Shown one piece after another: positions 1 through 64,000 of a stretch of DNA of 64,000 nucleotides. The DNA is from Lacinutrix sp. Bg11-31 (GTDB taxonomy: Bacteria; Bacteroidota; Bacteroidia; Flavobacteriales; Flavobacteriaceae), in NCBI RefSeq assembly GCF_002831665.1, contig NZ_CP025118.1:3596001-3660000 (forward strand). The letters are read 5' to 3'. The notes under the pieces are model-generated. The model saw nothing but the letters and a program-made list of their open reading frames with translations, was not told the DNA's origin and made no database searches. Made by a program: the position numbers and the translations under genes. Position 1 is the stretch's first letter. Each line of letters starts with the position of its first letter.

Positions 1-2
1 CA

Positions 3-1016
3 CTAAGTTTAAATTACACCATTTTCGATGGTCTTGGTAGACAGTATAATTACAAAAGTCTAAAAGAGCAATATCAATTGTCAGAATTGCAAGCTCGCGA
101 AACCATAGAGAATACGGTAATTCAATTATTTTCGGTATATTATAATGTTTCTCAATCATTAGAAAACGTTTCAGCTTTAGAAGAAACATTAAAGATTTCT
201 AAGGATCGATTGGTGAGAGCCGAGTATCAGTTCGAATACGGGCAAAATACTAAGCTAGGTGTTTTAAATGCTGAAGTAGATATTGTAAACGATAGTATAA
301 ATCTAATAAATTCGAAACAACAATTAAAGAATTCTAAACGCGATTTAAATGTTGTTCTAGGAGATGTTTTACAAGATGATTTTACTGTAGAAATAGAAGT
401 TGATTTTACATTACAATTTAAAAAAGATAGTTTATTTGAAAAAGCTAAAACAAGAAATATAGCTTTATTACAAACCGAAAAAAACATAGCTATTAGCCAG
501 TTGTCAATTAAATCTAATAGATCTGCTTATCTACCAACACTAGGTTTAGTTGGTACGTATGGTTGGAATAAAAACAATAATAATGCAGTAAGTTTTGTTG
601 CAGTTTCTACAAATACAGGACTGTCTGCCGGTTTAAATTTATCTTGGAATATTTTTGATGGTGGTAGTACAATTACTCGAGTTAGAAATGCTAAAATTAA
701 TTTAGAAACACAACAACTACAAAAGGATAATATTTTAATTAGTATTACACGAGAGTTTAATAATGTTTGGGACGATTTCACAAACAAATTAGAGATTTAT
801 AACCTTCAAGAAAACAGCATTGTAACTGCTCAAAATAATTTTAATCGTACGCAAGAGAAATATAAAATAGGACAAGTTAATTCTATAGAGTTTAGACAGG
901 CACAGCTTAATTTACTTAATGCTGAGTTGAGTAAAAATCAAGCTAAGTTTTCTGCAAAATTAGCCGAATTAAATTTGTTGCAGTTAAGTGGAGAGTTGCT
1001 TAATATTTCTTTTTAA
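3..1016 (+). CDS. TolC-family outer membrane efflux protein (5' end missing)
   Basis: The reading frame is open from base 3 to the stop at 1016, so the gene begins before the window. The visible 337 residues carry the TolC/OEP pattern: long amphipathic helices rich in Q, N, K and L, and two beta-strand segments of type 'LSLNYTIFDGL' and 'AGLNLSWNIFDGG'. These are the two structural repeats of an outer-membrane channel. Family knowledge: such proteins form trimeric outer-membrane exit ducts for RND or ABC efflux pumps. The pump subunits would lie upstream, outside the window. A TTG at 78 is an in-frame leucine codon, not the start. Substrate unknown. Confidence 0.9.
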   Translation, partial: LSLNYTIFDGLGRQYNYKSLKEQYQLSELQARETIENTVIQLFSVYYNVSQSLENVSALEETLKISKDRLVRAEYQFEYGQNTKLGVLNAEVDIVNDSINLINSKQQLKNSKRDLNVVLGDVLQDDFTVEIEVDFTLQFKKDSLFEKAKTRNIALLQTEKNIAISQLSIKSNRSAYLPTLGLVGTYGWNKNNNNAVSFVAVSTNTGLSAGLNLSWNIFDGGSTITRVRNAKINLETQQLQKDNILISITREFNNVWDDFTNKLEIYNLQENSIVTAQNNFNRTQEKYKIGQVNSIEFRQAQLNLLNAELSKNQAKFSAKLAELNLLQLSGELLNISF

Positions 1017-1110
1017 TTTACTGTGAGCATGTGTTTTAGTATTGTTTAGTTGTTTTTTAGCGATGTTTTTATATTTTCGATGAAATACATATACCGTTCA
1101 ACGAAAAAAT

Positions 1111-1141
1111 TTGTAATTAATGGTGTTTTAGTTTAGCTTTA
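1111..1141 (+). promoter_or_regulatory. Promoter for the LRR gene
   Basis: TTG at 1111-1113, a 20-base spacer and TAGCTTTA at 1134-1141 fit the Bacteroidota TTG / TAnnTTTG pattern, with the last base A instead of G. The start codon is 31 bases further on. Confidence 0.5.
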
Positions 1142-1172
1142 CTTCATATTAGTCCCAATAAACTAAACCACA

Positions 1173-1991
1173 ATGAAAAATTTACAACTTACTATAGTTT
1201 TTCTTTTTATAACACTGTTAAGTTTTGCTGGAATTTCTAATACAGAAAAAGAAGCATTAGTTGCATTGCATACTTCCACAAATGGAGAGCAATGGACTAA
1301 AAAATGGGATTTGAGTGCAGATGTTACTACATGGTATGGTGTAACAATAGAAAATAGTAGAGTTGTTGAACTTAATCTACAATTCAATAACTTAAACGGA
1401 ACACTTCCTCAGCAAATAGGAAACTTAATAGCTTTAAGAAAAATTAATTTAGGTTTTAATAAACTATCTGGAAATCTACCATCTTCAATATCTAATTTAA
1501 AAGGACTAATATCTTTAGAATTGTTTTTAAATAAGTTTGAAGGTACTATTCCTTCGTTTTTAGGAGACCTAAAGAACTTAGAAGTTTTAGCATTATACAG
1601 TAATAGCTTTACAGGAACTATTCCAACAGAGCTTGCTACTTTAAATAACTTAAAAGAATTACAATTAGGAAGTAATTTTCTAACAGGTAATATACCAACA
1701 GAAATGGGTTTATTATCTAATCTTGAGAAATTAAGTTTAATAGATAACAAGTTAGAAGGGCATATACCTTTAGAGTTAACAGATTTAAAAAATTTAGAAG
1801 AACTAATACTTTCTGAAAATAAGTTAACAGGAAATTTACCATTACAATTTAGTCAATTAACCAAGTTAAGTACGTTAATGGTTAGTGATAATAATATGGA
1901 TATAGAGTATGCTACAGTAGTAGAAGATAGAGCAAGTGTAAAAAACGCTATCGTAACGTTTAATAATACTTATGTAGTAGAAAGAGACTAA
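1173..1991 (+). CDS. Secreted leucine-rich-repeat protein
   Basis: 272 residues. Residues 1-19 look like a Sec signal peptide (MKNLQLTIVFLFITLLSFA). Residues 22-60 match the N-terminal cap of plant-type LRR proteins ('EKEALVALHTSTNGEQW'). Seven consecutive repeats of about 24 residues follow, of the form NxLxGxIPxxLxxLxxL, the plant-specific/GTIP subclass. Such proteins usually mediate protein or glycan binding outside the cell. No T9SS sorting domain, lipobox or membrane anchor follows the repeats, so the destination (periplasm or medium) is unclear. The gene is a single transcription unit with its own promoter-like sequence and a terminator directly behind it. Ligand unknown. Confidence 0.85.
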   Translation: MKNLQLTIVFLFITLLSFAGISNTEKEALVALHTSTNGEQWTKKWDLSADVTTWYGVTIENSRVVELNLQFNNLNGTLPQQIGNLIALRKINLGFNKLSGNLPSSISNLKGLISLELFLNKFEGTIPSFLGDLKNLEVLALYSNSFTGTIPTELATLNNLKELQLGSNFLTGNIPTEMGLLSNLEKLSLIDNKLEGHIPLELTDLKNLEELILSENKLTGNLPLQFSQLTKLSTLMVSDNNMDIEYATVVEDRASVKNAIVTFNNTYVVERD

Positions 1992-2011
1992 AATAGAATC
2001 TAAAATATTAT

Positions 2012-2045
2012 AAAAAAGAGCCAGCTTAATAGTTGGCTCTTTTTT
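2012..2045 (+). terminator. Intrinsic terminator of the LRR gene
   Basis: Stem GAGCCAGC (2018-2025) pairs with GTTGGCTC (2032-2039) with one G-U pair and a six-base loop, followed by a T run. Confidence 0.85.
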
Positions 2046-2071
2046 ATTTTTACATAAAACCATATAATAGT

Positions 2072-2254
2072 ATGTTCGAGCACTTTTTTCAATGCCCTTA
2101 TTGCTGGGAAACAGTATCAATGTTACTTGATAGTAGTGTTAAAGATCAAACTTATGTAGAGGATTGTGAGGTTTGTTGTAACCCAATTCAACTTTCTCCA
2201 AAGTTTTTTGATTCGGAACTAGTTGGTTTTGAAGCCTTAAATATAGAACAGTAA
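2072..2254 (+). CDS. CPXCG-motif cysteine-rich small protein
   Basis: 60 residues starting at ATG 2072 (MFEHFFQCPYCWETVSMLL). Two cysteine pairs, CPYC near residue 8 and CEVCC near residue 33, fit the Cys_rich_CPXG family (Pfam PF14255), a presumed zinc-ribbon of unknown function. A longer in-frame version starting near 2033 would begin inside the preceding terminator hairpin, so I chose the internal ATG. It has no partner gene in the same direction except the tRNA downstream. Confidence 0.8.
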   Translation: MFEHFFQCPYCWETVSMLLDSSVKDQTYVEDCEVCCNPIQLSPKFFDSELVGFEALNIEQ

Positions 2255-2272
2255 TTTTTTGTTAAATAATGC

Positions 2273-2302
2273 TTGGAATATGTAAAAAGCATTGTATATT
2301 TG
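2273..2302 (+). promoter_or_regulatory. Promoter of the initiator tRNA
   Basis: TTG (2273-2275), 19-base spacer, then TATATTTG (2295-2302): an exact match to the Bacteroidota consensus, about 70 bases before the tRNA. Confidence 0.75.
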
Positions 2303-2373
2303 CAGTCCCAAATAATTTGGTTGGTATTATGAGCCAAAAGTTAAAAGCTAAGAAAATTATTTAGGATTTAAAT

Positions 2374-2446
<73 letters not shown>

Positions 2447-2452
2447 CTAAAC

Positions 2453-2482
2453 AAAGCTTCACAGAAATGTGAGGCTTTTTTT
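2453..2482 (+). terminator. Terminator of the tRNA gene
   Basis: AAGCTTCACA (2454-2463), GAAA loop, TGTGAGGCTT (2468-2477), then a T run. The remaining 230 bases to 2713 are AT-rich and contain no gene or repeat that I can recognise. Confidence 0.85.
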
Positions 2483-2713
2483 GTGCGTTAGTTATAACAT
2501 AGCTAGAATTAACTGATGTTTTATTTTAATCTATAATAAGGTTCTTAATATTTTAAATAAGTAGTATTTATTTAATTTTATAATTCTATTGTGTTTAGAA
2601 TTAAAATTGCTTCAGAATTAAAGTATTACATATTCCTTTATAGCTTTACTTCTTTCTTATTTATAATAAGTCTTTGGTCTACTTTATTTTATGACTAGAT
2701 ACTAATTCAAAAC

Positions 2714-2742
2714 AAAAAGCTCTTCAAATAGAAGAGCTTTTA
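2714..2742 (-). terminator. Terminator closing the leftward starch-locus arm
   Basis: Perfect stem AAAGCTCTTC / GAAGAGCTTT with a five-base loop. It is followed by T residues in the leftward direction, 30 bases past the stop of the last gene of the arm. Confidence 0.8.
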
Positions 2743-2771
2743 AATTTCAGAAAGGTTTTTAGAAAATAATT

Positions 2772-3689
2772 TTACAACTTAATAAGTTTAGTGGTCCAAG
2801 TTGCACCTAATTTGTTTTCTATTTGAACTAAATACAATCCTTTTGAAATGTTATCTATATTAAATGCTTTACCTTTATTATAATCGCCTATAAAACTTTT
2901 TATTAACTTTCCTGAGACATCATAAATTGAAAGCTTAGAAACATCTTTATTTACAGAAAAAGTTGTTTGTACAGGATTAGGAGATATTTCTAATCCTTTA
3001 ATTAAATCGTTAGTTTTTATTCCTAACGTTTGCGAATACACATATGCTGTGGTTGGTTTCCAATAAATATTTGAATTTGTAGTTCCATTCCAGTCATCTG
3101 CAAGATATATAGAATAGCCTGTAATGTTTTGGTTATTTAGTTGTATGCTATATGTTTCAACTCCATCATTAAGGGAGACTTGCATAGTAGTTGAACTTAG
3201 TAATGTGAACTTAAAGTTAAAATCTGTATAAGTTGTAGACCCATTAATTGAAGTTGCATCTATAGCTCCTCCATTAGAAACAACTTCTATTGGAGGATAA
3301 GTACCTCCATTACCATTCATATTTACTTGTACAGCATAATTATTGTGCCTATCAGCCCAAGTAGCCGTAGAAGTAGGACTTGATAAAAGCGCAATACCTA
3401 TTTGTCCATATGCTCTAGTTGCATTAAGTTTAATTGTAAAGCTATCTCCAATTGCCATTGTTGATGGAATTCCTCCTGGTAGTCCAGTTTCGGTGAAATT
3501 TCTAAAAGCTACAACTTGTTTATTGTTATTATTAGCCCACATGCCAATGTTCTCCGTACCGTCATCAAACATGTCGGCACCATCTGAAACTATAGTGTAA
3601 TTTGCTTTTTTTTGTAGATAATTAACAGTTGTTTGAGCATTTAACCCAAATGCACAAACTATTAATAATAGAAAATAATTTTTTTTCAT
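2772..3689 (-). CDS. T9SS-exported secreted protein of unknown function in the starch locus
   Basis: 305 residues. Residues 1-18 are a signal peptide (MKKNYFLLLIVCAFGLNAQ). Residues 233-305 form a type A T9SS sorting domain (ISPNP, 'KLSIYDVSGKLIKSF', 'ISKGLYLVQIENKLG'), so the protein should be released or anchored at the cell surface. The middle part (20-230) has beta-strand alternation, many aromatic and Asn/Thr residues and a WADRHNNY segment. It resembles a carbohydrate-binding jelly-roll or lectin-like fold but matches no family I can name. It lies 11 bases downstream of the T9SS amylase and is probably co-transcribed, which suggests a role in alpha-glucan binding (inference). Confidence 0.8.
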   Translation of the reverse strand: MKKNYFLLLIVCAFGLNAQTTVNYLQKKANYTIVSDGADMFDDGTENIGMWANNNNKQVVAFRNFTETGLPGGIPSTMAIGDSFTIKLNATRAYGQIGIALLSSPTSTATWADRHNNYAVQVNMNGNGGTYPPIEVVSNGGAIDATSINGSTTYTDFNFKFTLLSSTTMQVSLNDGVETYSIQLNNQNITGYSIYLADDWNGTTNSNIYWKPTTAYVYSQTLGIKTNDLIKGLEISPNPVQTTFSVNKDVSKLSIYDVSGKLIKSFIGDYNKGKAFNIDNISKGLYLVQIENKLGATWTTKLIKL

Positions 3690-3700
3690 AATGTAGAATT

Positions 3701-6559
3701 TTAGTTAATAATTAATCGTTTAGAAACTGTTTGATTAAGGTTGCTTAATCTTAATAGATATAGTCCTTGAGAGAAATTTGAGATGTCAAATTTATATTTC
3801 GAATCAAAACTCCCTTCAAATGTTTTAACAAGTTTTCCAGTAGTATCGTAAACCAATACTTTATCCAATGGCGTATTTACCTGAAATAATTTTGAAGCAG
3901 GATTTGGATACACTGTAGCGTTTAAAAAAGTTTCAAAATTCTTAATAGAAAGTGTTGACTCTTGATTTCCAAATATTTTAAATCCTCCAGCAGGAATATT
4001 TATTGTATTAGTAGTGTTTGTAACGTTAATAGTTGTGTTCCCTGTTACATCCATTAAATCGTGCCATGTACCAGTGTAAGGGAAGTTAGGAACTATATCT
4101 TGTGCGTTTACATCAAAATTAGCTAAAATCACTACGTTTTTAAGTTGAGTAGAAGGTAGGGCGTCATCCCAAATATATATTTTTGGAGTGATACTATTAT
4201 CTGCTTGGTTTATAGTATAATTACCTTCAAAAACAGCTTCGTTTACTTTTAAGTAATTTAATCTTGACCAATCGTTATAAATTTGATTTCTGTTAGCATC
4301 TATTTCCCAATTATCGACCCATTGCGGTTGTGGTTTGGTATCTAATTTACAATCTCCATCTGTTCCGCTAGGATCATTAACAGTGCCGTTATTACATGTA
4401 AATATTGAGTTTTCCATACCTAACTCTCCCAAATGCCAAATCATTTTAGGACCAGGAATAGTTAAACTTACAGCACCTAATGCAGACATTCTTGATAAAG
4501 CAGTGTTTAAATCTGTTACATTGTGAGAAGAATTAGTAGCATTACCAAACTGAAGGTTTTTATACATTAAGCGTTCTTCATCATGACTTTCGGCATAACC
4601 AACTAATCTAGGAGCATTATAGCCTCTGTTTATATGTCCCATTGCTTCAATACTGTTGTCTGAATTATAGCCCATTGTTAATTGGTTATATGGGTTTGTT
4701 AATTTCCCCCAAAGCATAATTCCTTTTGAAACGCCTTCATTGAGTCTGTAATTTGCCCATTCGGTTTCTTCGGTAGCACTACCACCAAAGCCTAAATGTT
4801 CAAAAATAACATAATGTGTTGGGTCTAAGTTCCATGAGTAATCTGCATATTGTTTAAGTATAGCAACGCGATCTGCTTGATAAGCATTTGTATTTGTATC
4901 ACTTTCTTCTGCATTTTGAGTAAATCCTTTTGTTAAATCCCAACGTAATCCGTCTATTTTAAACTCTTCAACCCAATGTTTTACTACGCGTTCAACATAA
5001 TATTGTGTGAGTGTCGATTGGTGATTAAAATCTGAACCAACACTATAACTGTGCATAGCAGTTGTATTGAAATAAGGGTTTTCTGTACTTGGTTCTCCCC
5101 AGCCATCACCATCTGTATCACTCATCCACATTCTGTTCATTGGATTTCTTCCAAAAGCATGGTTTAGTGCAACGTCTAAAATAACAGCAATATTATTTTG
5201 ATGACATAAATCTACTAACTCTTTTAGTTTAGCCTCTGTACCATAAAACTTATCTAAAGCCATATGGAAAGAGGTGTTATATCCCCAACTCTCATTGCCT
5301 TCAAATTCCATTATTGGCATTAATTGAATAGCGTTAATATTAAGGTTTTTAAAATAATCTATTTTGTCTATTATGTCTTGAAAGTTTCTATCGGCATCAA
5401 AATCTCTAATTAAAACCTCGTAGATTACTAAATCTTCTTTTTTTTGCTTATTGAAATTTGTAACTACCCATGGATAATCTGTTTGTCCTGTTTGTAAAAC
5501 TGTTACTTCACGTTCTTGCTCTGAAGGATAAGTTGGCATGTTTGGATAAGTGGCTGCAGGAATATAAGGATCGTCAAAAGGAGATAGTACTAATGTTGAA
5601 AATGGATCTGCGGTTTTAACCATTGTAGGCGAATTTGCTATAGGCGACTGGTCTACAACCCAATATTGATACGTTTCAATTTGATTAGGTGTTAAACCTG
5701 TAAGTTCTAACCAAAATTTATCTGATGAGGTATCTTTTTTCATGGCATACGTAGCATCTGGATTCCAGTTGTTAAAACTTCCTGCTACATAAACAAAATC
5801 TTTATTTGGCGCTTCTAAAACAAGAGTAGCTGTTGTATTACTGGTATAGTTTATTCCATTTTCTAAACCACTAGGTAAAGCTTGGCTTTGTGTATTGTTT
5901 ACTAATATGTTAAAATGTTTTGTAACCGATGTGCTTCCTTGTGTTACTATTAATTCGCAATTTTGGTTTTCAGTAATATTAGAAAAGAAATAACTATAGA
6001 AATTAGTTGTTGCCGTGTTAATAGGTATTCCGTTTGCATTTAATTGGTAAGTAGCATTTCCGTTTGTATTTTGAGCTAGTATTTGTGTTCCGCTACCAGA
6101 GTCTACCACTACTGTACTATTATTAGCATTAGGATTTATCATAGTTACTTGAAACGAGCCTACTGCTATTTGTAAATCTGTACTTTGTTGGCTGCCATTT
6201 GCACTACGTAATACAATATTAATTGCGGTTATTGAGCCAGTATTGCTATAGTTATAAAAGTTTCTAATTGTTGATGTTAAATCTAGTTTATATATATTTC
6301 CAGATACTAGAGTTAAAGCTGGTTGTGTAGTATTATTTCCCCAACTACCAATAACGTTTTGCCAGTCTGTACCGTCATCTATAGTAACTCCTGTATGCGC
6401 ATAAATAGTTCCAGTATATGAATCTAGACCAGTTCCAGTTTTATCGAATAATAAAGTAGCAGCGTCTGTTTCTTCTGGTGTTGTTCCTCCTTGCCAAGAT
6501 ATTTGAGCATAGGTGTTTAATACACTTAGAAATAAGACTAAAGATAGTATTTTCTTCAT
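3701..6559 (-). CDS. T9SS-exported multidomain GH13 alpha-amylase
   Basis: 952 residues. Order: signal peptide 1-18; an N-terminal beta-domain of unclear family (about 20-235); a CBM48/E-set-like domain (240-330, 'VYVAGSFNNWNPDATY'); a GH13 (beta/alpha)8 barrel (about 370-770); a C-terminal beta domain; a T9SS sorting domain (about 882-952). Conserved GH13 regions are intact: DVALNH (462-467), nucleophile D541 in GLRWDL, acid/base E587 in VIFEHLG, and D660 in AESHDEE. Role: cleavage of starch or glycogen at or outside the cell surface, feeding oligosaccharides to SusCD. It is separated from the SusE gene by a terminator-like hairpin, so its expression may be uncoupled from susCDE. Confidence 0.93.
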   Translation of the reverse strand: MKKILSLVLFLSVLNTYAQISWQGGTTPEETDAATLLFDKTGTGLDSYTGTIYAHTGVTIDDGTDWQNVIGSWGNNTTQPALTLVSGNIYKLDLTSTIRNFYNYSNTGSITAINIVLRSANGSQQSTDLQIAVGSFQVTMINPNANNSTVVVDSGSGTQILAQNTNGNATYQLNANGIPINTATTNFYSYFFSNITENQNCELIVTQGSTSVTKHFNILVNNTQSQALPSGLENGINYTSNTTATLVLEAPNKDFVYVAGSFNNWNPDATYAMKKDTSSDKFWLELTGLTPNQIETYQYWVVDQSPIANSPTMVKTADPFSTLVLSPFDDPYIPAATYPNMPTYPSEQEREVTVLQTGQTDYPWVVTNFNKQKKEDLVIYEVLIRDFDADRNFQDIIDKIDYFKNLNINAIQLMPIMEFEGNESWGYNTSFHMALDKFYGTEAKLKELVDLCHQNNIAVILDVALNHAFGRNPMNRMWMSDTDGDGWGEPSTENPYFNTTAMHSYSVGSDFNHQSTLTQYYVERVVKHWVEEFKIDGLRWDLTKGFTQNAEESDTNTNAYQADRVAILKQYADYSWNLDPTHYVIFEHLGFGGSATEETEWANYRLNEGVSKGIMLWGKLTNPYNQLTMGYNSDNSIEAMGHINRGYNAPRLVGYAESHDEERLMYKNLQFGNATNSSHNVTDLNTALSRMSALGAVSLTIPGPKMIWHLGELGMENSIFTCNNGTVNDPSGTDGDCKLDTKPQPQWVDNWEIDANRNQIYNDWSRLNYLKVNEAVFEGNYTINQADNSITPKIYIWDDALPSTQLKNVVILANFDVNAQDIVPNFPYTGTWHDLMDVTGNTTINVTNTTNTINIPAGGFKIFGNQESTLSIKNFETFLNATVYPNPASKLFQVNTPLDKVLVYDTTGKLVKTFEGSFDSKYKFDISNFSQGLYLLRLSNLNQTVSKRLIIN

Positions 6560-6604
6560 TTTTATATTTTTTTAGCGTGAAAAAAGTTTTCGAATTTATT
6601 AAAC

Positions 6605-6647
6605 AAAAAAGCCTATTTAGTTGTGAATTATAAATAGGCTTTTTTTA
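6605..6647 (-). terminator. Intrinsic terminator between susE and the T9SS amylase
   Basis: AAAGCCTATTTA pairs perfectly with TAAATAGGCTTT around an 11-base loop (6620-6630), with T tracts on both sides. It would reduce read-through from susCDE into the surface amylase. Confidence 0.8.
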
Positions 6648-6665
6648 TTTAGTTGAATTATTTGT

Positions 6666-7697
6666 TTAAGGTATTAACTCTAATGTATAGGTTTGATTAA
6701 ACAAATCCATAGTAATTTTGTATTTACCTTCCACAGTAATATCTATGTTATCTCCACCTGCTTCTAAAGTTCCATCGACTCCAGTGTCTCCATAATTTAC
6801 TCCCCAATCATTGTTTAGTCTGAACTTTATTTGACCATTGATCAAGTCTACATAGGTTACATAAATATCATTACCAGCTGGATATAATGTCCAATCTGGA
6901 CCATCCCAAGCATTAGGAGTTGCGTCTCCAACCAATCCCCAAATATCTTCAGTAGAAGATTCAAGAGTATAGGTAAGATTGTTTAAATTCATTGTAATAT
7001 AGTAAGTGCCTGCTGTTACAACTATATTATCTCCGCCACCTTCTAAAGTACCATCGACTCCTGTATCTCCATAATTAACAGTCCAATCGTTGTTTTCTCT
7101 AAACTTAATTTCACCATCGATTAAATGTACATAAGCAGCAAAAACATTATCTATATCTGTTTTGTAAAAAGGAACATCTAGTCCACCCCAACCATTTGGA
7201 GTAGCATCTCCTACAATTCCCCAAGTAGTACTTATATCAGATAGTGCAGGATAAGGTGTTACTGTTAAATCTACTGCTTCAGAATAAATACTATTAACGC
7301 TACTTAACACAACTTCAATTTTAAGTTTTACTTGAGCCTCTTCATTAGGGGCTAACTCTAGTGTAATTAAAAGTGCGTTTAATTGTTGAGCAGTAAAAAC
7401 CTTTTGAAAAGGTATGTTTGCTGTTGCGCTTTGTGGAGATGAAAAATCGCCATCTATAGTATCTATTAGTACTTTATAAGAAATAGGAGCAGCATTAAAA
7501 CCATAATCTGGATCTGTCCAGGTTACTGTAAGTGCATCAAGACCTGAATTAGCTTCGGTTAAAACTACCGTGTTTTCTGAAAGCGTTATTTCTGGAACTC
7601 CATTACTGTTTATTTCTGTTATTTCAGTATCATCACAACTCACAAATAGTGTTGTAATAAACAAAGAAAGAATTGATTTATATATTATATTTTTCAT
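6666..7697 (-). CDS. SusE/SusF-like surface starch-binding lipoprotein
   Basis: 343 residues. Lipoprotein signal with the lipobox Cys at 21 (FVSCDDTE). Residues 30-150 are a SusE N-terminal Ig-like domain ('VPEITLSENTVVLTEANSGLDALTVTWT'). Two tandem starch-binding modules follow (about 157-247 and 250-343), each opening with WGIVGDATPNGWGG or WGLVGDATPNAWDG and closing with an ITMxLxxxTYTLE strand. Family knowledge: SusE and SusF hold starch at the outer membrane and tune the size of the glucan taken up by SusC. The order susC-susD-susE on one strand, with 11-14 base gaps, indicates an operon. A third copy of the module is inserted in the neighbouring SusD. Confidence 0.92.
   Translation of the reverse strand: MKNIIYKSILSLFITTLFVSCDDTEITEINSNGVPEITLSENTVVLTEANSGLDALTVTWTDPDYGFNAAPISYKVLIDTIDGDFSSPQSATANIPFQKVFTAQQLNALLITLELAPNEEAQVKLKIEVVLSSVNSIYSEAVDLTVTPYPALSDISTTWGIVGDATPNGWGGLDVPFYKTDIDNVFAAYVHLIDGEIKFRENNDWTVNYGDTGVDGTLEGGGDNIVVTAGTYYITMNLNNLTYTLESSTEDIWGLVGDATPNAWDGPDWTLYPAGNDIYVTYVDLINGQIKFRLNNDWGVNYGDTGVDGTLEAGGDNIDITVEGKYKITMDLFNQTYTLELIP
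6669..6950 (-). repeat. Starch-binding module, copy 2 (SusE)
   Basis: This DNA encodes residues 250-343 of SusE. It is visibly similar in DNA and protein to 6957-7229 and more distantly to 8264-8536, which points to module duplication. Confidence 0.8.
6957..7229 (-). repeat. Starch-binding module, copy 1 (SusE)
   Basis: Encodes residues 157-247 of SusE. It shares the NNDWxVNYGDTGVDGTLE block exactly or nearly with copy 2, and the WGIVGDxTPNGWGG block with the copy inside SusD. Confidence 0.8.
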
Positions 7698-7708
7698 TTT
7701 AATAGTTA

Positions 7709-9607
7709 TTAATACCCTTCATTTTGAGAAAGGTTAGGGTTAACTGTTATGATACTTGTAGGTAAAGGAAATAAGTTTCTATAACCTGCTACAGAAGTTC
7801 CTTGAGGATCATTTCCTTTATAAGGCCATAAGTAAGAATTTGTTGTAAAGTAATTATAGCGTATTAAATCGGTACGTCTTTGTCCTTCCCAATACAATTC
7901 TTTTGATCTTTCATCAAGGATAAAATCTAAGGTAACATCTCCACTAGAAACGTTTGCATTAGTTCCACCAGTTCCTCTTTCAATTAATTCATTAATTTTA
8001 GTGGTTGCGAAACTTAAATCACCACCGCCACCACCTCTAACAGTAGCTTCAGCATAGTTTAAGTAAATTTCAGCTAAACGAATTAATGGAAGATCTGTGT
8101 CTACAAAATCACCAGCAGTATCGACACCTTGGTTACCATTACTGTCTATGTTTTTAAATTTAGTAACAGCGTACCCTTCAGTAAATTCTGAAATATCTTC
8201 AATTTCTAAATTCTGACCATCTGCATAAAACATTGCACGTTGATCGCTAGTAGGAGTAAAAGGAATGATAGAGTAGGTAAGTGCATCTAAATTTAAAATA
8301 ATTTGATACGTTCCAGCAGTAACAGGAATATTTTCTCCACCAGCTTCTAATGAGCCATCTGTTAAGTCATCACCATAATTGTTTCCCCAATCTTCATTAA
8401 ATCTGAATTTTAGAAAGCCATCTGTAAGTGTTGTATATAATGTAAATTGGTTTGTTCCTGTTTCGTACATTTCTGTATCTGGTCCTCCCCATCCATTTGG
8501 TGTTCCATCTCCTACAATTCCCCAATCTGATTGTGTGCCTAAAGCAATATTTAAATCGTTAAGACTTAATTCTGGAAATTTCTCTACTAAGCTTTTAGTG
8601 GTTCTTAAACCTCCCCAGCCACCATTTACACCAAATTCTGTTGCATCCATGGATCCACCAATAGCAGCATGTACTAAAAATGTAGTACCACCATAAGTTT
8701 GAGATCTAAGACCGTCGAAATTTAACGCAAAAATAAATTCGTTTTGAGCACCATTGGTGTCATTATCTGCAAGAAATAATTCATCATAAGCAGTTCCGTT
8801 TCCATTAGCATCATTTGTATTTAAAGAATATGTAGAGTTTATAACATTGTTTGAGTAGGTAACACAATCTGTGTAACGTGCTGTTCCTGTCCAAACTTGA
8901 GCATTTAAATATAATTTTGATAATAGAGCCCAAGCTGCAACTTCGTCAACTCTTCCATATTCATTAGCTCCACTAGATTTTAAGCTGTTTTGGATTTCTA
9001 ATAACTCTGTCTCAACAAAATTAAATAACTCTATTCTTGAAGCTTGCTGTGGTAAGTCTGTAGATACAGATGTAACTAGAGGTACATTACCATATAAATC
9101 TATTAAATTATAGTATGCAAATGCTCTTAAAAAACGAGCTTCGGCAATAAAATATTGCACTTCTGAATCTGCTAATGCACTAGCGTTTTCTATAAATGAA
9201 TTGCAGAAAGATACCTCTTGAGCTAATCTAAAATACATCGCTTCGGTAAAATCGTTACTTCCAGACCAATATTGACCGTGTAAATCTGGTAAACCTGCAT
9301 CTCCCCAACCTACAACAGCATGATCTGTTGTTAATTCATTTAAATTAAATAACATTCTAGAATATTGCGAAAAACCTTCATCAATATCGGCAATATCTGC
9401 TTGTCCAGCAGGTCCTTGTTGTCCTGTTAATGCTAAACTTGCATATAATTTTGCTAAAGCACCTTGTGCTTCAGTTGCGTTTGTAAAAACGTCTTCTTCA
9501 GTAAAACTATCTGGATCAATTGGTGATTGATCTAGATCGTCATGACAAGATACTAGTCCTATAGACAATGCCATGATTACCATTAAATGTTTAAGTTCTT
9601 TTTTCAT
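7709..9607 (-). CDS. susD: SusD-like starch-binding lipoprotein with an inserted SusE-type module
   Basis: 632 residues, about 80-100 longer than the common SusD length. Lipoprotein signal with Cys21 (IGLVSCHDD). The N-terminal TPR-like helical part (about 30-350, 'FIAEARFLRAFAYYNLIDLYGNVPLV') and the C-terminal SusD/RagB domain ('LPLIRLAEIYLNYAEA', 'ILDERSKELYWEGQRRTDLIRY') are both intact. Residues about 358-448 interrupt the SusD fold. They match the starch-binding modules of the neighbouring SusE (WGIVGDGTPNGWGGPD and FRFNEDWGNNYGDD). Role: the lid and ligand-capture subunit of the SusC transporter. The insertion would add an extra glucan-binding site to the lid (inference). It lies 14 bases downstream of susC. 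Confidence 0.93.
   Translation of the reverse strand: MKKELKHLMVIMALSIGLVSCHDDLDQSPIDPDSFTEEDVFTNATEAQGALAKLYASLALTGQQGPAGQADIADIDEGFSQYSRMLFNLNELTTDHAVVGWGDAGLPDLHGQYWSGSNDFTEAMYFRLAQEVSFCNSFIENASALADSEVQYFIAEARFLRAFAYYNLIDLYGNVPLVTSVSTDLPQQASRIELFNFVETELLEIQNSLKSSGANEYGRVDEVAAWALLSKLYLNAQVWTGTARYTDCVTYSNNVINSTYSLNTNDANGNGTAYDELFLADNDTNGAQNEFIFALNFDGLRSQTYGGTTFLVHAAIGGSMDATEFGVNGGWGGLRTTKSLVEKFPELSLNDLNIALGTQSDWGIVGDGTPNGWGGPDTEMYETGTNQFTLYTTLTDGFLKFRFNEDWGNNYGDDLTDGSLEAGGENIPVTAGTYQIILNLDALTYSIIPFTPTSDQRAMFYADGQNLEIEDISEFTEGYAVTKFKNIDSNGNQGVDTAGDFVDTDLPLIRLAEIYLNYAEATVRGGGGGDLSFATTKINELIERGTGGTNANVSSGDVTLDFILDERSKELYWEGQRRTDLIRYNYFTTNSYLWPYKGNDPQGTSVAGYRNLFPLPTSIITVNPNLSQNEGY
8264..8536 (-). 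repeat. Starch-binding module inserted in SusD (copy 3)
   Basis: Encodes residues 358-448 of the SusD protein. It resembles the two SusE modules at protein level and, in the WGIVGD segment, also at DNA level (around 8480-8527 versus 7178-7225). Confidence 0.75.
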
Positions 9608-9621
9608 TTTTCTTTTATTAA

Positions 9622-12531
9622 TTAAAAATCAATGTTTACTCCCATGACAAATGATCTAGGTCTTGGATAAAAATTATTATCTATTCCTAAATTTATTTCT
9701 GGATCTAAGCCTTCGTAATCTGTTATTGTTAACACGTTTTGTAAAGATCCGTAGAATCTAAACGTTGTGTTTTTTACTTTATCTAAAGTATAACCAATGG
9801 TGATATTATCTATTTTAAAGAAAGACGCTTCTTGCACAAAGTGATCACTTAATGCTGTTCTATCGCTAATTACAGTAAAGCCACTATTATAATAATCTGA
9901 ATGAATATTAGATAGAATACTATTGTTAGTTGCATTTGCTAAAATGCCTCTACTAGCTTCAACGTCGTTATACATATAGTTACCTAAGCTAGCTCTAGAT
10001 TGTAAAGAGAAATCCCAATTTTTATAGCTTACATTAGTATTAAATCCCATTAGTATATCTCCAAATGGATCTTCATTAATGTACTTATCGTCTTCATTTA
10101 TAATATCATCTCCATTTCTATCTACAAATACACCTTCTAATGGCGCTCCTGATGCGCTATAAACTTGCTCATAAACATAAAAACTGTTTGCAGATTCTCC
10201 TTCCCTGTGTACTTGAACGTTGTTACCAACACCTGTTGAAATACCACCTTGAGGTTGATCTACAGATAATTTAGTAATTTCATTATCATTTAAAGCAATA
10301 TTGTAATTAACAGACCATTCAAAATTATCTGTTTTAAAAGGTATTAGGTTTAAGTTAAATTCTAAACCTTTATTTTCCATGTTACCAATGTTTGCATTAA
10401 TTCTGTTCCCAAAGTTTGTAAAAGGATCAACTAATGAGCTAGCAATAAGATCGTTTGTTTCTTTTTTATAAGCATTTATAGAACCTGAAACACGCCTGTT
10501 TAGGAACGCATAATCTACACCAATATTAAAAGTTCTTCCAATTTCCCAACGTAAGTCTTTGTTAATAGGTTCTGGTCTATAAGTTTGGTAAAAGCTATTA
10601 CCAAATTGGTAGTTTGCTGTATCTGTACTCCCTTGGTATCTTGTTAAAAATTGGTAGTCTCCTAAGCCATTAATGTTTCCTACTTCACCATAACCTACAC
10701 GTAATTTTAATTCGTTAAAGAATGATTCTTGCATAAAATCTTCTTTATGTATACTCCATGCAGCAGCTACAGAAGGAAAAATTCCCCAACGGTCGTCTGG
10801 ATTTAATTTTGAAGAAGCATCAGCTCTTACAGAAGCTGTTAAATAGTATTTACCATCGTAATCGTAGTTAGCTCTACTAAAATAAGATAATAAAACGTTT
10901 TTAGATTTATCAATAAATTCAAATTGATTACCATCTTCTTCTGCTTCACTATCATAACTAAAGTTGTCGTATTCAAAAGATTGATAAGCATGACCTGCTG
11001 CAACTGTTAAATTATGGACATCTTTAAAAGATTTTTTATAAGTAAGGTAAGCATCAAAAATTTTATTGTCAGAATTTTGAATGTAACTAGCTCTTGCTCC
11101 ATTAAATGTTGGGTCAGAAGTTGGAATAAATTCTGAAGTAATTGTTCTTCCATGACTATTTGAAGTATCAAAACCTACGTTAATTGTAGCTGTTAAGTTT
11201 TCAAATCCATGAATTTTATAATCTAATTTTACATTTCCTACAAATCGTCTAACTTCAGCAGTATCATCTTTTAAATCTAATAAAGCTAATGGGTTACTTG
11301 GAGCTAGGTTGTTTTGGTTTCCAGTTCCTGAGTCTAACCAAGCAAAATAACCAGAGTATTGAGAACTAGGATCGTATATTGATTGTGTAGGGTCAAAACT
11401 TACAGCACTACCAATAGCACCTCTGTCTGCAAAAGTATTTTCAGTATACATTGCTCTTGCATTTAATTCAATATTTAAATGGTCGTCTAATAAACTAGGT
11501 GTTAAACTTAAAGAACCAGTAGTACGTTGTAAATTATCAGTCTTTAATATTCCTCCATGTTCAGAATAACCAATTGATGCTCTCATTGGCACGCCATATA
11601 CACTACCTAAAGCACTAAAGTTATGGTCTTGCCCAAATGCTGTTCTGTATATTTCGTCTTGCCAATTAGTATTAGCATTACCTAATAAAGCTATTTCTGC
11701 AGGTGTGCCAATATCATTTATTAGCGTTCTAAATTGGTTTGAAGATAAAACATCAATTTCATCAACAGGGCTATAAACAGTAGTTTGAGAACTAATACTA
11801 AATTTGAAGTCTTTGTTTTTTCCTTTTTTGGTTGTAATTAAAATTACACCATTTGCACCTCTAGAACCATAAATAGCAGTAGAAGAAGCATCTTTTAAAA
11901 CTACAAACGTTTCTATATCATTAGGATTAATAAAGTTTAACGGATTTCTAGATCCTCCAACACCTCCATTATCTAATGGAATTCCATCGACTACAAATAA
12001 GGGTTGAGATGTTAAAGATAAAGATCCTGCACCACGTATATTTATACTTTGTCCATCTCCAGGAGCACCACTACCAGAAGTTACATTTACACCTGCAACT
12101 TTACCACTTATAAGTGCTTGTGCAGATACAATTGGGCCTTTGTTAAAGTCTTCGCTAGTTAATAAATCTGTAGTACCAGTTAAATCTTCTTTTTTAACAC
12201 TACCATAACCTATAATAACCACCTCGTCTAATTGGGCAGTATCTTCAATTAAAGCAATATTAATGCTAGTTTGATCAGAGTATGTTACCTCTTGGGTAAC
12301 GTAACCTACAAAAGAGAACTCTAAAAGGTCTCCATTATTAGCAGTAATTCGATATTTCCCATCAAAATCTGTAGAGGCTCCTTGTTTTGTGCCTTTTACA
12401 ATCACATTGACTCCTGGTAGAGGTGATGATGAGGATTGTTCTGTAACTATTCCACTTACCGAATTTTGCGCAAGCAAAAATGTTGGTAATACCAAAATGG
12501 CGAACAGTAAACTATTAAAAATTGTTTTCAT
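9622..12531 (-). CDS. susC: SusC-like TonB-dependent alpha-glucan transporter
   Basis: 969 residues. Signal peptide 1-21, then a carboxypeptidase-D regulatory-like domain (about 24-95, 'VSGIVTEQSSSSPLPGVNVIVKG'). A TonB-box-like stretch with the plug domain follows (about 105-230, 'LDEVVIIGYGSVKKEDLTG', 'PLFVVDGIPLDNG', 'DASSTAIYGSRGANGVILITTK'). A 22-strand beta barrel ends in an aromatic residue (VMGVNIDF). Role: TonB-energised import of maltooligosaccharides across the outer membrane together with the SusD lid. It is the first gene of the leftward operon and is divergent from lacI. There is no N-terminal extension of the kind that interacts with anti-sigma factors, which fits LacI-type rather than anti-sigma control. 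Confidence 0.95.
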   Translation of the reverse strand: MKTIFNSLLFAILVLPTFLLAQNSVSGIVTEQSSSSPLPGVNVIVKGTKQGASTDFDGKYRITANNGDLLEFSFVGYVTQEVTYSDQTSINIALIEDTAQLDEVVIIGYGSVKKEDLTGTTDLLTSEDFNKGPIVSAQALISGKVAGVNVTSGSGAPGDGQSINIRGAGSLSLTSQPLFVVDGIPLDNGGVGGSRNPLNFINPNDIETFVVLKDASSTAIYGSRGANGVILITTKKGKNKDFKFSISSQTTVYSPVDEIDVLSSNQFRTLINDIGTPAEIALLGNANTNWQDEIYRTAFGQDHNFSALGSVYGVPMRASIGYSEHGGILKTDNLQRTTGSLSLTPSLLDDHLNIELNARAMYTENTFADRGAIGSAVSFDPTQSIYDPSSQYSGYFAWLDSGTGNQNNLAPSNPLALLDLKDDTAEVRRFVGNVKLDYKIHGFENLTATINVGFDTSNSHGRTITSEFIPTSDPTFNGARASYIQNSDNKIFDAYLTYKKSFKDVHNLTVAAGHAYQSFEYDNFSYDSEAEEDGNQFEFIDKSKNVLLSYFSRANYDYDGKYYLTASVRADASSKLNPDDRWGIFPSVAAAWSIHKEDFMQESFFNELKLRVGYGEVGNINGLGDYQFLTRYQGSTDTANYQFGNSFYQTYRPEPINKDLRWEIGRTFNIGVDYAFLNRRVSGSINAYKKETNDLIASSLVDPFTNFGNRINANIGNMENKGLEFNLNLIPFKTDNFEWSVNYNIALNDNEITKLSVDQPQGGISTGVGNNVQVHREGESANSFYVYEQVYSASGAPLEGVFVDRNGDDIINEDDKYINEDPFGDILMGFNTNVSYKNWDFSLQSRASLGNYMYNDVEASRGILANATNNSILSNIHSDYYNSGFTVISDRTALSDHFVQEASFFKIDNITIGYTLDKVKNTTFRFYGSLQNVLTITDYEGLDPEINLGIDNNFYPRPRSFVMGVNIDF

Positions 12532-12639
12532 ATAATACTATTAAGTTAGTTTTTAATACATACCTATATTTTACTTCTCGATGATAAATCTATGTAAATA
12601 AAATGTTAAGTTTAGTAGAAGTCTTGTTTTTAAAGGTAA

Positions 12640-12653
12640 CGCAAACGTTTTCG
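12640..12653. promoter_or_regulatory. LacI-family operator between susC and lacI
   Basis: CGCAAACGTTTTCG is a 14-base palindrome with one mismatch (CGxAAACGTTTxCG) around the central ACGT typical of LacI-family operators. It lies 109 bases before the susC start and 144 before the lacI start. A second copy was not found before the permease gene. Binding by the adjacent LacI protein is inferred from position and symmetry. Confidence 0.7.
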
Positions 12654-12760
12654 TGTTGACAACTTTTTAAAATACTGAGGATTATCTAATTTAAATTGTA
12701 AATTTTTGCACTTTTTGAGATATTATGAGTCTATTTTATTAAATGAATAACAAAAGCTTG

Positions 12761-12768
12761 TATTTTTG
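12761..12768 (+). promoter_or_regulatory. -7 element of the lacI promoter
   Basis: TATTTTTG matches TAnnTTTG exactly, 28 bases before the lacI start codon. No good TTG element is seen at the expected distance. Confidence 0.5.
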
Positions 12769-12796
12769 AGATTATTACAACCCTATAACTAACGAA

Positions 12797-13837
12797 ATGA
12801 AACGAAAAGTAACCCTTAAACAAATTGCAAAAGAATTAGATGTATCTATATCTACTGTGTCTAAAGCATTAAGAAATAGCAAAGAGATTAGTGAAGATAC
12901 TAGAGAAAAGGTACAAGCATTTGCTAAATTGTTTAATTATAGACCTAATAATATTGCATTAAGTTTAAAAAACAGAAAAACTAAAACAATAGGTATTATC
13001 ATCCCAGAAATTGTACATCATTTTTTTTCCAAAGTGATTAGAGGCATAGAATTAGTTGCTAATAAAAGAGGGTATAATGTTATTGTAGGTTTATCTAATG
13101 AGTCGTTTTCTAAAGAGGTTATAAACATGGAAATGTTAGCTAATGGAAGTATAGATGGTTTTATATTATCAATATCAAAAGAAACGCTGTTGCAACAAGA
13201 TTACCACCATTTTATAGAAACTATAAATCAAGGAATGCCAATTGTAATGTTCGACAGAGTGGTAAATGAAATTAATTGTGATAAAGTTATTGTAGATGAT
13301 TTAAATGGCTCTAAAAAAGCAGTAAATAAGTTAGTGGAAAAAGGCTGTAAAAACATAGCAATAATTACTACAAAAGATTATGTAAGTGTAGGTAAATTAA
13401 GAACTCAAGGTTATTTGGAAGCTTTAGAAGAAAATAATATTAAACCAAAAGGAAGCCTTATTTTAAAAGTCGATGATGCATTTGTTTCAGATGATGATCT
13501 AGAAACTTTAGAGAAAGATATTGTAACATTATTTGAAAGTAATATAAATATTGATGGTGTTTTTGCTGTAAACGAGTTATATGCAATTACAGCAATGAAA
13601 GCGGCTAGAAAACGTGGACTAAATATCCCAGAAGATTTACAGGTAATAGGCTTTACAGACGGTGTTTTATCTAAACATGCAACTCCAAGTCTAACAACTG
13701 TTAGTCAGCATGCTCAAGAAATGGGAGAGAAATCTGCTGAATTATTAATTAATAATTTAGAGATTGAAGAAGACGAAGAACACTACCAAACTATAGTTAT
13801 AGAGACCGAATTGATAGAACGGAATTCAACAAAATAA
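12797..13837 (+). CDS. LacI-family transcriptional regulator of the alpha-glucan locus
   Basis: 346 residues. N-terminal helix-turn-helix (4-50, 'TLKQIAKELDVSISTVSKALRNSKEIS') with the hinge-type 'YRPNNIALSLKN', then a periplasmic-binding-protein-like sensor domain (about 62-340, 'TIGIIIPEIVHHFFSKVIRGIE', 'DGVFAVNELYAITAMKAARKRGLNIPEDLQVIGF'). Family knowledge: LacI proteins bind palindromic operators and respond to a sugar, here most likely maltose or a maltodextrin. It stands between the two arms of the starch locus next to a palindromic site, so it probably controls both. Whether it represses or activates cannot be read from the sequence. Confidence 0.92.
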   Translation: MKRKVTLKQIAKELDVSISTVSKALRNSKEISEDTREKVQAFAKLFNYRPNNIALSLKNRKTKTIGIIIPEIVHHFFSKVIRGIELVANKRGYNVIVGLSNESFSKEVINMEMLANGSIDGFILSISKETLLQQDYHHFIETINQGMPIVMFDRVVNEINCDKVIVDDLNGSKKAVNKLVEKGCKNIAIITTKDYVSVGKLRTQGYLEALEENNIKPKGSLILKVDDAFVSDDDLETLEKDIVTLFESNINIDGVFAVNELYAITAMKAARKRGLNIPEDLQVIGFTDGVLSKHATPSLTTVSQHAQEMGEKSAELLINNLEIEEDEEHYQTIVIETELIERNSTK

Positions 13838-13847
13838 AAAAATAACA

Positions 13848-13876
13848 TTGCCTATTTAAAATCTTTTATATCTTTA
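13848..13876 (+). promoter_or_regulatory. Promoter for the maltose-utilisation operon
   Basis: TTG (13848-13850), 18-base spacer, TATCTTTA (13869-13876). This is a near-consensus Bacteroidota promoter 92 bases before the permease start. Confidence 0.5.
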
Positions 13877-13968
13877 CGGCATTCAAAACTTATATTTTTA
13901 CTTCTCAGGTAATAAAGTTTTGATAAGTTAAATGCTTATCAAATAGTAATAATTTAAACTTACTATTT

Positions 13969-15342
13969 ATGAAAAAGCGTATGCTTGGATTTTGGGAAAT
14001 TTGGAACATGAGTTTCGGTTTCTTAGGGATTCAATTTGGTTTCGCCTTGCAAGGCACTTCAATGACAAGAATATTTCAAACATTAGGAGCTACTCCTGAT
14101 GAAATCCCTATGCTTTGGATTGCTGCACCCTTGACAGGTTTACTCGTTCAGCCTATAATTGGTTATATGAGTGATCGCACTTGGAGTGTAAAATGGGGGA
14201 GACGAAAGCCCTTTTTTCTAATTGGAGCAGTATTAAGTTCATTGGCATTATTCTTCATGCCTTATTCACCAATATTGTGGATAGCAGCAGGTCTTTTATG
14301 GATTTTAGATGCGTCTATTAATATTTCAATGGAGCCATTTCGTGCCTTAGTTGCAGATAAACTTCCAGAATCTCAACGCTCTTACGGGTTTGTAATGCAA
14401 GCTTTAATTATTGGAATTGGTACATGGATTGCCAGTAGCTTGCCAGAAATAGTATCCTATTTTGGGATAAGTAATTCTGCAGACTCAGGAGTCTTACCAA
14501 TGTCTGTAAAATTATCTTTTGCTATAGGAGCTTTTGTGTTTTTAGTAAGTATCCTTTACACGGTTTTTACAACTACAGAATATCCTCCGGAGGATATGGA
14601 AGCTTTCAAAAAAGAAAAAGCGAAGAAAAATCAATTCATTCCAGACATTCTAAGCAATATTGGAAACATGCCATTAACAATGAAGAAACTGGGATTGATC
14701 CAGTTTTTCTCTTGGTTTGCATTTTTCACCATGTGGAGTATGGCAAATCCTGCATTAACAGAGCATGTGTTTAAAACACCTGCTCCAATTGAAAGTGCTT
14801 ATAATATGAATATTCCATCTCAAGCAGAAGCTTTTAATGTTATTAATACAGCTTTTCAAGAGTCTTCAAATGCAATAGGATCTGCAATGGGAGTTTACGG
14901 TTTGTCATCTATGGCGTTTGCCTTATTATTAGTCTTTTATACCTCTAGAAAAAAAATTAACAGAAAGTATGTCCACATGGCATCGCTTATATTAGGAGGT
15001 TTAGGTTTTGTGTTAATGAATTATACCTCTCCCGAAAACTTAAAATGGTGCTTTGCATTAATCGGGTTTGCTTGGGGTAGTATTTTATCCATGCCATACG
15101 CTATGTTATCAAGTTCTGTCGATCCCAAAAAGATGGGAATGTTCATGGGAATCTTCAATATGTTTATTGTAATTCCACAAATTATTGCAGCACTTGGAGG
15201 TATTAATTTTATCTCAGGATTATTAGGTAAAGAAGCTATAAATGCCATGACAGTTGCAGGAATTAGTTTAATAATTGCAGGGCTTTGTAACTTGTTAATT
15301 ACCAACAAAAACGCAATTACGTACCAAGCAGAAGAAATTTAA
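13969..15342 (+). CDS. MFS sugar permease, SLC45/sucrose-maltose transporter type
   Basis: 457 residues with 12 predicted hydrophobic segments. The loop 'GYMSDRTWSVKWGRRKPFF' after the second and third helices is the signature of the SLC45/plant sucrose transporter branch of the major facilitator superfamily. An insert with charged residues sits at mid-protein (about 205-225). Role: proton-coupled import of maltose or short maltodextrins across the inner membrane, consistent with the phosphorolytic enzymes encoded just downstream. It is the first gene of a 13-kb rightward operon and is followed after only 3 bases by pgmB. Confidence 0.9.
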   Translation: MKKRMLGFWEIWNMSFGFLGIQFGFALQGTSMTRIFQTLGATPDEIPMLWIAAPLTGLLVQPIIGYMSDRTWSVKWGRRKPFFLIGAVLSSLALFFMPYSPILWIAAGLLWILDASINISMEPFRALVADKLPESQRSYGFVMQALIIGIGTWIASSLPEIVSYFGISNSADSGVLPMSVKLSFAIGAFVFLVSILYTVFTTTEYPPEDMEAFKKEKAKKNQFIPDILSNIGNMPLTMKKLGLIQFFSWFAFFTMWSMANPALTEHVFKTPAPIESAYNMNIPSQAEAFNVINTAFQESSNAIGSAMGVYGLSSMAFALLLVFYTSRKKINRKYVHMASLILGGLGFVLMNYTSPENLKWCFALIGFAWGSILSMPYAMLSSSVDPKKMGMFMGIFNMFIVIPQIIAALGGINFISGLLGKEAINAMTVAGISLIIAGLCNLLITNKNAITYQAEEI

Positions 15343-15345
15343 AAG

Positions 15346-16002
15346 ATGAGTAAAAAAGGATTCATATTCGATTTAGATGGTGTTATTGTAGACACTGCCA
15401 AATATCACTTTTTAGCTTGGCAAAACCTTGCAAAAAGTATAGATATTGATTTTACGCACGAGCAAAACGAACAACTTAAAGGCGTTAGCCGAGTAAAATC
15501 ATTAGAAAAAATATTAGAATGGGGAAACAAAACCATTTCAGAAGAACAGTTTGCATCATTAATGGGTAAAAAAAATGAAGAGTATTTAAGCTTCATTGCA
15601 AAAATGAATGATGAAGAAATTTTACCTGATGTACCAAAAATTTTAGATTATTTAATCAAGAAGCAACAACCCATTTCATTAGGTTCTGCTAGTAAAAATG
15701 CACGGCCAATTTTGGAAAAAGTGAATTTACTTTCAAAGTTTGATGCGATAGTAGATGGTAACGATGTTAGTAAAGCAAAACCAGACCCAGAAGTCTTTTT
15801 AATAGCTGCACAGCATTTAAAAATGAAGCCAGAAGATTGTATTGTATTTGAAGATTCAGTAGCAGGTGTACAAGCTGCAAATACTGCAAACATGATTTCT
15901 ATTGGTATTGGCGAGAAAAACGTATTACAAGAAGCAGATTATATTTTTTCAGATTTTACTGAAATAGAAAATAGCTTCATAGAAGAATTAATAAATAGAT
16001 AA
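15346..16002 (+). CDS. pgmB: Beta-phosphoglucomutase
   Basis: 218 residues, the normal length. HAD superfamily with the catalytic DLDGVIVDT motif (Asp9 nucleophile, Asp11 acid/base), a small helical cap, 'SLGSASKNARPILEKVNL' (motif II), 'KAKPDPEVFLIAA' (motif III) and 'CIVFEDSVAGVQAA' (motif IV). It converts beta-glucose-1-phosphate to glucose-6-phosphate in the cytoplasm, the partner step of maltose phosphorylase encoded next. It lies 3 bases after the permease, so translation is probably coupled. Confidence 0.95.
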   Translation: MSKKGFIFDLDGVIVDTAKYHFLAWQNLAKSIDIDFTHEQNEQLKGVSRVKSLEKILEWGNKTISEEQFASLMGKKNEEYLSFIAKMNDEEILPDVPKILDYLIKKQQPISLGSASKNARPILEKVNLLSKFDAIVDGNDVSKAKPDPEVFLIAAQHLKMKPEDCIVFEDSVAGVQAANTANMISIGIGEKNVLQEADYIFSDFTEIENSFIEELINR

Positions 16003-16009
16003 GAAAGTA

Positions 16010-16043
16010 GAAAGTTTCACTACGTACTGTCGAAGTGTCTTTC
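16010..16043. repeat. Imperfect inverted repeat in the pgmB-GH65 gap
   Basis: GAAAG and CACT in the left half are mirrored by AGTG and CTTTC in the right half across a 12-base centre. There is no T run behind it. It may be an mRNA-stability hairpin or a remnant of a dispersed intergenic repeat. Only one copy is seen here. Confidence 0.35.
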
Positions 16044-16060
16044 ATCAAAAAAATATAAAA

Positions 16061-18367
16061 ATGAATCAAGATTATATACAACCAGACAATTGGTCTATAA
16101 TTGAAGAAGGTTTTGATGCCGATCGCGTAAAATCTTCAGAAAGTTTATTTAGTATCGGAAATGGTGCAATGGGTCAGCGCGCTAATTTTGAAGAGCACTA
16201 TTCAGGCCCAACCTTTCAAGGAAGTTACATTGCAGGTGTTTATTATCCAGACAAAACTAGAGTAGGTTGGTGGAAAAATGGCTATCCAGAGTATTTTGCT
16301 AAGGTGTTAAACGCACCAAGTTGGATAGGTATTAATGTAGAAATTAATGGAGAACAATTAGATTTAAATACGTGTGCTAAAGTCGGTGATTTTAGAAGAG
16401 AGCTAAATATGAAAGAGGGTTGGTTGTCTAGATCATTTACTGCAACGCTTCAAAACAAACTACAAGTAGAAGTTAAAACAACACGTTTTTTAAGTTTAGA
16501 TTTAGACGAATTAGGAGCAATTAACTACCAAGTAATACCTTTAAATGGTGATGCTACAATTAAGTTTCAACCGTATTTAGATTCAGGTATTACCAATGAA
16601 GATACCAATTGGGATGACCAATTTTGGGACACTTTAAAGGTGTCTACAGAAGATAAACAAGCGTTTATTGAAGCAAAAACTATGAAAACTGGTTTTCATA
16701 CCTGTACATTTATGGAGTCTTCAGTTTTTGTAAATAACCAAAAACAAGATCAGAAACCTGAAGTTGCTCAGCAATCAAATTCAATTGCATTTACTTATAA
16801 AGTTTCGGTCAATACAGGCGAAACCGCAAGTGTTGTTAAGTTTGGAGGTTATACGGTAGATCGTAATCATGATAAAATGCAATTAGTTTCAGCAGCAAAA
16901 AAAGCATTACACACTGCTTCAGACAAAGGGTTTTCTCAATTGTTAGAAGATCAAAAACAAGCTTGGACTGCGATTTGGAAAATGTCAGACATCACTATCG
17001 ATGGAGATGTTAAAGCACAACAAGGGATTCGTTTTAATATTTTTCAACTAAATCAAACCTATTTAGGAAAGGATTCTAGTTTAAATATTGGTCCAAAAGG
17101 ATTTACAGGCGAAAAATATGGAGGAAGTACCTATTGGGACACCGAAGCGTATTGCATACCGTTTTACATGGCTACCAAAGACCAAAAAGTTGCACGTAAC
17201 TTATTAAAATATCGTTATAATCATTTAGAAAAAGCGATTGAAAATGCGGAGAAGTTAGGTTTCAAAAACGGAGCAGCATTATATCCAATGGTAACCATGA
17301 ATGGTGAAGAGTGCCATAACGAATGGGAAATTACCTTCGAGGAAATCCACCGTAATGGAGCTATAGCATTTGCAGTTTTTAATTACTATCGTTACACCGG
17401 AGATTATACTTATATTCCAGAAATGGGACTAGAAGTCCTTATCGGAATAGCAAGATTTTGGCAACAACGCGCCACGTTTTCAACAGATAAAAACCAGTAT
17501 GTTATTTTAGGTGTTACCGGTCCAAATGAATATGAAAATAACATCAACAATAATTTTTACACTAATTATTTAGCAAAATGGTGTATTGATTATGCTTTAG
17601 AAAATATAGATAAAGTAAAAGAAGGTTATAACGACGACTACTTGCGTATTGCTGGTAAAACAAAAATCACGCACGAAGAGTTGCATGCATGGAAAAAGGT
17701 AGCTGATAATATGTACTTTCCATATTCTGAAAAGCATCAAGTGTTTTTACAACAAGATGGCTTTTTAGATAAAGAATTAATTACAGTTGCAGACTTACCA
17801 AAAGTAGATAGACCTATAAATCAAAAATGGAGTTGGGATAGAATTTTACGTTCGCCATATATTAAACAAGCAGATACTTTACAAGGTTTCTACTTTTTTG
17901 AAGATCAATTTTCAACTGAAGAGTTGAAACGTCATTTCGATTTTTACGAACCATTTACAGTTCACGAAAGTTCATTATCACCTTGTGTACATAGTATTCA
18001 GGCTGCTAAATTGAATCAAATGGATCAAGCTTACACCTTTTACTTACGCACATCTCGCTTAGATTTAGACGATTATAATAAAGAGGTAGAAGAAGGTTTG
18101 CATATTACCAGTATGGCAGGAACTTGGATGAGTATTGTTGAAGGTTTTGGAGGTATGCGTATAAAAAATGACATGCTAAATTTTGAACCACGTATTCCAA
18201 AAGAATGGGATGCTTACTCGTTTAAAGTGAATTTTAGAGATCAAATTTTAAAAGTGAATGTGTCACAATCTGAAACGACTTTCAAGTTAGAAGGCAACAT
18301 AGATTTAAAAATAATAGTAAATAGTAATCCCTTGACTGTTTCACCAAATAATTTAGTGAAAATTTAA
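16061..18367 (+). CDS. GH65 maltose phosphorylase
   Basis: 768 residues, typical of the family, with no signal peptide (cytoplasmic). N-terminal beta-sandwich (about 1-270), linker helices, (alpha/alpha)6 barrel (about 310-690) and a small C-terminal beta domain. The general acid is Glu490 in GVTGPNEYENN. Phosphate-contacting residues are visible in 'KQADT' (602-606) and 'VHESSLSP' (634-641). It splits maltose with inorganic phosphate into glucose and beta-glucose-1-phosphate, which the neighbouring pgmB product uses. Related GH65 enzymes act on trehalose or kojibiose, but the alpha-glucan context makes maltose the likely substrate. Confidence 0.92.
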   Translation: MNQDYIQPDNWSIIEEGFDADRVKSSESLFSIGNGAMGQRANFEEHYSGPTFQGSYIAGVYYPDKTRVGWWKNGYPEYFAKVLNAPSWIGINVEINGEQLDLNTCAKVGDFRRELNMKEGWLSRSFTATLQNKLQVEVKTTRFLSLDLDELGAINYQVIPLNGDATIKFQPYLDSGITNEDTNWDDQFWDTLKVSTEDKQAFIEAKTMKTGFHTCTFMESSVFVNNQKQDQKPEVAQQSNSIAFTYKVSVNTGETASVVKFGGYTVDRNHDKMQLVSAAKKALHTASDKGFSQLLEDQKQAWTAIWKMSDITIDGDVKAQQGIRFNIFQLNQTYLGKDSSLNIGPKGFTGEKYGGSTYWDTEAYCIPFYMATKDQKVARNLLKYRYNHLEKAIENAEKLGFKNGAALYPMVTMNGEECHNEWEITFEEIHRNGAIAFAVFNYYRYTGDYTYIPEMGLEVLIGIARFWQQRATFSTDKNQYVILGVTGPNEYENNINNNFYTNYLAKWCIDYALENIDKVKEGYNDDYLRIAGKTKITHEELHAWKKVADNMYFPYSEKHQVFLQQDGFLDKELITVADLPKVDRPINQKWSWDRILRSPYIKQADTLQGFYFFEDQFSTEELKRHFDFYEPFTVHESSLSPCVHSIQAAKLNQMDQAYTFYLRTSRLDLDDYNKEVEEGLHITSMAGTWMSIVEGFGGMRIKNDMLNFEPRIPKEWDAYSFKVNFRDQILKVNVSQSETTFKLEGNIDLKIIVNSNPLTVSPNNLVKI

Positions 18368-18386
18368 ACTAAATGCACTAATTAAG

Positions 18387-20306
18387 ATGAAAAAATTAAT
18401 ACACATAGCATTAATCATATTAATTAGTGCTAGTTTTTCTTGTAAAAATGAAACAGAAAAAACGATAGTTTCTGAGGGCATTACCGAAGTTAAAAACGAT
18501 ATAGAAAGAGTCGAGCCACCTAATTGGTGGGTTGGTTTTAAAAATACACAATTTCAATTATTAGTCAAACATCCTAATATTTCTGAAGCATCACCAAGCA
18601 TTAATTATCAAGGCGTTTCTATAAAGGAAGTACATAAAGCTGATAGTCCAAATTATTTGTTTTTAGATTTAAATGTTTCAGACAACACTAAAGCAGGACA
18701 ATTTAATATCTACTTTAATTTTAAAGACGGAAAACAATTGGTGCAAACCTATCAATTAAAAGATAGAGAAATAGACCCTTCCTATTTTCAAGGTTTTGAT
18801 AGCAGTGATGCTATTTATTTAATAACTCCAGATCGCTTTGCTAATGGAGATGCATCAAATGATATTAATGTTAGTTTAAATGAAAAAACCATAAACAAAC
18901 AAGACGATTATGGTAGACATGGTGGAGATATAAAAGGGATTATTCAGCATTTAGATTACATTCAAGAGATGGGTTTTACCCAAATTTGGTCGTGTCCTTT
19001 ATTAACCAACGACATGCCAGAGTCGTCATATCATGGGTATGCAATGACCGATTTTTATCAAGTCGATCCACGTTACGGAACCTTAGAGGAATACAAAGAA
19101 TTATCAGATAAATCCAAAGCAAAAAGCATTGGTTTAATAATGGATCAAGTAGCAAATCATTGTGGAAGCGAGCACTGGTGGATGCAAGATTTACCGTTTA
19201 AAGATTGGGTAAACCAACAAGAACGTTTTGAGAATAAACAATCCTTAAACAACTCCAATCATAGACGTACAAGTAATCAAGATTTGTACGCTGCAAAACG
19301 CGATAAAAAGGAAATGGCTGAAGGTTGGTTTGTATCTGCAATGCCAGATTTAAATCAGCGAAATTTATATATGGCTAACTATATTATTCAAAATAGTATT
19401 TGGTGGATTGAAACTTTAAATTTAACTGGAATTAGACAAGATACGTATCCCTATTCAGACAAAACTTTTATGGCAAATTGGGCTGGAGCAATCATGACCG
19501 AATATCCTAATTTTAGTGTTGTTGGAGAAGAGTGGAGTACAAACCCATTGCTAATTGCCTATTGGCAAGATGGACATAAAAATAAAGATGGTTACCAATC
19601 TAATTTAAGGTCAACCATGGATTTTGCCATGCAAAAAAATATTGTAGACGCTTTAAACGAAGCAGAAAAATGGGATACGGGATTAGTCAAAATCTACGAA
19701 GGTTTAGCTAATGATTTTGCCTATGCATCACCTAAAGACATAATGATTTTTCCAGATAATCATGATATGAGTCGCATTTTTACACAATTAAAAGGCGACA
19801 TACCAAACACAAAAACAGCTTTAAGTTATGTCTTAGCTTTACCGCGTATTCCGCAAATATATTATGGTACCGAAATTTTAATGAATGACTTTGCTAAACC
19901 AGGAGATCATGGTTTAATTCGTGCCGATTTTCCAGGAGGTTGGCAAGGGGATTCAGCAAATGCTTTTACATCAGAAGGTTTAACAGACGCTCAAAAGGAC
20001 ATGCAATTGTTTCTTAAAAAAGTGTTGAATTACAGAAAATCAAGTGCTGCTATGCATGATGGGAAAACCATTCATTTTGCACCTTTTATGGGGACCTATT
20101 TTCTATTCAGAATTATTGAAGGAGAAACCGTTGTTTTAATCATTAATAAAAATGAAGAACCAATCACTATAGATTTAAAACGTTTTGAAGAAGTAGGATT
20201 ACAAGGAAAAATATTAAAAAATATAATTTCTGGTGAAACTTTCAAGTGGCAAGATGAAATTATCTTAAACGAAAGAGGAAGTTTGTTGCTAACCACAAAA
20301 ATATAA
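18387..20306 (+). CDS. susA: SusA-like GH13 neopullulanase/cyclomaltodextrinase lipoprotein
   Basis: 639 residues. Lipoprotein signal with Cys19 (ISASFSCKN). A cyclomaltodextrinase-type N-terminal beta domain spans about 40-125 ('PPNWWVGFKNTQFQLLVKHPNI'). The GH13 barrel has nucleophile Asp352 in TGIRQDTY, acid/base Glu381 in VVGEEW and Asp460 in FPDNHD. Glutamine replaces the more usual variable residue in the GxRxD motif, as in the neopullulanase subfamily. Family knowledge: SusA is a periplasmic enzyme that shortens imported maltooligosaccharides. Here the lipidation suggests attachment to the inner face of the outer membrane or to the inner membrane. It follows the GH65 gene by 19 bases. 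Confidence 0.92.
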   Translation: MKKLIHIALIILISASFSCKNETEKTIVSEGITEVKNDIERVEPPNWWVGFKNTQFQLLVKHPNISEASPSINYQGVSIKEVHKADSPNYLFLDLNVSDNTKAGQFNIYFNFKDGKQLVQTYQLKDREIDPSYFQGFDSSDAIYLITPDRFANGDASNDINVSLNEKTINKQDDYGRHGGDIKGIIQHLDYIQEMGFTQIWSCPLLTNDMPESSYHGYAMTDFYQVDPRYGTLEEYKELSDKSKAKSIGLIMDQVANHCGSEHWWMQDLPFKDWVNQQERFENKQSLNNSNHRRTSNQDLYAAKRDKKEMAEGWFVSAMPDLNQRNLYMANYIIQNSIWWIETLNLTGIRQDTYPYSDKTFMANWAGAIMTEYPNFSVVGEEWSTNPLLIAYWQDGHKNKDGYQSNLRSTMDFAMQKNIVDALNEAEKWDTGLVKIYEGLANDFAYASPKDIMIFPDNHDMSRIFTQLKGDIPNTKTALSYVLALPRIPQIYYGTEILMNDFAKPGDHGLIRADFPGGWQGDSANAFTSEGLTDAQKDMQLFLKKVLNYRKSSAAMHDGKTIHFAPFMGTYFLFRIIEGETVVLIINKNEEPITIDLKRFEEVGLQGKILKNIISGETFKWQDEIILNERGSLLLTTKI

Positions 20307-20310
20307 TTGT

Positions 20311-20340
20311 TTGTCATTCCGCACTTGATGCGGAATCCAC
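20311..20340. repeat. REP-like palindromic intergenic element
   Basis: ATTCCGCA (20316-20323), five-base loop, TGCGGAAT (20329-20336), flanked by GTC and CC. This resembles the dispersed 'GTCATTCCGCACTTGATGCGGAATCC' class of palindromes common in intergenic DNA of several phyla. It sits within the operon between the SusA-like and esterase-GH31 genes and has no T tract. One copy is seen in this window. Confidence 0.55.
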
Positions 20341-20355
20341 TTTTAAAGATTAAAC

Positions 20356-23300
20356 ATGAAAAATTTATTATACATATTATCATTTTTACTTTTTCAAGTA
20401 ACAGTTGCACAAGTCACAATAATTATTGATGAACTTCCAAAAGACACACCAAAAGAAGCAACTATATTTATTTCAGGTGATTTTGAAGGTTGGTCTGGAG
20501 GACATAAAGACTACCAGTTACAATTAGTAAATGAACAGTTTCAAATCACACTTCCTAAAATAGAACAACGTATTTTATATAAGTTTAGCTTAGGTAATTG
20601 GGATGCTTCAGAGAGCAGCAATACAGGTGAGACAATAGATAATCGTATTTATAAGTTTAACAAACCTAACGACACAATACATGTAAAAATTGCAGGTTGG
20701 AGTCATTTGTTTGACACTAAGGAAGTCTCTACAGCTTCAAAAAATGTTTCTATTATTTCGGAAACATTTAATATACCACAACTTAATAGAAAACGTCGGG
20801 TTTCTATTTATTTACCACCAGATTATAACACATCAAAGCAAGATTATCCTGTAGTTTATATGCACGATGGTCAAAATATTTTTGACGTAACTACTTCTGG
20901 TTATGGCGAGTGGAATGTAGACGAAACTTTAGATAAATTATTTAAAGCCAACTTAAAACTTATTGTTGTTGGTGTAGATAATGGTGAGTCTAAACGATTA
21001 GATGAATATTCTCCTTGGGTAAACAACAAATATGGTGGAGGGGAAGGAGAAGCGTATGTAGATTTTATTGTAAAAACATTAAAACCATACATTGATACTA
21101 ATTATAATACTAAAAAAGACAGGAATAATACAGCCGTTTTTGGAAGCTCCATGGGAGGCTTAATTTCGCATTATGCAGCGTTAAAATATCCAAATGTTTT
21201 TGGTAAAGTTGGTGTGTATTCACCTGCATTTTGGTTTGCTCCAGAAGTAAATGAGTTTACTAAAAAACATGCTAATCTTCAAAATACAAAAATGTACTTT
21301 TTAGCAGGAGGAAAAGAAGGCGACAACGCAGGATATAATGAGATTAGCCAAACAGTAATAGACATGGAGGACATGATTACTGTTTTACAAGACAATGGTT
21401 TTGCAGAGGATAACATACAATCTAAAGTTGTTCCTAAAGGTAAGCATAATGAAGCCTTATGGCGAAATAACTTTGAAGAGGCTATCACATGGTTATTTGA
21501 AGATGCTATTGAAAAACGAGAATTTATAAAGGCGAATTTTAAAGACAATCAATTACAAATAAACGTTTCCGACGGAACATATAAAATTCAGTTTTATACG
21601 CCAGAAATTACTGAAACTACATTTGTTCCAGCAGGTGAAACAGAATTATTAAAACCATCACATGCAGTAGTTTTAAAAGATGCTTTTTCAGATGTAAGTT
21701 ATAATGAAAACAATGCTCAAATCTCATTACAATCTAAAGGTTTAACGGTGCAAATCACTAAAGCACCTTTTCATATTTCATATTGGTATAACGGAAAAGA
21801 AGTCACCTCAGAAAAAAATGGTTATCAGAAAACTGACGAATTCGAAACCATCCAATTAAACCTAACTCCAAAAGAAGTTTTATATGGTGGAGGCGCAAGA
21901 GCGTTAGGCATGAACAGAAGAGGTAATCGCTTAGAATTGTACAATAAAGCACATTATGGTTATGAAGATAGAAGTGAATTAATGAATTACACGATGCCAA
22001 TCGTCGTGTCATCCAATAAGTATTTAATTCATTTTGACAATGCACCAATAGGGTTTTTAGATTTAGATAGTAAAAAAGACAATACGTTAACGTACGAGAC
22101 TATTTCTGGCAGAAAAACCTATCAGGTTGTGGTTGGAGAATCTTGGTTAGACTTAACTAAAAACTATACCAAATTGACAGGTAGACAACCTATGCCACCA
22201 CGTTGGGCTTTAGGTAATTTTTCTAGTCGCTTTGGTTATCATTCGCAACAAGAAGTCGAAGCAACGGTTAAGAAGTTTAGAGACGAGAAGATTCCGTTAG
22301 ATGCCATAATTATTGACATCTTTTGGTTTGGAAAAACCGTCCAAGGGACTATGGGGAACCTAGCGTTTGATCGCGATTCTTTTCCTAATCCAAAACAAAT
22401 GGTAAAAGGATTAAAAGACAACAACGTGAAAACGGTTTTGGTTACAGAACCTTTTATTTTAACAACCTCTAAGCGATGGGAAGAAGCAGTAAAAGAAGAT
22501 GTTCTGGCTAAGGATTCTATTGGAAATCCATTTACTTTCGATTTCTATTTTGGAAACACAGGATTGATAGATATTTATAATCCAAAGGGGAAACAATGGT
22601 TTCAAAATATTTATAAAGACTTATCAGATTTGGGTGTATCTGGTGTTTGGGGAGATTTAGGAGAACCAGAAGTACATCCTAAAGGATTACAACACGCCAC
22701 AGGAACAGCAGACGAAGTGCATAATATTTATGGTCATCATTGGGCAGAACTAGTGCAAGACATGTACAGTAAAAATTTCCCAAACACAAGACCATTCATT
22801 TTAATGCGTGCAGGAAGTTCAGGCTCGCAACGTTTCGGGATGATTCCTTGGTCTGGAGATGTTAATAGAACATGGGGCGGATTACAATCTCAACCAGAAA
22901 TTGCATTACAAATGGGAATGCAAGGTTTAGCCTATATGCATAGCGATTTAGGTGGATTTGCAGGTAATAATTTAGACGACGAGTTGTATGCGCGTTGGTT
23001 GCAATATGGCGTTTTTCAACCTGTTTATAGACCACATGCGCAGGAAGATGTACCTGCAGAACCTGTGTATAGAAGCTATAAAGCCAAAGCGTTAGCAAAA
23101 CAAGCTATTGAGTTGCGATATAATTTATTACCTTATAATTACAATTTAGTGTTTGAAAATAATCAAACTGGAGCACCTTTAATGCGACCGTTATTTTTTG
23201 ATGAAGACGATAATCATCAATTATTAAATAGCGCATCAACATACCTTTGGGGACATGATTTTTTAATCACTCCAATTGTAAACCCTAATCAAAAAGAAGC

Positions 23301-23835
23301 TGAAGTTTATTTTCCGAAAAACAGTAATTGGTTTAATTTTTATACCAATAAAAAAGTAACTGGAGGACAAAATCTTTCTGTTAAAACAGAAGAAAATAAC
23401 ATTCCAACCTATGTTCGTGGCGGTGCATTTATTCCGATAGCAAAACCAATGCAAAGCACAGCAGAATATAACGGAAACACGTTTGACTTACATTATTATT
23501 TTGATGAAGCAGTTACCGAAAGTGAACGTACATTATATAATGACGATGGTACTACTAGAAATGCTTTTGAAAAGGGTGAATATGAAATTCTGGAGTTTGA
23601 ATCTGAAACGAATACAAAAAGTTTAGAGTTAGAATTTGAAGCTGAAATAGGTGCTAATTATGCAACGTCAACAAAAAGCATAGACGTTATTATTCATAAT
23701 TTCCCAAAGGATCCAAAACGTATAAAATTCAACAGAAAAAAAATAGATTTCAATTATAATTCAACAACAAAAATATTGACTTTTCAAGTGAATTGGAATA
23801 CGTTAAAAGACGTTGAAGCACAAATTAAATATTAA
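20356..23835 (+). CDS. Tri-modular protein: N-terminal beta domain, esterase and GH31 alpha-glucosidase
   Basis: 1159 residues. Signal peptide 1-18 with no lipobox. Residues 20-115 form a CBM20-like starch-binding or PapC-like beta domain ('ATIFISGDFEGWSGG'). Residues about 130-385 form an esterase-D/CE1-type alpha/beta hydrolase with nucleophile Ser265 in GSSMGG and a candidate His364. Residues about 395-1159 form a GH31 alpha-glucosidase with beta-sandwich, barrel and C-terminal domains. The GH31 nucleophile is Asp767 in VWGDLGEPE and the acid/base is Asp835 in SGDVNRTWGG. It probably releases glucose from maltooligosaccharide ends in the periplasm while the esterase removes an acyl decoration (inference). 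There is no in-frame stop or start between the modules, so this is a genuine fusion. Confidence 0.9.
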   Translation: MKNLLYILSFLLFQVTVAQVTIIIDELPKDTPKEATIFISGDFEGWSGGHKDYQLQLVNEQFQITLPKIEQRILYKFSLGNWDASESSNTGETIDNRIYKFNKPNDTIHVKIAGWSHLFDTKEVSTASKNVSIISETFNIPQLNRKRRVSIYLPPDYNTSKQDYPVVYMHDGQNIFDVTTSGYGEWNVDETLDKLFKANLKLIVVGVDNGESKRLDEYSPWVNNKYGGGEGEAYVDFIVKTLKPYIDTNYNTKKDRNNTAVFGSSMGGLISHYAALKYPNVFGKVGVYSPAFWFAPEVNEFTKKHANLQNTKMYFLAGGKEGDNAGYNEISQTVIDMEDMITVLQDNGFAEDNIQSKVVPKGKHNEALWRNNFEEAITWLFEDAIEKREFIKANFKDNQLQINVSDGTYKIQFYTPEITETTFVPAGETELLKPSHAVVLKDAFSDVSYNENNAQISLQSKGLTVQITKAPFHISYWYNGKEVTSEKNGYQKTDEFETIQLNLTPKEVLYGGGARALGMNRRGNRLELYNKAHYGYEDRSELMNYTMPIVVSSNKYLIHFDNAPIGFLDLDSKKDNTLTYETISGRKTYQVVVGESWLDLTKNYTKLTGRQPMPPRWALGNFSSRFGYHSQQEVEATVKKFRDEKIPLDAIIIDIFWFGKTVQGTMGNLAFDRDSFPNPKQMVKGLKDNNVKTVLVTEPFILTTSKRWEEAVKEDVLAKDSIGNPFTFDFYFGNTGLIDIYNPKGKQWFQNIYKDLSDLGVSGVWGDLGEPEVHPKGLQHATGTADEVHNIYGHHWAELVQDMYSKNFPNTRPFILMRAGSSGSQRFGMIPWSGDVNRTWGGLQSQPEIALQMGMQGLAYMHSDLGGFAGNNLDDELYARWLQYGVFQPVYRPHAQEDVPAEPVYRSYKAKALAKQAIELRYNLLPYNYNLVFENNQTGAPLMRPLFFDEDDNHQLLNSASTYLWGHDFLITPIVNPNQKEAEVYFPKNSNWFNFYTNKKVTGGQNLSVKTEENNIPTYVRGGAFIPIAKPMQSTAEYNGNTFDLHYYFDEAVTESERTLYNDDGTTRNAFEKGEYEILEFESETNTKSLELEFEAEIGANYATSTKSIDVIIHNFPKDPKRIKFNRKKIDFNYNSTTKILTFQVNWNTLKDVEAQIKY

Positions 23836-23842
23836 GTATAAC

Positions 23843-25513
23843 ATGAAAAAGAGCATACTTTTAATAGCAATAATACTATCAGCTTTCAGTTGTAAAACAA
23901 ATTCGAAAGCAAATCCAGATTTAGCCAAAATTCAACCAAAAGAAGAAGCCAAAACACCTTTTGTTTGGGAAGCAGCAAACGTCTATTTTCTGTTAACAGA
24001 CCGTTTTAATAATGGAGATATAACCAACGATGTTAATTACGACAGAACCAAAGAAATAGGTGTTTTACGTGGTTTTGAAGGAGGTGACTTAAAAGGAGTT
24101 ACTCAAAAAATTGAAGATGGTTATTTTACTAATTTAGGTGTAAACGCCATTTGGATGTCACCAGTTGTTGAACAAATTCATGGTGGTACAGACGAAGGTA
24201 CTGGAGTAACTTACGGGTTTCATGGCTATTGGACTAAAGATTGGACCAATATTGACGCCAATTTAGGAACCAAAGATGACTTAAAAAAATTAGTTGATGC
24301 TGCACATAAAATAGGCATCCGAATCTTGTTAGACGCAGTTATTAATCACACAGGACCAGTAACAGATAAAGATCCTGTTTGGCCAAACGACTGGGTAAGA
24401 ACTGGACCACAATGTAATTATAAAAATTACGATAATACCGTAACCTGCACGTTGGTTAAAAATCTTCCAGACATTAAAACAGAAAGCAATGATGCTGTAG
24501 AGTTACCATCACAATTAGTTGAAAAATGGAAAGCTGAAGGTCGTTATAACGAAGAAGTTACTGAGTTAGATGCGTTTTTTAAAACCACAGGTTATCCTCG
24601 TGCACCTCGTTTTTATATCATGAAATGGTTAAGTGATTACGTAAAGGATTTCGGGATTGATGGTTACAGAGTAGATACCGTAAAGCACACCGAAGCTTAC
24701 GTTTGGCAAGAACTTAAAACTATTTGTGATAACGCTTTCGCGGAATTTAAACAGAACAACCCAAAGAAGGTATTAGACGATACTAACTTTTACTTGGTAG
24801 GAGAAGTTTATAATTACGGAATTTCGGCAGGAACAGCTTTCGATTTTGGAGATAAAAAAGTCAACTATTTTGATGATGCTTTTAATAGTCTAATCAATTT
24901 TGAATTTAAATGGAATGCTGCACAACAAACGTATGAGGAGCAGTTTAAAAATTACGATAGTATTTTAAATAGTAACTTAAAAGACTACGGAGTTTTAAAC
25001 TATTTAACCTCTCATGACGATGGACAACCATTTGATGCCAACAGAGAAAAAACATACGAAACTGCTACACGTTTATTACTATCTCCTGGAGCAACTCAAA
25101 TATATTATGGAGACGAGTCTGCAAGAGATTTAACCATAGAAGGTACAGTTGGAGATGCAACATTAAGAAGTTTCATGAATTGGAACGAAATGCCATACAA
25201 ACAAGACTTATTAATCCATTGGCAAAAACTAGGTCAGTTTAGACGCAACCATCCAGCAGTTGGAGCAGGAAAACATAAAATGATAAATGACACGCCTTAC
25301 GTATTTAGTAGACGTTATACCAAAGCAGATTTTAAAGACGAAGTTATTATTGGTTTAGACTTGCCAAAAGGCAAACATAACATTAACGTGTCTTCCGTTT
25401 TTAAAGAAGGAGAACAGGTCACGGATTTTTACTCAGGACAAACGCTTGAAGTTAAAAATGGAACAATTACAATAGAAGCAGAAACAAATATTATTTTAAT
25501 AGAAAAACAATAA
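23843..25513 (+). CDS. GH13 alpha-amylase lipoprotein
   Basis: 556 residues from ATG 23843; a TTG ten codons upstream lies inside the previous gene and was rejected. Lipobox Cys17 (LSAFSCKTN). The GH13 barrel has DAVINHTG (region I), nucleophile Asp278 in GYRVDTVKH, acid/base Glu321 in LVGEVYNYG and Asp392 in TSHDDG. The long 'FFKTTGYPRAPRFYIMKWLSDYVKDFGIDG' stretch is typical of Bacteroidota amylases acting on maltodextrins. Probably periplasmic and membrane-tethered. It starts 7 bases after the preceding stop, within the same operon. Confidence 0.92.
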   Translation: MKKSILLIAIILSAFSCKTNSKANPDLAKIQPKEEAKTPFVWEAANVYFLLTDRFNNGDITNDVNYDRTKEIGVLRGFEGGDLKGVTQKIEDGYFTNLGVNAIWMSPVVEQIHGGTDEGTGVTYGFHGYWTKDWTNIDANLGTKDDLKKLVDAAHKIGIRILLDAVINHTGPVTDKDPVWPNDWVRTGPQCNYKNYDNTVTCTLVKNLPDIKTESNDAVELPSQLVEKWKAEGRYNEEVTELDAFFKTTGYPRAPRFYIMKWLSDYVKDFGIDGYRVDTVKHTEAYVWQELKTICDNAFAEFKQNNPKKVLDDTNFYLVGEVYNYGISAGTAFDFGDKKVNYFDDAFNSLINFEFKWNAAQQTYEEQFKNYDSILNSNLKDYGVLNYLTSHDDGQPFDANREKTYETATRLLLSPGATQIYYGDESARDLTIEGTVGDATLRSFMNWNEMPYKQDLLIHWQKLGQFRRNHPAVGAGKHKMINDTPYVFSRRYTKADFKDEVIIGLDLPKGKHNINVSSVFKEGEQVTDFYSGQTLEVKNGTITIEAETNIILIEKQ

Positions 25514-25524
25514 TAAAAACGACC

Positions 25525-26946
25525 ATGAAAAAAGTAATAGCATTAGTTTTTTTTATAACCATTTTGGCTTGTAAAGAAGAGAAAAAACAAGAAGACGTAA
25601 AACAAGTTTTAGAAGAAAAAACAACACTTCAACCAATATCAGACTCAGACTTAGAAACTGCGGTTATTTACGAAGCAAACATCAGACAATATTCACCAGA
25701 AGGAACTTTTGAACAATTCACAAAAGACATTCCGCAGTTAAAACAATTAGGTGTAAAAGTGATTTGGTTAATGCCTGTTTTTCCTATTTCAGAAACAAAA
25801 CGTAAAGCAACAGGAGGAGAAAACAGCAAGTTTGCAACCGACTTTCCAGAAACAGAACAAGGTAAATATTTAGGAAGCTACTATGCAGTGTCCGATTTCA
25901 CTAAAATCAACCCAGAATTTGGAACTATCGAAGATTTTAGAAGCTTGGTAACTACTGCTCATGATAATGGAATTTATGTAATATTGGATTGGGTTCCTAA
26001 TCACACAGGTTGGGATCATATGTGGTTAAAAACCAACCCAGAATATTACACGCAAAACGATAAGGGTGAAGTGGTGCATCCAGAAGGAACCGATTGGACA
26101 GATGTTGCAGATTTAAATTACAACAACCAGGAGATGCGTAAAGCAATGATTGTAGATATGAGTTATTGGCTAACAAAAGAAGGTATTGATGGTTTTAGAT
26201 GTGATGTTGCAGGATCTGTACCAACGAATTTTTGGGAACAAGCCATTCCAGAATTACGTGCTAAAAAAGACATCTTTATGCTTGCTGAAGCTTGGGAGCC
26301 AGAATTGTTTAAAAAGGGATTATTTGATATGGGTTATGCTTGGGATGGACATCATGCTATGAATAAAATAGCTCAAGGCGAAGAAAAAGCAACAGCTTTT
26401 ATAACGTATATGAAAGATAGAAATGAAACTTATGAAGCTAATAATATCCTTATGAACTTTGTAACCAACCATGATGAAAATTCTTGGAATGGAACTATAA
26501 AAGAACGTATGGGTGATGCTAGTGAAACCATGACCGTTTTAAGTTATTTAACACCAGGAATGCCATTAATTTATTCTGGTCAAGAGTATGACTTAGATCA
26601 CAAATTATTATTTTTTGAGAAAGATAGTTTTCCGCATACCAAAGGAAATACATGGAAATTGTTAGAGAAACTAGCTAAGCTTAAAATCACTAGTTCTGCT
26701 TTACATGGAGGGAAATATGCTGCTTCCTTCGAAGAAATAGAAGTTGCTAATAAAAATGTTTTAGCATTTAAACGAAGTAAAAATGGAAGTGCTATTATAT
26801 ATTTTGCGAACATGTCTGATAAAGCTTTGAAAACAAGTTTGCCACAAAAAGGAAAGTATATAGATTATATGTCAAACACTGCATTCGAAATTAATGGAGA
26901 TGCAATAACATTAGAACCTTGGGAGTATAAAATATTAGTAGAGTAG
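25525..26946 (+). CDS. GH13 alpha-amylase-family lipoprotein
   Basis: 473 residues. Lipobox Cys16 (ITILACKEE). The GH13 barrel is compact: DWVPNHTG (region I), nucleophile Asp227 in GFRCDVAG, acid/base Glu255 in MLAEAWEPE and Asp317 in TNHDEN. Short length and 'SETKRKATGGENSKFATDFPETEQGKYLGSYY' recall alpha-glucosidase or maltogenic members of GH13, but the exact bond specificity cannot be read. It is the last gene of the rightward operon, 11 bases after the previous gene, and is closed by a strong terminator. Confidence 0.9.
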   Translation: MKKVIALVFFITILACKEEKKQEDVKQVLEEKTTLQPISDSDLETAVIYEANIRQYSPEGTFEQFTKDIPQLKQLGVKVIWLMPVFPISETKRKATGGENSKFATDFPETEQGKYLGSYYAVSDFTKINPEFGTIEDFRSLVTTAHDNGIYVILDWVPNHTGWDHMWLKTNPEYYTQNDKGEVVHPEGTDWTDVADLNYNNQEMRKAMIVDMSYWLTKEGIDGFRCDVAGSVPTNFWEQAIPELRAKKDIFMLAEAWEPELFKKGLFDMGYAWDGHHAMNKIAQGEEKATAFITYMKDRNETYEANNILMNFVTNHDENSWNGTIKERMGDASETMTVLSYLTPGMPLIYSGQEYDLDHKLLFFEKDSFPHTKGNTWKLLEKLAKLKITSSALHGGKYAASFEEIEVANKNVLAFKRSKNGSAIIYFANMSDKALKTSLPQKGKYIDYMSNTAFEINGDAITLEPWEYKILVE

Positions 26947-26987
26947 TTGTTGTAGACTATATTAGGGCTTGACATTGTAACTAAGTA

Positions 26988-27017
26988 AAAAGCTTCACAT
27001 TTGTGAAGCTTTTTTGT
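26988..27017. terminator. Bidirectional terminator between converging operons
   Basis: Perfect ten-base stem AAGCTTCACA / TGTGAAGCTT with a two-base loop, flanked by A and T runs. It serves the rightward starch operon and the leftward DUF2911 gene. Confidence 0.9.
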
Positions 27018-27028
27018 TTTTAATATGT

Positions 27029-27604
27029 TTATTTTAAAGTAATAGGAAATTCGGCAACTGTTGCATCCCAACCTATTTTTAAATGCACCTTTTTTTCTGA
27101 AGCTTCGTATAAAGCAATCGATAAGTTCTCAATCTCTTTAGTGCTTTTTGTTACAGGTACAGTAACACTAGCAATATCTTTACTAGCATCGTAACCGTAA
27201 TTTCCCCAACCATCTAATTCTGTGTTTAACTTTAATGTCCATTCTTTTTCAGTAGGAATAATAATTAAAGTATAACGTCCTGCTTTTATCTCTTTTCCGC
27301 CAAAAAGCACATCATTTAAAAATAGAATTTCTGTAGATTCGTTTGCTCCAATTCTCCAAGCTTCTCCAAATTTCAAAAGTTTTCCAAATACTTCTCTCCC
27401 TTTTTTAGCAGGACGAGAATAAGTAACTCTCATTTGCGGAAATAAAGCTTTTTGTTTAGCAATATTTTTTTCAAAAGTTCTGTGTGGTGCTTCATCTGGA
27501 TAATAAGCGCGATCCATTGGGCTTTTGTCCATTTTTGCAAATTTTTGTGCATTTACAGTCGTTCCCATTAATACAACTGCGATAATAAATAGTAATTTAT
27601 TCAT
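27029..27604 (-). CDS. DUF2911-family exported protein
   Basis: 191 residues. Signal peptide 1-19 (MNKLLFIIAVVLMGTTVNA). The rest matches the DUF2911 pattern: 'SPMDRAYYPD', 'VTYSRPAKKGREVFGKLLKFGEAWRIGANESTEI', 'GRYTLIIIPTEKEWTLKLN'. Function is unknown, and the family is abundant in Bacteroidota. It lies one base downstream of the lipoprotein gene above it and is probably co-transcribed. Confidence 0.88.
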   Translation of the reverse strand: MNKLLFIIAVVLMGTTVNAQKFAKMDKSPMDRAYYPDEAPHRTFEKNIAKQKALFPQMRVTYSRPAKKGREVFGKLLKFGEAWRIGANESTEILFLNDVLFGGKEIKAGRYTLIIIPTEKEWTLKLNTELDGWGNYGYDASKDIASVTVPVTKSTKEIENLSIALYEASEKKVHLKIGWDATVAEFPITLK

Positions 27605-27605
27605 T

Positions 27606-28406
27606 TTAGTTTTTGTTTAAATTAATTATATTTTCAGTTTCAATTTTAGAAAGCTCTATTAGTTTACCAGCTTCATAAAGAGCAGGTAAATCTTTTAAAG
27701 GCGTTTCAACTTCAGCTTTATAATTTATATAATCTTGAAATGTTATGCTATCTATAACCCTAGTATTGTAAGCACTTCTAAAACGAACACCACCTTTATT
27801 TACTTTATAGCTGTAAGCCAAATAACCTATCTTTTTTGTGTCTTTATTTATCCAATAGTAAAATTCGTCATCATGGTCTTCTCCACCACCTTCTTTATTA
27901 AATGTAATTTCTATAGCATCGTAACTCTTGCCTTTAATGATGGTGCTTTCAATATATTTAGAATTTACAGCTTTGTCACTTAGTTTATATGGAAGAGTTG
28001 CAAAATAAATAACAGAGTTTATTGAGCCGGTTCCACTTGTAATTTCTTTCTCAGAAAGTTCTACAGGTTTTCCATTAATTATTCTCTTAAAATTCTCGTT
28101 TGTTAAAATATCATTTATTGTAGACTCATCTTTGTTATAGTTTTTTCTATATTCATAGTTGTTTCCGTCGTTTTTAAATTGATAAATTTTATCTCTAAAA
28201 ACGAAAGAATAATGTGCTGAATTATATAAATCACCACCATGAGCAGCGATTGTTTCATTTAAAATTATCTGAGATTTTGTCAATTTATCGTTTTCAGAAG
28301 TGCTAACGGTTTCTTCTAAAGAATCAGTTGTGGTATTATTTTTATTATTACATGAAAAGAATACAAATGCAAAAAGGAGAACTGAAACAGTTTTTAATAT
28401 AGACAT
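27606..28406 (-). CDS. DUF6503-like lipoprotein
   Basis: 266 residues. Lipobox Cys19 (VFFSCNNK). The remainder has the feel of DUF6503 proteins: 'IAAHGGDLYNSAHYSFVFRDK', an EITFNKEGGGEDHDDEFYYWINKDTKKIGYLAYSY beta-hairpin region and a C-terminal 'LPALYEAGKLIELSKIETENI'. Such proteins resemble LolA/LppX-type lipid-binding half barrels, but that is inference. It is co-directional with the DUF2911 gene. Confidence 0.75.
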   Translation of the reverse strand: MSILKTVSVLLFAFVFFSCNNKNNTTTDSLEETVSTSENDKLTKSQIILNETIAAHGGDLYNSAHYSFVFRDKIYQFKNDGNNYEYRKNYNKDESTINDILTNENFKRIINGKPVELSEKEITSGTGSINSVIYFATLPYKLSDKAVNSKYIESTIIKGKSYDAIEITFNKEGGGEDHDDEFYYWINKDTKKIGYLAYSYKVNKGGVRFRSAYNTRVIDSITFQDYINYKAEVETPLKDLPALYEAGKLIELSKIETENIINLNKN

Positions 28407-28518
28407 TGTTGATTTTAATTTTTATAAAACTACTCACTTTGTCGTATTCAAAGCAAACAACTTTCAATGAAGGAATAATTAATCACCTTCTTAAGGTAAA
28501 TGATTTAATTAATTTTTG

Positions 28519-28549
28519 TTGATTATGAGTTAGTTAACTGTTATATTTA
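28519..28549 (+). promoter_or_regulatory. Promoter of the nuclease gene
   Basis: TTG (28519-28521), 20-base spacer, TATATTTA (28542-28549), 16 bases before the start codon. Confidence 0.45.
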
Positions 28550-28565
28550 ATAAAATAAATAAAAA

Positions 28566-28892
28566 ATGTATAATTACAAAGCAAAAATAATAGCCGTTTA
28601 CGATGGAGATACTGTTACTGCAGTTGTGGATTTAGGGTTTCTTCATTCTCAAGAAATGAAATTAAGACTTTTTGGTATTGATACTCCAGAAATGCGAGGC
28701 GCAGAAAAAATAGAAGGGAAGAAGGTAAGAGATATCGTGCGTGAAATGATTTTAGATAAAGAAGTAGAAATACATTCTTATAAAGATAAACAGGGCAAAT
28801 ATGGACGTTATTTGGCAACTATTCTTATTGATGGATTAGATCTTAATAAATGGTTAGTAGATAATGGTCATGCTAAAGTTTATCTTCCATAA
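28566..28892 (+). CDS. Staphylococcal-nuclease-like (thermonuclease) protein
   Basis: 108 residues forming a single SNase OB-fold. Conserved 'VYDGDTVTAVVDLGF', 'LRLFGIDTPE' and 'DKQGKYGRYLATI' place the catalytic Arg34, Glu42 and Arg81. No signal peptide or membrane segment is present, so it may be intracellular or use another export route. Predicted activity is calcium-dependent hydrolysis of DNA or RNA. Single-gene unit. Confidence 0.88.
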   Translation: MYNYKAKIIAVYDGDTVTAVVDLGFLHSQEMKLRLFGIDTPEMRGAEKIEGKKVRDIVREMILDKEVEIHSYKDKQGKYGRYLATILIDGLDLNKWLVDNGHAKVYLP

Positions 28893-28893
28893 A

Positions 28894-28923
28894 AAAAGCG
28901 ACTCATTAAAGAGTCGCTTTTAG
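28894..28923. terminator. Bidirectional terminator
   Basis: AAAGCGACTC / GAGTCGCTTT with a six-base loop between the converging nuclease and DUF4136 genes. Confidence 0.9.
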
Positions 28924-28930
28924 TGTATTT

Positions 28931-29479
28931 TTATTTTTCTAATCCTGGAGGATATTTTGTCATAATTTCTGCAACAAACTCTTTAATTCTAGCTTCTCTT
29001 TTGTCTACATTAGAAGATGTGTTTAAGTAACCAGAGCCTTTTCCTTGCCAAACAAGTTCTTTCTTCTTAGCGTCTATTAAATCTATATATAAACTTCCTT
29101 GAGTTGAGGTACTTACATTGTTATTAAAGTTGTTATAGAATGGACTCCATCCCCAACCATAACCATAAGCTCCATAGCCATTATTGTATACGTTTACTTC
29201 TTGTCTTTCTTTTGTAAAAAGACTCACTAGTAAATCTGGGTTTTCAGACTTAGTAAAACCTTTAGCTAAAAGTTCTGTTTCTATAGCGCGTAAAATTCTA
29301 CGTTTGTCTAAATCGCTAATTTCTGCTTTATCAATTCCTGTTTTAAAAAACGCAAAGGTTTTATACGAATTAAAGTCGGCATTTTTATCGTAATCGGAAG
29401 CTACCCGAACCGAAGTACAAGAACTAGCAATAATAAGTAACGCTAGAAATGGTAATGTTTTTTTTATTAATTTTTTCAT
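28931..29479 (-). CDS. DUF4136 lipoprotein
   Basis: 182 residues. Lipobox Cys21 (IIASSCTSV). DUF4136 features: 'VRVASDYDKNADFNSYKTFAF', 'LDKRRILRAIETELLAKGFTKSENPDLLVSLF', 'GSLYIDLIDAKKKELVWQGKGSGYL'. A low-complexity Gly/Tyr/Asn stretch occupies the centre (about 98-125). Function unknown; probably outer-membrane associated. It follows hutU by 19 bases and may share its transcript. Confidence 0.88.
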   Translation of the reverse strand: MKKLIKKTLPFLALLIIASSCTSVRVASDYDKNADFNSYKTFAFFKTGIDKAEISDLDKRRILRAIETELLAKGFTKSENPDLLVSLFTKERQEVNVYNNGYGAYGYGWGWSPFYNNFNNNVSTSTQGSLYIDLIDAKKKELVWQGKGSGYLNTSSNVDKREARIKEFVAEIMTKYPPGLEK

Positions 29480-29498
29480 AGTAAAAAGATGTTAAAGG

Positions 29499-31490
29499 TT
29501 ATAACGAGTCAATTATAGCATCATCTACAATATTTGGCAATGTTACTTTTAGGTTAGGTTCGATTTCCATAGCGCGTTTTATTGCAAAAACAGCACCTTC
29601 GTTTCTTGCCCAACTTCTTCTAGAGATCCCATTATTAACATCCCAGAATAACATTGATTTTAAGCGTTTTGAAGCTTCTTTACTACCATCAAGAACCATA
29701 CCAAATCCACCATTTATAACTTCTCCCCAGCCAACGCCACCACCATTATGGATGCTTACCCAAGTTGCTCCACGAAAGCTGTCTCCAATAACATTCTGGA
29801 TTGCCATATCTGCTGTAAAGCGAGAGCCATCGTAAATATTGCTAGTCTCTCTGTACGGAGAATCTGTTCCAGAAACATCATGATGATCTCGTCCTAAAAT
29901 AACCGTTTCAATCTCTCCTTTAGCAATGGCTTGGTTAAAGGCTTCTGCTATTTTTGCACGACCTTCAGCATCTGCGTATAATATTCTAGCTTGAGAGCCA
30001 ACAACTAATTTGTTTTCTTGTGCACCTTTTATCCATTGGATGTTATCAGTCATTTGTTGCTGAATCTCCTTTGGAGAGTTCTTCTTTATTTCTTCTAAAA
30101 CGGCACAAGCAATAGCATCTGTCTTTGCTAAGTCTTCTGGTTTACCTGAAGCACAAACCCAGCGGAATGGCCCAAAACCATAATCGAAACACATTGGACC
30201 CATTATGTCTTGAACATAGCTTGGATATCTAAAATCGATACCGTTTTTAGCCATAATATCTGCTCCAGCACGAGAGGCTTCTAATAAAAAAGCATTTCCA
30301 TAATCGAAGAAATAAGTGCCTTTTGCTGTATGTTTATTAATAGCATCTGCATGACGACAGAGTGTTTTTTGAACTTCAATTTTAAATTGCTCTGGATTAT
30401 TAGCCATCATATCGTTTGCATCTTCAAAAGATATTCCTGTTGGATAATAACCTCCAGCCCAAGGATTGTGAAGCGAGGTTTGGTCGCTTCCTAAATCGAT
30501 ATGAACATTCGCTTCGTCAAACTTCTCCCAAACGTCTACAATGTTTCCTAAGTAGGCTATTGAAATGGTTTGTTTTTCAGCTTTAGCTTTATTTACACGT
30601 GTTACCAATGCATCTAAATTGGTGATTTTTTCATCTATCCAACCTTGGTCTAAACGTACTTGTGTAATTTTCGGGTTTACTTCTGCACAAACCGTTATAC
30701 AGCCAGCAATATTCCCTGCTTTTGGTTGTGCACCAGACATTCCGCCTAATCCAGAAGTAACAAAAAGATTTCCCTTTGGTTCTTTATTTATTTTTCTAAA
30801 TGCATTTAAAACAGTTATAGTTGTACCATGTACAATTCCTTGCGGACCAATGTACATATAACTTCCTGCAGTCATTTGTCCATATTGTGTAACGCCTAAT
30901 GCATTAAATTTTTCCCAATCGTCTGGTTGAGAGTAATTAGGAATCATCATTCCATTTGTAACAACAACACGAGGTGCTTCTTTATGCGAAGGAAATAAAC
31001 CCATAGGGTGACCAGAATACATTGTTAGTGTTTGCTCGTCATTCATTTCGGCTAAATATTTCATTGTTAAGCGATATTGTGCCCAATTAGAAAAAACGCC
31101 ACCATTTCCACCATAAGTAATCAATTCGTGAGGATGTTGTGCGACTGCATAATCTAAGTTATTCTGAATCATTAACATAATTGCAGCTGCTTGTTTAGAT
31201 TTTGCAGGATATTCACTTATTGGTCTCGCATACATTTTGTAATCTGGACGTAAGCGATACATGTATATCCTACCGTAAGTGTCTAACTCGTTTTTAAACT
31301 CTAAAATTAGTTCTTTATGGTCTTTCTTGTCGAAATACCTTAAAGCATTTCGTAAAGCTAATTTCTCTTCTTCTTTAGAAAGAATAGCTTTGCGTTTAGG
31401 CGCGTGATTTATGTTTTTTTCGTAAGGTTTTGGAGCTGGTAAATGCTCAGGAATACCTTCTAGAATTTGTGTTTTAAAAGTAGAATTCAT
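29499..31490 (-). CDS. hutU: Urocanate hydratase
   Basis: 663 residues, the longer version (about 100 residues more than the Bacillus/Pseudomonas type). Diagnostic segments: 'YGGNGGVFSNWAQYRLTMKYLAEM', 'TLTMYSGHPMGLFPSH', NAD-binding 'FVTSGLGGMSGAQPKAGNIAG', 'DQTSLHNPWAGGYYP' and the C-terminal 'SIHNGGGVGWGEVINGGFGMVLDGS'. It converts urocanate to imidazolone propionate in histidine degradation. No other hut genes are next to it, which is unusual since they are often clustered. A 56-residue DUF5522 gene lies 5 bases upstream. Confidence 0.95.
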   Translation of the reverse strand: MNSTFKTQILEGIPEHLPAPKPYEKNINHAPKRKAILSKEEEKLALRNALRYFDKKDHKELILEFKNELDTYGRIYMYRLRPDYKMYARPISEYPAKSKQAAAIMLMIQNNLDYAVAQHPHELITYGGNGGVFSNWAQYRLTMKYLAEMNDEQTLTMYSGHPMGLFPSHKEAPRVVVTNGMMIPNYSQPDDWEKFNALGVTQYGQMTAGSYMYIGPQGIVHGTTITVLNAFRKINKEPKGNLFVTSGLGGMSGAQPKAGNIAGCITVCAEVNPKITQVRLDQGWIDEKITNLDALVTRVNKAKAEKQTISIAYLGNIVDVWEKFDEANVHIDLGSDQTSLHNPWAGGYYPTGISFEDANDMMANNPEQFKIEVQKTLCRHADAINKHTAKGTYFFDYGNAFLLEASRAGADIMAKNGIDFRYPSYVQDIMGPMCFDYGFGPFRWVCASGKPEDLAKTDAIACAVLEEIKKNSPKEIQQQMTDNIQWIKGAQENKLVVGSQARILYADAEGRAKIAEAFNQAIAKGEIETVILGRDHHDVSGTDSPYRETSNIYDGSRFTADMAIQNVIGDSFRGATWVSIHNGGGVGWGEVINGGFGMVLDGSKEASKRLKSMLFWDVNNGISRRSWARNEGAVFAIKRAMEIEPNLKVTLPNIVDDAIIDSL

Positions 31491-31495
31491 TGTGG

Positions 31496-31666
31496 TTAAT
31501 TCTTTTTTTTTATTGAATTAGTATTTTTATCGAATCCGTAAGGGCAATGTCTGCAGCCACTTTCGCAGCAATAACCTCGTTTTAGGTGGTATTGTTCAGT
31601 GAAGCATCTGTAGCCTTCAGGCGTTAAATAATAGTCGCCTTCTTCTATTGGAATGTGTTTTTTCAT
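31496..31666 (-). CDS. DUF5522 cysteine-rich small protein
   Basis: 56 residues on the reverse strand, start ATG at 31666. The centre 'RGYCCESGCRHCPYGF' is the DUF5522 signature, with four cysteines plus His suggesting a metal or Fe-S site (inference). It ends 5 bases before the hutU start codon, so the two are likely translated from one mRNA. A promoter -7 element TATATTTG lies 10 bases before its start. Confidence 0.85.
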   Translation of the reverse strand: MKKHIPIEEGDYYLTPEGYRCFTEQYHLKRGYCCESGCRHCPYGFDKNTNSIKKKN

Positions 31667-31676
31667 AAGTATATTA

Positions 31677-31684
31677 CAAATATA
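31677..31684 (-). promoter_or_regulatory. -7 element for the DUF5522-hutU transcript
   Basis: Reverse strand reads TATATTTG, a perfect TAnnTTTG. Only 10 bases separate it from the start codon, so the leader must be very short. The nearest TTG is 13 bases upstream, which is closer than usual. Confidence 0.5.
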
Positions 31685-31705
31685 ATGTAAATTAGAACAA
31701 AATTT

Positions 31706-31724
31706 CCTTGGTGTAAAACCAAGG
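31706..31724. repeat. Small perfect hairpin in the hutU / HExxH intergenic region
   Basis: CCTTGGT and ACCAAGG surround a five-base loop with no T tract. Beyond it lies 'CTGTCATTCC', which resembles the start of the REP-like element near 20311. Confidence 0.4.
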
Positions 31725-31786
31725 TTCCCAATAAACTGTCATTCCCAAGACATTGATAATGGAGTGATTTTTGAAACCAATATTTT

Positions 31787-32125
31787 GTGATTTTAATTTC
31801 TAAATATATAGTACCTAAAGGTTATACTGGTATAACTATTTTTCCTTTTGTTTTTCTGAAGCGTAAATATTTGAAAACAAATATGGTTTTAATAAACCAT
31901 GAAAAGATACATTTAAGACAGCAGATTGAACTGTTAATAATCCCGTTTTATATCTTTTATAGTATTGAGTTTCTTGTTAGATTAATTCAATATAAGAACT
32001 GGTACACTGCTTATATGAATATTTCTTTTGAACGAGAATCTTATCAAAATCAAACAAATTTTAGTTATTTAAAGCAACGTCGTTTTTGGAGCTTTTTAAA
32101 GTATATTCGTGCTCATGATTTTTAA
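31787..32125 (+). CDS. Mini membrane protein with HExxH motif
   Basis: 112 residues from GTG 31787; no ATG exists before residue 33, and the 'MILISKYIVPKGYTGITIFPFVFLK' start looks family-like. One hydrophobic stretch at the N-terminus and a second around 'LLIIPFYIFYSIEFLVRLI'. HEKIH at about residues 38-42 precedes 'LRQQIELL', a zinc-metalloprotease-like HExxH placed just before a membrane helix. I know comparable proteins in related Flavobacteriia but no function. It overlaps the next gene by 11 bases, so translation is coupled. Confidence 0.7.
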   Translation: MILISKYIVPKGYTGITIFPFVFLKRKYLKTNMVLINHEKIHLRQQIELLIIPFYIFYSIEFLVRLIQYKNWYTAYMNISFERESYQNQTNFSYLKQRRFWSFLKYIRAHDF

Positions 32126-33026
32126 GTTAGAAAATAGTGTTAATCTACGTGTAGATTTATCAAGTAATTTGAATGTAGAGCTTTTTGTAAAACGAGAAGA
32201 CGCAATACATTCTATTATTTCTGGAAACAAATACAGGAAATTAAAATATAATATAGAAGCAGCTAGAAAAGAAGGCAAGGACACGCTTTTAACTTTTGGA
32301 GGTGCGTTTTCTAATCATATAGCAGCAGTTGCAGAAGTTGGTAGAATTTATAATTTTAAAACCATTGGTATTATTAGAGGTGAAGAATTAATATCTAAAA
32401 TTAATGACAATTCTACACTAAAATATGCTCAAGACTGTGGTATGCAATTTAAGTTTATTAGCAGAACAGATTTTAGAAATAAAGAAGATTTAAACTTTGT
32501 TGAGCGTTTAAGAAATGAATTTGGCGATTTTTATAATATTCCAGAAGGTGGTACAAATACTTTAGCAGTAAAAGGTTGTGAGGAAATTTTAACAGAAGCT
32601 GATTCTCGTTTTGATTATATTTGTGCACCAGTTGGAACAGGTGGGACATTATCTGGTTTAATAAATAGCTCTAAATCTAATCAACAAGTTTTGGGTTTTT
32701 CGGCCTTAAAAGGAGACTTTTTACAAGAAGATATTAGTAAATTTGCAAAACAAGATAATTGGAAATTAATTACCAATTACCATTTTGGAGGTTATGCCAA
32801 AATAAATAATGAATTGGTAACGTTTATTAATGAGTTTAAAGCTCTAAATAATATTAGGTTAGATCCAATTTATACAGGAAAGATGTTATTTGGAATTAAG
32901 GATATGATTAGTAATAACTATTTTCCTAAAGGCTCAAAAATATTAGTTATTCACACAGGAGGATTACAAGGGATTGCAGGAATGAATAACAGATTAAAAC
33001 AGAAAAATTCACCATTAATACAATAG
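32115..33026 (+). CDS. PLP-dependent deaminase / D-cysteine desulfhydrase family protein
   Basis: 303 residues from ATG 32115. Fold-type II PLP enzyme of the ACC-deaminase/D-cysteine desulfhydrase family: 'VKREDAIHSIISGNKYRKLKYN' holds the PLP lysine in the SGNKYRK segment, followed by 'LLTFGGAFSNHIAAVA', 'IPEGGTN', the glycine loop 'APVGTGGTLSGLI' and 'ILVIHTGGLQG'. It is cytoplasmic. True ACC deaminase cannot be told from D-cysteine desulfhydrase by eye. It overlaps the HExxH gene and is followed after 3 bases by a LysM lipoprotein gene. Confidence 0.85.
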   Translation: MIFKLENSVNLRVDLSSNLNVELFVKREDAIHSIISGNKYRKLKYNIEAARKEGKDTLLTFGGAFSNHIAAVAEVGRIYNFKTIGIIRGEELISKINDNSTLKYAQDCGMQFKFISRTDFRNKEDLNFVERLRNEFGDFYNIPEGGTNTLAVKGCEEILTEADSRFDYICAPVGTGGTLSGLINSSKSNQQVLGFSALKGDFLQEDISKFAKQDNWKLITNYHFGGYAKINNELVTFINEFKALNNIRLDPIYTGKMLFGIKDMISNNYFPKGSKILVIHTGGLQGIAGMNNRLKQKNSPLIQ

Positions 33027-33029
33027 TTG

Positions 33030-33833
33030 ATGAATAGAATATTTGTAATTTTATGCTTACTAGCTTTAGTCTCTAGTTGTGGCTCAAGTAAAAAAGTAAC
33101 GACCAAAAAGGCTAAAAACAAAACGCATCGTGTTGTTAAAACAAAAACGAAAAAGAAGTCTAAAGATTTAATAGAACCAGAGGTTACTATTGTTGAAACA
33201 TCAGAGAGTTATGCAACGCCTACAGACGAATATATTGCTATATATAGTGATATAGCTCAAGACGAAATGCGTAATTATGGTGTGCCAGCAAGTATTACTT
33301 TAGCTCAAGGTATTTTAGAGTCTGGTTCTGGAAAAGGTCGTTTGTCTACAGAGGCAAATAATCACTTTGGTATTAAATGCCATAAAGGATGGACAGGTGG
33401 GAAAATATATCATGATGATGATGCCGATCAAGAATGTTTCAGAAAATATAAAAATTCAAAATACTCATTTAGAGATCATTCGCTATTTTTAAAAGAACGT
33501 AAGCGTTATGCAGGATTGTTTGCACTCGGAAAAGGCGATTATGAGTCTTGGGCAAAAGGTTTAAGAGCTGCAGGTTACGCAACAGATAGAAAATATCCTC
33601 AAAAATTAATAAGCCTTATAGAGCGTTACCAATTATATCGTTTTGACAACGACGTTTTAGGTGTTGAGTCTAGTGTAAACGACAAACATACTGTTGTTTC
33701 GGGAGATACTTTATTTGGTTTATCAAGAAAGTATAATATTTCAGTACCAGAATTAAAAGCATTAAATAGCTTAGAATCTAGCGACTTGTTTGTAGGACAA
33801 GTGTTATTTATTAAGCCCATTCCTAAAGATTAA
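33030..33833 (+). CDS. Glucosaminidase-LysM peptidoglycan hydrolase lipoprotein
   Basis: 267 residues from ATG 33030. Lipobox Cys17 ([10 protein letters not shown]), then a Lys/Thr-rich linker. The FlgJ/mannosyl-glycoprotein endo-beta-N-acetylglucosaminidase domain spans about 65-200 ('[38 protein letters not shown]', '[19 protein letters not shown]', '[27 protein letters not shown]'). One C-terminal LysM follows (about 218-264, '[25 protein letters not shown]'). The catalytic Glu is in ILESGSG. It remodels the peptidoglycan between disaccharides in the periplasm. It is followed by hemL 5 bases downstream. Confidence 0.93.
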
Positions 33834-33838
33834 TTATA

Positions 33839-35119
33839 ATGATTTATAAACGTAGTAGCATTCTTTTCGCAGCAGCGGAAAAAGTAATTCCTGGAGGAGT
33901 AAATTCTCCAGTTCGAGCATTTAAAGCAGTTGGAGGAACACCAATATTTGTTAAAGAAGCAAAAGGAGCTTATTTGTACGATGAAGATGGAAACATCTTA
34001 ATCGATTACATTAATTCTTGGGGACCAATGATTTTAGGTCATGCTTTCGAGCCTGTTGTTAATGCTGTAATCGAGAAAGCTAGAAAAGGAACGTCTTTTG
34101 GGATGCCAACAGAAATTGAAACTGAAATTGCAGAATTAGCAGTGTCAATGGTACCAAATATTGATAAAATTCGTTTTGTAAATTCTGGAACAGAAGCTTG
34201 TATGAGTGCTGTAAGATTAGCAAGAGGTTTTACTGGAAAAGATAAAATTATAAAATTTGCAGGTTGTTATCATGGACATAGCGATTCGTTTTTAATACAA
34301 GCAGGAAGTGGAGCAGTGACTTTTGGTAGCCCAAATAGTCCTGGAGTTACTGAAGGAACAGCAAAAGATACGTTGCTTGCTAATTTTAACGATTTAGCAA
34401 ATGTTGAAGCGCTAATTAATGCGAATAAAAATGAAATTGCTTGTATAATTATAGAGCCAGTTGCTGGTAATATGGGTTGTATTCCACCATTAGATGGTTT
34501 TCTTCAAGGTTTAAGATCACTTTGTGATGCTAATGATATTTTATTAGTTTTCGATGAGGTTATGACGGGTTTCCGCCTGGCAAAAGGTGGTGTTCAGGAA
34601 TTATATGGAGTAGATGCAGATATTGTTTGCTTTGGTAAGGTTATAGGTGGTGGTTTGCCAGTTGGTGCCTTTGCCGCTAGAAATGAAATTATGAATCACT
34701 TAGCACCTTTAGGTCCTGTGTATCAAGCGGGAACTTTAAGTGGGAATCCACTAGCTATGGCTGCAGGATTAGCTATGCTTACAACGCTAAATAATGATAA
34801 AGATGTTTTTAATCGTTTAGCTGAAAAAACCGAATACCTTCATAAAGGTTTAGCAAAAGTTTTAAATAATAACAATGTTACACATACTATTAATAGAGTA
34901 GGTTCTATGATTTCGGTTCATTTTGATGAGACTAAAGTTATAGATTTTAAAACTGCTGCAAAAGGTAATAACGACATGTTTAAAATCTTTTTTCACGGCA
35001 TGCTTAATCAGGGTATTTATATTGCTCCAAGTGCATTTGAAACTTGGTTTATTACAGATGCGCTAACTTATGAAGATTTAGATAAAACAATAGAAGCTTG
35101 TAATACTGTTTTTAAGTAG
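33839..35119 (+). CDS. hemL: Glutamate-1-semialdehyde 2,1-aminomutase
   Basis: 426 residues, full length. PLP fold type I with '[20 protein letters not shown]', '[23 protein letters not shown]', '[18 protein letters not shown]', '[12 protein letters not shown]' and the PLP lysine Lys267 in [11 protein letters not shown]. It makes 5-aminolevulinate from glutamate-1-semialdehyde in haem biosynthesis. Start ATG 33839 follows the upstream stop by 5 bases, and the operon ends in a strong terminator. Confidence 0.97.
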
Positions 35120-35135
35120 TATAAAGTTTTCTGAA

Positions 35136-35174
35136 AAAAAAAGGCGATTACTATTTGTAGTAATCGCCTTTTTT
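35136..35174. terminator. Terminator after hemL (bidirectional)
   Basis: Stem GGCGATTACT / AGTAATCGCC with a six-base loop, A run before and T run after. Confidence 0.9.
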
Positions 35175-35192
35175 ATGCTTTATGAAGTTGAG

Positions 35193-35534
35193 TTATTCAA
35201 CTGTTTTTTTATTAGTAATATTTAAATACCTGTTATATAATTCTTCACCTAAAGCCGTTTTTAAATCTGCTTGTAAAGAGTAGTTTAATTTAGATACAAC
35301 TTCTGTGTTTCCAGACGCTTTAGAATCTTCTATAGCAGCTAAGTTTTTTTCATATGCATGGTATGCATTGTAAACTTGCTCTAAAGTATTGTCATTAAAT
35401 TTTAATGTAGAGCGCATTTCCTTTGCCTTAAGATAAGCTTTCTCTTTAGTGTTAACTTTATCTTGAGCTAATGCAGATTGAGTACCAATTAACATTGCAA
35501 ATGCAAAAAAGCAAAATGTAAATATTTTTTTCAT
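35193..35534 (-). CDS. Small exported helical protein
   Basis: 113 residues. Signal peptide 1-23 (ending SALAQ). The mature part is helical with periodic charges ('LKAKEMRSTLKFNDNTLEQVYNAYHAYEKNLAAIEDSK', 'LKTALGEELYNRYLNI'). It has a Spy/CpxP-like look and resembles the adjacent Spy-like gene in general plan, but I cannot assign a family. Confidence 0.7.
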   Translation of the reverse strand: MKKIFTFCFFAFAMLIGTQSALAQDKVNTKEKAYLKAKEMRSTLKFNDNTLEQVYNAYHAYEKNLAAIEDSKASGNTEVVSKLNYSLQADLKTALGEELYNRYLNITNKKTVE

Positions 35535-35596
35535 TGTTATAGTTGTTATACGTTAATAACTCAAAGTAAAGCTATTTTGTTAAAGATTGCAAATAA

Positions 35597-35628
35597 AAAA
35601 GTACCGAATAGATAATCGGCACTTTTTT
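35597..35628 (-). terminator. Terminator of the Spy-like gene
   Basis: In the leftward direction AGTGCCGA and TCGGTACT pair with one wobble around an eight-base loop, followed by T residues. Confidence 0.7.
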
Positions 35629-35651
35629 ACTTTTAAAGGTTTTAGGTAAAA

Positions 35652-36134
35652 TTACTCCTTTTCCATTTTATGGTCTCTTTTTTCACCTTTTTTGTGCTTC
35701 ATCTTACCACGTTTTCCTTTCATTATCCTTTTTTTAGACATTTTGTTATACTTTTCATATTGCTCTGGAGTTAAGATTTTTTTCATTTCTCTTTTTGTCG
35801 CAATTTGATGATCTAGTTTGTCGTTTTTCCTTTTTAGCTTATCGTCTGGAGTTAATTTTTTGTCAGCATCTTTTAATGCCATTCTTTTTTCCATTCCAGT
35901 TTTACGTAATTCTGCATTTTTAATGTTTAGTTTTTCAACTTTGTTTTGTTGGTCTTGAGAAAGATCTAAAGCAAGCGTCATTTTTTTAGTATTAATTTTC
36001 GCCATTTCTATTGGGTCCATGTTTTTATGTTGCTCCATTTTTTCTTTTCGCAACTCTTTTCTATCTTCTTTCTTGTCTTGAGCTGTTACTTGTAAAGCAA
36101 ATAAGGCTAATGCTACTATTAATATTTTTTTCAT
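35652..36134 (-). CDS. Spy/CpxP-like periplasmic protein
   Basis: 160 residues. Signal peptide 1-18, then a strongly basic helical protein with the LTxxQ-type repeats of the Spy/CpxP superfamily: 'LALDLSQDQQNKVEKLN' and 'KKILTPEQYEKYNKM'. The tail is Lys/Arg/Met-His rich (about 135-160, 'GKRGKMKHKKGEKRDHKME') and could bind metal (inference). Family knowledge: Spy acts as an ATP-independent chaperone in the periplasm. Confidence 0.82.
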   Translation of the reverse strand: MKKILIVALALFALQVTAQDKKEDRKELRKEKMEQHKNMDPIEMAKINTKKMTLALDLSQDQQNKVEKLNIKNAELRKTGMEKRMALKDADKKLTPDDKLKRKNDKLDHQIATKREMKKILTPEQYEKYNKMSKKRIMKGKRGKMKHKKGEKRDHKMEKE

Positions 36135-36214
36135 CTTTATATTGTTTTAATTGTTATTCATTCTTAAGACATTAAAAAAATAAAATGGTTTAATGCTTAA
36201 GTGATTTTTAAGCT

Positions 36215-37726
36215 TTAATTAACAGATTGTGCTTTAGTAACCAACTCTAATGTTACTGTGTATAAAGATCTATTTTCCATTTTACTTTTTAGCCATGCAA
36301 AATAACTCATTACAAAAATGTCTTCACGTTTAGCTTCTACCCAAACAAAGGCATGTTCTATTTTATTAATAAAAGATTCTGTTTTTATGCTTTCAGGGTT
36401 TTTATAATAAGCTTCAATAAACTGTAGGTAGATAATAACGCGTTTTTGGTTTATGCTTTTTAAATAGGAGGAATAATTTCGTTTAAAGCTTAGTAATCGT
36501 GAGTCTACTAAATCTATATTTTCTAATTCGATATGTAGAATAATTTCAACTAAATTCTTTTTAATAACCCATTCTTTTCCAGTTTTAGTTTCGTAATAAT
36601 TATCTGTATGGTAGAAAGATTTAAATAGTGTATGCGCTTTTTTGTAATCCTGTGCTTGAATATAGTACATAGCCAGACTTAAGCTTATATCTAGTACTGT
36701 TTCGATGTCTTTATGCTTTTTAAGGAGTAAAGTTTCTAGTAATGTAATGGCTTCCGTTTGTTGGTTAGAGTAATTAAGATTTAATGCTAATAACAGATTG
36801 TGTTTAAGTTTAAATGCAGAATTGTGTTTTTTGTTCTGCTTTAACATGTGGGCTTGCATGAGCTCTAAATATTCTATAGATTCGGTAAATTTTTTATTTC
36901 TGAAGAATGTATTTGCTACCAAGTACAATACCTGAATATGGTAATATAACTGCTTCTCTTTGCTTTTGTATTGCTTAAGTTTCTGATATGTTTTTACCAA
37001 AAACGGTTCAATTTTATAGTAATCTTTGCTTACAAAAGCCGATAAACTAACTATTGTAATTAATTGATACAAGGACTTAAAAGACATAGAGTCGTTTAAA
37101 CTAATATTATAGTCTTTAAAAGTGTTTTCAAGTAGGTTTTCAAAATCTAAGCTATTTCTTTCGTGGTGGTCTTGCGCGATAATTTGTCGAATTTTGGCAT
37201 AAACAATATTAAGTTGGTCTTCTAGGAAGTAGTTTTTCTGATTTATTTTAAATTTTTCAATAACACTATCAATCTCTATTGAAGGATTAGCGTAAGCATA
37301 TTGAATTTTGGTGTGATATATTTCATTTAAAATAGGAAACAATAAATGTTCGCTTGCTATAACTTCAGCTTTATCTAAAATTTTATAAGCAACCTTGTAT
37401 TGTTTGCGGGCTAAAAAAGTACGCGATGCTAAAATGTGTTTTATAAGCTGCATGTCTATAGAGTTTTCTTCCTCTAAACTAGTATTGGCTATAAAATCTA
37501 TAATAGACAGGTGTAATCTTTTTCTTAAAGCATGGTAGGCATCTTTTTGAGTTTTGTTATATAATTTTAGAAAAACAGCCTTAGAACCTAATTCGTTTTT
37601 AGCTAATAATTTAAACAAAGCAATGTTTTTGGTGTCGCTCCTTTTGTTCTTTTTTTCAAGGTAATTAACAAAGAGGAGCTTTTCATCTTTAGAAAAAGTG
37701 CTTATTATTTCGTTTAAATTTATCAT
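36215..37726 (-). CDS. Hypothetical all-helical protein
   Basis: 503 residues, no signal peptide or membrane segment. The sequence is alpha-helical throughout with TPR-like spacing ('QYKVAYKILDKAEVIASEHLLFPILNEIYH', 'FTESIEYLELMQAHMLKQNKKHNSAF', 'DYKKAHTLFKSFYHTDNYYETKTG'). No family recognised; cytoplasmic scaffolding or regulation is only a guess. Confidence 0.75.
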   Translation of the reverse strand: MINLNEIISTFSKDEKLLFVNYLEKKNKRSDTKNIALFKLLAKNELGSKAVFLKLYNKTQKDAYHALRKRLHLSIIDFIANTSLEEENSIDMQLIKHILASRTFLARKQYKVAYKILDKAEVIASEHLLFPILNEIYHTKIQYAYANPSIEIDSVIEKFKINQKNYFLEDQLNIVYAKIRQIIAQDHHERNSLDFENLLENTFKDYNISLNDSMSFKSLYQLITIVSLSAFVSKDYYKIEPFLVKTYQKLKQYKSKEKQLYYHIQVLYLVANTFFRNKKFTESIEYLELMQAHMLKQNKKHNSAFKLKHNLLLALNLNYSNQQTEAITLLETLLLKKHKDIETVLDISLSLAMYYIQAQDYKKAHTLFKSFYHTDNYYETKTGKEWVIKKNLVEIILHIELENIDLVDSRLLSFKRNYSSYLKSINQKRVIIYLQFIEAYYKNPESIKTESFINKIEHAFVWVEAKREDIFVMSYFAWLKSKMENRSLYTVTLELVTKAQSVN

Positions 37727-37879
37727 TTAATCGTCAGTTATATAATTGTATTCTATATAAATATAGTAATATTTAAAGTTATAGTGTAAAATATATCGTC
37801 AGTTTTTTGTTAATACTGTTTTCGTCAACTTTAGATTACGTCGCATATTTGCTTCATAATCATTAAAACAAAAACAATT

Positions 37880-38362
37880 ATGGATTATCAAACAACAGTT
37901 TCTTTAAAAGAAGCAGAAAAAAAGAAAAAGAATAAAAAAGAAGAACCATTTTTTGACCAAAAACCAACAATAGCTTTTGTTGGAGCATCGTGGACAGCGT
38001 TATTAATTGGTATAGTTGCTTATTGTGTAGGTTTATGGAATGCAACTATGGCGTTAAATGAAAAAGGCTATTATTTCACCATTTTGTTATTTGGTTTGTT
38101 CTCAGTTATTTCTGTGCAAAAAGCAGTAAGAGATAAAATGGAAAACATTCAAGTTACAGAAATGTATTACGGTATAAGTTGGTTTGCAAGTATTGCAGCA
38201 ATAGCTTTATTAGTTATTGGCTTGTGGAATGCAGATTTAGAATTAAGTGAAAAAGGATTCTATGGCATGTCTTTTACTTTAAGTTTATTTGCCGGAATTG
38301 CTGTGCAAAAAAACACTAGAGATATTGCTTTTATAGATAACAACGAAACAGAAGACATCTAA
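37880..38362 (+). CDS. yiaA: YiaA/YiaB-family inner membrane protein
   Basis: 160 residues. A lysine-rich cytoplasmic N-terminus (1-30) is followed by two YiaAB domains, each a pair of membrane helices with the conserved 'GIVAYCVGLWNATMALNEKGYYFTILLFGLFSVISVQKAVRD' pattern and its second copy ('VIGLWNADLELSEKGFYGMSF...AVQKNTRD'). Function unknown; in enterobacteria it is linked to stress. Confidence 0.85.
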   Translation: MDYQTTVSLKEAEKKKKNKKEEPFFDQKPTIAFVGASWTALLIGIVAYCVGLWNATMALNEKGYYFTILLFGLFSVISVQKAVRDKMENIQVTEMYYGISWFASIAAIALLVIGLWNADLELSEKGFYGMSFTLSLFAGIAVQKNTRDIAFIDNNETEDI

Positions 38363-38397
38363 GGTTTTGTTTTGATGAAGGTTAGTTAACCTTAAGT

Positions 38398-38423
38398 GGC
38401 GTGACTTTTAGTTGCGCCATTTT
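38398..38423 (+). terminator. Weak terminator after the yiaA-like gene
   Basis: GGCGTGAC pairs with GTTGCGCC (two wobble pairs) around a five-base loop, followed by TTTT. A separate dyad AAGGTTA-GT-TAACCTT lies just before it at 38378-38393. Confidence 0.55.
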
Positions 38424-38527
38424 AAATTTAAAAGGATATAGGAGTATAAATAAATTAGGAAAGCTTCTTGTTTTATACTTATGCTTAAAAAAAAGATTAA
38501 ATTGATGAAATATTAAATAAAACACGA

Positions 38528-39814
38528 ATGCATTCAAAACTCATAAAAGAATTGCCAGAGTTAGTAGAAAACGATGTAATATCTCAAGATGTTGCTTCGA
38601 AAATAGAGCGTTATTACCAATCTAAAACAAACGAAACTCCTAATAGATTATTTACCGTTTTTGGGGTGTTAGGCTCTGTTTTAGTCGGACTTGGTCTTAT
38701 TTTAATACTAGCACATAATTGGGATAATTTCTCTAAAACAATTAAAACACTCTTTGCTTTTGCACCATTAATAGTTGGACAAGTATTGGTTGGTTTTTCA
38801 ATTTTAAAGAAAAAAAGCCAAACGTGGAAAGAAGCCTCAGGCGTGTTTTTATTTTTTGCAGTTGGTGCTTCCATAGCAATGGTAAGTCAGATTTACAATA
38901 TTCCAGGAAATTTCACTAATTATATGTTGGTCTGGATTTTACTTTGCGTACCACTAATCTATCTTTTAAAATCTCATGCACTTGCATTATTACACCTTGT
39001 GTACGCAACTGTATATGCTTGCAACTATGGATATGCTAATGGTAGTAAAGCGCCTTGGTTGTTTTTAGTGCTGCTTTTATTACTACTTCCATATTATATA
39101 AATCTAATTAAAAGTAGGCCTAAAGCAAATATTACGTCGATTTTTAATTGGTTATTACCAATAAGTCTCGTTATTACTTTGGGTGCGTTTATTACAAAAT
39201 TTGATGAGCTTATTTTCTTGTCTTATATTATTTTATTCGGTTTGTTTTATAATTTAGGAAAACTCCCAGTATTAAATAATTTAAAATTAAGACAAAACGG
39301 TTATTTGGTTTTAGGATCTTTTGGAACTGTTGTTTTATTGCTAATAGCAAGTTTTAGATGGGTTTGGGAAGACGTATTGCGTATTTCTTCTTTCTCAGGA
39401 AAAGAAACAACCTTGGTTATCGTATTATTTGTAGTTGCTTTAGGTGTTTTAATTTATTTATTTCTGAAAAAACAAGTTGACAAATTCAACCTATTCCATT
39501 ACATCTTTATAATAATGACGATGTTGTTTTTTGTTGGTTTAAAAAACGATGTCTCACCAACTGTTATTACCAATGTATTGTTATTAGTTTTAGGAATAAA
39601 TGCAATAAAAATAGGAGTAGATAAAATGCATTTTGGTGTTTTAAATTACGGGCTAATAATTATTACAGCTTTAATATTTTGTCGTTTTTTCGATACTAAC
39701 ATGAGTTTTGTTATTCGAGGTTTGCTGTTTGTAATTGTAGGGATTGGTTTTTTTGCAACTAATTATGTAATGCTTAAAAAGCAGAAATCTAAAGAAACTA
39801 AAATATTAAAATAA
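38528..39814 (+). CDS. DUF2157 multi-pass membrane protein
   Basis: 428 residues. A soluble N-terminal helical part ('ELPELVENDVISQDVASKIERYYQSK') is followed by about eleven hydrophobic segments. The first contains 'TVFGVLGSVLVGLGLILILAHNWDNFSKTIK', the DUF2157 signature. It pairs with the downstream GDYXXLXY gene (12-base gap), an arrangement known from many Gram-negative genomes. Function unknown. Confidence 0.88.
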   Translation: MHSKLIKELPELVENDVISQDVASKIERYYQSKTNETPNRLFTVFGVLGSVLVGLGLILILAHNWDNFSKTIKTLFAFAPLIVGQVLVGFSILKKKSQTWKEASGVFLFFAVGASIAMVSQIYNIPGNFTNYMLVWILLCVPLIYLLKSHALALLHLVYATVYACNYGYANGSKAPWLFLVLLLLLLPYYINLIKSRPKANITSIFNWLLPISLVITLGAFITKFDELIFLSYIILFGLFYNLGKLPVLNNLKLRQNGYLVLGSFGTVVLLLIASFRWVWEDVLRISSFSGKETTLVIVLFVVALGVLIYLFLKKQVDKFNLFHYIFIIMTMLFFVGLKNDVSPTVITNVLLLVLGINAIKIGVDKMHFGVLNYGLIIITALIFCRFFDTNMSFVIRGLLFVIVGIGFFATNYVMLKKQKSKETKILK

Positions 39815-39826
39815 CACATTAAGAAG

Positions 39827-40387
39827 ATGAAATTAAAATACATATTCACGCTATTTATACTTGTTGTAATAGCACAGTTATTTGTTCCAATGCAAATGAT
39901 TTTTGGACAAGAAGCTGTTTTGAAAAACGGAAAAGCATATAAGTTTAGAACTCAACCTATAGATCCAAGCGATCCATACAGAGGGAAATATATAACTTTG
40001 AGATACGATATAAATACGGCTATTTCTGTAGATTCTACTTGGGAAAGAAAACAAGACATTTACGTATATTTTGAAGAAGATAGTTTAGGTTTTGCTAAAT
40101 TAACAGAGATAAGTAAAGAGCCTTTAGTAAATGTAAAAGATTACGTAAAAACCCAAGTAAATTGGTATAGTAAATACGATAAAAAAGTGACCTTTAACTT
40201 ACCATTCGATCGTTTTTATATGGAAGAAAACAAAGCTAAACCAGCCGAAGATGCTTTTAGAACAGCTCAACGCGATACCTTACCAAATAATACTTACGCT
40301 TTAGTTTATGTAAAAGATGGTGAGGCCGTTTTAAAAGATGTTTTAATAAACGAAATTTCTATTGCAGATTATGTAGAGGAGAATTAA
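39827..40387 (+). CDS. GDYXXLXY-domain membrane-anchored protein
   Basis: 186 residues. One N-terminal membrane segment (4-28), then an extracytoplasmic domain with the family block as 'RGKYITLRYDI' (GxYxxLxY) after 'YKFRTQPIDPSDPY'. Encoded together with the DUF2157 protein and likely its partner at the membrane. Confidence 0.88.
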   Translation: MKLKYIFTLFILVVIAQLFVPMQMIFGQEAVLKNGKAYKFRTQPIDPSDPYRGKYITLRYDINTAISVDSTWERKQDIYVYFEEDSLGFAKLTEISKEPLVNVKDYVKTQVNWYSKYDKKVTFNLPFDRFYMEENKAKPAEDAFRTAQRDTLPNNTYALVYVKDGEAVLKDVLINEISIADYVEEN

Positions 40388-40406
40388 TACTATATAAACT
40401 GTAAAA

Positions 40407-40443
40407 TCAAAAAGAAGATTAAATGTGTTTTAATCTTCTTTTT
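40407..40443. terminator. Terminator after the DUF2157/GDYXXLXY pair
   Basis: AAAGAAGATTAAA and TTTAATCTTCTTT pair around a short loop with T residues following. Confidence 0.85.
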
Positions 40444-40488
40444 GTCCTGTCTTTAGCTTTGTAATAATAGTTTCAAGGCAAGATTTTA

Positions 40489-40773
40489 CTATTTAGTGTA
40501 TTCAATAGAAGTGACTCCATTGTTTTGAACAATTTTCATGTTTCTTTTTGTTGCATAAAAATTCATCCATATGCCATTTAGTAAGGGATTATTGTTTGCT
40601 TTGAAAACACTAATTTGAATGACTACATTTTCTAGTGCATCAATTTTTTGGTGACCATTTGCAGAAATATTATAATTTGCTGCTGATATGCCGTGAGTTC
40701 CGTCGTTCCAATCATACCAACTCACAATTACTTCTTCGTTTAAGGTGTTTTCCATGTTAAATGTGTACTTCAT
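40489..40773 (-). CDS. Hypothetical small beta-rich protein
   Basis: 94 residues, no signal peptide. Alternating pattern ('EEVIVSWYDWNDGTHGISAANYNISANGHQKIDALENVVIQISVFKA') suggests a small beta-sandwich. No family recognised. The 247 bases between it and the next gene (40774-41020) are AT-rich and show no further gene or hairpin. Confidence 0.6.
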   Translation of the reverse strand: MKYTFNMENTLNEEVIVSWYDWNDGTHGISAANYNISANGHQKIDALENVVIQISVFKANNNPLLNGIWMNFYATKRNMKIVQNNGVTSIEYTK

Positions 40774-41020
40774 AATAAATATTTTTAAAGATTAATAACG
40801 ATGTAAAGGTATGCTGGAATGTGTGTTTAATTAAACGTAGGAATACTGAAGATTATAAACACGTAAAAATACGTAAGAAATTAGTAATCAGCATTTTGTG
40901 TTGTTTTTTTTTGTAACTGATTTAAATAATATGAAGTTTGATAATATTGAAGAAAGAGTAATGTTATTACTGCTTTTTGTTCTTGTAATTTGAGTTAACT
41001 TAATCTTGCTTATTTTTTAT

Positions 41021-41482
41021 TCAGTCTTTTTCATTGTTTAAGATGTCAATTTCGTCCATTATCATTTCGTTTAGAATAAAAATATTAGACAAACTAGAAT
41101 TATCTTTTTTTTGAATTTCACCTTTGAAGATGAAGTTTCTGCCATCTAGTTTAATAGAGGCCTTTAGACTGTTCATTAAAGACTGTGTTGCGCTACTTTT
41201 TAAAATCAATTCAGAGAATTTACTTTTTTTGCCAGAAAAATTAAAAGCATCAGTTCTAGTTACAAATGAGAGAAAATTAGCATCGGTTAAAGAGCAAGAA
41301 GTAAATTCTGTTTTTAAATTATTTTTTCTAGACTTGAGTGCTATTTGTATTCTTTTTTTATCCCATTTAACAAAAATACCAACAGACCAGTTATTCCGGT
41401 TCTCAACAAACTTAACTTCTCCTTTAAGAAGTGTTTTTATTGAATTAATAATAGGTTGAGTAAATTTATGTTTTTCTTCCAA
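41021..41482 (-). CDS. Hypothetical cytoplasmic protein
   Basis: 153 residues, basic N-terminal half, acidic end (DEIDILNNEKD). No signal or membrane segment. Contains 'NWSVGIFVKWDKKRIQIALKSRKNNLKTEF' and 'KASIKLDGRNFIFKGEIQKKDNSSLSNIFILNEMIMDEI'. No family recognised. Confidence 0.55.
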   Translation of the reverse strand: MEEKHKFTQPIINSIKTLLKGEVKFVENRNNWSVGIFVKWDKKRIQIALKSRKNNLKTEFTSCSLTDANFLSFVTRTDAFNFSGKKSKFSELILKSSATQSLMNSLKASIKLDGRNFIFKGEIQKKDNSSLSNIFILNEMIMDEIDILNNEKD

Positions 41483-41609
41483 GGATTAATTTGTTGTTAA
41501 ACAACTAATATATCTCATTTTAGCCAAAACTAAAATCGTTACCCAACATTTATATCAGTATCAAAAATTCCCTAACTTTACAAAACCAACAATCAATTCA
41601 CTAAAACTC

Positions 41610-43253
41610 ATGAAAAAAGTAATATATCTATTAGCATTCGCTACTATCTTTTCTTGTAAAGACGAAGTAAAGCAAACTGAAATCACCGAAACCGAAACAC
41701 CTAAAACCATAATGCAAACCAATTTAGACAAATATGTAAGTGTAAAACTTACCGCAGATTTAAGTGTATTATCTAAAAAGGAAATGCAAATGCTACCTAT
41801 TTTAATTAGTGCAGCCAATAAAATGAACGACTTGTTTTGGTACGAATCTTATGGAGATTGCGATGCTTTATTAGATGCAGTAACAGATGAGGATACTAAA
41901 AAGTATGTGAAAATAAATTATGGTCCTTGGGACAGATTGGATAATAATAAGCCATTTGTAGATGGAATAGGAGAAAAGGCAAAAGGAGCTAATTTCTACC
42001 CAAAAGACATGACTAAAGAGGAGTTTGAAAAAGCTTCTATGGAAAACAAAACAAGTATTTATAATTTTGTAAGACGCGATGGAGATGGTAATCTATTTAC
42101 TATACCTTACCATAAGCAGTTTGAAGCAGAGGTTAAAGAAGTCTCACGTTTACTACTACAAGCTGCTGAATTAGCAGAAGATAAAGGGTTAAAAAACTAT
42201 TTAGAATTAAGAGCTGCTGCAGTTTTGAATGATGATTACCAGAAAAGTGATTTCGCTTGGATGGATATGAAAACAAATACTTTAGATATAGTAATTGGCC
42301 CAATTGAAACTTACGAAGATCAACTTTTTGGAAACAAAGCAGCACACGAAGGTTATGTGTTAATTAAAGATCAAGAATGGAGCGCAAAATTAGCTAAGTT
42401 TAGTAGTTTTTTACCAGAGCTTCAAAAAGGATTGCCTATAGATGTTAAATATAAAAAAGAAAAGCCAGGAACAGATAGCGATTTAAACGCTTACGATGTT
42501 GTGTTTTATGCTGGAGATTGTAATTCTGGGAGTAAAACAATTGCCATTAACTTACCTAACGATGAAGAAGTTCAGCTTAAAAAAGGAACAAGACGTTTGC
42601 AACTTAAAAATGCAATGCGTGCTAAATTCGATAAAATATTAATGCCAATTTCTAGTGTTTTAATAGAAGAGAGCCAACGTAAACATATTACTTTCGATGC
42701 CTTTTTTGCAAATACAATGTTTCACGAAGTGGCACATGGTTTAGGGATTAAAAATACTATTAACGGAAACGGAACAGTTAGAACATCGCTAAAAGAACAC
42801 GCAAGTGCACTTGAAGAAGGTAAAGCTGATATTTTAGGATTATATATGGTGCAGCAACTCCATAAAAAAGGAGAATTAAAAGAAGATTTAAAAGATAACA
42901 TGGTTACGTTTATGGCAGGTATTTTTAGATCTGTACGTTTTGGAGCATCGAGTGCACATGGAAAAGCAAACATGATACGTTTTAATTTTTTCCAACAAAT
43001 GGGAGCTTTTACAAGAAATGAAGATGGGACTTATAAAGTGAATTTTCAAAAAATGGAAAGTGCTATGGAAATGCTTTCAAAAGTGATATTAACCTATCAA
43101 GGAGATGGTGATTATGATGGTGTTGCCAAGTTTGTTGAAAACTACGGAAGTATTCCTGAGCAATTACAAAAAGACTTAGATCGTTTAAGTGATGCTAGTA
43201 TTCCTGTAGATGTTGTTTTCGAACAAGGAGTAGAAGCATTAGGTTTAAACTAA
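41610..43253 (+). CDS. M49-type (dipeptidyl-peptidase III-like) metallopeptidase lipoprotein
   Basis: 547 residues. Lipobox Cys16 (ATIFSCKDE). The zinc site is HEVAH (372-376) with the second motif EEGKAD (402-407), matching the HExx(x)H ... EExxxAD arrangement of M49 peptidases. The first motif is the pentapeptide form rather than the usual hexapeptide HELLGH. Upstream blocks 'FWYESYGDCDALLDAV', 'NYGPWDRLDNNKPFVDG' and 'DIVIGPIETYEDQLFGNKAAHEGYV' are typical of the bacterial branch. Predicted role: removal of dipeptides from peptides in the periplasm, although experimental activities in this branch differ. Confidence 0.85.
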   Translation: MKKVIYLLAFATIFSCKDEVKQTEITETETPKTIMQTNLDKYVSVKLTADLSVLSKKEMQMLPILISAANKMNDLFWYESYGDCDALLDAVTDEDTKKYVKINYGPWDRLDNNKPFVDGIGEKAKGANFYPKDMTKEEFEKASMENKTSIYNFVRRDGDGNLFTIPYHKQFEAEVKEVSRLLLQAAELAEDKGLKNYLELRAAAVLNDDYQKSDFAWMDMKTNTLDIVIGPIETYEDQLFGNKAAHEGYVLIKDQEWSAKLAKFSSFLPELQKGLPIDVKYKKEKPGTDSDLNAYDVVFYAGDCNSGSKTIAINLPNDEEVQLKKGTRRLQLKNAMRAKFDKILMPISSVLIEESQRKHITFDAFFANTMFHEVAHGLGIKNTINGNGTVRTSLKEHASALEEGKADILGLYMVQQLHKKGELKEDLKDNMVTFMAGIFRSVRFGASSAHGKANMIRFNFFQQMGAFTRNEDGTYKVNFQKMESAMEMLSKVILTYQGDGDYDGVAKFVENYGSIPEQLQKDLDRLSDASIPVDVVFEQGVEALGLN

Positions 43254-43275
43254 TACTAGCCTAATATTGTTGATT

Positions 43276-43315
43276 TTGAGTGCGATCGAAAATTATACAT
43301 TTCGATTGCACTCAA
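43276..43315. other. Long hairpin after the M49 peptidase gene
   Basis: A 16-base stem (43276-43291 with 43300-43315, one G-U pair) encloses an eight-base loop. No T tract follows on either strand, so it is not a standard intrinsic terminator. It could still end or stabilise the transcript, or be a protein-binding site. Confidence 0.7.
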
Positions 43316-43466
43316 TATAACAAGTCTTTAATAAGAAAAATATTTTTTGCTAACTTTTTTGTTTTATCGTTAAATAGTTGTCTTTTAGCGAAAAATATAT
43401 AGGTTTTTTTTAATTATTTGCAACAAATAGGATAATTTGTTAGTTTTAAATATCAAAGTAAAGCTA

Positions 43467-43634
43467 ATGGAATATTTTATTATAATCGCTGTTTTATGTG
43501 TACTTGTTATATTTAGAGTTTCTAAAACACTAAATAAAATAAGAGCATTACGTGAGAACGGTGTAAATATTTCAAATAAAAACGGTTATTATAAGTTTTT
43601 GTCAAACGTTTTTCTTCAAGACCTTCCATCTTAA
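43467..43634 (+). CDS. Possible small single-pass membrane protein
   Basis: 55 residues from ATG 43467: one hydrophobic N-terminal helix (MEYFIIIAVLCVLVIF), then a basic soluble part (SKTLNKIRALRENGVNISNKNGYYK). Length, charge after the helix and start position look real, but nothing identifies it. Confidence 0.4.
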   Translation: MEYFIIIAVLCVLVIFRVSKTLNKIRALRENGVNISNKNGYYKFLSNVFLQDLPS

Positions 43635-43667
43635 AACTATCTCGTATGATAAGTTTTTTTTTGCTAT

Positions 43668-44642
43668 CTATAAACTGTTTACATAGCTTCTTACTAAATT
43701 ATAACCTTGAGAGTGTACCATTGTCACACCAATAAGAGGCATGCTATAATTAAATTGATAATCTTGCATTCTATTATCTATATCAAAACGTTTTGCGTAG
43801 ATGTTTGTTTGGTTAAAAGGAGTTTCAAAAGCTAATTTCATTACAGATTCTAATTCTGCAGAACCTCCAGAATTATGACAAGTTGCGCAATTAACCTCCA
43901 TATATGCTCTAGCTCTTTCCTCTGTAGTTAAAGATGTGTCTTCCCAATCTGGAAGTGCGTTTATAGTAGATGTGTCGAAACTATTAATGTAACCATTGGT
44001 TACAAAAGTGTTAAGTTGATTGTTTTTTGTTAAGTTTCTTAGTTTTGGACCAATAGGTTGCATTGTATTTGCATTACTGTGGCAAGTTATACAATCGTTA
44101 CCTTCTGGAATTGTATAATTTACATTTTGTGTTTCTCCATCATCATCAATGTATGTTATACTTGCATTGCTTGCAGTATTATCTAAAACAGCATCTGTTT
44201 GTGCAGCATTCCATTTGTAGTTTCCAGTTTCCCATATTCCATTTTGTTTAATTAGAATTCGAGTTTCAATAATTTGTTTCCCTAATGCAGGATCTCTATC
44301 ATCATTATAATAATAAAATGTTTTTGCGATAACAGTATTGTCAGGAAAGGTTGGTAAAAAATCATCTATAGCGTTAAGTTTTTCTCCGTTTGGCAATGCT
44401 ATAACACGTTGTTTTTTAGAGTAATTTGTAAATAAAGCAGTGTTTAAATTGTATTCGAAAGCATATTCGCTAGGAGATAAATCGCTCAATAATCCTTCAA
44501 ATAAATTTAAGCTTGAAAGGTTTTGTAAAAACTCTGGAATTACTAATGGTGTTGGTTCTGCAGCTACTGGTTCCATAGTTTCGTCTTCACTACAGTTAAA
44601 AACAAATAATGTAAAAAGTAAAATATATGCAATTTTTTTCAT
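43668..44642 (-). CDS. SO2930-type diheme c-type cytochrome lipoprotein
   Basis: 324 residues. Lipobox Cys17 (VFNCSEDE). Two haem sites CITCH (184-188) and CATCH (252-256) with 'MQPIGPKLRNL' after the first, and axial Met candidates ('NYSMPLIGV'). The N-terminal part ('LSSLNLFEGLLSDLSPSEYAFEYNLNTALFTNYSKKQRVIALPNGEKL') matches the SO2930 group of periplasmic cytochromes. Electron partners unknown. The 44643-44883 gap holds no feature I can support. Confidence 0.85.
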   Translation of the reverse strand: MKKIAYILLFTLFVFNCSEDETMEPVAAEPTPLVIPEFLQNLSSLNLFEGLLSDLSPSEYAFEYNLNTALFTNYSKKQRVIALPNGEKLNAIDDFLPTFPDNTVIAKTFYYYNDDRDPALGKQIIETRILIKQNGIWETGNYKWNAAQTDAVLDNTASNASITYIDDDGETQNVNYTIPEGNDCITCHSNANTMQPIGPKLRNLTKNNQLNTFVTNGYINSFDTSTINALPDWEDTSLTTEERARAYMEVNCATCHNSGGSAELESVMKLAFETPFNQTNIYAKRFDIDNRMQDYQFNYSMPLIGVTMVHSQGYNLVRSYVNSL

Positions 44643-44883
44643 AATAAATTGATTTATTGTAAGTGAAAATAAGTGTTTACTTTAATAAACACAACTTAAG
44701 CATAACAATTTAATATAAAGAATTCGATTTTTATTAAAACCGAAGCAATTGTTTTTTTTTCGTAAATTTTTTGAAACCCATTAACTTTAAACAACTGAAC
44801 TTTATGAGAATATTAAAAGAATTATTATTGTTTTAATATTTTTTAGATAGTGAGCTTTAAACTGAGAAAGAAACACTGTTTTT

Positions 44884-45798
44884 TTAATTAAGTTTAAGAT
44901 ATTCAGCAATTAAAAGTTGATGATCTGAGAAACTATAATTATACTTATTTAATCTAGAAGCGTAAATAGATTTACCAACCCATATTTGGTCTAACTCCAA
45001 TAAAGGAATGCCAAATGGCCATGTAGCAGTAAATCCATCAGAATAATCGCGCAAACTTGTGTAGTTGTTTTTGTAGTTATTAAAGTGAATACTTTCGTAA
45101 GGTGTATTGAAATCGCCTAGAATGAAATCTACTTCATGTGTTTCAGAAAAATCTATTATAGTTTTTAAGGTTTCAGCTTTGCTGTAAAACAGACTCGCAT
45201 AAACATCTGCAATAAGAAGTTTTATAGTCTTATCGTTTACAACTGCAGTTATATAATTATATTTAAAGCGTTTCTTTTTTGTTTGGTAATTAACAGATTT
45301 AATGCTTCCTTTTACACCAACAATCATGTTTCCTTTTAGTTTTTGAAAAGAATATAGTTTAAATTTTTTTCTTATTACCTCAAATTCCTCACTCGAAATA
45401 TTATCTGCTTCAACAAAAGTTAGAATGTTGATAGGGAATTCTTCTATCTTTTTTGAAATAATATCTAAAGGAAAACCACTTTTGTTTTTAGCAATATTCC
45501 AGAATAGAACAGAATTGTTTTTTACATCGTTAGTTCTAATTTTTGGTAAATAATAAGCTTTAGAAAAGAAGTGAAAAGTTAAAAAGCACAAAACAACTAT
45601 CAAGCTATAGAAGTGTTTTTTGTTTTTTTGAAATACTACAGCTGTGAAAATGCCATAAAGGATTATAAGTATTATTGGAGTAGCATAAAACAGAATGCTT
45701 AGCGGGAAAATATAATCTTTTAGAAAAAAATGGATAAGCAATAAAAAAGCATACACTCCAAGAATGTATGCTTTATATTTATTTAAAAATGTAATCAC
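44884..45798 (-). CDS. Endonuclease/exonuclease/phosphatase family membrane protein
   Basis: 304 residues. Two to three N-terminal membrane helices (10-30, 35-60, 65-80), then an EEP domain with 'LFWNIAKNK', 'LTFVEADN', 'FILGDFNTPYESIHFNN' and the terminal 'FSDHQLLIAEY' (catalytic Asp-His pair). Substrate could be a phosphodiester lipid or nucleic acid. It follows lysS by 3 bases on the same strand. Confidence 0.88.
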   Translation of the reverse strand: MITFLNKYKAYILGVYAFLLLIHFFLKDYIFPLSILFYATPIILIILYGIFTAVVFQKNKKHFYSLIVVLCFLTFHFFSKAYYLPKIRTNDVKNNSVLFWNIAKNKSGFPLDIISKKIEEFPINILTFVEADNISSEEFEVIRKKFKLYSFQKLKGNMIVGVKGSIKSVNYQTKKKRFKYNYITAVVNDKTIKLLIADVYASLFYSKAETLKTIIDFSETHEVDFILGDFNTPYESIHFNNYKNNYTSLRDYSDGFTATWPFGIPLLELDQIWVGKSIYASRLNKYNYSFSDHQLLIAEYLKLN

Positions 45799-45801
45799 TT
45801 G

Positions 45802-47493
45802 TTAAACTATTTCAACAAACAAACCATCATCGGTTTTGCTAACTTTAGCAACACCAAGTTTAGTTAATCCTTTTACGGTTTTATCCCATTTTTTATTACT
45901 TAAACCAGATTGACTTTTTAAGTCGTTCAAGTCAATAGGTGAGTTTTTCTTTAAGATTTCGAAAACTGCTTTTTCCTCTTCATTCATCGGAACCGCTTTT
46001 TTCTCTGGTCTCATTTGAGGAAAGAATAAAACTTCTTGTATAGATTGGTTATTTGTTAAAAACATAATTAACCTGTCCATACCAATTCCCATTCCAGATG
46101 TTGGAGGCATACCGTATTCTAAAGCGCGTAAAAAATCTTCATCTATAAACTCTGTAGCTTCGTCGTCTCCTTTTTGAGCCAATTTTAATTGGTGCTCAAA
46201 ACGCTCGCGTTGGTCTATTGGGTCGTTAAGTTCAGAATATGCATTAGCTATTTCTTTACCACAAACCATAAGCTCAAAACGCTCTGTTAATTCTGGATTA
46301 TCTCTATGCTCTTTACATAAAGGACTCATCTCTTTTGGGTAATCTGTAATAAATGTTGGTTGTATGTAATTACCTTCACATTTTTCGCCAAAAATTTCAT
46401 CTATTAACTTTCCTTTACCCATAGTTCCATCCACATCAATTCCCATGCCTTTTGCAGCATCAAAAATTTCAGCTTCAGTTTTTCCGTAAATATCAAAACC
46501 GGTAAATTCCTTTATAGAATCTGCCATTGTAATACGTTTGTAAGGCGCTTTAAAATTTATTTTGTGTTCTCCAAAAGTAGCTTCGCTAGTTCCATTTACT
46601 GCTATGGCACAATGCTCCAACAATTTCTCACAGAAATCCATCATCCAATTGTAGTCTTTATAAGCTACATAAATTTCCATTGCTGTAAATTCTGGATTAT
46701 GGGTTCTATCCATTCCTTCATTTCTAAAGTTTTTAGAAAACTCGTAAACACCATCAAAACCACCAACAATTAAACGTTTTAGGTATAATTCGTTAGCAAT
46801 TCTCATATATAATGGAATGTCTAAACTGTTATGATGCGTCATAAAAGGACGTGCTGCTGCACCTCCAGGAATTGGTTGTAATATTGGCGTTTCGACTTCA
46901 AAATATCCTGAGTCGTTAAAGAAATTACGCATCGCGTTAAATAACTTTGTACGCTTAATAAATACTTCTTTTACCTGTGGATTTACAGCTAAATCTGCAT
47001 AACGTTGTCTGTAACGCATTTCTGGGTCTGTAAAAGCATCGTAAGTTTTTCCATCTTTTTGTTTTGGAATAGGTAATGGCTTTAATGCTTTACTTAGCAT
47101 TTTAAAGTTTTTTACCATAACGGTTTTTTCACCAACTTGAGTGGTAAATAACTCGCCTTCTACACCAATAATATCTCCTAAATCTAATAGTTTTTTAAAT
47201 ACAGTATTGTACAATTCTTTGTCTTCACCAGTACAAATTTCATCTCTGTTAAAGTAAAGTTGTATGCGTCCTTCAGCATCTTGTAACTGTGCAAAAGAAG
47301 CTTTTCCTTGAATATTAATTGCCATCAATCTCCCAGCAATAACAACCTGTTTGCCTTCCTTAAAGTCCTGTTTTATCTTTTTCGATGTTTCAGAAACTGG
47401 AAATAAATCGGCAGGATAAGGGTTTATACCCAAATCGCGAAGCTTTGCTAGCTTTTCTCTTCGTACGAGCTCTTGCTCTGATAATTGTGACAT
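45802..47493 (-). CDS. lysS: Lysyl-tRNA synthetase (class II)
   Basis: 563 residues from ATG 47493. OB-fold anticodon domain ('[35 protein letters not shown]'), motif 2 ('[20 protein letters not shown]') and motif 3 ('[20 protein letters not shown]') are intact. It charges tRNA-Lys. A C-terminal extension of about 55 residues (from about 509) beyond the usual end resembles a winged-helix unit ('[35 protein letters not shown]'). A further upstream start (47538) would lie before the predicted transcription start and was rejected. Confidence 0.97.
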
Positions 47494-47515
47494 AATATAA
47501 TTTTGTTTAAGCCGA

Positions 47516-47545
47516 CAAAGATAATGGCTTTGTAACAAAACGCAA
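47516..47545 (-). promoter_or_regulatory. lysS promoter
   Basis: On the reverse strand TTG (47543-47545), 19-base spacer and TATCTTTG (47516-47523) match the Bacteroidota consensus exactly. Transcription would begin near 47510, which excludes the longer lysS start at 47538. Confidence 0.8.
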
Positions 47546-47615
47546 TAGTTTGCGTCCTATAATTAAACCATCAATCATCACTGGACAATGTTCAGTTTAA
47601 AAATTAAATCACATT

Positions 47616-47774
47616 ATGAGTATTTGGAGAGTTATCCTGTCAATTATTTGTCCACCTTTAGCAGTCTTAGATAAAGGCTGTGGCTCAATAGTAATCACTT
47701 TTTTATTATGGCTTTGCGGTTGGGTTCCTGGTGTTATTGCTGCTTTAGTGATATTAAATAACCCTGAGAAATAA
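47616..47774 (+). CDS. YqaE/Pmp3-family membrane peptide
   Basis: 52 residues: 'MSIWRVILSIICPPLAVLDKG' and 'CGWVPGVIAALVIL'. These match the Pmp3/YqaE (UPF0057) pattern of two membrane helices with the conserved PPL and WxPGxIHA-like motifs. These peptides modulate membrane potential or respond to cold, salt or low temperature in other organisms. Confidence 0.9.
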   Translation: MSIWRVILSIICPPLAVLDKGCGSIVITFLLWLCGWVPGVIAALVILNNPEK

Positions 47775-47792
47775 TGTTCAATAATCATTTAC

Positions 47793-47825
47793 CAATTATC
47801 AGTGTTAAATGTTAATTGATAATTG
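47793..47825. repeat. Inverted repeat overlapping the lipB promoter
   Basis: CAATTATCA (47793-47801) and its exact complement TGATAATTG (47817-47825) flank a 15-base centre. The right arm ends on the -33 TTG of the lipB promoter. Confidence 0.5.
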
Positions 47826-47854
47826 TTAACTGAAACTATAAAACCGTAATTTTG
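47823..47854 (+). promoter_or_regulatory. lipB promoter with very short leader
   Basis: TTG (47823-47825), 21-base spacer, TAATTTTG (47847-47854), an exact -7 element only 6 bases before the ATG at 47861. Confidence 0.7.
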
Positions 47855-47860
47855 TAGTCT

Positions 47861-48565
47861 ATGAATAAAAAAATCAAACTTCAAGATTTAGGTTCTAAAG
47901 ATTTTAAAGACACTTGGGATTACCAAGAGGAATTATTTAAAGGTGTTTTAGAAACCAAAATTAAAAACAGAAGAGAAGATGCTGGTTTAGAAACGAGCAA
48001 TTATTTTTTGTTTGTAGAACATCCACATGTTTATACTTTAGGTAAAAGTGGAGATGTGTCTAATTTATTGTTAGATGAGAAACAACTTACGCAAAAAGGA
48101 GCCACTTTTTATAAAATAAACAGAGGAGGAGATATTACGTATCATGGTCCTGGACAAATTGTAGGTTATCCTATTTTGGATTTAGATAATTTTTTTACAG
48201 ATATCCATAAGTATCTTCGTTTTCTTGAAGAAATGATAATACTTACACTAGAAGAATACGGCCTAAAAGCTGAGCGTTCTCCAGGAGAAACAGGAGTTTG
48301 GCTTGATGTTGGAACACCGTTTGCTAGAAAGATTTGTGCACTTGGCGTTCGTGCTAGTCGTTGGGTAACGATGCATGGTTTTGCATTAAATGTAAATGCC
48401 GATTTAGGATATTTTGATAATATTATTCCTTGTGGTATTCGTGGAAAAGCAGTGACATCGCTTAATGTAGAATTAGGTAAGAAGGAGGTTGATGAAGCTG
48501 AAGTTAAAAGCAAACTACTAAAGCATTTCACGACTCTTTTTGAAGCAGAATTTATAAATAATTAA
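47861..48565 (+). CDS. lipB: Lipoyl(octanoyl) transferase
   Basis: 234 residues. Signatures: 'RGGDITYHGPGQIVGYPILDL', catalytic Lys157 in ARKICALGVR and Cys191 in IIPCGIRGKAVTSL. It transfers octanoyl groups from acyl carrier protein to apo-lipoyl domains of dehydrogenase complexes. Full length; the next gene follows 2 bases after its stop. Confidence 0.96.
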   Translation: MNKKIKLQDLGSKDFKDTWDYQEELFKGVLETKIKNRREDAGLETSNYFLFVEHPHVYTLGKSGDVSNLLLDEKQLTQKGATFYKINRGGDITYHGPGQIVGYPILDLDNFFTDIHKYLRFLEEMIILTLEEYGLKAERSPGETGVWLDVGTPFARKICALGVRASRWVTMHGFALNVNADLGYFDNIIPCGIRGKAVTSLNVELGKKEVDEAEVKSKLLKHFTTLFEAEFINN

Positions 48566-48567
48566 AG

Positions 48568-49134
48568 TTGAAAGACTTTAAATTATACATACTCAATGCT
48601 GTTTTAATTTTTATAGTTGGTTACCATATTCTTCCAGATTTCTCTCTTAAAAAAAGCGATTTTAATAAAGTTTCAGGAATACTTTCTTCAGCGAAAATAG
48701 AAAATAAAGACGATGGTCGTTCTAGAGATTATGGTTTTAAAAATGCCGCTAGAAAACGCTTGATTTTAAACCTTAGTGATAGGCAATTGCATGAATATTA
48801 TGTTTCAGATATTTACAAAAATCATTGGGAAACATTATTAAATCCTAATGCTATTGGTCAAGATCTTGTATTGTACTTAGGAGTTGGAGAGCAACAAGAA
48901 GATCCTTTTAGAATTGAATTAAACAATGCAGTGGTATATGATACTGATGTAAGATTTTATAGGAATTTGTTAATCATGCTTTTTACGTTAGCATTAACTA
49001 TAAGAAATTTATTCTTCTATTTTAAAACGGAAAATGATGTTGACTTTACTACAGATTTAAAAGCAGAACATCATTCTTTTGCTACTTTTTTAAAACGCAA
49101 AGCGATTGGCTTACGAGATTATTTTTTGAAATAA
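48568..49134 (+). CDS. Hypothetical protein with membrane segments
   Basis: 188 residues from TTG 48568, directly after lipB; no ATG fits. One N-terminal membrane helix ('LYILNAVLIFIVGYHILPDF') and one central helix ('LLIMLFTLALTIRNLFFYF'), with a soluble domain between them (about 35-125). Family unknown. Translational coupling to lipB is likely because of the 2-base gap. Confidence 0.65.
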   Translation: MKDFKLYILNAVLIFIVGYHILPDFSLKKSDFNKVSGILSSAKIENKDDGRSRDYGFKNAARKRLILNLSDRQLHEYYVSDIYKNHWETLLNPNAIGQDLVLYLGVGEQQEDPFRIELNNAVVYDTDVRFYRNLLIMLFTLALTIRNLFFYFKTENDVDFTTDLKAEHHSFATFLKRKAIGLRDYFLK

Positions 49135-49201
49135 TAAATAAAAAGAGTACTTCTAGGTTTTGCTTTTATAATACTTTTTAAAACAGAATTTTTTAATAAA
49201 A

Positions 49202-49843
49202 TTATTGATAAGAAGTATAGGCCTGAGCAAGCAAATCGACTTGAAATTTTTTAAACTCTTTATTTTTAATTCTTTCAACTAATGCTGGGTTTTTTCTGAA
49301 ATATAGCGAAGCCCATTTTCTAAATTTAGAATTACTTAAATCATGCATGCTAATTACTGTGGGTGCTATTTTATTTGTTTTTTTTAACAAATAACTTGTG
49401 CCAAAAACAATATTTCTTCCTTCGTAGCTGTGAGTTGCTAGTTCTCCTTTTATGTTTACATAATAAGACTGTGTACTAATATAGACCTTAATTAAAGTAT
49501 TGCTAAAGATTACCATAAACCATTCTTTGCCAAAATAAGTAGAAGTTCTTTGTTTTTTAAATGGCTTGGTGGTTATTCCCATATTATTTCTTTCAAAAAA
49601 ATATTTATTACCATTAATAGTATATAAAATTTGGTAGATATCGTCACTCTTAATACTAGTAGCGATTTTGCTTCCAGTATATTTTACTTTTATAGAGGTT
49701 TCAGTAATCTTGTTTTTAGGTAATGTAGTGCTGCCTTCAATAGTTTCTCCGTTTAATAATAATACTTTTGAAGTAAAATAAGCTTGAGCTTGAATATTAA
49801 TAGATATGAGAAATAGAAATAATATTAAAGTGTTTTTTATCAA
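49202..49843 (-). CDS. Hypothetical exported protein
   Basis: 213 residues. Signal peptide 1-19 (ISINIQAQA). Beta-rich mature part ('SKVLLLNGETIEGSTTLPKNKITETSIKVKYTGSKIATSIKSDDIYQILYTINGNKYFFER') and a basic helical C-terminus. No family recognised. Confidence 0.65.
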   Translation of the reverse strand: MIKNTLILFLFLISINIQAQAYFTSKVLLLNGETIEGSTTLPKNKITETSIKVKYTGSKIATSIKSDDIYQILYTINGNKYFFERNNMGITTKPFKKQRTSTYFGKEWFMVIFSNTLIKVYISTQSYYVNIKGELATHSYEGRNIVFGTSYLLKKTNKIAPTVISMHDLSNSKFRKWASLYFRKNPALVERIKNKEFKKFQVDLLAQAYTSYQ

Positions 49844-49984
49844 GAGTTAAAATAAAGATGTTTGAATGTTCTTTAGCATTAGTATAATAATACTAATTTG
49901 TAGGTGATAACTTATTAGCAATATTTATGGTTCTATGTTTTTGGAAGGCCTTTTTCTTCTTTTCCATAAAATTTAACTAAGATT

Positions 49985-50230
49985 TTACCAAAAATAAAGT
50001 ACAAGTACAGCAATGCCTCCAACTAAATAGCCGTTTTCCAATAGTTCTTTAAATTCATAATTAAAGTATACTAGTATTAGGCATATAATAAATTGAAGAA
50101 TAGCATAGGAAATATTGCCTTTTGGACTATATCCAAATAGCCCTAGAAAATGAGTTTTGGTAAGCCCGAAAATTAAATGCGGCATTGCATTTACTAACAA
50201 AGCACCAATAATAAAATCTATTAAAGTCAT
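49985..50230 (-). CDS. Small membrane protein
   Basis: 81 residues, with hydrophobic segments around 5-25 ('FIIGALLVNAMPHLIFGL'), 42-56 and 67-80. It resembles small DUF-type membrane proteins of Flavobacteriia but matches nothing I can name. Confidence 0.55.
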   Translation of the reverse strand: MTLIDFIIGALLVNAMPHLIFGLTKTHFLGLFGYSPKGNISYAILQFIICLILVYFNYEFKELLENGYLVGGIAVLVLYFW

Positions 50231-50342
50231 TTTTTAATGTTTTCGGTGATAATACTAAGCTAGATTATATATATTAAATTTAAAAAAGCCTGTCCTTATT
50301 ATTAAGTCAGTTTTTTAAATAATAAAATCTGGCTAATAGCTT

Positions 50343-50567
50343 TTATTCTATAATCTCGTAGTCAATACTTAATTTTCTCAAAGCTCTTAAAGCAGAGCCA
50401 GAATTTTTATCTGCTACTTCTATGTCTACAGCATCTCCTTCTAATAGTATATCCATAAGTTCGTTCGCTAACGAGTCGTTTATGTTAGAAGAAACCTCTG
50501 CAATACATTTAGCTATAGCTCTTCTATCTGGTCTTTGAGCATCGCAAGACAATAAGTTTAATTTCAT
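50343..50567 (-). CDS. Small conserved-looking protein near the AAA/NA37 genes
   Basis: 74 residues, no signal. It has an acidic, helical look ('RRAIAKCIAEVSSNINDSLANELMDILLEGDAVDIEVADKNSGSALRALRKLSIDYEIIE'). It lies 158 bases downstream of the AAA ATPase gene on the same strand. No family recognised. Confidence 0.6.
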   Translation of the reverse strand: MKLNLLSCDAQRPDRRAIAKCIAEVSSNINDSLANELMDILLEGDAVDIEVADKNSGSALRALRKLSIDYEIIE

Positions 50568-50725
50568 AATTATAATATATTACAGTTTAATTTCGAAGTT
50601 CGACTATTTTTTTGATAAAGCCAAGTTCTCTAACTGTCCATCAATCTAATATTAGAGAATTATCCTTCATTAAGAAGAAATAGATTACGAAGTAATACGT
50701 TTTGTATGCCTTCGTGCTTTATAGG

Positions 50726-51436
50726 TTACTCAGGTTTTTGTTCTTCCTTGTTAATTATCTGTTTTTTTATTGCTTGATGTAAAACCGTTTTAGCTTCTGC
50801 AAAGGATATGCTATAAAGACGATTAAATTTATGAAACTCTTTTGGGAAGTCTTTTAATAAAGAAGTGTAATAGGTGTCTAGTTCAATTTGTGTTGGTAAT
50901 TCGAATTTTAATTTTAATTGAAAACGCCTTAATAATGCAGAATCTATAGTTTTACTATAATTTGTGGCAGCAATTAAAAGTGCATCGTTGGGATAGTGAT
51001 CTATAAGTTGAATAGTACTATTCACCAAGCGTTGCATTTCGGCAGAATCTTTTTTGTTATCACTTCTAGATGCTCCTAAATAATCGAACTCATCTATAAA
51101 TAAAATAGCTTTTCCTAAAGCTGCTTTTTTAAATACTGCTGAAACATTTTTTGAAGTTTCTCCTAATCTAGCCGAAACAATAGTACTTAGGTCTATAGTA
51201 TAAATTTTCTTGTTTAAATGTTTTGCAATGGCTTTTGCGGTTGTTGTTTTACCACAACCAGTATGTCCATAAAGCAATATTTTATTATCTACAGATAAAT
51301 TATATTTCCCTAATGCTTCTATATGAGAAAACTCTTTTAACAAGGTTGTTAAAGCAGTTTTGTTTTCTTCACTAAATTGAATATCCTTTAATTCAACTTT
51401 GACTTCATTGTTAATTACTAAATTAGAAATTCCCAT
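50726..51436 (-). CDS. AAA-family ATPase
   Basis: 236 residues, a single AAA domain. Walker A GHTGCGKTTTAK (57-68), Walker B ILFIDEFD (111-118), sensor-1 AATN (156-159) and an Arg pair in LLRRFQLKLKF (170-171). The N-terminal 50 residues are short and helical. It lies 12 bases downstream of the NA37 gene, so the two are likely co-transcribed. The target is unknown; a role in remodelling DNA-protein complexes is inferred only from the neighbour. Confidence 0.85.
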   Translation of the reverse strand: MGISNLVINNEVKVELKDIQFSEENKTALTTLLKEFSHIEALGKYNLSVDNKILLYGHTGCGKTTTAKAIAKHLNKKIYTIDLSTIVSARLGETSKNVSAVFKKAALGKAILFIDEFDYLGASRSDNKKDSAEMQRLVNSTIQLIDHYPNDALLIAATNYSKTIDSALLRRFQLKLKFELPTQIELDTYYTSLLKDFPKEFHKFNRLYSISFAEAKTVLHQAIKKQIINKEEQKPE

Positions 51437-51448
51437 TTTATTTATTAA

Positions 51449-52498
51449 TTAGGCTTCCGCATTAAAAAACACTTTATAAAAGTGCATTTTCTTTTCTTCG
51501 TCATAACCACGTTCTAAATATTCTTGTGCAGCATCTGGTGCATCGATATCTAGTTTTATCTGGATATTTGTGTCTAATTTAATATCGGTTTTAATTTTCT
51601 TTTTGTCCTTTTTTACAACAGCTTCAGCAAGATCAAATTGGTTACGTAGTACAACATTTAATTCTCCTTCGTATTCTTTTTTAAAATCTTCAAATTGCTG
51701 AATGTGCTTTTCGTCTGTAAAAATCTCTTCTTTAAAACGTTCTATATTTATAATTTCGTTTTCTTTAAAATAGTCGATTGTTTTTGCTAAAAAGATGTTT
51801 CGCTCTTGTTCACCATAGCTGGTTTTTAAAATTTCGGTAGAAAATTCACTACACATATCGAGATAGTTGTGTGTGTGATTGTTACTATCGTCTGCATATT
51901 TTATATTTAAAAACTTATCTAACCAATATTGCGCATCGTAACTATTATTATCTACAGTTAAAATAATGTTGCCTTCCATATCTGTTTGATTTAGAATTAA
52001 ACATCCTTTATCTACTTTTTTAGAACTAATTCCTTTTTGTACTAAAACATCGTAACTGTTATTTTCTAAATAGGTTTGAAAGAAATCTATCTTATTTTCA
52101 ATTTTAAAAATACCAATAGCATTGGTTACCATTTCTTTGTATTCTATGCCTTCGAAAACAGCAACCAAAACATCGCCAGTTTTTATTTGTGCAGAGTTAC
52201 TTTGTTCGTACAAATGCTTTACAATATTTTTTGAGGCTTCTACAAATGCATCATCATCGTTAAAGATGTTTTTAGCATAGGCATTAATTTCATTTAACTC
52301 CACATTTGCATGATGGTTAAAACGGTAACTTTGTACTACAGAACCAAAAGGTCTTAGTAAAAAAGGTAGCATAAGTTCGTAACTGTCTTCATCAAAATGT
52401 ACTTCTTTATCGGAAAAAGCATTTTTTGTATCGTTATGTTTGTTACCAACTTTGTGAATTATAAATTTTGAAATTGTTGCGGATTTACGTGTAATCAT
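51449..52498 (-). CDS. NA37-type nucleoid-associated protein (NdpA/YejK-like)
   Basis: 349 residues. Family-like blocks: 'ISKFIIHKVGNKHNDTKNAFSDKEVHFDEDSYELMLPFLLRPF', 'IKTGDVLVAVFEGIEYKEMVTNAIGIFKI', 'NEIINIERFKEEIF'. This fits the 37-kDa nucleoid-associated protein family (Pfam PF04245), proteins bound to the bacterial nucleoid. It is the first gene of a pair with an AAA ATPase and is preceded by AT-rich DNA. Confidence 0.78.
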   Translation of the reverse strand: MITRKSATISKFIIHKVGNKHNDTKNAFSDKEVHFDEDSYELMLPFLLRPFGSVVQSYRFNHHANVELNEINAYAKNIFNDDDAFVEASKNIVKHLYEQSNSAQIKTGDVLVAVFEGIEYKEMVTNAIGIFKIENKIDFFQTYLENNSYDVLVQKGISSKKVDKGCLILNQTDMEGNIILTVDNNSYDAQYWLDKFLNIKYADDSNNHTHNYLDMCSEFSTEILKTSYGEQERNIFLAKTIDYFKENEIINIERFKEEIFTDEKHIQQFEDFKKEYEGELNVVLRNQFDLAEAVVKKDKKKIKTDIKLDTNIQIKLDIDAPDAAQEYLERGYDEEKKMHFYKVFFNAEA

Positions 52499-52561
52499 CT
52501 TAAAAATGGAAGTTTATATTTCTAATTACAATAGTAAACATTTCAGCAGAAAAAAGGAATA

Positions 52562-52592
52562 AAAAAACCGAAGACTTTGCTTCGGTTTTTTA
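52562..52592 (-). terminator. Terminator of the collagen-like lipoprotein gene
   Basis: AAAAACCGAAG and CTTCGGTTTTT pair around a short loop, 20 bases past the gene's stop. Confidence 0.85.
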
Positions 52593-52611
52593 ATAAAAAC
52601 AGGCTTGTTAA

Positions 52612-53181
52612 TTATTTTGAAATATTATAATAATTGGTTACTGCATTGAAATCGTTAATATCAATTCCTGCTTGATTTAGCGTATTGTAAATTTGTTGTT
52701 TGCCATTACTGGTTTTACTTGTACTAGTAGATTCTATAATTACAATCTTAAGAGTATCAATATCACCAGCACTAATGCTGTGCGAGCTTCCGTCTCCACC
52801 ATCTACATAATCTAAGGCGTAAAAACCAACACCTATAGTTACAGATACACTAAAAGGTATAATGTCTTGAACGGCAGGTAATGGGTGCCAATTTGCACCT
52901 CGTTTAATATAACCTAATACTACATCGTTATCTATTACATCTTGAGTTAGTTCTGGAACAGTTACATCGTCAAAGCTTCCAGAAGCTGCAGACATATCGA
53001 ATGTTAGCACTTCTACATTTGCATTTCCATCTGTGCCATCTGCACCATTTGCTCCAGTTATTCCTTGTTCGCCTTGTGGCCCTGCAGTTCCATCTTCTGT
53101 AGAACACGAGAAGCTAAAAGCGACTATTAAAGCTAAGACTACATACTTTGTTTTTGAGATTGTTGATTTAATTGTTTTCAT
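52612..53181 (-). CDS. Lipoprotein with short collagen-like stretch
   Basis: 189 residues. Lipobox Cys26 (AFSFSCSTED). Residues 32-49 are a Gly-x-y repeat (GPQGEQGITGANGADGTDG). A beta-rich domain follows with 'VEVLTFDMSAASGSFDDVTVPELTQDVIDNDVVLGYIKRG' and a C-terminal part with 'STSKTSNGKQQIYNTLNQAGIDINDFNAVTNYY'. Function unknown. Its upstream region carries site A of the putative ECF-sigma motif, so it is probably part of the sigma regulon encoded next door. Confidence 0.8.
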   Translation of the reverse strand: MKTIKSTISKTKYVVLALIVAFSFSCSTEDGTAGPQGEQGITGANGADGTDGNANVEVLTFDMSAASGSFDDVTVPELTQDVIDNDVVLGYIKRGANWHPLPAVQDIIPFSVSVTIGVGFYALDYVDGGDGSSHSISAGDIDTLKIVIIESTSTSKTSNGKQQIYNTLNQAGIDINDFNAVTNYYNISK

Positions 53182-53220
53182 AATTTTAAATTTTTAAAAG
53201 GTGATTAATAGTTTATTTAT

Positions 53221-53252
53221 TACTTAATGGGTTGCTATATTTAAAGGTTAAC
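53221..53252 (-). promoter_or_regulatory. Putative ECF-sigma promoter, site A
   Basis: Reverse strand: GTTAAC (53247-53252), 17 bases, CATTAAGTA (53221-53229), 40 bases before the collagen-like lipoprotein start. It shares both boxes and the extended CTTT with site B. Confidence 0.65.
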
Positions 53253-53261
53253 ATGTAGAAT

Positions 53262-53290
53262 AAAAAAAAGCCGAAGCGTTAGCTTCGGCT
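53262..53290 (-). terminator. Terminator of the DUF4412 transcript
   Basis: GCCGAAGC / GCTTCGGC with a GTTA-type four-base loop; in the leftward direction it is followed by a run of T. Confidence 0.85.
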
Positions 53291-53383
53291 CTTAAACAAA
53301 CTAACCTAAAAACAAAATACTATCTGTTAATTATAAGGGAGTAAGTTTTAAGTGTATGGTGTTTTTTGTAAATCTATAATTAT

Positions 53384-54214
53384 TTACATTAGTTTTTTGT
53401 AGCCTGAAGTAGCAATAGCAAAATTTTCCACTTTAAGCGAAACGCACTTCATTGTTGTGGTTTTTGCCTTTCTTTTAGAGGTGTCTGTCATTATTGTTTC
53501 CATTGGTAATCCATTTATCATAGACATCCAACTTTGGTCTATTCCTTTTTTCTGTTTTGTTTTATAAAAAGTTTTAGCAAAAGAAACGCCAGCGCTTTCT
53601 GTAATCCAAACTTTGCCATGCATGTCCTTTCCTTTAACGGCATATTCTTTACATGGATAGCCTAATATACTTTTGGTATTTCCAGTTGCCACTACAGGAT
53701 ATTCGGTTTCTGCTATAGCTTCATCTGTAAGTTCTCCTATATTTAGATTCATAGACATTAGTGTTTTATCACCATTATTATCCATAAACATAAATAGAAC
53801 ATTTTCTTTTAAGTCCATAACAGTAATGGTTTTGTTTCTTGCGTCCGGAATTTCGAAACCTAAAAAATTGTGATCATTATTTAAGTAATAAGCAATATTA
53901 ACTGGTTTTTTACCATTGTCTATTTGCATTACATATTTATGGCTAAATTGATATGTATTAGCAGGAATTGCATTGGACACCCCAAATATGTTTTCATTTT
54001 TATTCTTTGCTTCTTTCTTATTCTTTTTAGAATTATTAAAAGTGGAATCAAAGGCCTTGTCTGTTTCACGTTCTGTTTTATCTTCAACTTTCTTTTCTAA
54101 GGTTTTTTCTACTGCTTTTTCGGCTTTCTTTGCAAGTTTCTTCCAAATTTGTGCTTCAGTATTTGTGCTAAAACAAATAGTAATAATGATTAATAGTGCT
54201 TTTAAGGTTTTCAT
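53384..54214 (-). CDS. DUF4412 exported protein
   Basis: 276 residues. Signal peptide 1-21. A Lys/Glu-rich coiled region follows (about 23-75, 'KKAEKAVEKTLEKKVEDKTERETDKAF'), then a DUF4412 domain with 'YPVVATGNTKSILGYPCKEYAVKGKDMHGKVWITESAGVSF'. Function unknown. It lies downstream of a short secreted-peptide ORF and probably shares its promoter (site B). Confidence 0.85.
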   Translation of the reverse strand: MKTLKALLIIITICFSTNTEAQIWKKLAKKAEKAVEKTLEKKVEDKTERETDKAFDSTFNNSKKNKKEAKNKNENIFGVSNAIPANTYQFSHKYVMQIDNGKKPVNIAYYLNNDHNFLGFEIPDARNKTITVMDLKENVLFMFMDNNGDKTLMSMNLNIGELTDEAIAETEYPVVATGNTKSILGYPCKEYAVKGKDMHGKVWITESAGVSFAKTFYKTKQKKGIDQSWMSMINGLPMETIMTDTSKRKAKTTTMKCVSLKVENFAIATSGYKKLM

Positions 54215-54314
54215 TTTAAAATATTTATGGATTATTGTGATTGTTTTGTATTCAGTTTTTTTGTGCTTCAGATAAATCTACTTTTTCTAAAAGATCTAAA
54301 TAATCTATAGGTTT

Positions 54315-54488
54315 TTAATTGGCACTATCTTCTAAGGTTTCCTCATAATTGCTAATTAATACCTTGGTTTGTATGCTTAACAAATTGTCTTTTTTAACTA
54401 TTAAAGAGACTGTTTCCTTTTCTTGAGCTATTATAATTATTGCAAAAGCATAGGCTAGTAGTGCTAACAGTAATTTTAATAGTTTCAT
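54315..54488 (-). CDS. Short secreted peptide, possibly truncated by an in-frame stop
   Basis: 57 residues, starting at ATG 54488: signal-like 'MKLLKLLLALLAYAFAIIIIAQEKE' then 'TVSLIVKKDNLLSIQTKVLISNYEETLEDSAN'. After the TAA the same frame stays open for 20 more codons ('KPIDYLDLLEKVDLSEAQKN') to a TGA at 54252-54254. That tail looks coding. Either the gene was longer and has been broken, or the tail is chance. Site B sits 25 bases upstream. Confidence 0.6.
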   Translation of the reverse strand: MKLLKLLLALLAYAFAIIIIAQEKETVSLIVKKDNLLSIQTKVLISNYEETLEDSAN

Positions 54489-54512
54489 AATTAATAGTAT
54501 TAAGTTGTTTTC

Positions 54513-54543
54513 TACTTAATGTGTTAAGAAAGAAAAGGTTAAC
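54513..54543 (-). promoter_or_regulatory. Putative ECF-sigma promoter, site B
   Basis: Reverse strand: GTTAAC (54538-54543), 16 bases, CATTAAGTA (54513-54521), 24 bases before the short peptide start and upstream of the DUF4412 gene. Confidence 0.65.
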
Positions 54544-54576
54544 AGAATTGATTTTTTTATTGGAAAAAACTTAATT

Positions 54577-54584
54577 TAGCTTTG
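54577..54584 (+). promoter_or_regulatory. -7 element of the sigma gene promoter
   Basis: TAGCTTTG is a perfect TAnnTTTG, 34 bases before the sigma start. No well-spaced TTG accompanies it (spacings 14 and 26). Confidence 0.5.
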
Positions 54585-54589
54585 AAGGT

Positions 54590-54618
54590 GTTAACCTATT
54601 AATCAGTTCTGCCATTAA
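54590..54618 (+). promoter_or_regulatory. GTTAAC-N17-CATTAA copy abutting the sigma start codon (site E)
   Basis: GTTAAC (54590-54595), 17 bases, CATTAA (54613-54618), immediately before ATG 54619. It matches sites A and B in both boxes. Its position would start transcription inside the gene, so it is more likely an operator-like copy or a coincidence than the gene's own promoter. Confidence 0.4.
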
Positions 54619-55185
54619 ATGATAAACCAACAGGAAAACAATATTCTGGAAGATTTAAAACATGGATCTCAGCAAACACTTAGAAAAGTGTATGAAGACA
54701 ATAGAGAGAAGTTTATAAATTTTGCAAGACGCTATAATCTACCGCAAGATGATGTGGTCGACGTTTACCAAGATGCTTATGTTATTTTTTATAATAATGT
54801 AATGTCTGGTAAAATTGAAACAATGACAAGTAGTGTTTCTACCTATTTATTTAGTGTTGGAAAGTATTTAATTTTCGATAAAATGAAAAAGAATAGCAAA
54901 AAAGCGGGTCCTAATTTTGATTTGGCTATTGTTAGAGATGCAGATGAAATTTTAGACACTATAGAAATTGAAGAACAAACATTAACTCATGAACAAGAAT
55001 TATTGCGTAAACATTTTTCGAGTTTAGGAAAACAGTGTCAAGAATTGTTAAACCTATTTTATTATCGAGGATTTACCATAAAAGATATTTTAGAACACGG
55101 CAATTATAATAATGAAAATGTGATTAAAAGTGCAAAATCACGTTGTATGAAGACCCTTAAAGCACGTATTAATAGCAACATATAA
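54619..55185 (+). CDS. ECF-type sigma-70 factor
   Basis: 188 residues. Sigma region 2 (about 22-95, 'FINFARRYNLPQDDVVDVYQDAYVIFYNNV', 'VSTYLFSVGKYLIFDKM') and region 4 (about 125-180, 'LGKQCQELLNLFYYRGFTIKDILEHGNYNNENVIKSAKSRCMKTLKARI'). No region 3 or extension. The next gene, an anti-sigma-like membrane protein, overlaps its stop by one base (TAATG), the classical sigma/anti-sigma arrangement. It likely drives genes bearing GTTAAC-N16/17-CATTAAGTA (inference). Confidence 0.92.
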   Translation: MINQQENNILEDLKHGSQQTLRKVYEDNREKFINFARRYNLPQDDVVDVYQDAYVIFYNNVMSGKIETMTSSVSTYLFSVGKYLIFDKMKKNSKKAGPNFDLAIVRDADEILDTIEIEEQTLTHEQELLRKHFSSLGKQCQELLNLFYYRGFTIKDILEHGNYNNENVIKSAKSRCMKTLKARINSNI

Positions 55186-55913
55186 TGACTAACGAAGACC
55201 TACTATATCGCTACTTTTCTAATAGTTTGACTGAAAACGAACTAATAGATTTTAACAAACGCATAGAAACAGACGCTGAGTTTAAAGCCGATTTTGAATT
55301 TGAAAATAATTTAAAACAGGCTATAAAACAAAACAACACTACCGAGTTAAAAGAAAAATTAAAAGTTTTTGAAGCTGAAATTTCCGTAAAAGAACCTAGA
55401 ACTACTAAGCCCCAATTTAATTGGCGAATAGCCGCATCAATAGTTTTGTTTATAGGAGCTGGCTGGTTTGGTTATAATGCTCTTTTTGGGGTAGACTACA
55501 ATAATATTTATAACGCTAATTTTAATAATTATCCAAACACAGAGTTTACTATTACACGAAGTGATACTGTAGATTCGTATGAGCGAAAAGCATTTGTTGC
55601 TTACGAAGCTCAAGATTATGATAATGCAATTTTAAATTTTAATACCATTCCAGTAGCGGAACAAAAAGGATATCAAGATTTTTATGTAGCGTTATCTTAT
55701 TTAAATAATAATGATTCTGAAAAAGCAAAGGACTTATTTAAAAAGACAGTTGCTTACAACAAAATGTTTGTAGCAGAGTCTCATTGGTATTTGGCATTAG
55801 TAGCTATTAAACAAAAAGATAAAATAGCAGCAATAAAACAGCTTAGAATTTTACTTGAGAATTTCGATTATAATAAATCTAAAGCAGAAGTTTTACTAAA
55901 AGAGCTACATTAA
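55185..55913 (+). CDS. Anti-sigma-like membrane protein with periplasmic TPRs
   Basis: 242 residues. Cytoplasmic N-terminal part (1-78, 'EDLLYRYFSNSLTENELIDFNKRIETDAEFKADFEFE', zinc-free anti-sigma style), membrane helix 82-100, then TPR-like periplasmic repeats ('AFVAYEAQDYDNAILNFNTIPVAEQKGYQDFYVALSYLNNNDSEKAKDLFKKTV'). Its start overlaps the sigma stop, and its own stop overlaps the stop of the converging CHAT gene by 3 bases. Predicted to hold the sigma factor at the inner membrane. Confidence 0.82.
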   Translation: MTNEDLLYRYFSNSLTENELIDFNKRIETDAEFKADFEFENNLKQAIKQNNTTELKEKLKVFEAEISVKEPRTTKPQFNWRIAASIVLFIGAGWFGYNALFGVDYNNIYNANFNNYPNTEFTITRSDTVDSYERKAFVAYEAQDYDNAILNFNTIPVAEQKGYQDFYVALSYLNNNDSEKAKDLFKKTVAYNKMFVAESHWYLALVAIKQKDKIAAIKQLRILLENFDYNKSKAEVLLKELH

Positions 55914-58660
55914 TTTTTTCGCTTTATATATAGGAGTAGAAGTAAAAGTAGCACAACTGTTAATCCAATCCAGAGCCAATAGTTGGTAGTGTTTAAAACT
56001 GAAGTGTTTCCAGAAATAACAAAGCCAGACCAATAATAAGGATGTACTAAAGCATTTTGCCTGTTTGTATTTAAAAATGCTAATTGTGCTTTTTGTAAAG
56101 CAGAATTTTTAGTTTCCTTTTTAGATAGGTTTTTGTAAAAACTATCCATAATGTTTAAGGACGACGCATCATTTATTTTCCATAAAGTACTTGAGATACT
56201 TGCTGCTCCACTAAAGTAAAATCCACGAGCAAGGCTCAAAAAACCCTCACCACGTTTTAGACTTCCTATACCACTTTCGCATGCACTTAAGGTTACTAAA
56301 TTAGAATTGAGGTTTAAGTTATACAAATCGCTTACATATAATAAGTTGTTGTTTGCTTTATTTGGTTGAAATGCTAAATACGAATATTCTGGAGTTTCAT
56401 CATTTAAAACTGCATGAGTTGCAAAATGTAGGATTCCGTACTTATTGCTTTCTGTATTGAAATTTTCTAGTGTAGACTGGTTGTTTATTAATGATTTTCC
56501 TGTAAAGTAATTTAAAATTGCTGTCGCTTCAGTTTCGTTATTTGGTAAAGGTAATAGGGAAGAGGCTGTGTTGCTAAAACTAGGAGCAAAGGCTAGAACT
56601 TTATTATTTACACCTTTTTTTTCTGTAAGTTGTTTTAATAGTGTTGCCGAATTTGCATAGCTAATTGCGTAATCTTCTACCAAATATTTAGTTTTATCTA
56701 AATTTGTATTTAAGCCAGAAAACGGAATGTAATTAAGTAATCCGTCTGCAATTATAATAATATTTTTTTGTTTAATATTTTCTAAACTTGGCGCTACTAA
56801 TTTCTTATAGAGATTATGTGTTTTGTTGTTTAAAACCCTAAGATTAGACTTTGGGTTGTTAAGCATTTGGTAGATTGTAATAATCTCGTTATTAAAATCT
56901 GTATCGATTTTAAATTGCTGTATTGTTTTAGAGTTTTTGGTAATTGCAATTGTGTAAATAGCATTGTTGCCATAAAAATAGGATAGTAAAATATCTTTTG
57001 GTTTTAATAGTTTTTGGAAGTTGGGTATAGAGACTACTTGCGAGTTGTATTTTAAATCATAATAATTTTTATAATTAGTTTCAATAGTAGTTATAAGTTC
57101 TCTATACTCGTTTTTTAATTGAAATAATGAATCTTGTAAAGCATCGACTTTAGTTTGATTAATTTGTTTTTCGGTATTGTTTATTTTCGATTTTAATACT
57201 TGCTCTTGCTCAATAATCTCTTTTGGTATATTAGCAAATGTAGTTGCTTTAGTACTTATAATAGCTTCTAGTAATAATACAGATTTGCTTTTTTCGGCAT
57301 AAAAGAAAGCTTTGTCTATAAGTGAATCTTGTTTTGTTTTTTTATACAAATTGTAAGATGCTTCTAATCCAGACTCGAAAACAGGAAAAGCCTCTTCCAT
57401 TAAAAAGAGTTTATCTGTGTTATTTTTAAAGCTAGGTTTTAAAATATCTAAAGTTTGTATTGCTTGATTTGCAATTGTAATGCTTTCGGAGTTATTAGCC
57501 AGTACATTTAAAATTTGTGCTTTGTTTTTTAAAATTTTTAAAACTGAAGTTTGGTTTATTGTTGATGGGTTTTCGTTTCTAGAAAATTGCTGCAATGCTA
57601 AATTGTAATTTTCTAAAGCTTTATCTGGGTTATTAAATTTTGTATGCAGTAAGCCAATTTCATTGTACGCTTCGGCAATATCATTATGTGGTAGGTTTTT
57701 CCATTTTTGCTTTATAAGTTTTAAAGCAGTTTGTAATTCTATTTCTGCTTCTGGATAGTTGTTTTTAGCTTGCAGAATTTTAGCTTTTGCTTTGTGAAAA
57801 ACATGCCATCTCGGATGATTTTCTACTAAATTATTTTTTATTGTCTTTAGATAATAATCAGCACTATCTAATTGTTTTGTGTTTAAATAATTTTCTAATA
57901 AATGGTTTGCTTCGGTTATAATACTACTAGAACTCCCATTGTTTTCTAGATTATGTTTAAGAGATTTTTTAAAGTATTGATTAGATAAAGTATATTTTTT
58001 TTGGCTTTTTAAAACTTCGGCTAGTAAGCTGTATGTTCTATTTATTCTTTTAATATCATCTGCTTTTTTTAGTTCAAGTATTTCTATGCTTTTTTTATAA
58101 TACTCTTTTGCTAAATCATATTTCCCGTCATTAAAATACGTTTTAGCTACAAAGCTATATGCACTTGTTAATAGCTCGGTATGATACGAATTCAATTCTT
58201 CGGTTTTTAAATTTTTGGTAGTATTAATTATCTTTTTAAATGCTTTTCTAGATTTGGCATAATCATTTATTATAAAGTAATAGATACCCTTATCTTGGTT
58301 TATAGAATTGGTGTAGAATAAAGCGTTTTCTGTTTCGTTTAATGCTTTTTTATTTTTTATTAGAATTGAATCCAGTTGTATGAAATTGACTTTCATTTTA
58401 TCTAAATCGTAAAAATGGGCTGCACTTTTGTTAAAAGCGTTCAAGCTATTTATTAAAGATTCGAAATCATTTTTTTTTGTTGCTTCGAAATTTATTTTAT
58501 TAAAATAGTGGTATGCAGAATCTTTGTTAGAATACACATGTTTATATGCTTTTGTATATAGAGCATACATCTTATTCTCATAAATAGAATCATTAGTATT
58601 TTGACCAATAGTTTGATTTATTGAAAATAAAAGAAATAAAATAAGCAAATTAATTCTCAT
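55910..58660 (-). CDS. TPR-CHAT protease-like protein, secreted and C-terminally anchored
   Basis: 916 residues. Signal peptide 1-20; TPR repeats about 30-430; coiled segment 470-540; CHAT domain about 560-890 with the catalytic pair His749 in LHFATHA and Cys794 in LSACESGIG, preceded by 'IIIIADGLLNYIPFSGL'; C-terminal membrane helix 893-911 and a basic tail (IKRKN). The topology puts the protease-like domain outside the cytoplasm. CHAT domains are caspase-like peptidases found in signalling and defence. Its start codon follows directly after the T tract of an intrinsic terminator. Encoded convergently with the sigma/anti-sigma genes. Confidence 0.92.
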   Translation of the reverse strand: MRINLLILFLLFSINQTIGQNTNDSIYENKMYALYTKAYKHVYSNKDSAYHYFNKINFEATKKNDFESLINSLNAFNKSAAHFYDLDKMKVNFIQLDSILIKNKKALNETENALFYTNSINQDKGIYYFIINDYAKSRKAFKKIINTTKNLKTEELNSYHTELLTSAYSFVAKTYFNDGKYDLAKEYYKKSIEILELKKADDIKRINRTYSLLAEVLKSQKKYTLSNQYFKKSLKHNLENNGSSSSIITEANHLLENYLNTKQLDSADYYLKTIKNNLVENHPRWHVFHKAKAKILQAKNNYPEAEIELQTALKLIKQKWKNLPHNDIAEAYNEIGLLHTKFNNPDKALENYNLALQQFSRNENPSTINQTSVLKILKNKAQILNVLANNSESITIANQAIQTLDILKPSFKNNTDKLFLMEEAFPVFESGLEASYNLYKKTKQDSLIDKAFFYAEKSKSVLLLEAIISTKATTFANIPKEIIEQEQVLKSKINNTEKQINQTKVDALQDSLFQLKNEYRELITTIETNYKNYYDLKYNSQVVSIPNFQKLLKPKDILLSYFYGNNAIYTIAITKNSKTIQQFKIDTDFNNEIITIYQMLNNPKSNLRVLNNKTHNLYKKLVAPSLENIKQKNIIIIADGLLNYIPFSGLNTNLDKTKYLVEDYAISYANSATLLKQLTEKKGVNNKVLAFAPSFSNTASSLLPLPNNETEATAILNYFTGKSLINNQSTLENFNTESNKYGILHFATHAVLNDETPEYSYLAFQPNKANNNLLYVSDLYNLNLNSNLVTLSACESGIGSLKRGEGFLSLARGFYFSGAASISSTLWKINDASSLNIMDSFYKNLSKKETKNSALQKAQLAFLNTNRQNALVHPYYWSGFVISGNTSVLNTTNYWLWIGLTVVLLLLLLLYIKRKN

Positions 58661-58691
58661 AAAAAAAAGTCTTCAAAACGAATTGAAGACT
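58661..58691 (-). terminator. Terminator directly in front of the CHAT start codon
   Basis: Leftward reading: AGTCTTCAA (58683-58691) and TTGAAGACT (58668-58676), six-base loop, then a T run that ends exactly at the ATG of the CHAT gene (58658-58660). Confidence 0.85.
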
Positions 58692-58733
58692 AATTTACAA
58701 ATATTTAAGTTATTAATATACAGTTGATTATTC

Positions 58734-59378
58734 TTATAGATCCTGAAAATTGCTTAGAAACGAATAGCTGCCATTTTCTGTTTGTACTGTAATCATAGCC
58801 TCACCAGTGAAATCGCTTTGAGATAATTCAAAAGTTTGATATCTACCTAAACCATTAGTATTTGCTATTGTGCTTATTTGCGAATTAGCATTTGTGTTTA
58901 TTAAAGTACTTTGATCTGCAACAGTGGTAATAGTTAAACTCATTTGGTCTGTTCCAGGTTGCAAAACAATATTACTAACAGTATTATATATGTCTAAACA
59001 TAAACAAGGCAATGGAGCAGGAAGAGGAGGAATAACAGGATTTATAATAAAAAATGCGTTTTCAGGACTAACAATAGAGTTAGCTTCTTCTTCGTTATTT
59101 ACTATTTGGGCACTGGCTTCTACTATGCTTGCTTGCGCATCATTATAACCAGGATCGCTATCTGGAATTTGCTGCCAAGCTACTATTTGCAATTCTAACT
59201 CTGTGTTTTTTGTTTCTAAATAATATATACGTAAGTCGCCTTCGTAAATATAATTGGTAGTTGTAAATTCTACTTGTTCAGGTTCTTGTTCTGGGTTAAG
59301 GGTATCATCTTCATCACAACTTACATTGGTAAAAAAAATAAAGGATAATACTGCTAATACTACATAACGTTTTTTCAT
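58734..59378 (-). CDS. Hypothetical lipoprotein upstream of the CHAT gene
   Basis: 214 residues. Lipobox Cys21 (TNVSCDED). The mature part is acidic and beta-rich ('EQVEFTTTNYIYEGDLRIYYLETKNTELELQIVAWQQ', 'QMSLTITTVADQSTLINTNANSQISTIANTNGLGRY') with a Pro-rich loop and a CLC motif ('PVIPPLPAPLPCLCLDIY'). No family recognised. Site D of the putative sigma motif lies 32 bases before its start, and it is followed by a terminator and then the CHAT gene. Confidence 0.75.
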   Translation of the reverse strand: MKKRYVVLAVLSFIFFTNVSCDEDDTLNPEQEPEQVEFTTTNYIYEGDLRIYYLETKNTELELQIVAWQQIPDSDPGYNDAQASIVEASAQIVNNEEEANSIVSPENAFFIINPVIPPLPAPLPCLCLDIYNTVSNIVLQPGTDQMSLTITTVADQSTLINTNANSQISTIANTNGLGRYQTFELSQSDFTGEAMITVQTENGSYSFLSNFQDL

Positions 59379-59409
59379 GGTTTTTAATGTTTAAAAGTTG
59401 TTTTGTAGT

Positions 59410-59441
59410 TAGTTTATAATATAGGAAGTATTAAAGTTAAC
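59410..59441 (-). promoter_or_regulatory. Putative ECF-sigma promoter, site D (weaker)
   Basis: Reverse strand: GTTAAC (59436-59441), 17 bases, TATAAACTA (59410-59418), which matches CATTAAGTA at six of nine positions, 31 bases before the lipoprotein start. Confidence 0.45.
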
Positions 59442-59531
59442 ATTTTTAATATGAAAAATAACTAAAATTGTGTGAATAGCCTGATTGTGTGTTTTTTAGG
59501 TAGGTTGTTTTATATAGTTGGTAAATAGTGG

Positions 59532-61970
59532 TTAATTAATCTCGTACAATAAAATACTATTACTATTACCTTTAGTAACAAACTCTAAAGACTTATCTCT
59601 GTCAATATTATCTAATTCTATAGATGAATTTCCATACACAGGAAAATTTTCGATAAGTTTTGCTTGGCTATCAAATAGTAGTACTTTTTGCGATTGTAAA
59701 TCGGTTACAGAAATATAGATTTTATCCTTTATATAAAATATCTTTACAGGAGAGTAATTACCTAAATCTAACTCTAATGTTTCACTTTTTATGTTAAGAA
59801 TATTTTCGTTTTGAGAAGCTAAAGTCTTAGTGGTAGCCGCTAAATGATGGTTTTCTGTTAAATTATATGGTTTAGTGTTAACCTTTCCTTTCTGGTCGAT
59901 ACTAATTATTTTGCCATCTGCAGTTGTAGTTGTAAAGGTGCTGTTATAGCTAAAAACAGGTTCGTTAGATAGCTCTAAATTAGAATCTAGTTTTATTCTA
60001 GTTTGCCCTCTTCTATTTAGAATATTAAGTTTCTTATCTGTTTTAATAAGTATGTAGTCCTTGTTGCCTATTCTAATATGTTGCGGCTGATGGTTAATTG
60101 TATTCTTGGCCGAAGAAAATTTAAAACCCTTAACCGTTTTTCCTTTGGCATCGTATAGCAACACATTCTTACCTTGTGTTACAAAAAGACGATAGTTTTT
60201 CCTTTTATCGTAATCAAAAACAGAAAGAGGTTGTGTAATTTTATCATTAAACTTTAGAGGATAGCCAGTAACATCTCTTCCTGTTCTATCTAGTAAATAA
60301 ACGCGGTTTGGTGTAGCAAACACGAATTGTAATCTTCCATTTTTGTAAATATCTAGTTGTTCTATCTTACCTAGAACAGGACCATTAAGTTGTTTCTTCC
60401 ACAGTATGTTGCCAATATTCGAAATTAAATACAACTTGTTATTTATATCTTGAACTATAATCTCTTTTTGTTTTGTTCTATGGTTGGTTACAAATTGTGG
60501 ATTGTTTAACAAATCTGCATCTAGGCTAATATTTAATAATTCTGTAACAGCATTAGGTTCAATTTTTACTTTGTTCTTTTTAATAGCACCATGAAGGTGT
60601 GCGTAATGTGTATCGTAAACAAATTGCAATGCCGAAATTTTATAATCTTTAAAAGTACTTTCTAAATGAGTGTCTAAATTTAAATCTAGTAAATCTTTAA
60701 GCTTGTCATTACTTAAAATTTGCAAGATTGAAGATTCGTTACTAAGGTCTTTGGTTATATTCTTATAATAATCGCGACTGCTTAAAGTTGTTTTGTTTAA
60801 GTAATTGGCAATAATGTTTTCTAGCGTTTCTGTGTTTTTTGCAAAAATAAAAAACTGATCTATTGTACAATAGTATTTAGCTTCGCTATAATTTATTAAA
60901 GGATAGAAAGTGGTTTCAAATAATTCAGGTTTACTAAAATCGTAAATAGGAACTTGTCTAAAGTTCTCCACCTCATTGTGTTCGCTAACAAGATTGTCTT
61001 TAGTAGAAATAACATCAATAGAGTTTAAAACAATGGCTTGGTTTTCTCCTGTATATATTGTGCCAATTTCAATAATATTATCGAATAAGTTAGTAGTTGT
61101 TGTGCTATCCTCTTTTTTATTGAAAGTATCTAAATTACTTTTAAAGGACTTAAAATCATTAAAAGTGAAGCTCAAAAAACCATCAGAATTATTTGGAGTA
61201 ATTTTAGCTAATTCGTTTTCCTGCGGAACTGTGTTTTTAAAAATATTAATTAACTTTTTAGAGGAATCTAATGCTTTGGTAATTCCATTAAAAAGTATTT
61301 CGTCTTGAGAAATAACGGCATCAATAGAAGTGTAATCACTAAAGTCTTTAAAAGGAAGAGCTTCCGAATTGAAAAAGGATTGTATTAAATTATCATTCGT
61401 GTTACCTAAAATTATCGAAACGGTATTGTCGTTGTTTATAGTATTAATAATTTTCTGGCGTTCTTCATTTTTACTCTTTTTAGTTAAAACAGTTTCTAAA
61501 AGTGTTTTATTAGAAGCTGCAATAGCAATACTGTCTTTAAAAGTAGTATACAGTATTTCGTTATTAAGCGTTATTTTTTGTGCAGGTTTATTTGCAATCT
61601 GTAAAGATTCAATTTTATAATTAGGTAAAGAATCTACAGAGAAAAGATTGTCAACTTGCTTTGTAGAAATTGTAAACTGAAGGCTGTCGTTCTTATCTTT
61701 TAAAAAAGAAAGTACAACTGGGTTTTCGGTGTTTATATGCTCTAAGTAATTTAGTTTTTTTGAAATACTTTTATAGGCTGAAGAAGGCATAATGCCATTA
61801 ATAAAGGCGTTATTATTAATATTGGTTTCTAAACTTTCAGTATCGTTTATAGTCACAATAATTGAAGCATCATCAGGAACAAAATCGTAAATAGATGCTT
61901 TTTTAAAGCTGTTACTATTACAGCTAAATAATAAAGTTAATAGGATTAATATTAGATAAATACGCTTCAT
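59532..61970 (-). CDS. Large lipoprotein with propeller-like C-terminal half
   Basis: 812 residues from ATG 61970 (ten codons shorter than the open frame). Lipobox Cys17 (LLFSCNSN). The N-terminal half (about 25-480) has DUF3352-like repeats of sheet and helix. The C-terminal half (about 490-812) has repeated blade-like units ('NNKLYLISNIGNILWKKQLNGPVLGKIEQLDIYKNGRLQFVFATPNRVYLLDRTGRDVTGYPLKF', 'RLFVTQGKNVLLYDAKGKTVKGFKF', 'DYILIKTDKKLNILNRRGQTRIKL'), a PQQ/WD-like beta propeller. It is encoded 32 bases downstream of rnhB. Function unknown, possibly outer-membrane quality control (speculative). Confidence 0.8.
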   Translation of the reverse strand: MKRIYLILILLTLLFSCNSNSFKKASIYDFVPDDASIIVTINDTESLETNINNNAFINGIMPSSAYKSISKKLNYLEHINTENPVVLSFLKDKNDSLQFTISTKQVDNLFSVDSLPNYKIESLQIANKPAQKITLNNEILYTTFKDSIAIAASNKTLLETVLTKKSKNEERQKIINTINNDNTVSIILGNTNDNLIQSFFNSEALPFKDFSDYTSIDAVISQDEILFNGITKALDSSKKLINIFKNTVPQENELAKITPNNSDGFLSFTFNDFKSFKSNLDTFNKKEDSTTTTNLFDNIIEIGTIYTGENQAIVLNSIDVISTKDNLVSEHNEVENFRQVPIYDFSKPELFETTFYPLINYSEAKYYCTIDQFFIFAKNTETLENIIANYLNKTTLSSRDYYKNITKDLSNESSILQILSNDKLKDLLDLNLDTHLESTFKDYKISALQFVYDTHYAHLHGAIKKNKVKIEPNAVTELLNISLDADLLNNPQFVTNHRTKQKEIIVQDINNKLYLISNIGNILWKKQLNGPVLGKIEQLDIYKNGRLQFVFATPNRVYLLDRTGRDVTGYPLKFNDKITQPLSVFDYDKRKNYRLFVTQGKNVLLYDAKGKTVKGFKFSSAKNTINHQPQHIRIGNKDYILIKTDKKLNILNRRGQTRIKLDSNLELSNEPVFSYNSTFTTTTADGKIISIDQKGKVNTKPYNLTENHHLAATTKTLASQNENILNIKSETLELDLGNYSPVKIFYIKDKIYISVTDLQSQKVLLFDSQAKLIENFPVYGNSSIELDNIDRDKSLEFVTKGNSNSILLYEIN

Positions 61971-62002
61971 TATATAATTAAGGGATTTTTGCACATTCAA
62001 AA

Positions 62003-62602
62003 TTACAATTCTAATTTTAATTGTTCGGGTAAAAGTCTAAAGCTTTTTCTGTGGTATTTAGTAGCACCATGTTTTCTAATAGCTTCTCTATGTTCTTTAG
62101 TTGGGTAACCTTTGTTTTTTTTCCAATTATACATTGGGAATTCTTCATGGATTTTACACATGTATGCATCGCGATATGTTTTTGCTAATACCGAAGCAGC
62201 TGCAATACTGGAATATTTACTATCTCCTTTTATTATAGTCTCAAATGGAATATCATTTAAAGGTTTAAACCTATTACCATCAACAATTATAAATTCAGGA
62301 GTAGGATCTAATTTTAATATTGAACGTTGCATAGCTAAAATTGAAGCATTAAGGATGTTTATTTCATCAATCTCTTCTTCAAAAACATGAGTGAACGCAA
62401 ACGAAACGGCTTTATCTTCTATAATAGGTTTCAAGAAATCGCGTTTAGTTTCAGAAAGTTGCTTAGAGTCATTAAGAATTTTGTTCTTAAAGTTTTTGGG
62501 TAAAATTACTGCAGCAGCAGTAACAGGTCCAGCAAGGCAACCTCTGCCAGCTTCGTCAGTTCCACATTCTAGTTTGAATTTCGAAAATTTTAATTTTAGC
62601 AT
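62003..62602 (-). CDS. rnhB: Ribonuclease HII
   Basis: 199 residues. Catalytic Asp16-Glu17 in [15 protein letters not shown], 'FIIVDGNRF' and '[26 protein letters not shown]' are conserved. It cleaves RNA in RNA-DNA hybrids and single ribonucleotides in DNA. Upstream (62603-62812) is AT-rich with one -7-like element for the next gene. Confidence 0.96.
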
Positions 62603-62744
62603 TTTAAAAGTTTAAACAAGTTCATTTATAATATTCTTAACAAAAAACAGTATAATTAATTGTAATATTATCATTCATTTTCAAGTTTCTTTAATATACT
62701 TAAGCGTTTCTATGTTTATTTACCAAACAGATTGAGATATTTCA

Positions 62745-62752
62745 TATTTTTG
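62745..62752 (+). promoter_or_regulatory. -7 element of the porin gene
   Basis: TATTTTTG, exact TAnnTTTG, 60 bases before the start codon; no well-spaced -33 TTG seen. Confidence 0.4.
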
Positions 62753-62812
62753 GCAAAACTTTAAATTTTAACCTCCTCATTGTATTGCAAGGTTAAAAAT
62801 AGATATCATTTA

Positions 62813-64000
62813 ATGAATAAAATAATTTTTACACTTTTTTTAATATGTTTCGTTAGCATAAGCTATGCTCAAACAGAACCAAAACCAGGGAGAATAGATA
62901 AGACTTCAAAGAGTTTTTCTAATACTAAAAATAGTGATAGTCTTTCCAGAGGAGCTTCCAAAAACACAAGTAAAAAGAAGATAGAAGCGAAAATTACCGA
63001 CTACCTAATTATATCTCATAAAAACGATACTACTTATGTAGATACTACACTTACAATCCAAAAAGAATACAAATACAATTACCTTAGAAAAGACGAATTT
63101 AATTTAATGCCTTTCTCTAATATTGGGCAAACATATAATACATTAAGTGAAGATTTTCAAAGCATCTCATTAATGCCAGAATTTGGAGCAAAGGCAAGGC
63201 ATTTCAATTACATGGAAATTGAGGATATTTACTATTATCATGTCCCAACACCTTTAACAGAGTTAATGTATAAATCGGCTTTCGAACAAGGCCAATTGTT
63301 AGATGCTCTTTTTACGGTTAATACATCAAAGCAGTTTAATTTTTCTATAGCCTACAAAGGCATGCGTTCTTTAGGTAATTACCAACATATTTTAACAAGT
63401 ACAGGTAATTTTAGATTAACCACAAGCTATAAAACTAAAAACAAAAAGTATGTAGCAAACTTGCATTTTGTATCTCAAGACCTTTTTAATGAAGAGAATG
63501 GAGGTTTAACAGATGAAAGTGTAACTTTTTTCGAATCTGGAGAAAAAGATTTTGATGATAGAGCAGTGTTAGAAGTAAACTTTGAAGATGCAGAAAGCAC
63601 ATTAAGAGGAAAAAGGTTTTATATAAACCATAAATATAATGTAATTAGTAAGTCAGATTCTTTAACAAGTAACAATTTAAACGTTACACACATCATGTCT
63701 TTAAAAGACAAAAACTATCTCTTCGAGCAAGATATTCAAAACGATATTTTCGGATCTAGTTTTAAAACGGAAAACCTTAGAGATCAATTCTCTTTAGAAG
63801 AATTGAGTAATCAATTACAATTAAATTATTCGAATAATATTATAGGAAACGTGCAGTTCAACGCAAGTCATACAAACTATAACTATGGTTATGATAAACT
63901 GGTTGTCTTAGACGGAAGCACAATAACCAATAGGCTAAAAGGAGATATTCTGGCCCTAGGAGGAAAGTATAATAAGCAAATTAAGGGCTTCAATTTTCAA
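62813..64000 (+). CDS. Putative porin (3' end beyond the window)
   Basis: Open from ATG 62813 to the window end, 396 residues visible. Signal peptide 1-20 (ICFVSISYAQ), a basic Ser/Lys-rich linker (about 25-65), then repeated amphipathic beta strands ('FNFSIAYKGMRSLGNYQ', 'FRLTTSYKTKNKKYVANLHFVSQ', 'LQLNYSNNIIGNVQFNASHTNYNYGY'). This agrees with the flavobacterial putative-porin family (Pfam PF14121). Cargo unknown. Confidence 0.85.
   Translation, partial: MNKIIFTLFLICFVSISYAQTEPKPGRIDKTSKSFSNTKNSDSLSRGASKNTSKKKIEAKITDYLIISHKNDTTYVDTTLTIQKEYKYNYLRKDEFNLMPFSNIGQTYNTLSEDFQSISLMPEFGAKARHFNYMEIEDIYYYHVPTPLTELMYKSAFEQGQLLDALFTVNTSKQFNFSIAYKGMRSLGNYQHILTSTGNFRLTTSYKTKNKKYVANLHFVSQDLFNEENGGLTDESVTFFESGEKDFDDRAVLEVNFEDAESTLRGKRFYINHKYNVISKSDSLTSNNLNVTHIMSLKDKNYLFEQDIQNDIFGSSFKTENLRDQFSLEELSNQLQLNYSNNIIGNVQFNASHTNYNYGYDKLVVLDGSTITNRLKGDILALGGKYNKQIKGFNFQ

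Follow-up and report, generated by a model that had tools for sequence, protein, structure and literature searches.

A GTTAAC/CATTAA promoter motif marks a probable local ECF sigma regulon around a TPR-CHAT protease homologue in Lacinutrix sp. Bg11-31 and related Flavobacteriaceae

We identified a conserved pair of boxes, GTTAAC followed 16 or 17 bases downstream by CATTAA, in front of a cluster of predicted envelope-protein genes in Lacinutrix sp. Bg11-31. Taken as a whole the best explanation, and one we regard as probable, is that these boxes serve as -35 and -10 elements in a small local regulon surrounding the genes for its own ECF sigma factor and putative anti-sigma factor. The window analysed, a stretch of 64,000 nucleotides, spans positions 3596001-3660000 of a 3.665 Mb single-contig genome; the closest named relative at the locus is Lacinutrix mariniflava, in which the sigma factor is 94% identical. 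The genes and candidate promoters are listed below in order along the window.

52612..53181, minus strand, collagen-like lipoprotein gene, target of site A (PF01391, 18.7 bits, below cut-off)
53221..53252, minus strand, site A, promoter of the collagen-like lipoprotein gene (29.9 bits)
53384..54214, minus strand, DUF4412 protein gene (PF14371, 34.1 bits, cut-off 21.6)
54315..54488, minus strand, gene for a 57-aa peptide, target of site B (related site-bearing genes in L033 and L037)
54513..54543, minus strand, site B, promoter of the peptide gene, spacer 16 (29.9 bits)
54577..54584, plus strand, TAGCTTTG, a sequence match to the housekeeping box TAnnTTTG (predicted start ~54589)
54590..54621, plus strand, site C, a promoter of the same type on the sigma gene (21.2 bits)
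54619..55185, plus strand, ECF sigma factor gene, 188 aa (TIGR02937, 52.0 bits, cut-off 42.9)
55185..55913, plus strand, putative anti-sigma gene, 242 aa (position, alignment, structure model, hydropathy)
55910..58660, minus strand, TPR-CHAT protease homologue gene, 916 aa (PF12770, 202.9 bits, cut-off 24)
58734..59378, minus strand, lipoprotein-like gene upstream of CHAT and downstream of site D
59410..59441, minus strand, site D, weak promoter of the lipoprotein-CHAT operon (17.4 bits)

A preliminary description of this DNA had proposed that sites A and B share two boxes at gaps of 17 and 16 bases, that each lies 24-40 bases before a start codon and that a weaker site precedes the lipoprotein-CHAT genes, and all three observations were borne out. 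Site A has the -35 box GTTAACCTTT and, 17 bases after GTTAAC, the -10 box CATTAAGTA. The pattern GTTAAC-N14..20-CATTAAGTA has exactly two matches in the 64 kb window, sites A and B, and none of 100 shuffles of the window contained a match; the start codons lie 39 and 24 bases beyond the ends of sites A and B respectively. Site B probably also drives the DUF4412 gene. Site D combines a fully matching GTTAAC and correct spacing with a poor -10 box (TATAAACTA), and gains weight because a site of at least 10 bits lies upstream in the CHAT operon at 23 of 25 CHAT loci, window included, by a scoring matrix partly trained on such sites. Fourteen of these 23 are found 640-770 bases from the CHAT start, while in L048 and L051 there was none within the 2.6 kb searched. 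The motif shared by A, B and D is confirmed as real.

Several further features of the locus were noted. Lacinutrix-type CHAT-operon sites read GTTAACTTTA instead of GTTAACCTTT, perhaps a deliberately weaker variant. At 59877-59908, within the gene at 59532-61970 but antisense to it, the plus strand carries a copy of the motif with three mismatches that is probably due to chance. Between the DUF4412 gene and site A the minus strand carries a hairpin, AGCCGAAGC-GTTA-GCTTCGGCT followed by T's (53262-53290), likely a terminator parting the DUF4412 unit from the site A unit; no named RNA family reached its gathering score in 52500-59600. The host genome also encodes a second set of ECF sigma factor, TPR anti-sigma factor and CHAT protein (G000:C1:3144127-3151985, L130), whose sigma gene has no GTTAAC flush site. 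By eye an element, TTGTTACCC, recurs ahead of the related sigma genes of other genomes and is perhaps this group's own promoter.

To assess conservation we utilized a held-out set of 25 orthologous loci (494 kb), fetched with the sigma protein and excluding the window, with the 19-base consensus of sites A and B as probe. This identified 17, 53 and 98 sites at up to one, two and three mismatches, against 0, 0 and 0 for the reversed and 0, 0 and 4 for the shuffled control; noise appears at up to four mismatches (140 against 15 reversed and 21 shuffled). Together with the window shuffles these controls rule out a chance origin in AT-rich DNA. In 45 loci carrying paralogous modules the consensus gave 3, 8 and 26 sites at up to two, three and four mismatches against 0, 2 and 29 reversed. 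A matrix built from 60 sites of the 25 orthologous loci gave at least 16 bits to 131 of 494 upstream regions, to 6 when the opposite strand was read and to none after reversal; being partly circular, it is a less clean test than the consensus count. The boxes, which had been expected to be conserved in relatives, precede the same kinds of genes in Lacinutrix, Olleya, Bizionia, Xanthomarina, Maribacter and Zobellia loci, at a median distance of 25 bases and mostly before lipoproteins and envelope proteins.

The -35 box carries the AAC core, as GTTAAC, throughout the site family; the -10 box is CATTAA and lacks the CGT named as an ECF hallmark in the available part of one account (PMC8103513), a hallmark that is not universal. 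The 188-aa protein consists of sigma regions 2 and 4 only, with the TIGR02937 match spanning residues 21-182, and scores 22.6 bits against Pfam Sigma70_r2, under the cut-off of 24. It is directly followed by the putative anti-sigma gene in all 25 loci. The 242-aa product of that gene has a helical N-terminus with four helices predicted in the structure model, a borderline membrane segment at residues 82-100, and a TPR domain. None of the curated anti-sigma models scored above cut-off in a profile search with this protein, and a fold search gave no match at E <= 0.001, mainly TPR proteins being found among the 50 matches listed. Hydropathy in the stretch of the borderline membrane segment reaches at least 1.6 in 7 and at least 1.4 in 20 of 26 anti-sigma proteins. 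(Alignments A1 and A2, the latter of the anti-sigma factor, omit L043 and L052.) We consider it very likely that this sigma factor reads the GTTAAC/CATTAA motif.

The reach of the motif appears to be short. A genome-wide pattern search, suggested in the preliminary description, returned three matches to the strict pattern GTTAACYTT-N12..15-CATTAA in the 3.67 Mb host genome, namely A, B and one inside an opposite-strand ORF. A loose pattern gave 12 matches, four of them sites A-D, against 12 for the reversed control, on which count a genome-wide regulon was rejected. The detectable regulon is therefore essentially local. Among 13 same-genus genomes, the eight with a sigma orthologue contain 28 strict matches, 21 of them near the sigma gene, and the five lacking it contain three, all in ORFs; the reversed pattern gave four over all 13. 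A CHAT orthologue (at least 44% identity) occurs in the same eight genomes, in pieces in G008, while in the other five CHAT matches are at most 40% identical (three genomes) or absent (two). Sigma orthologue, CHAT orthologue and site cluster thus go together in these 13 genomes. A further 47 genomes outside the genus yielded nine strict matches, two of them in G023, which has a sigma orthologue. G013, of another genus and also with a sigma orthologue, has no strict match, which counts against the ECF-regulon reading; its sigma gene does carry the flush site described below, with TATTAA.

Distal strict matches that we inspected lie in some cases 19-47 bases before genes for secreted or short conserved proteins and in others within ORFs, and a few distal regulon members are possible. 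Two such sites far from the sigma gene, at G008:C1:553839 (L063) and G003:C1:696176 (L079), stand 25 bases before a conserved protein starting MGRVCRE, a possible distal member.

Target families were taken from 132 upstream regions scoring at least 14 bits, with domains checked on single representatives, and the main ones are as follows.

Collagen-like lipoproteins, 33 site-bearing genes in 22 loci
Sigma gene, 19 site-bearing genes
Lipoprotein ahead of CHAT, 15 site-bearing genes
DUF4412/OmpA-type proteins, 14 site-bearing genes
Outer-membrane barrels, 11 site-bearing genes
Kelch-type lipoproteins, 8 site-bearing genes
Subtilase-type lipoproteins, 6 site-bearing genes

Besides these there are further, smaller groups. 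By eye most target N-termini look exported, exceptions being a 114-aa family (three genes) and a CHAP/NlpC-type protein in L036; in several Maribacter loci the site-bearing gene upstream of CHAT encodes a subtilase-type lipoprotein. The regulon had been predicted to comprise a collagen-like lipoprotein, a short peptide with the DUF4412 protein, and a lipoprotein with the CHAT protein: all of these recur, the peptide being the rarest (three loci). The assignment to an ECF regulon with an AAC -35 core, likewise proposed beforehand, is supported by conservation, strand specificity and co-occurrence with the sigma gene, and it held in those attempts at refutation that could be run.

The CHAT protein has a signal-like N-terminus, a C-terminal membrane helix and a catalytic dyad, His749 and Cys794, that is invariant in 22 of 22 aligned rows (alignment A3 omits L036, with a broken CHAT, L042, whose contig ends before CHAT, and the near-duplicates L043 and L052). 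CHAT domains occur in 126 of the 247 Bacteroidota genomes sampled and, to our knowledge, few have an established substrate. Of 49 places in Bacteroidota encoding an anti-sigma factor of the TPR type, 38 have a CHAT gene within 10 kb where 0.72 would be expected (the dyad survey, made by alignment, covered these places apart from the window's own and G013:C19, together with one added locus, G023). We propose, at about even chances, that CHAT is the protease making the first cut in the anti-sigma factor, in the manner of DegS, a part in signalling that the preliminary description had not given it. Nearly as well placed, though short of an even chance, is the alternative that CHAT is no more than a product of the regulon, serving as an envelope protease or effector induced along with the lipoproteins, with the anti-sigma factor inactivated by a ligand of its TPR domain or by another protease. 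The CHAT operon does have a regulon-type site of its own, 11 of the 49 anti-sigma places have no CHAT nearby, and both the upstream lipoprotein and the CHAT TPR part vary out of step with sigma (window 55910-59378 against L033, L035, L037 and L038): the TPR part is 34% identical to that of L033, where sigma is 87% identical, and 73% to that of L046, where sigma is 66%, as if the lipoprotein-CHAT cassette had been exchanged between loci. Against a role as output only, the association with the anti-sigma gene persists across differing gene orders, with CHAT on the opposite strand in 30 and on the same strand in eight of the 38 places, and Csx29, a TPR-CHAT protease, acts on an ECF inhibitor according to the available part of the report (PMC10028731). 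A chimeric locus in Maribacter, L048, also speaks against it. There the sigma factor (84-90%) and the N-terminal part of the anti-sigma factor (74-83%) are typical of the genus while the anti-sigma TPR domain (34-39%) and the catalytic part of CHAT (32-36%) are not, being nearer the window type at 48% and 52%; this arrangement would fit an interacting anti-sigma/CHAT pair, although a single exchanged tract could also account for it, the two genes lying tail to tail. Co-evolution of the anti-sigma TPR domain with CHAT, tested without L045 (anti-sigma shortened in A2), was rejected as an argument, the strong raw signal having gone once flanking genes were used as controls.

Site C, absent from the earlier list of sites, differs from the others in its position relative to the gene. 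Its -10 box, CATTAA at 54613-54618, abuts the ATG of the sigma gene at 54619. The consensus of sigma-gene sites is GTTAAC-N16/17-[C/T/A]A[T/C]TAA, and in 29 of 29 sigma orthologues no base separates the -10 box from an ATG start and a single base separates it from a GTG start (30 of 30, nine of them with a GTG start, on adding L014). Measured from the end of the 9-base -10 box to the start codon, the gap equals -3 for each of the 19 sigma genes called with an ATG start, compared with 113 other sites whose median gap is 25 and of which 10 have gaps below 15; six of these ten genes have a further Met downstream and four, with gaps of 13-14, have no evident second Met. Among 22 paralogue loci scanned, eight have the flush geometry (gap 0 or 1); L138, L140 and L141, outside that count, are flush-like by eye. 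In L132, L135 and L136 GTTTAC is common to the sigma gene's own and neighbouring sites, while in L177 and L133 the two differ.

In F. psychrophilum the main promoter box occupies positions -12 to -5 and the median leader length is 24 bases (PMC9723704, available part). When this geometry is applied, a transcript from site C would start within codon 2-3 and lack the AUG; the next in-frame ATG, GTG or TTG is at codon 13 to 62 across the 30 orthologues. The flavobacterial rule TAnnTTTG, from the same partial source, is matched by TAGCTTTG, placing a predicted housekeeping start at ~54589. This directly precedes the GTTAAC of site C, and holoenzyme bound there would therefore cover it. The perfect TAnnTTTG is missing in some orthologues, which have a TTAAATTAGC-like element instead. 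Some 10 bases ahead of site C (window 54565-54580) most orthologues also share a strongly conserved stretch rich in A that leads into TTAAATTAGC or TTAATTTAGC, perhaps the main promoter of the sigma gene. A leader peptide upstream of sigma, considered by eye, was rejected as its reading frame is interrupted in several orthologues.

From this arrangement we infer, leaning to it by a small degree, that site C mediates negative autoregulation by occlusion of the housekeeping start and production of start-less RNA. It is rather unlikely that site C is an ordinary positive autoregulatory promoter, with leaderless translation of sigma or initiation at a downstream codon. Self-activation is the usual rule among ECF factors (PMC8103513, available part) and leaderless RNAs make up 5.5% in F. 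psychrophilum (PMC9723704, available part), but the box would need to sit no more than one or two bases from the start site, and initiation at codon 13 to 62 would cut away part of the conserved start of the protein. That CATTAA is only a translation-initiation signal, as its exact abutment to the start codon might suggest, is very improbable given that it is tied to a GTTAAC 16-17 bases upstream and that the favoured context of A at -3 and -6 (PMC6847099, available part) is not followed: 21 of the 30 orthologues have T at -3, and the same number have a pyrimidine at -6. Equally improbable is a conventional regulator binding GTTAAC, which is palindromic as operators often are, with the second box being something else: the two boxes keep a fixed 16-17 spacing and are specific to one strand, with 6 of 494 regions on the other, and the sites lie 25 bases before starts and are linked to the sigma gene.

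In the model that we propose, a housekeeping promoter would yield some sigma factor in the resting cell, held by the anti-sigma factor, which is predicted to span the inner membrane. An envelope signal would activate the TPR-CHAT protein, predicted to be membrane-anchored and periplasmic, which would then cut the periplasmic part of the anti-sigma factor as DegS does RseA and free sigma. The sigma holoenzyme would transcribe the lipoprotein-CHAT operon as well as the genes for the surface lipoproteins and for the DUF4412 protein, more protease closing a positive loop. Binding to site C on its own gene would cover the housekeeping start, and the transcript from site C, beginning inside codon 2-3 with sigma untranslated, would close a negative loop; the start-less RNA and the covered start both follow from the -10 box ending at the ATG. 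What is directly observed comprises the motif and its conservation, the flush geometry, the catalytic dyad and the association of the genes. The complete scheme, in which a periplasmic TPR-CHAT protease frees an ECF sigma factor by cutting a TPR anti-sigma factor and a start-fused autoregulatory promoter shapes the response into a pulse, is offered as a tentative proposal, short of probable.

A CHAT protein beside an ECF factor is not wholly new, having precedents in Csx29/Csx30/CASP-sigma, ECF54 and DdvA. In Craspase, as described in the available part of the report (PMC10028731), Csx29 cleaves Csx30, the inhibitor of CASP-sigma; as here, genes for an ECF-like sigma factor and an inhibitor accompany that for a TPR-CHAT protease, predicted targets lie within the same locus, and by structure comparison the CHAT folds are alike. 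The Craspase protease is however cytoplasmic, RNA-activated and bound to Cas7-11, whereas the protein here has a signal-like N-terminus and a membrane anchor, and cleavage is demonstrated there and proposed here (PMC10028731). No Cas family was found among ten neighbouring proteins scanned at the locus. In the E. coli DegS/RseA/RpoE system, also treated in that part of the report (PMC10028731), an anchored periplasmic protease cuts a membrane anti-sigma factor as in our proposal, the periplasmic cut in systems of this type being followed by one within the membrane; unlike DegS and RseA, CHAT has a caspase-like Cys protease fold and the anti-sigma factor here has a TPR domain. DdvA, the membrane anti-sigma factor of DdvS in Myxococcus xanthus, itself appears from the fold match to bear a TPR-CHAT-like part, which is a separate protein here. 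The solved DdvA structure resembles TPR-CHAT by fold match; as a PDB sequence search with the CHAT domain returned only Craspase chains (E ~0.3), the link to DdvA is a structural one. ECF54 resembles the present case in having CHAT and subtilase genes in its context, with proteolysis proposed, and is described without an anti-sigma factor, which is present here (PMC8999054, available part). SM6 of F. psychrophilum likewise covers flavobacterial ECF-type promoters including that of a sigma/anti-sigma pair, but its -10 box has CGT and its targets include T9SS genes, in contrast to CATTAA and mainly local surface proteins here (PMC9723704, available part). In the open literature we found no description of a separate periplasmic CHAT protein with a TPR anti-sigma factor in Bacteroidota, nor, subscription journals being mostly outside the scope, of a start-flush sigma promoter, this module or this motif.

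The locus names a testable CHAT substrate together with a promoter as read-out, and the motif permits regulon prediction in genera poor in transcriptional data. We saw the start-flush sigma promoter in all orthologues examined and in some paralogues; if correctly read, it would be a DNA layout that achieves negative autoregulation by simple means in a usually self-activating family. If the proposal is true, Craspase would be the cytoplasmic, RNA-triggered relative of an envelope pathway.
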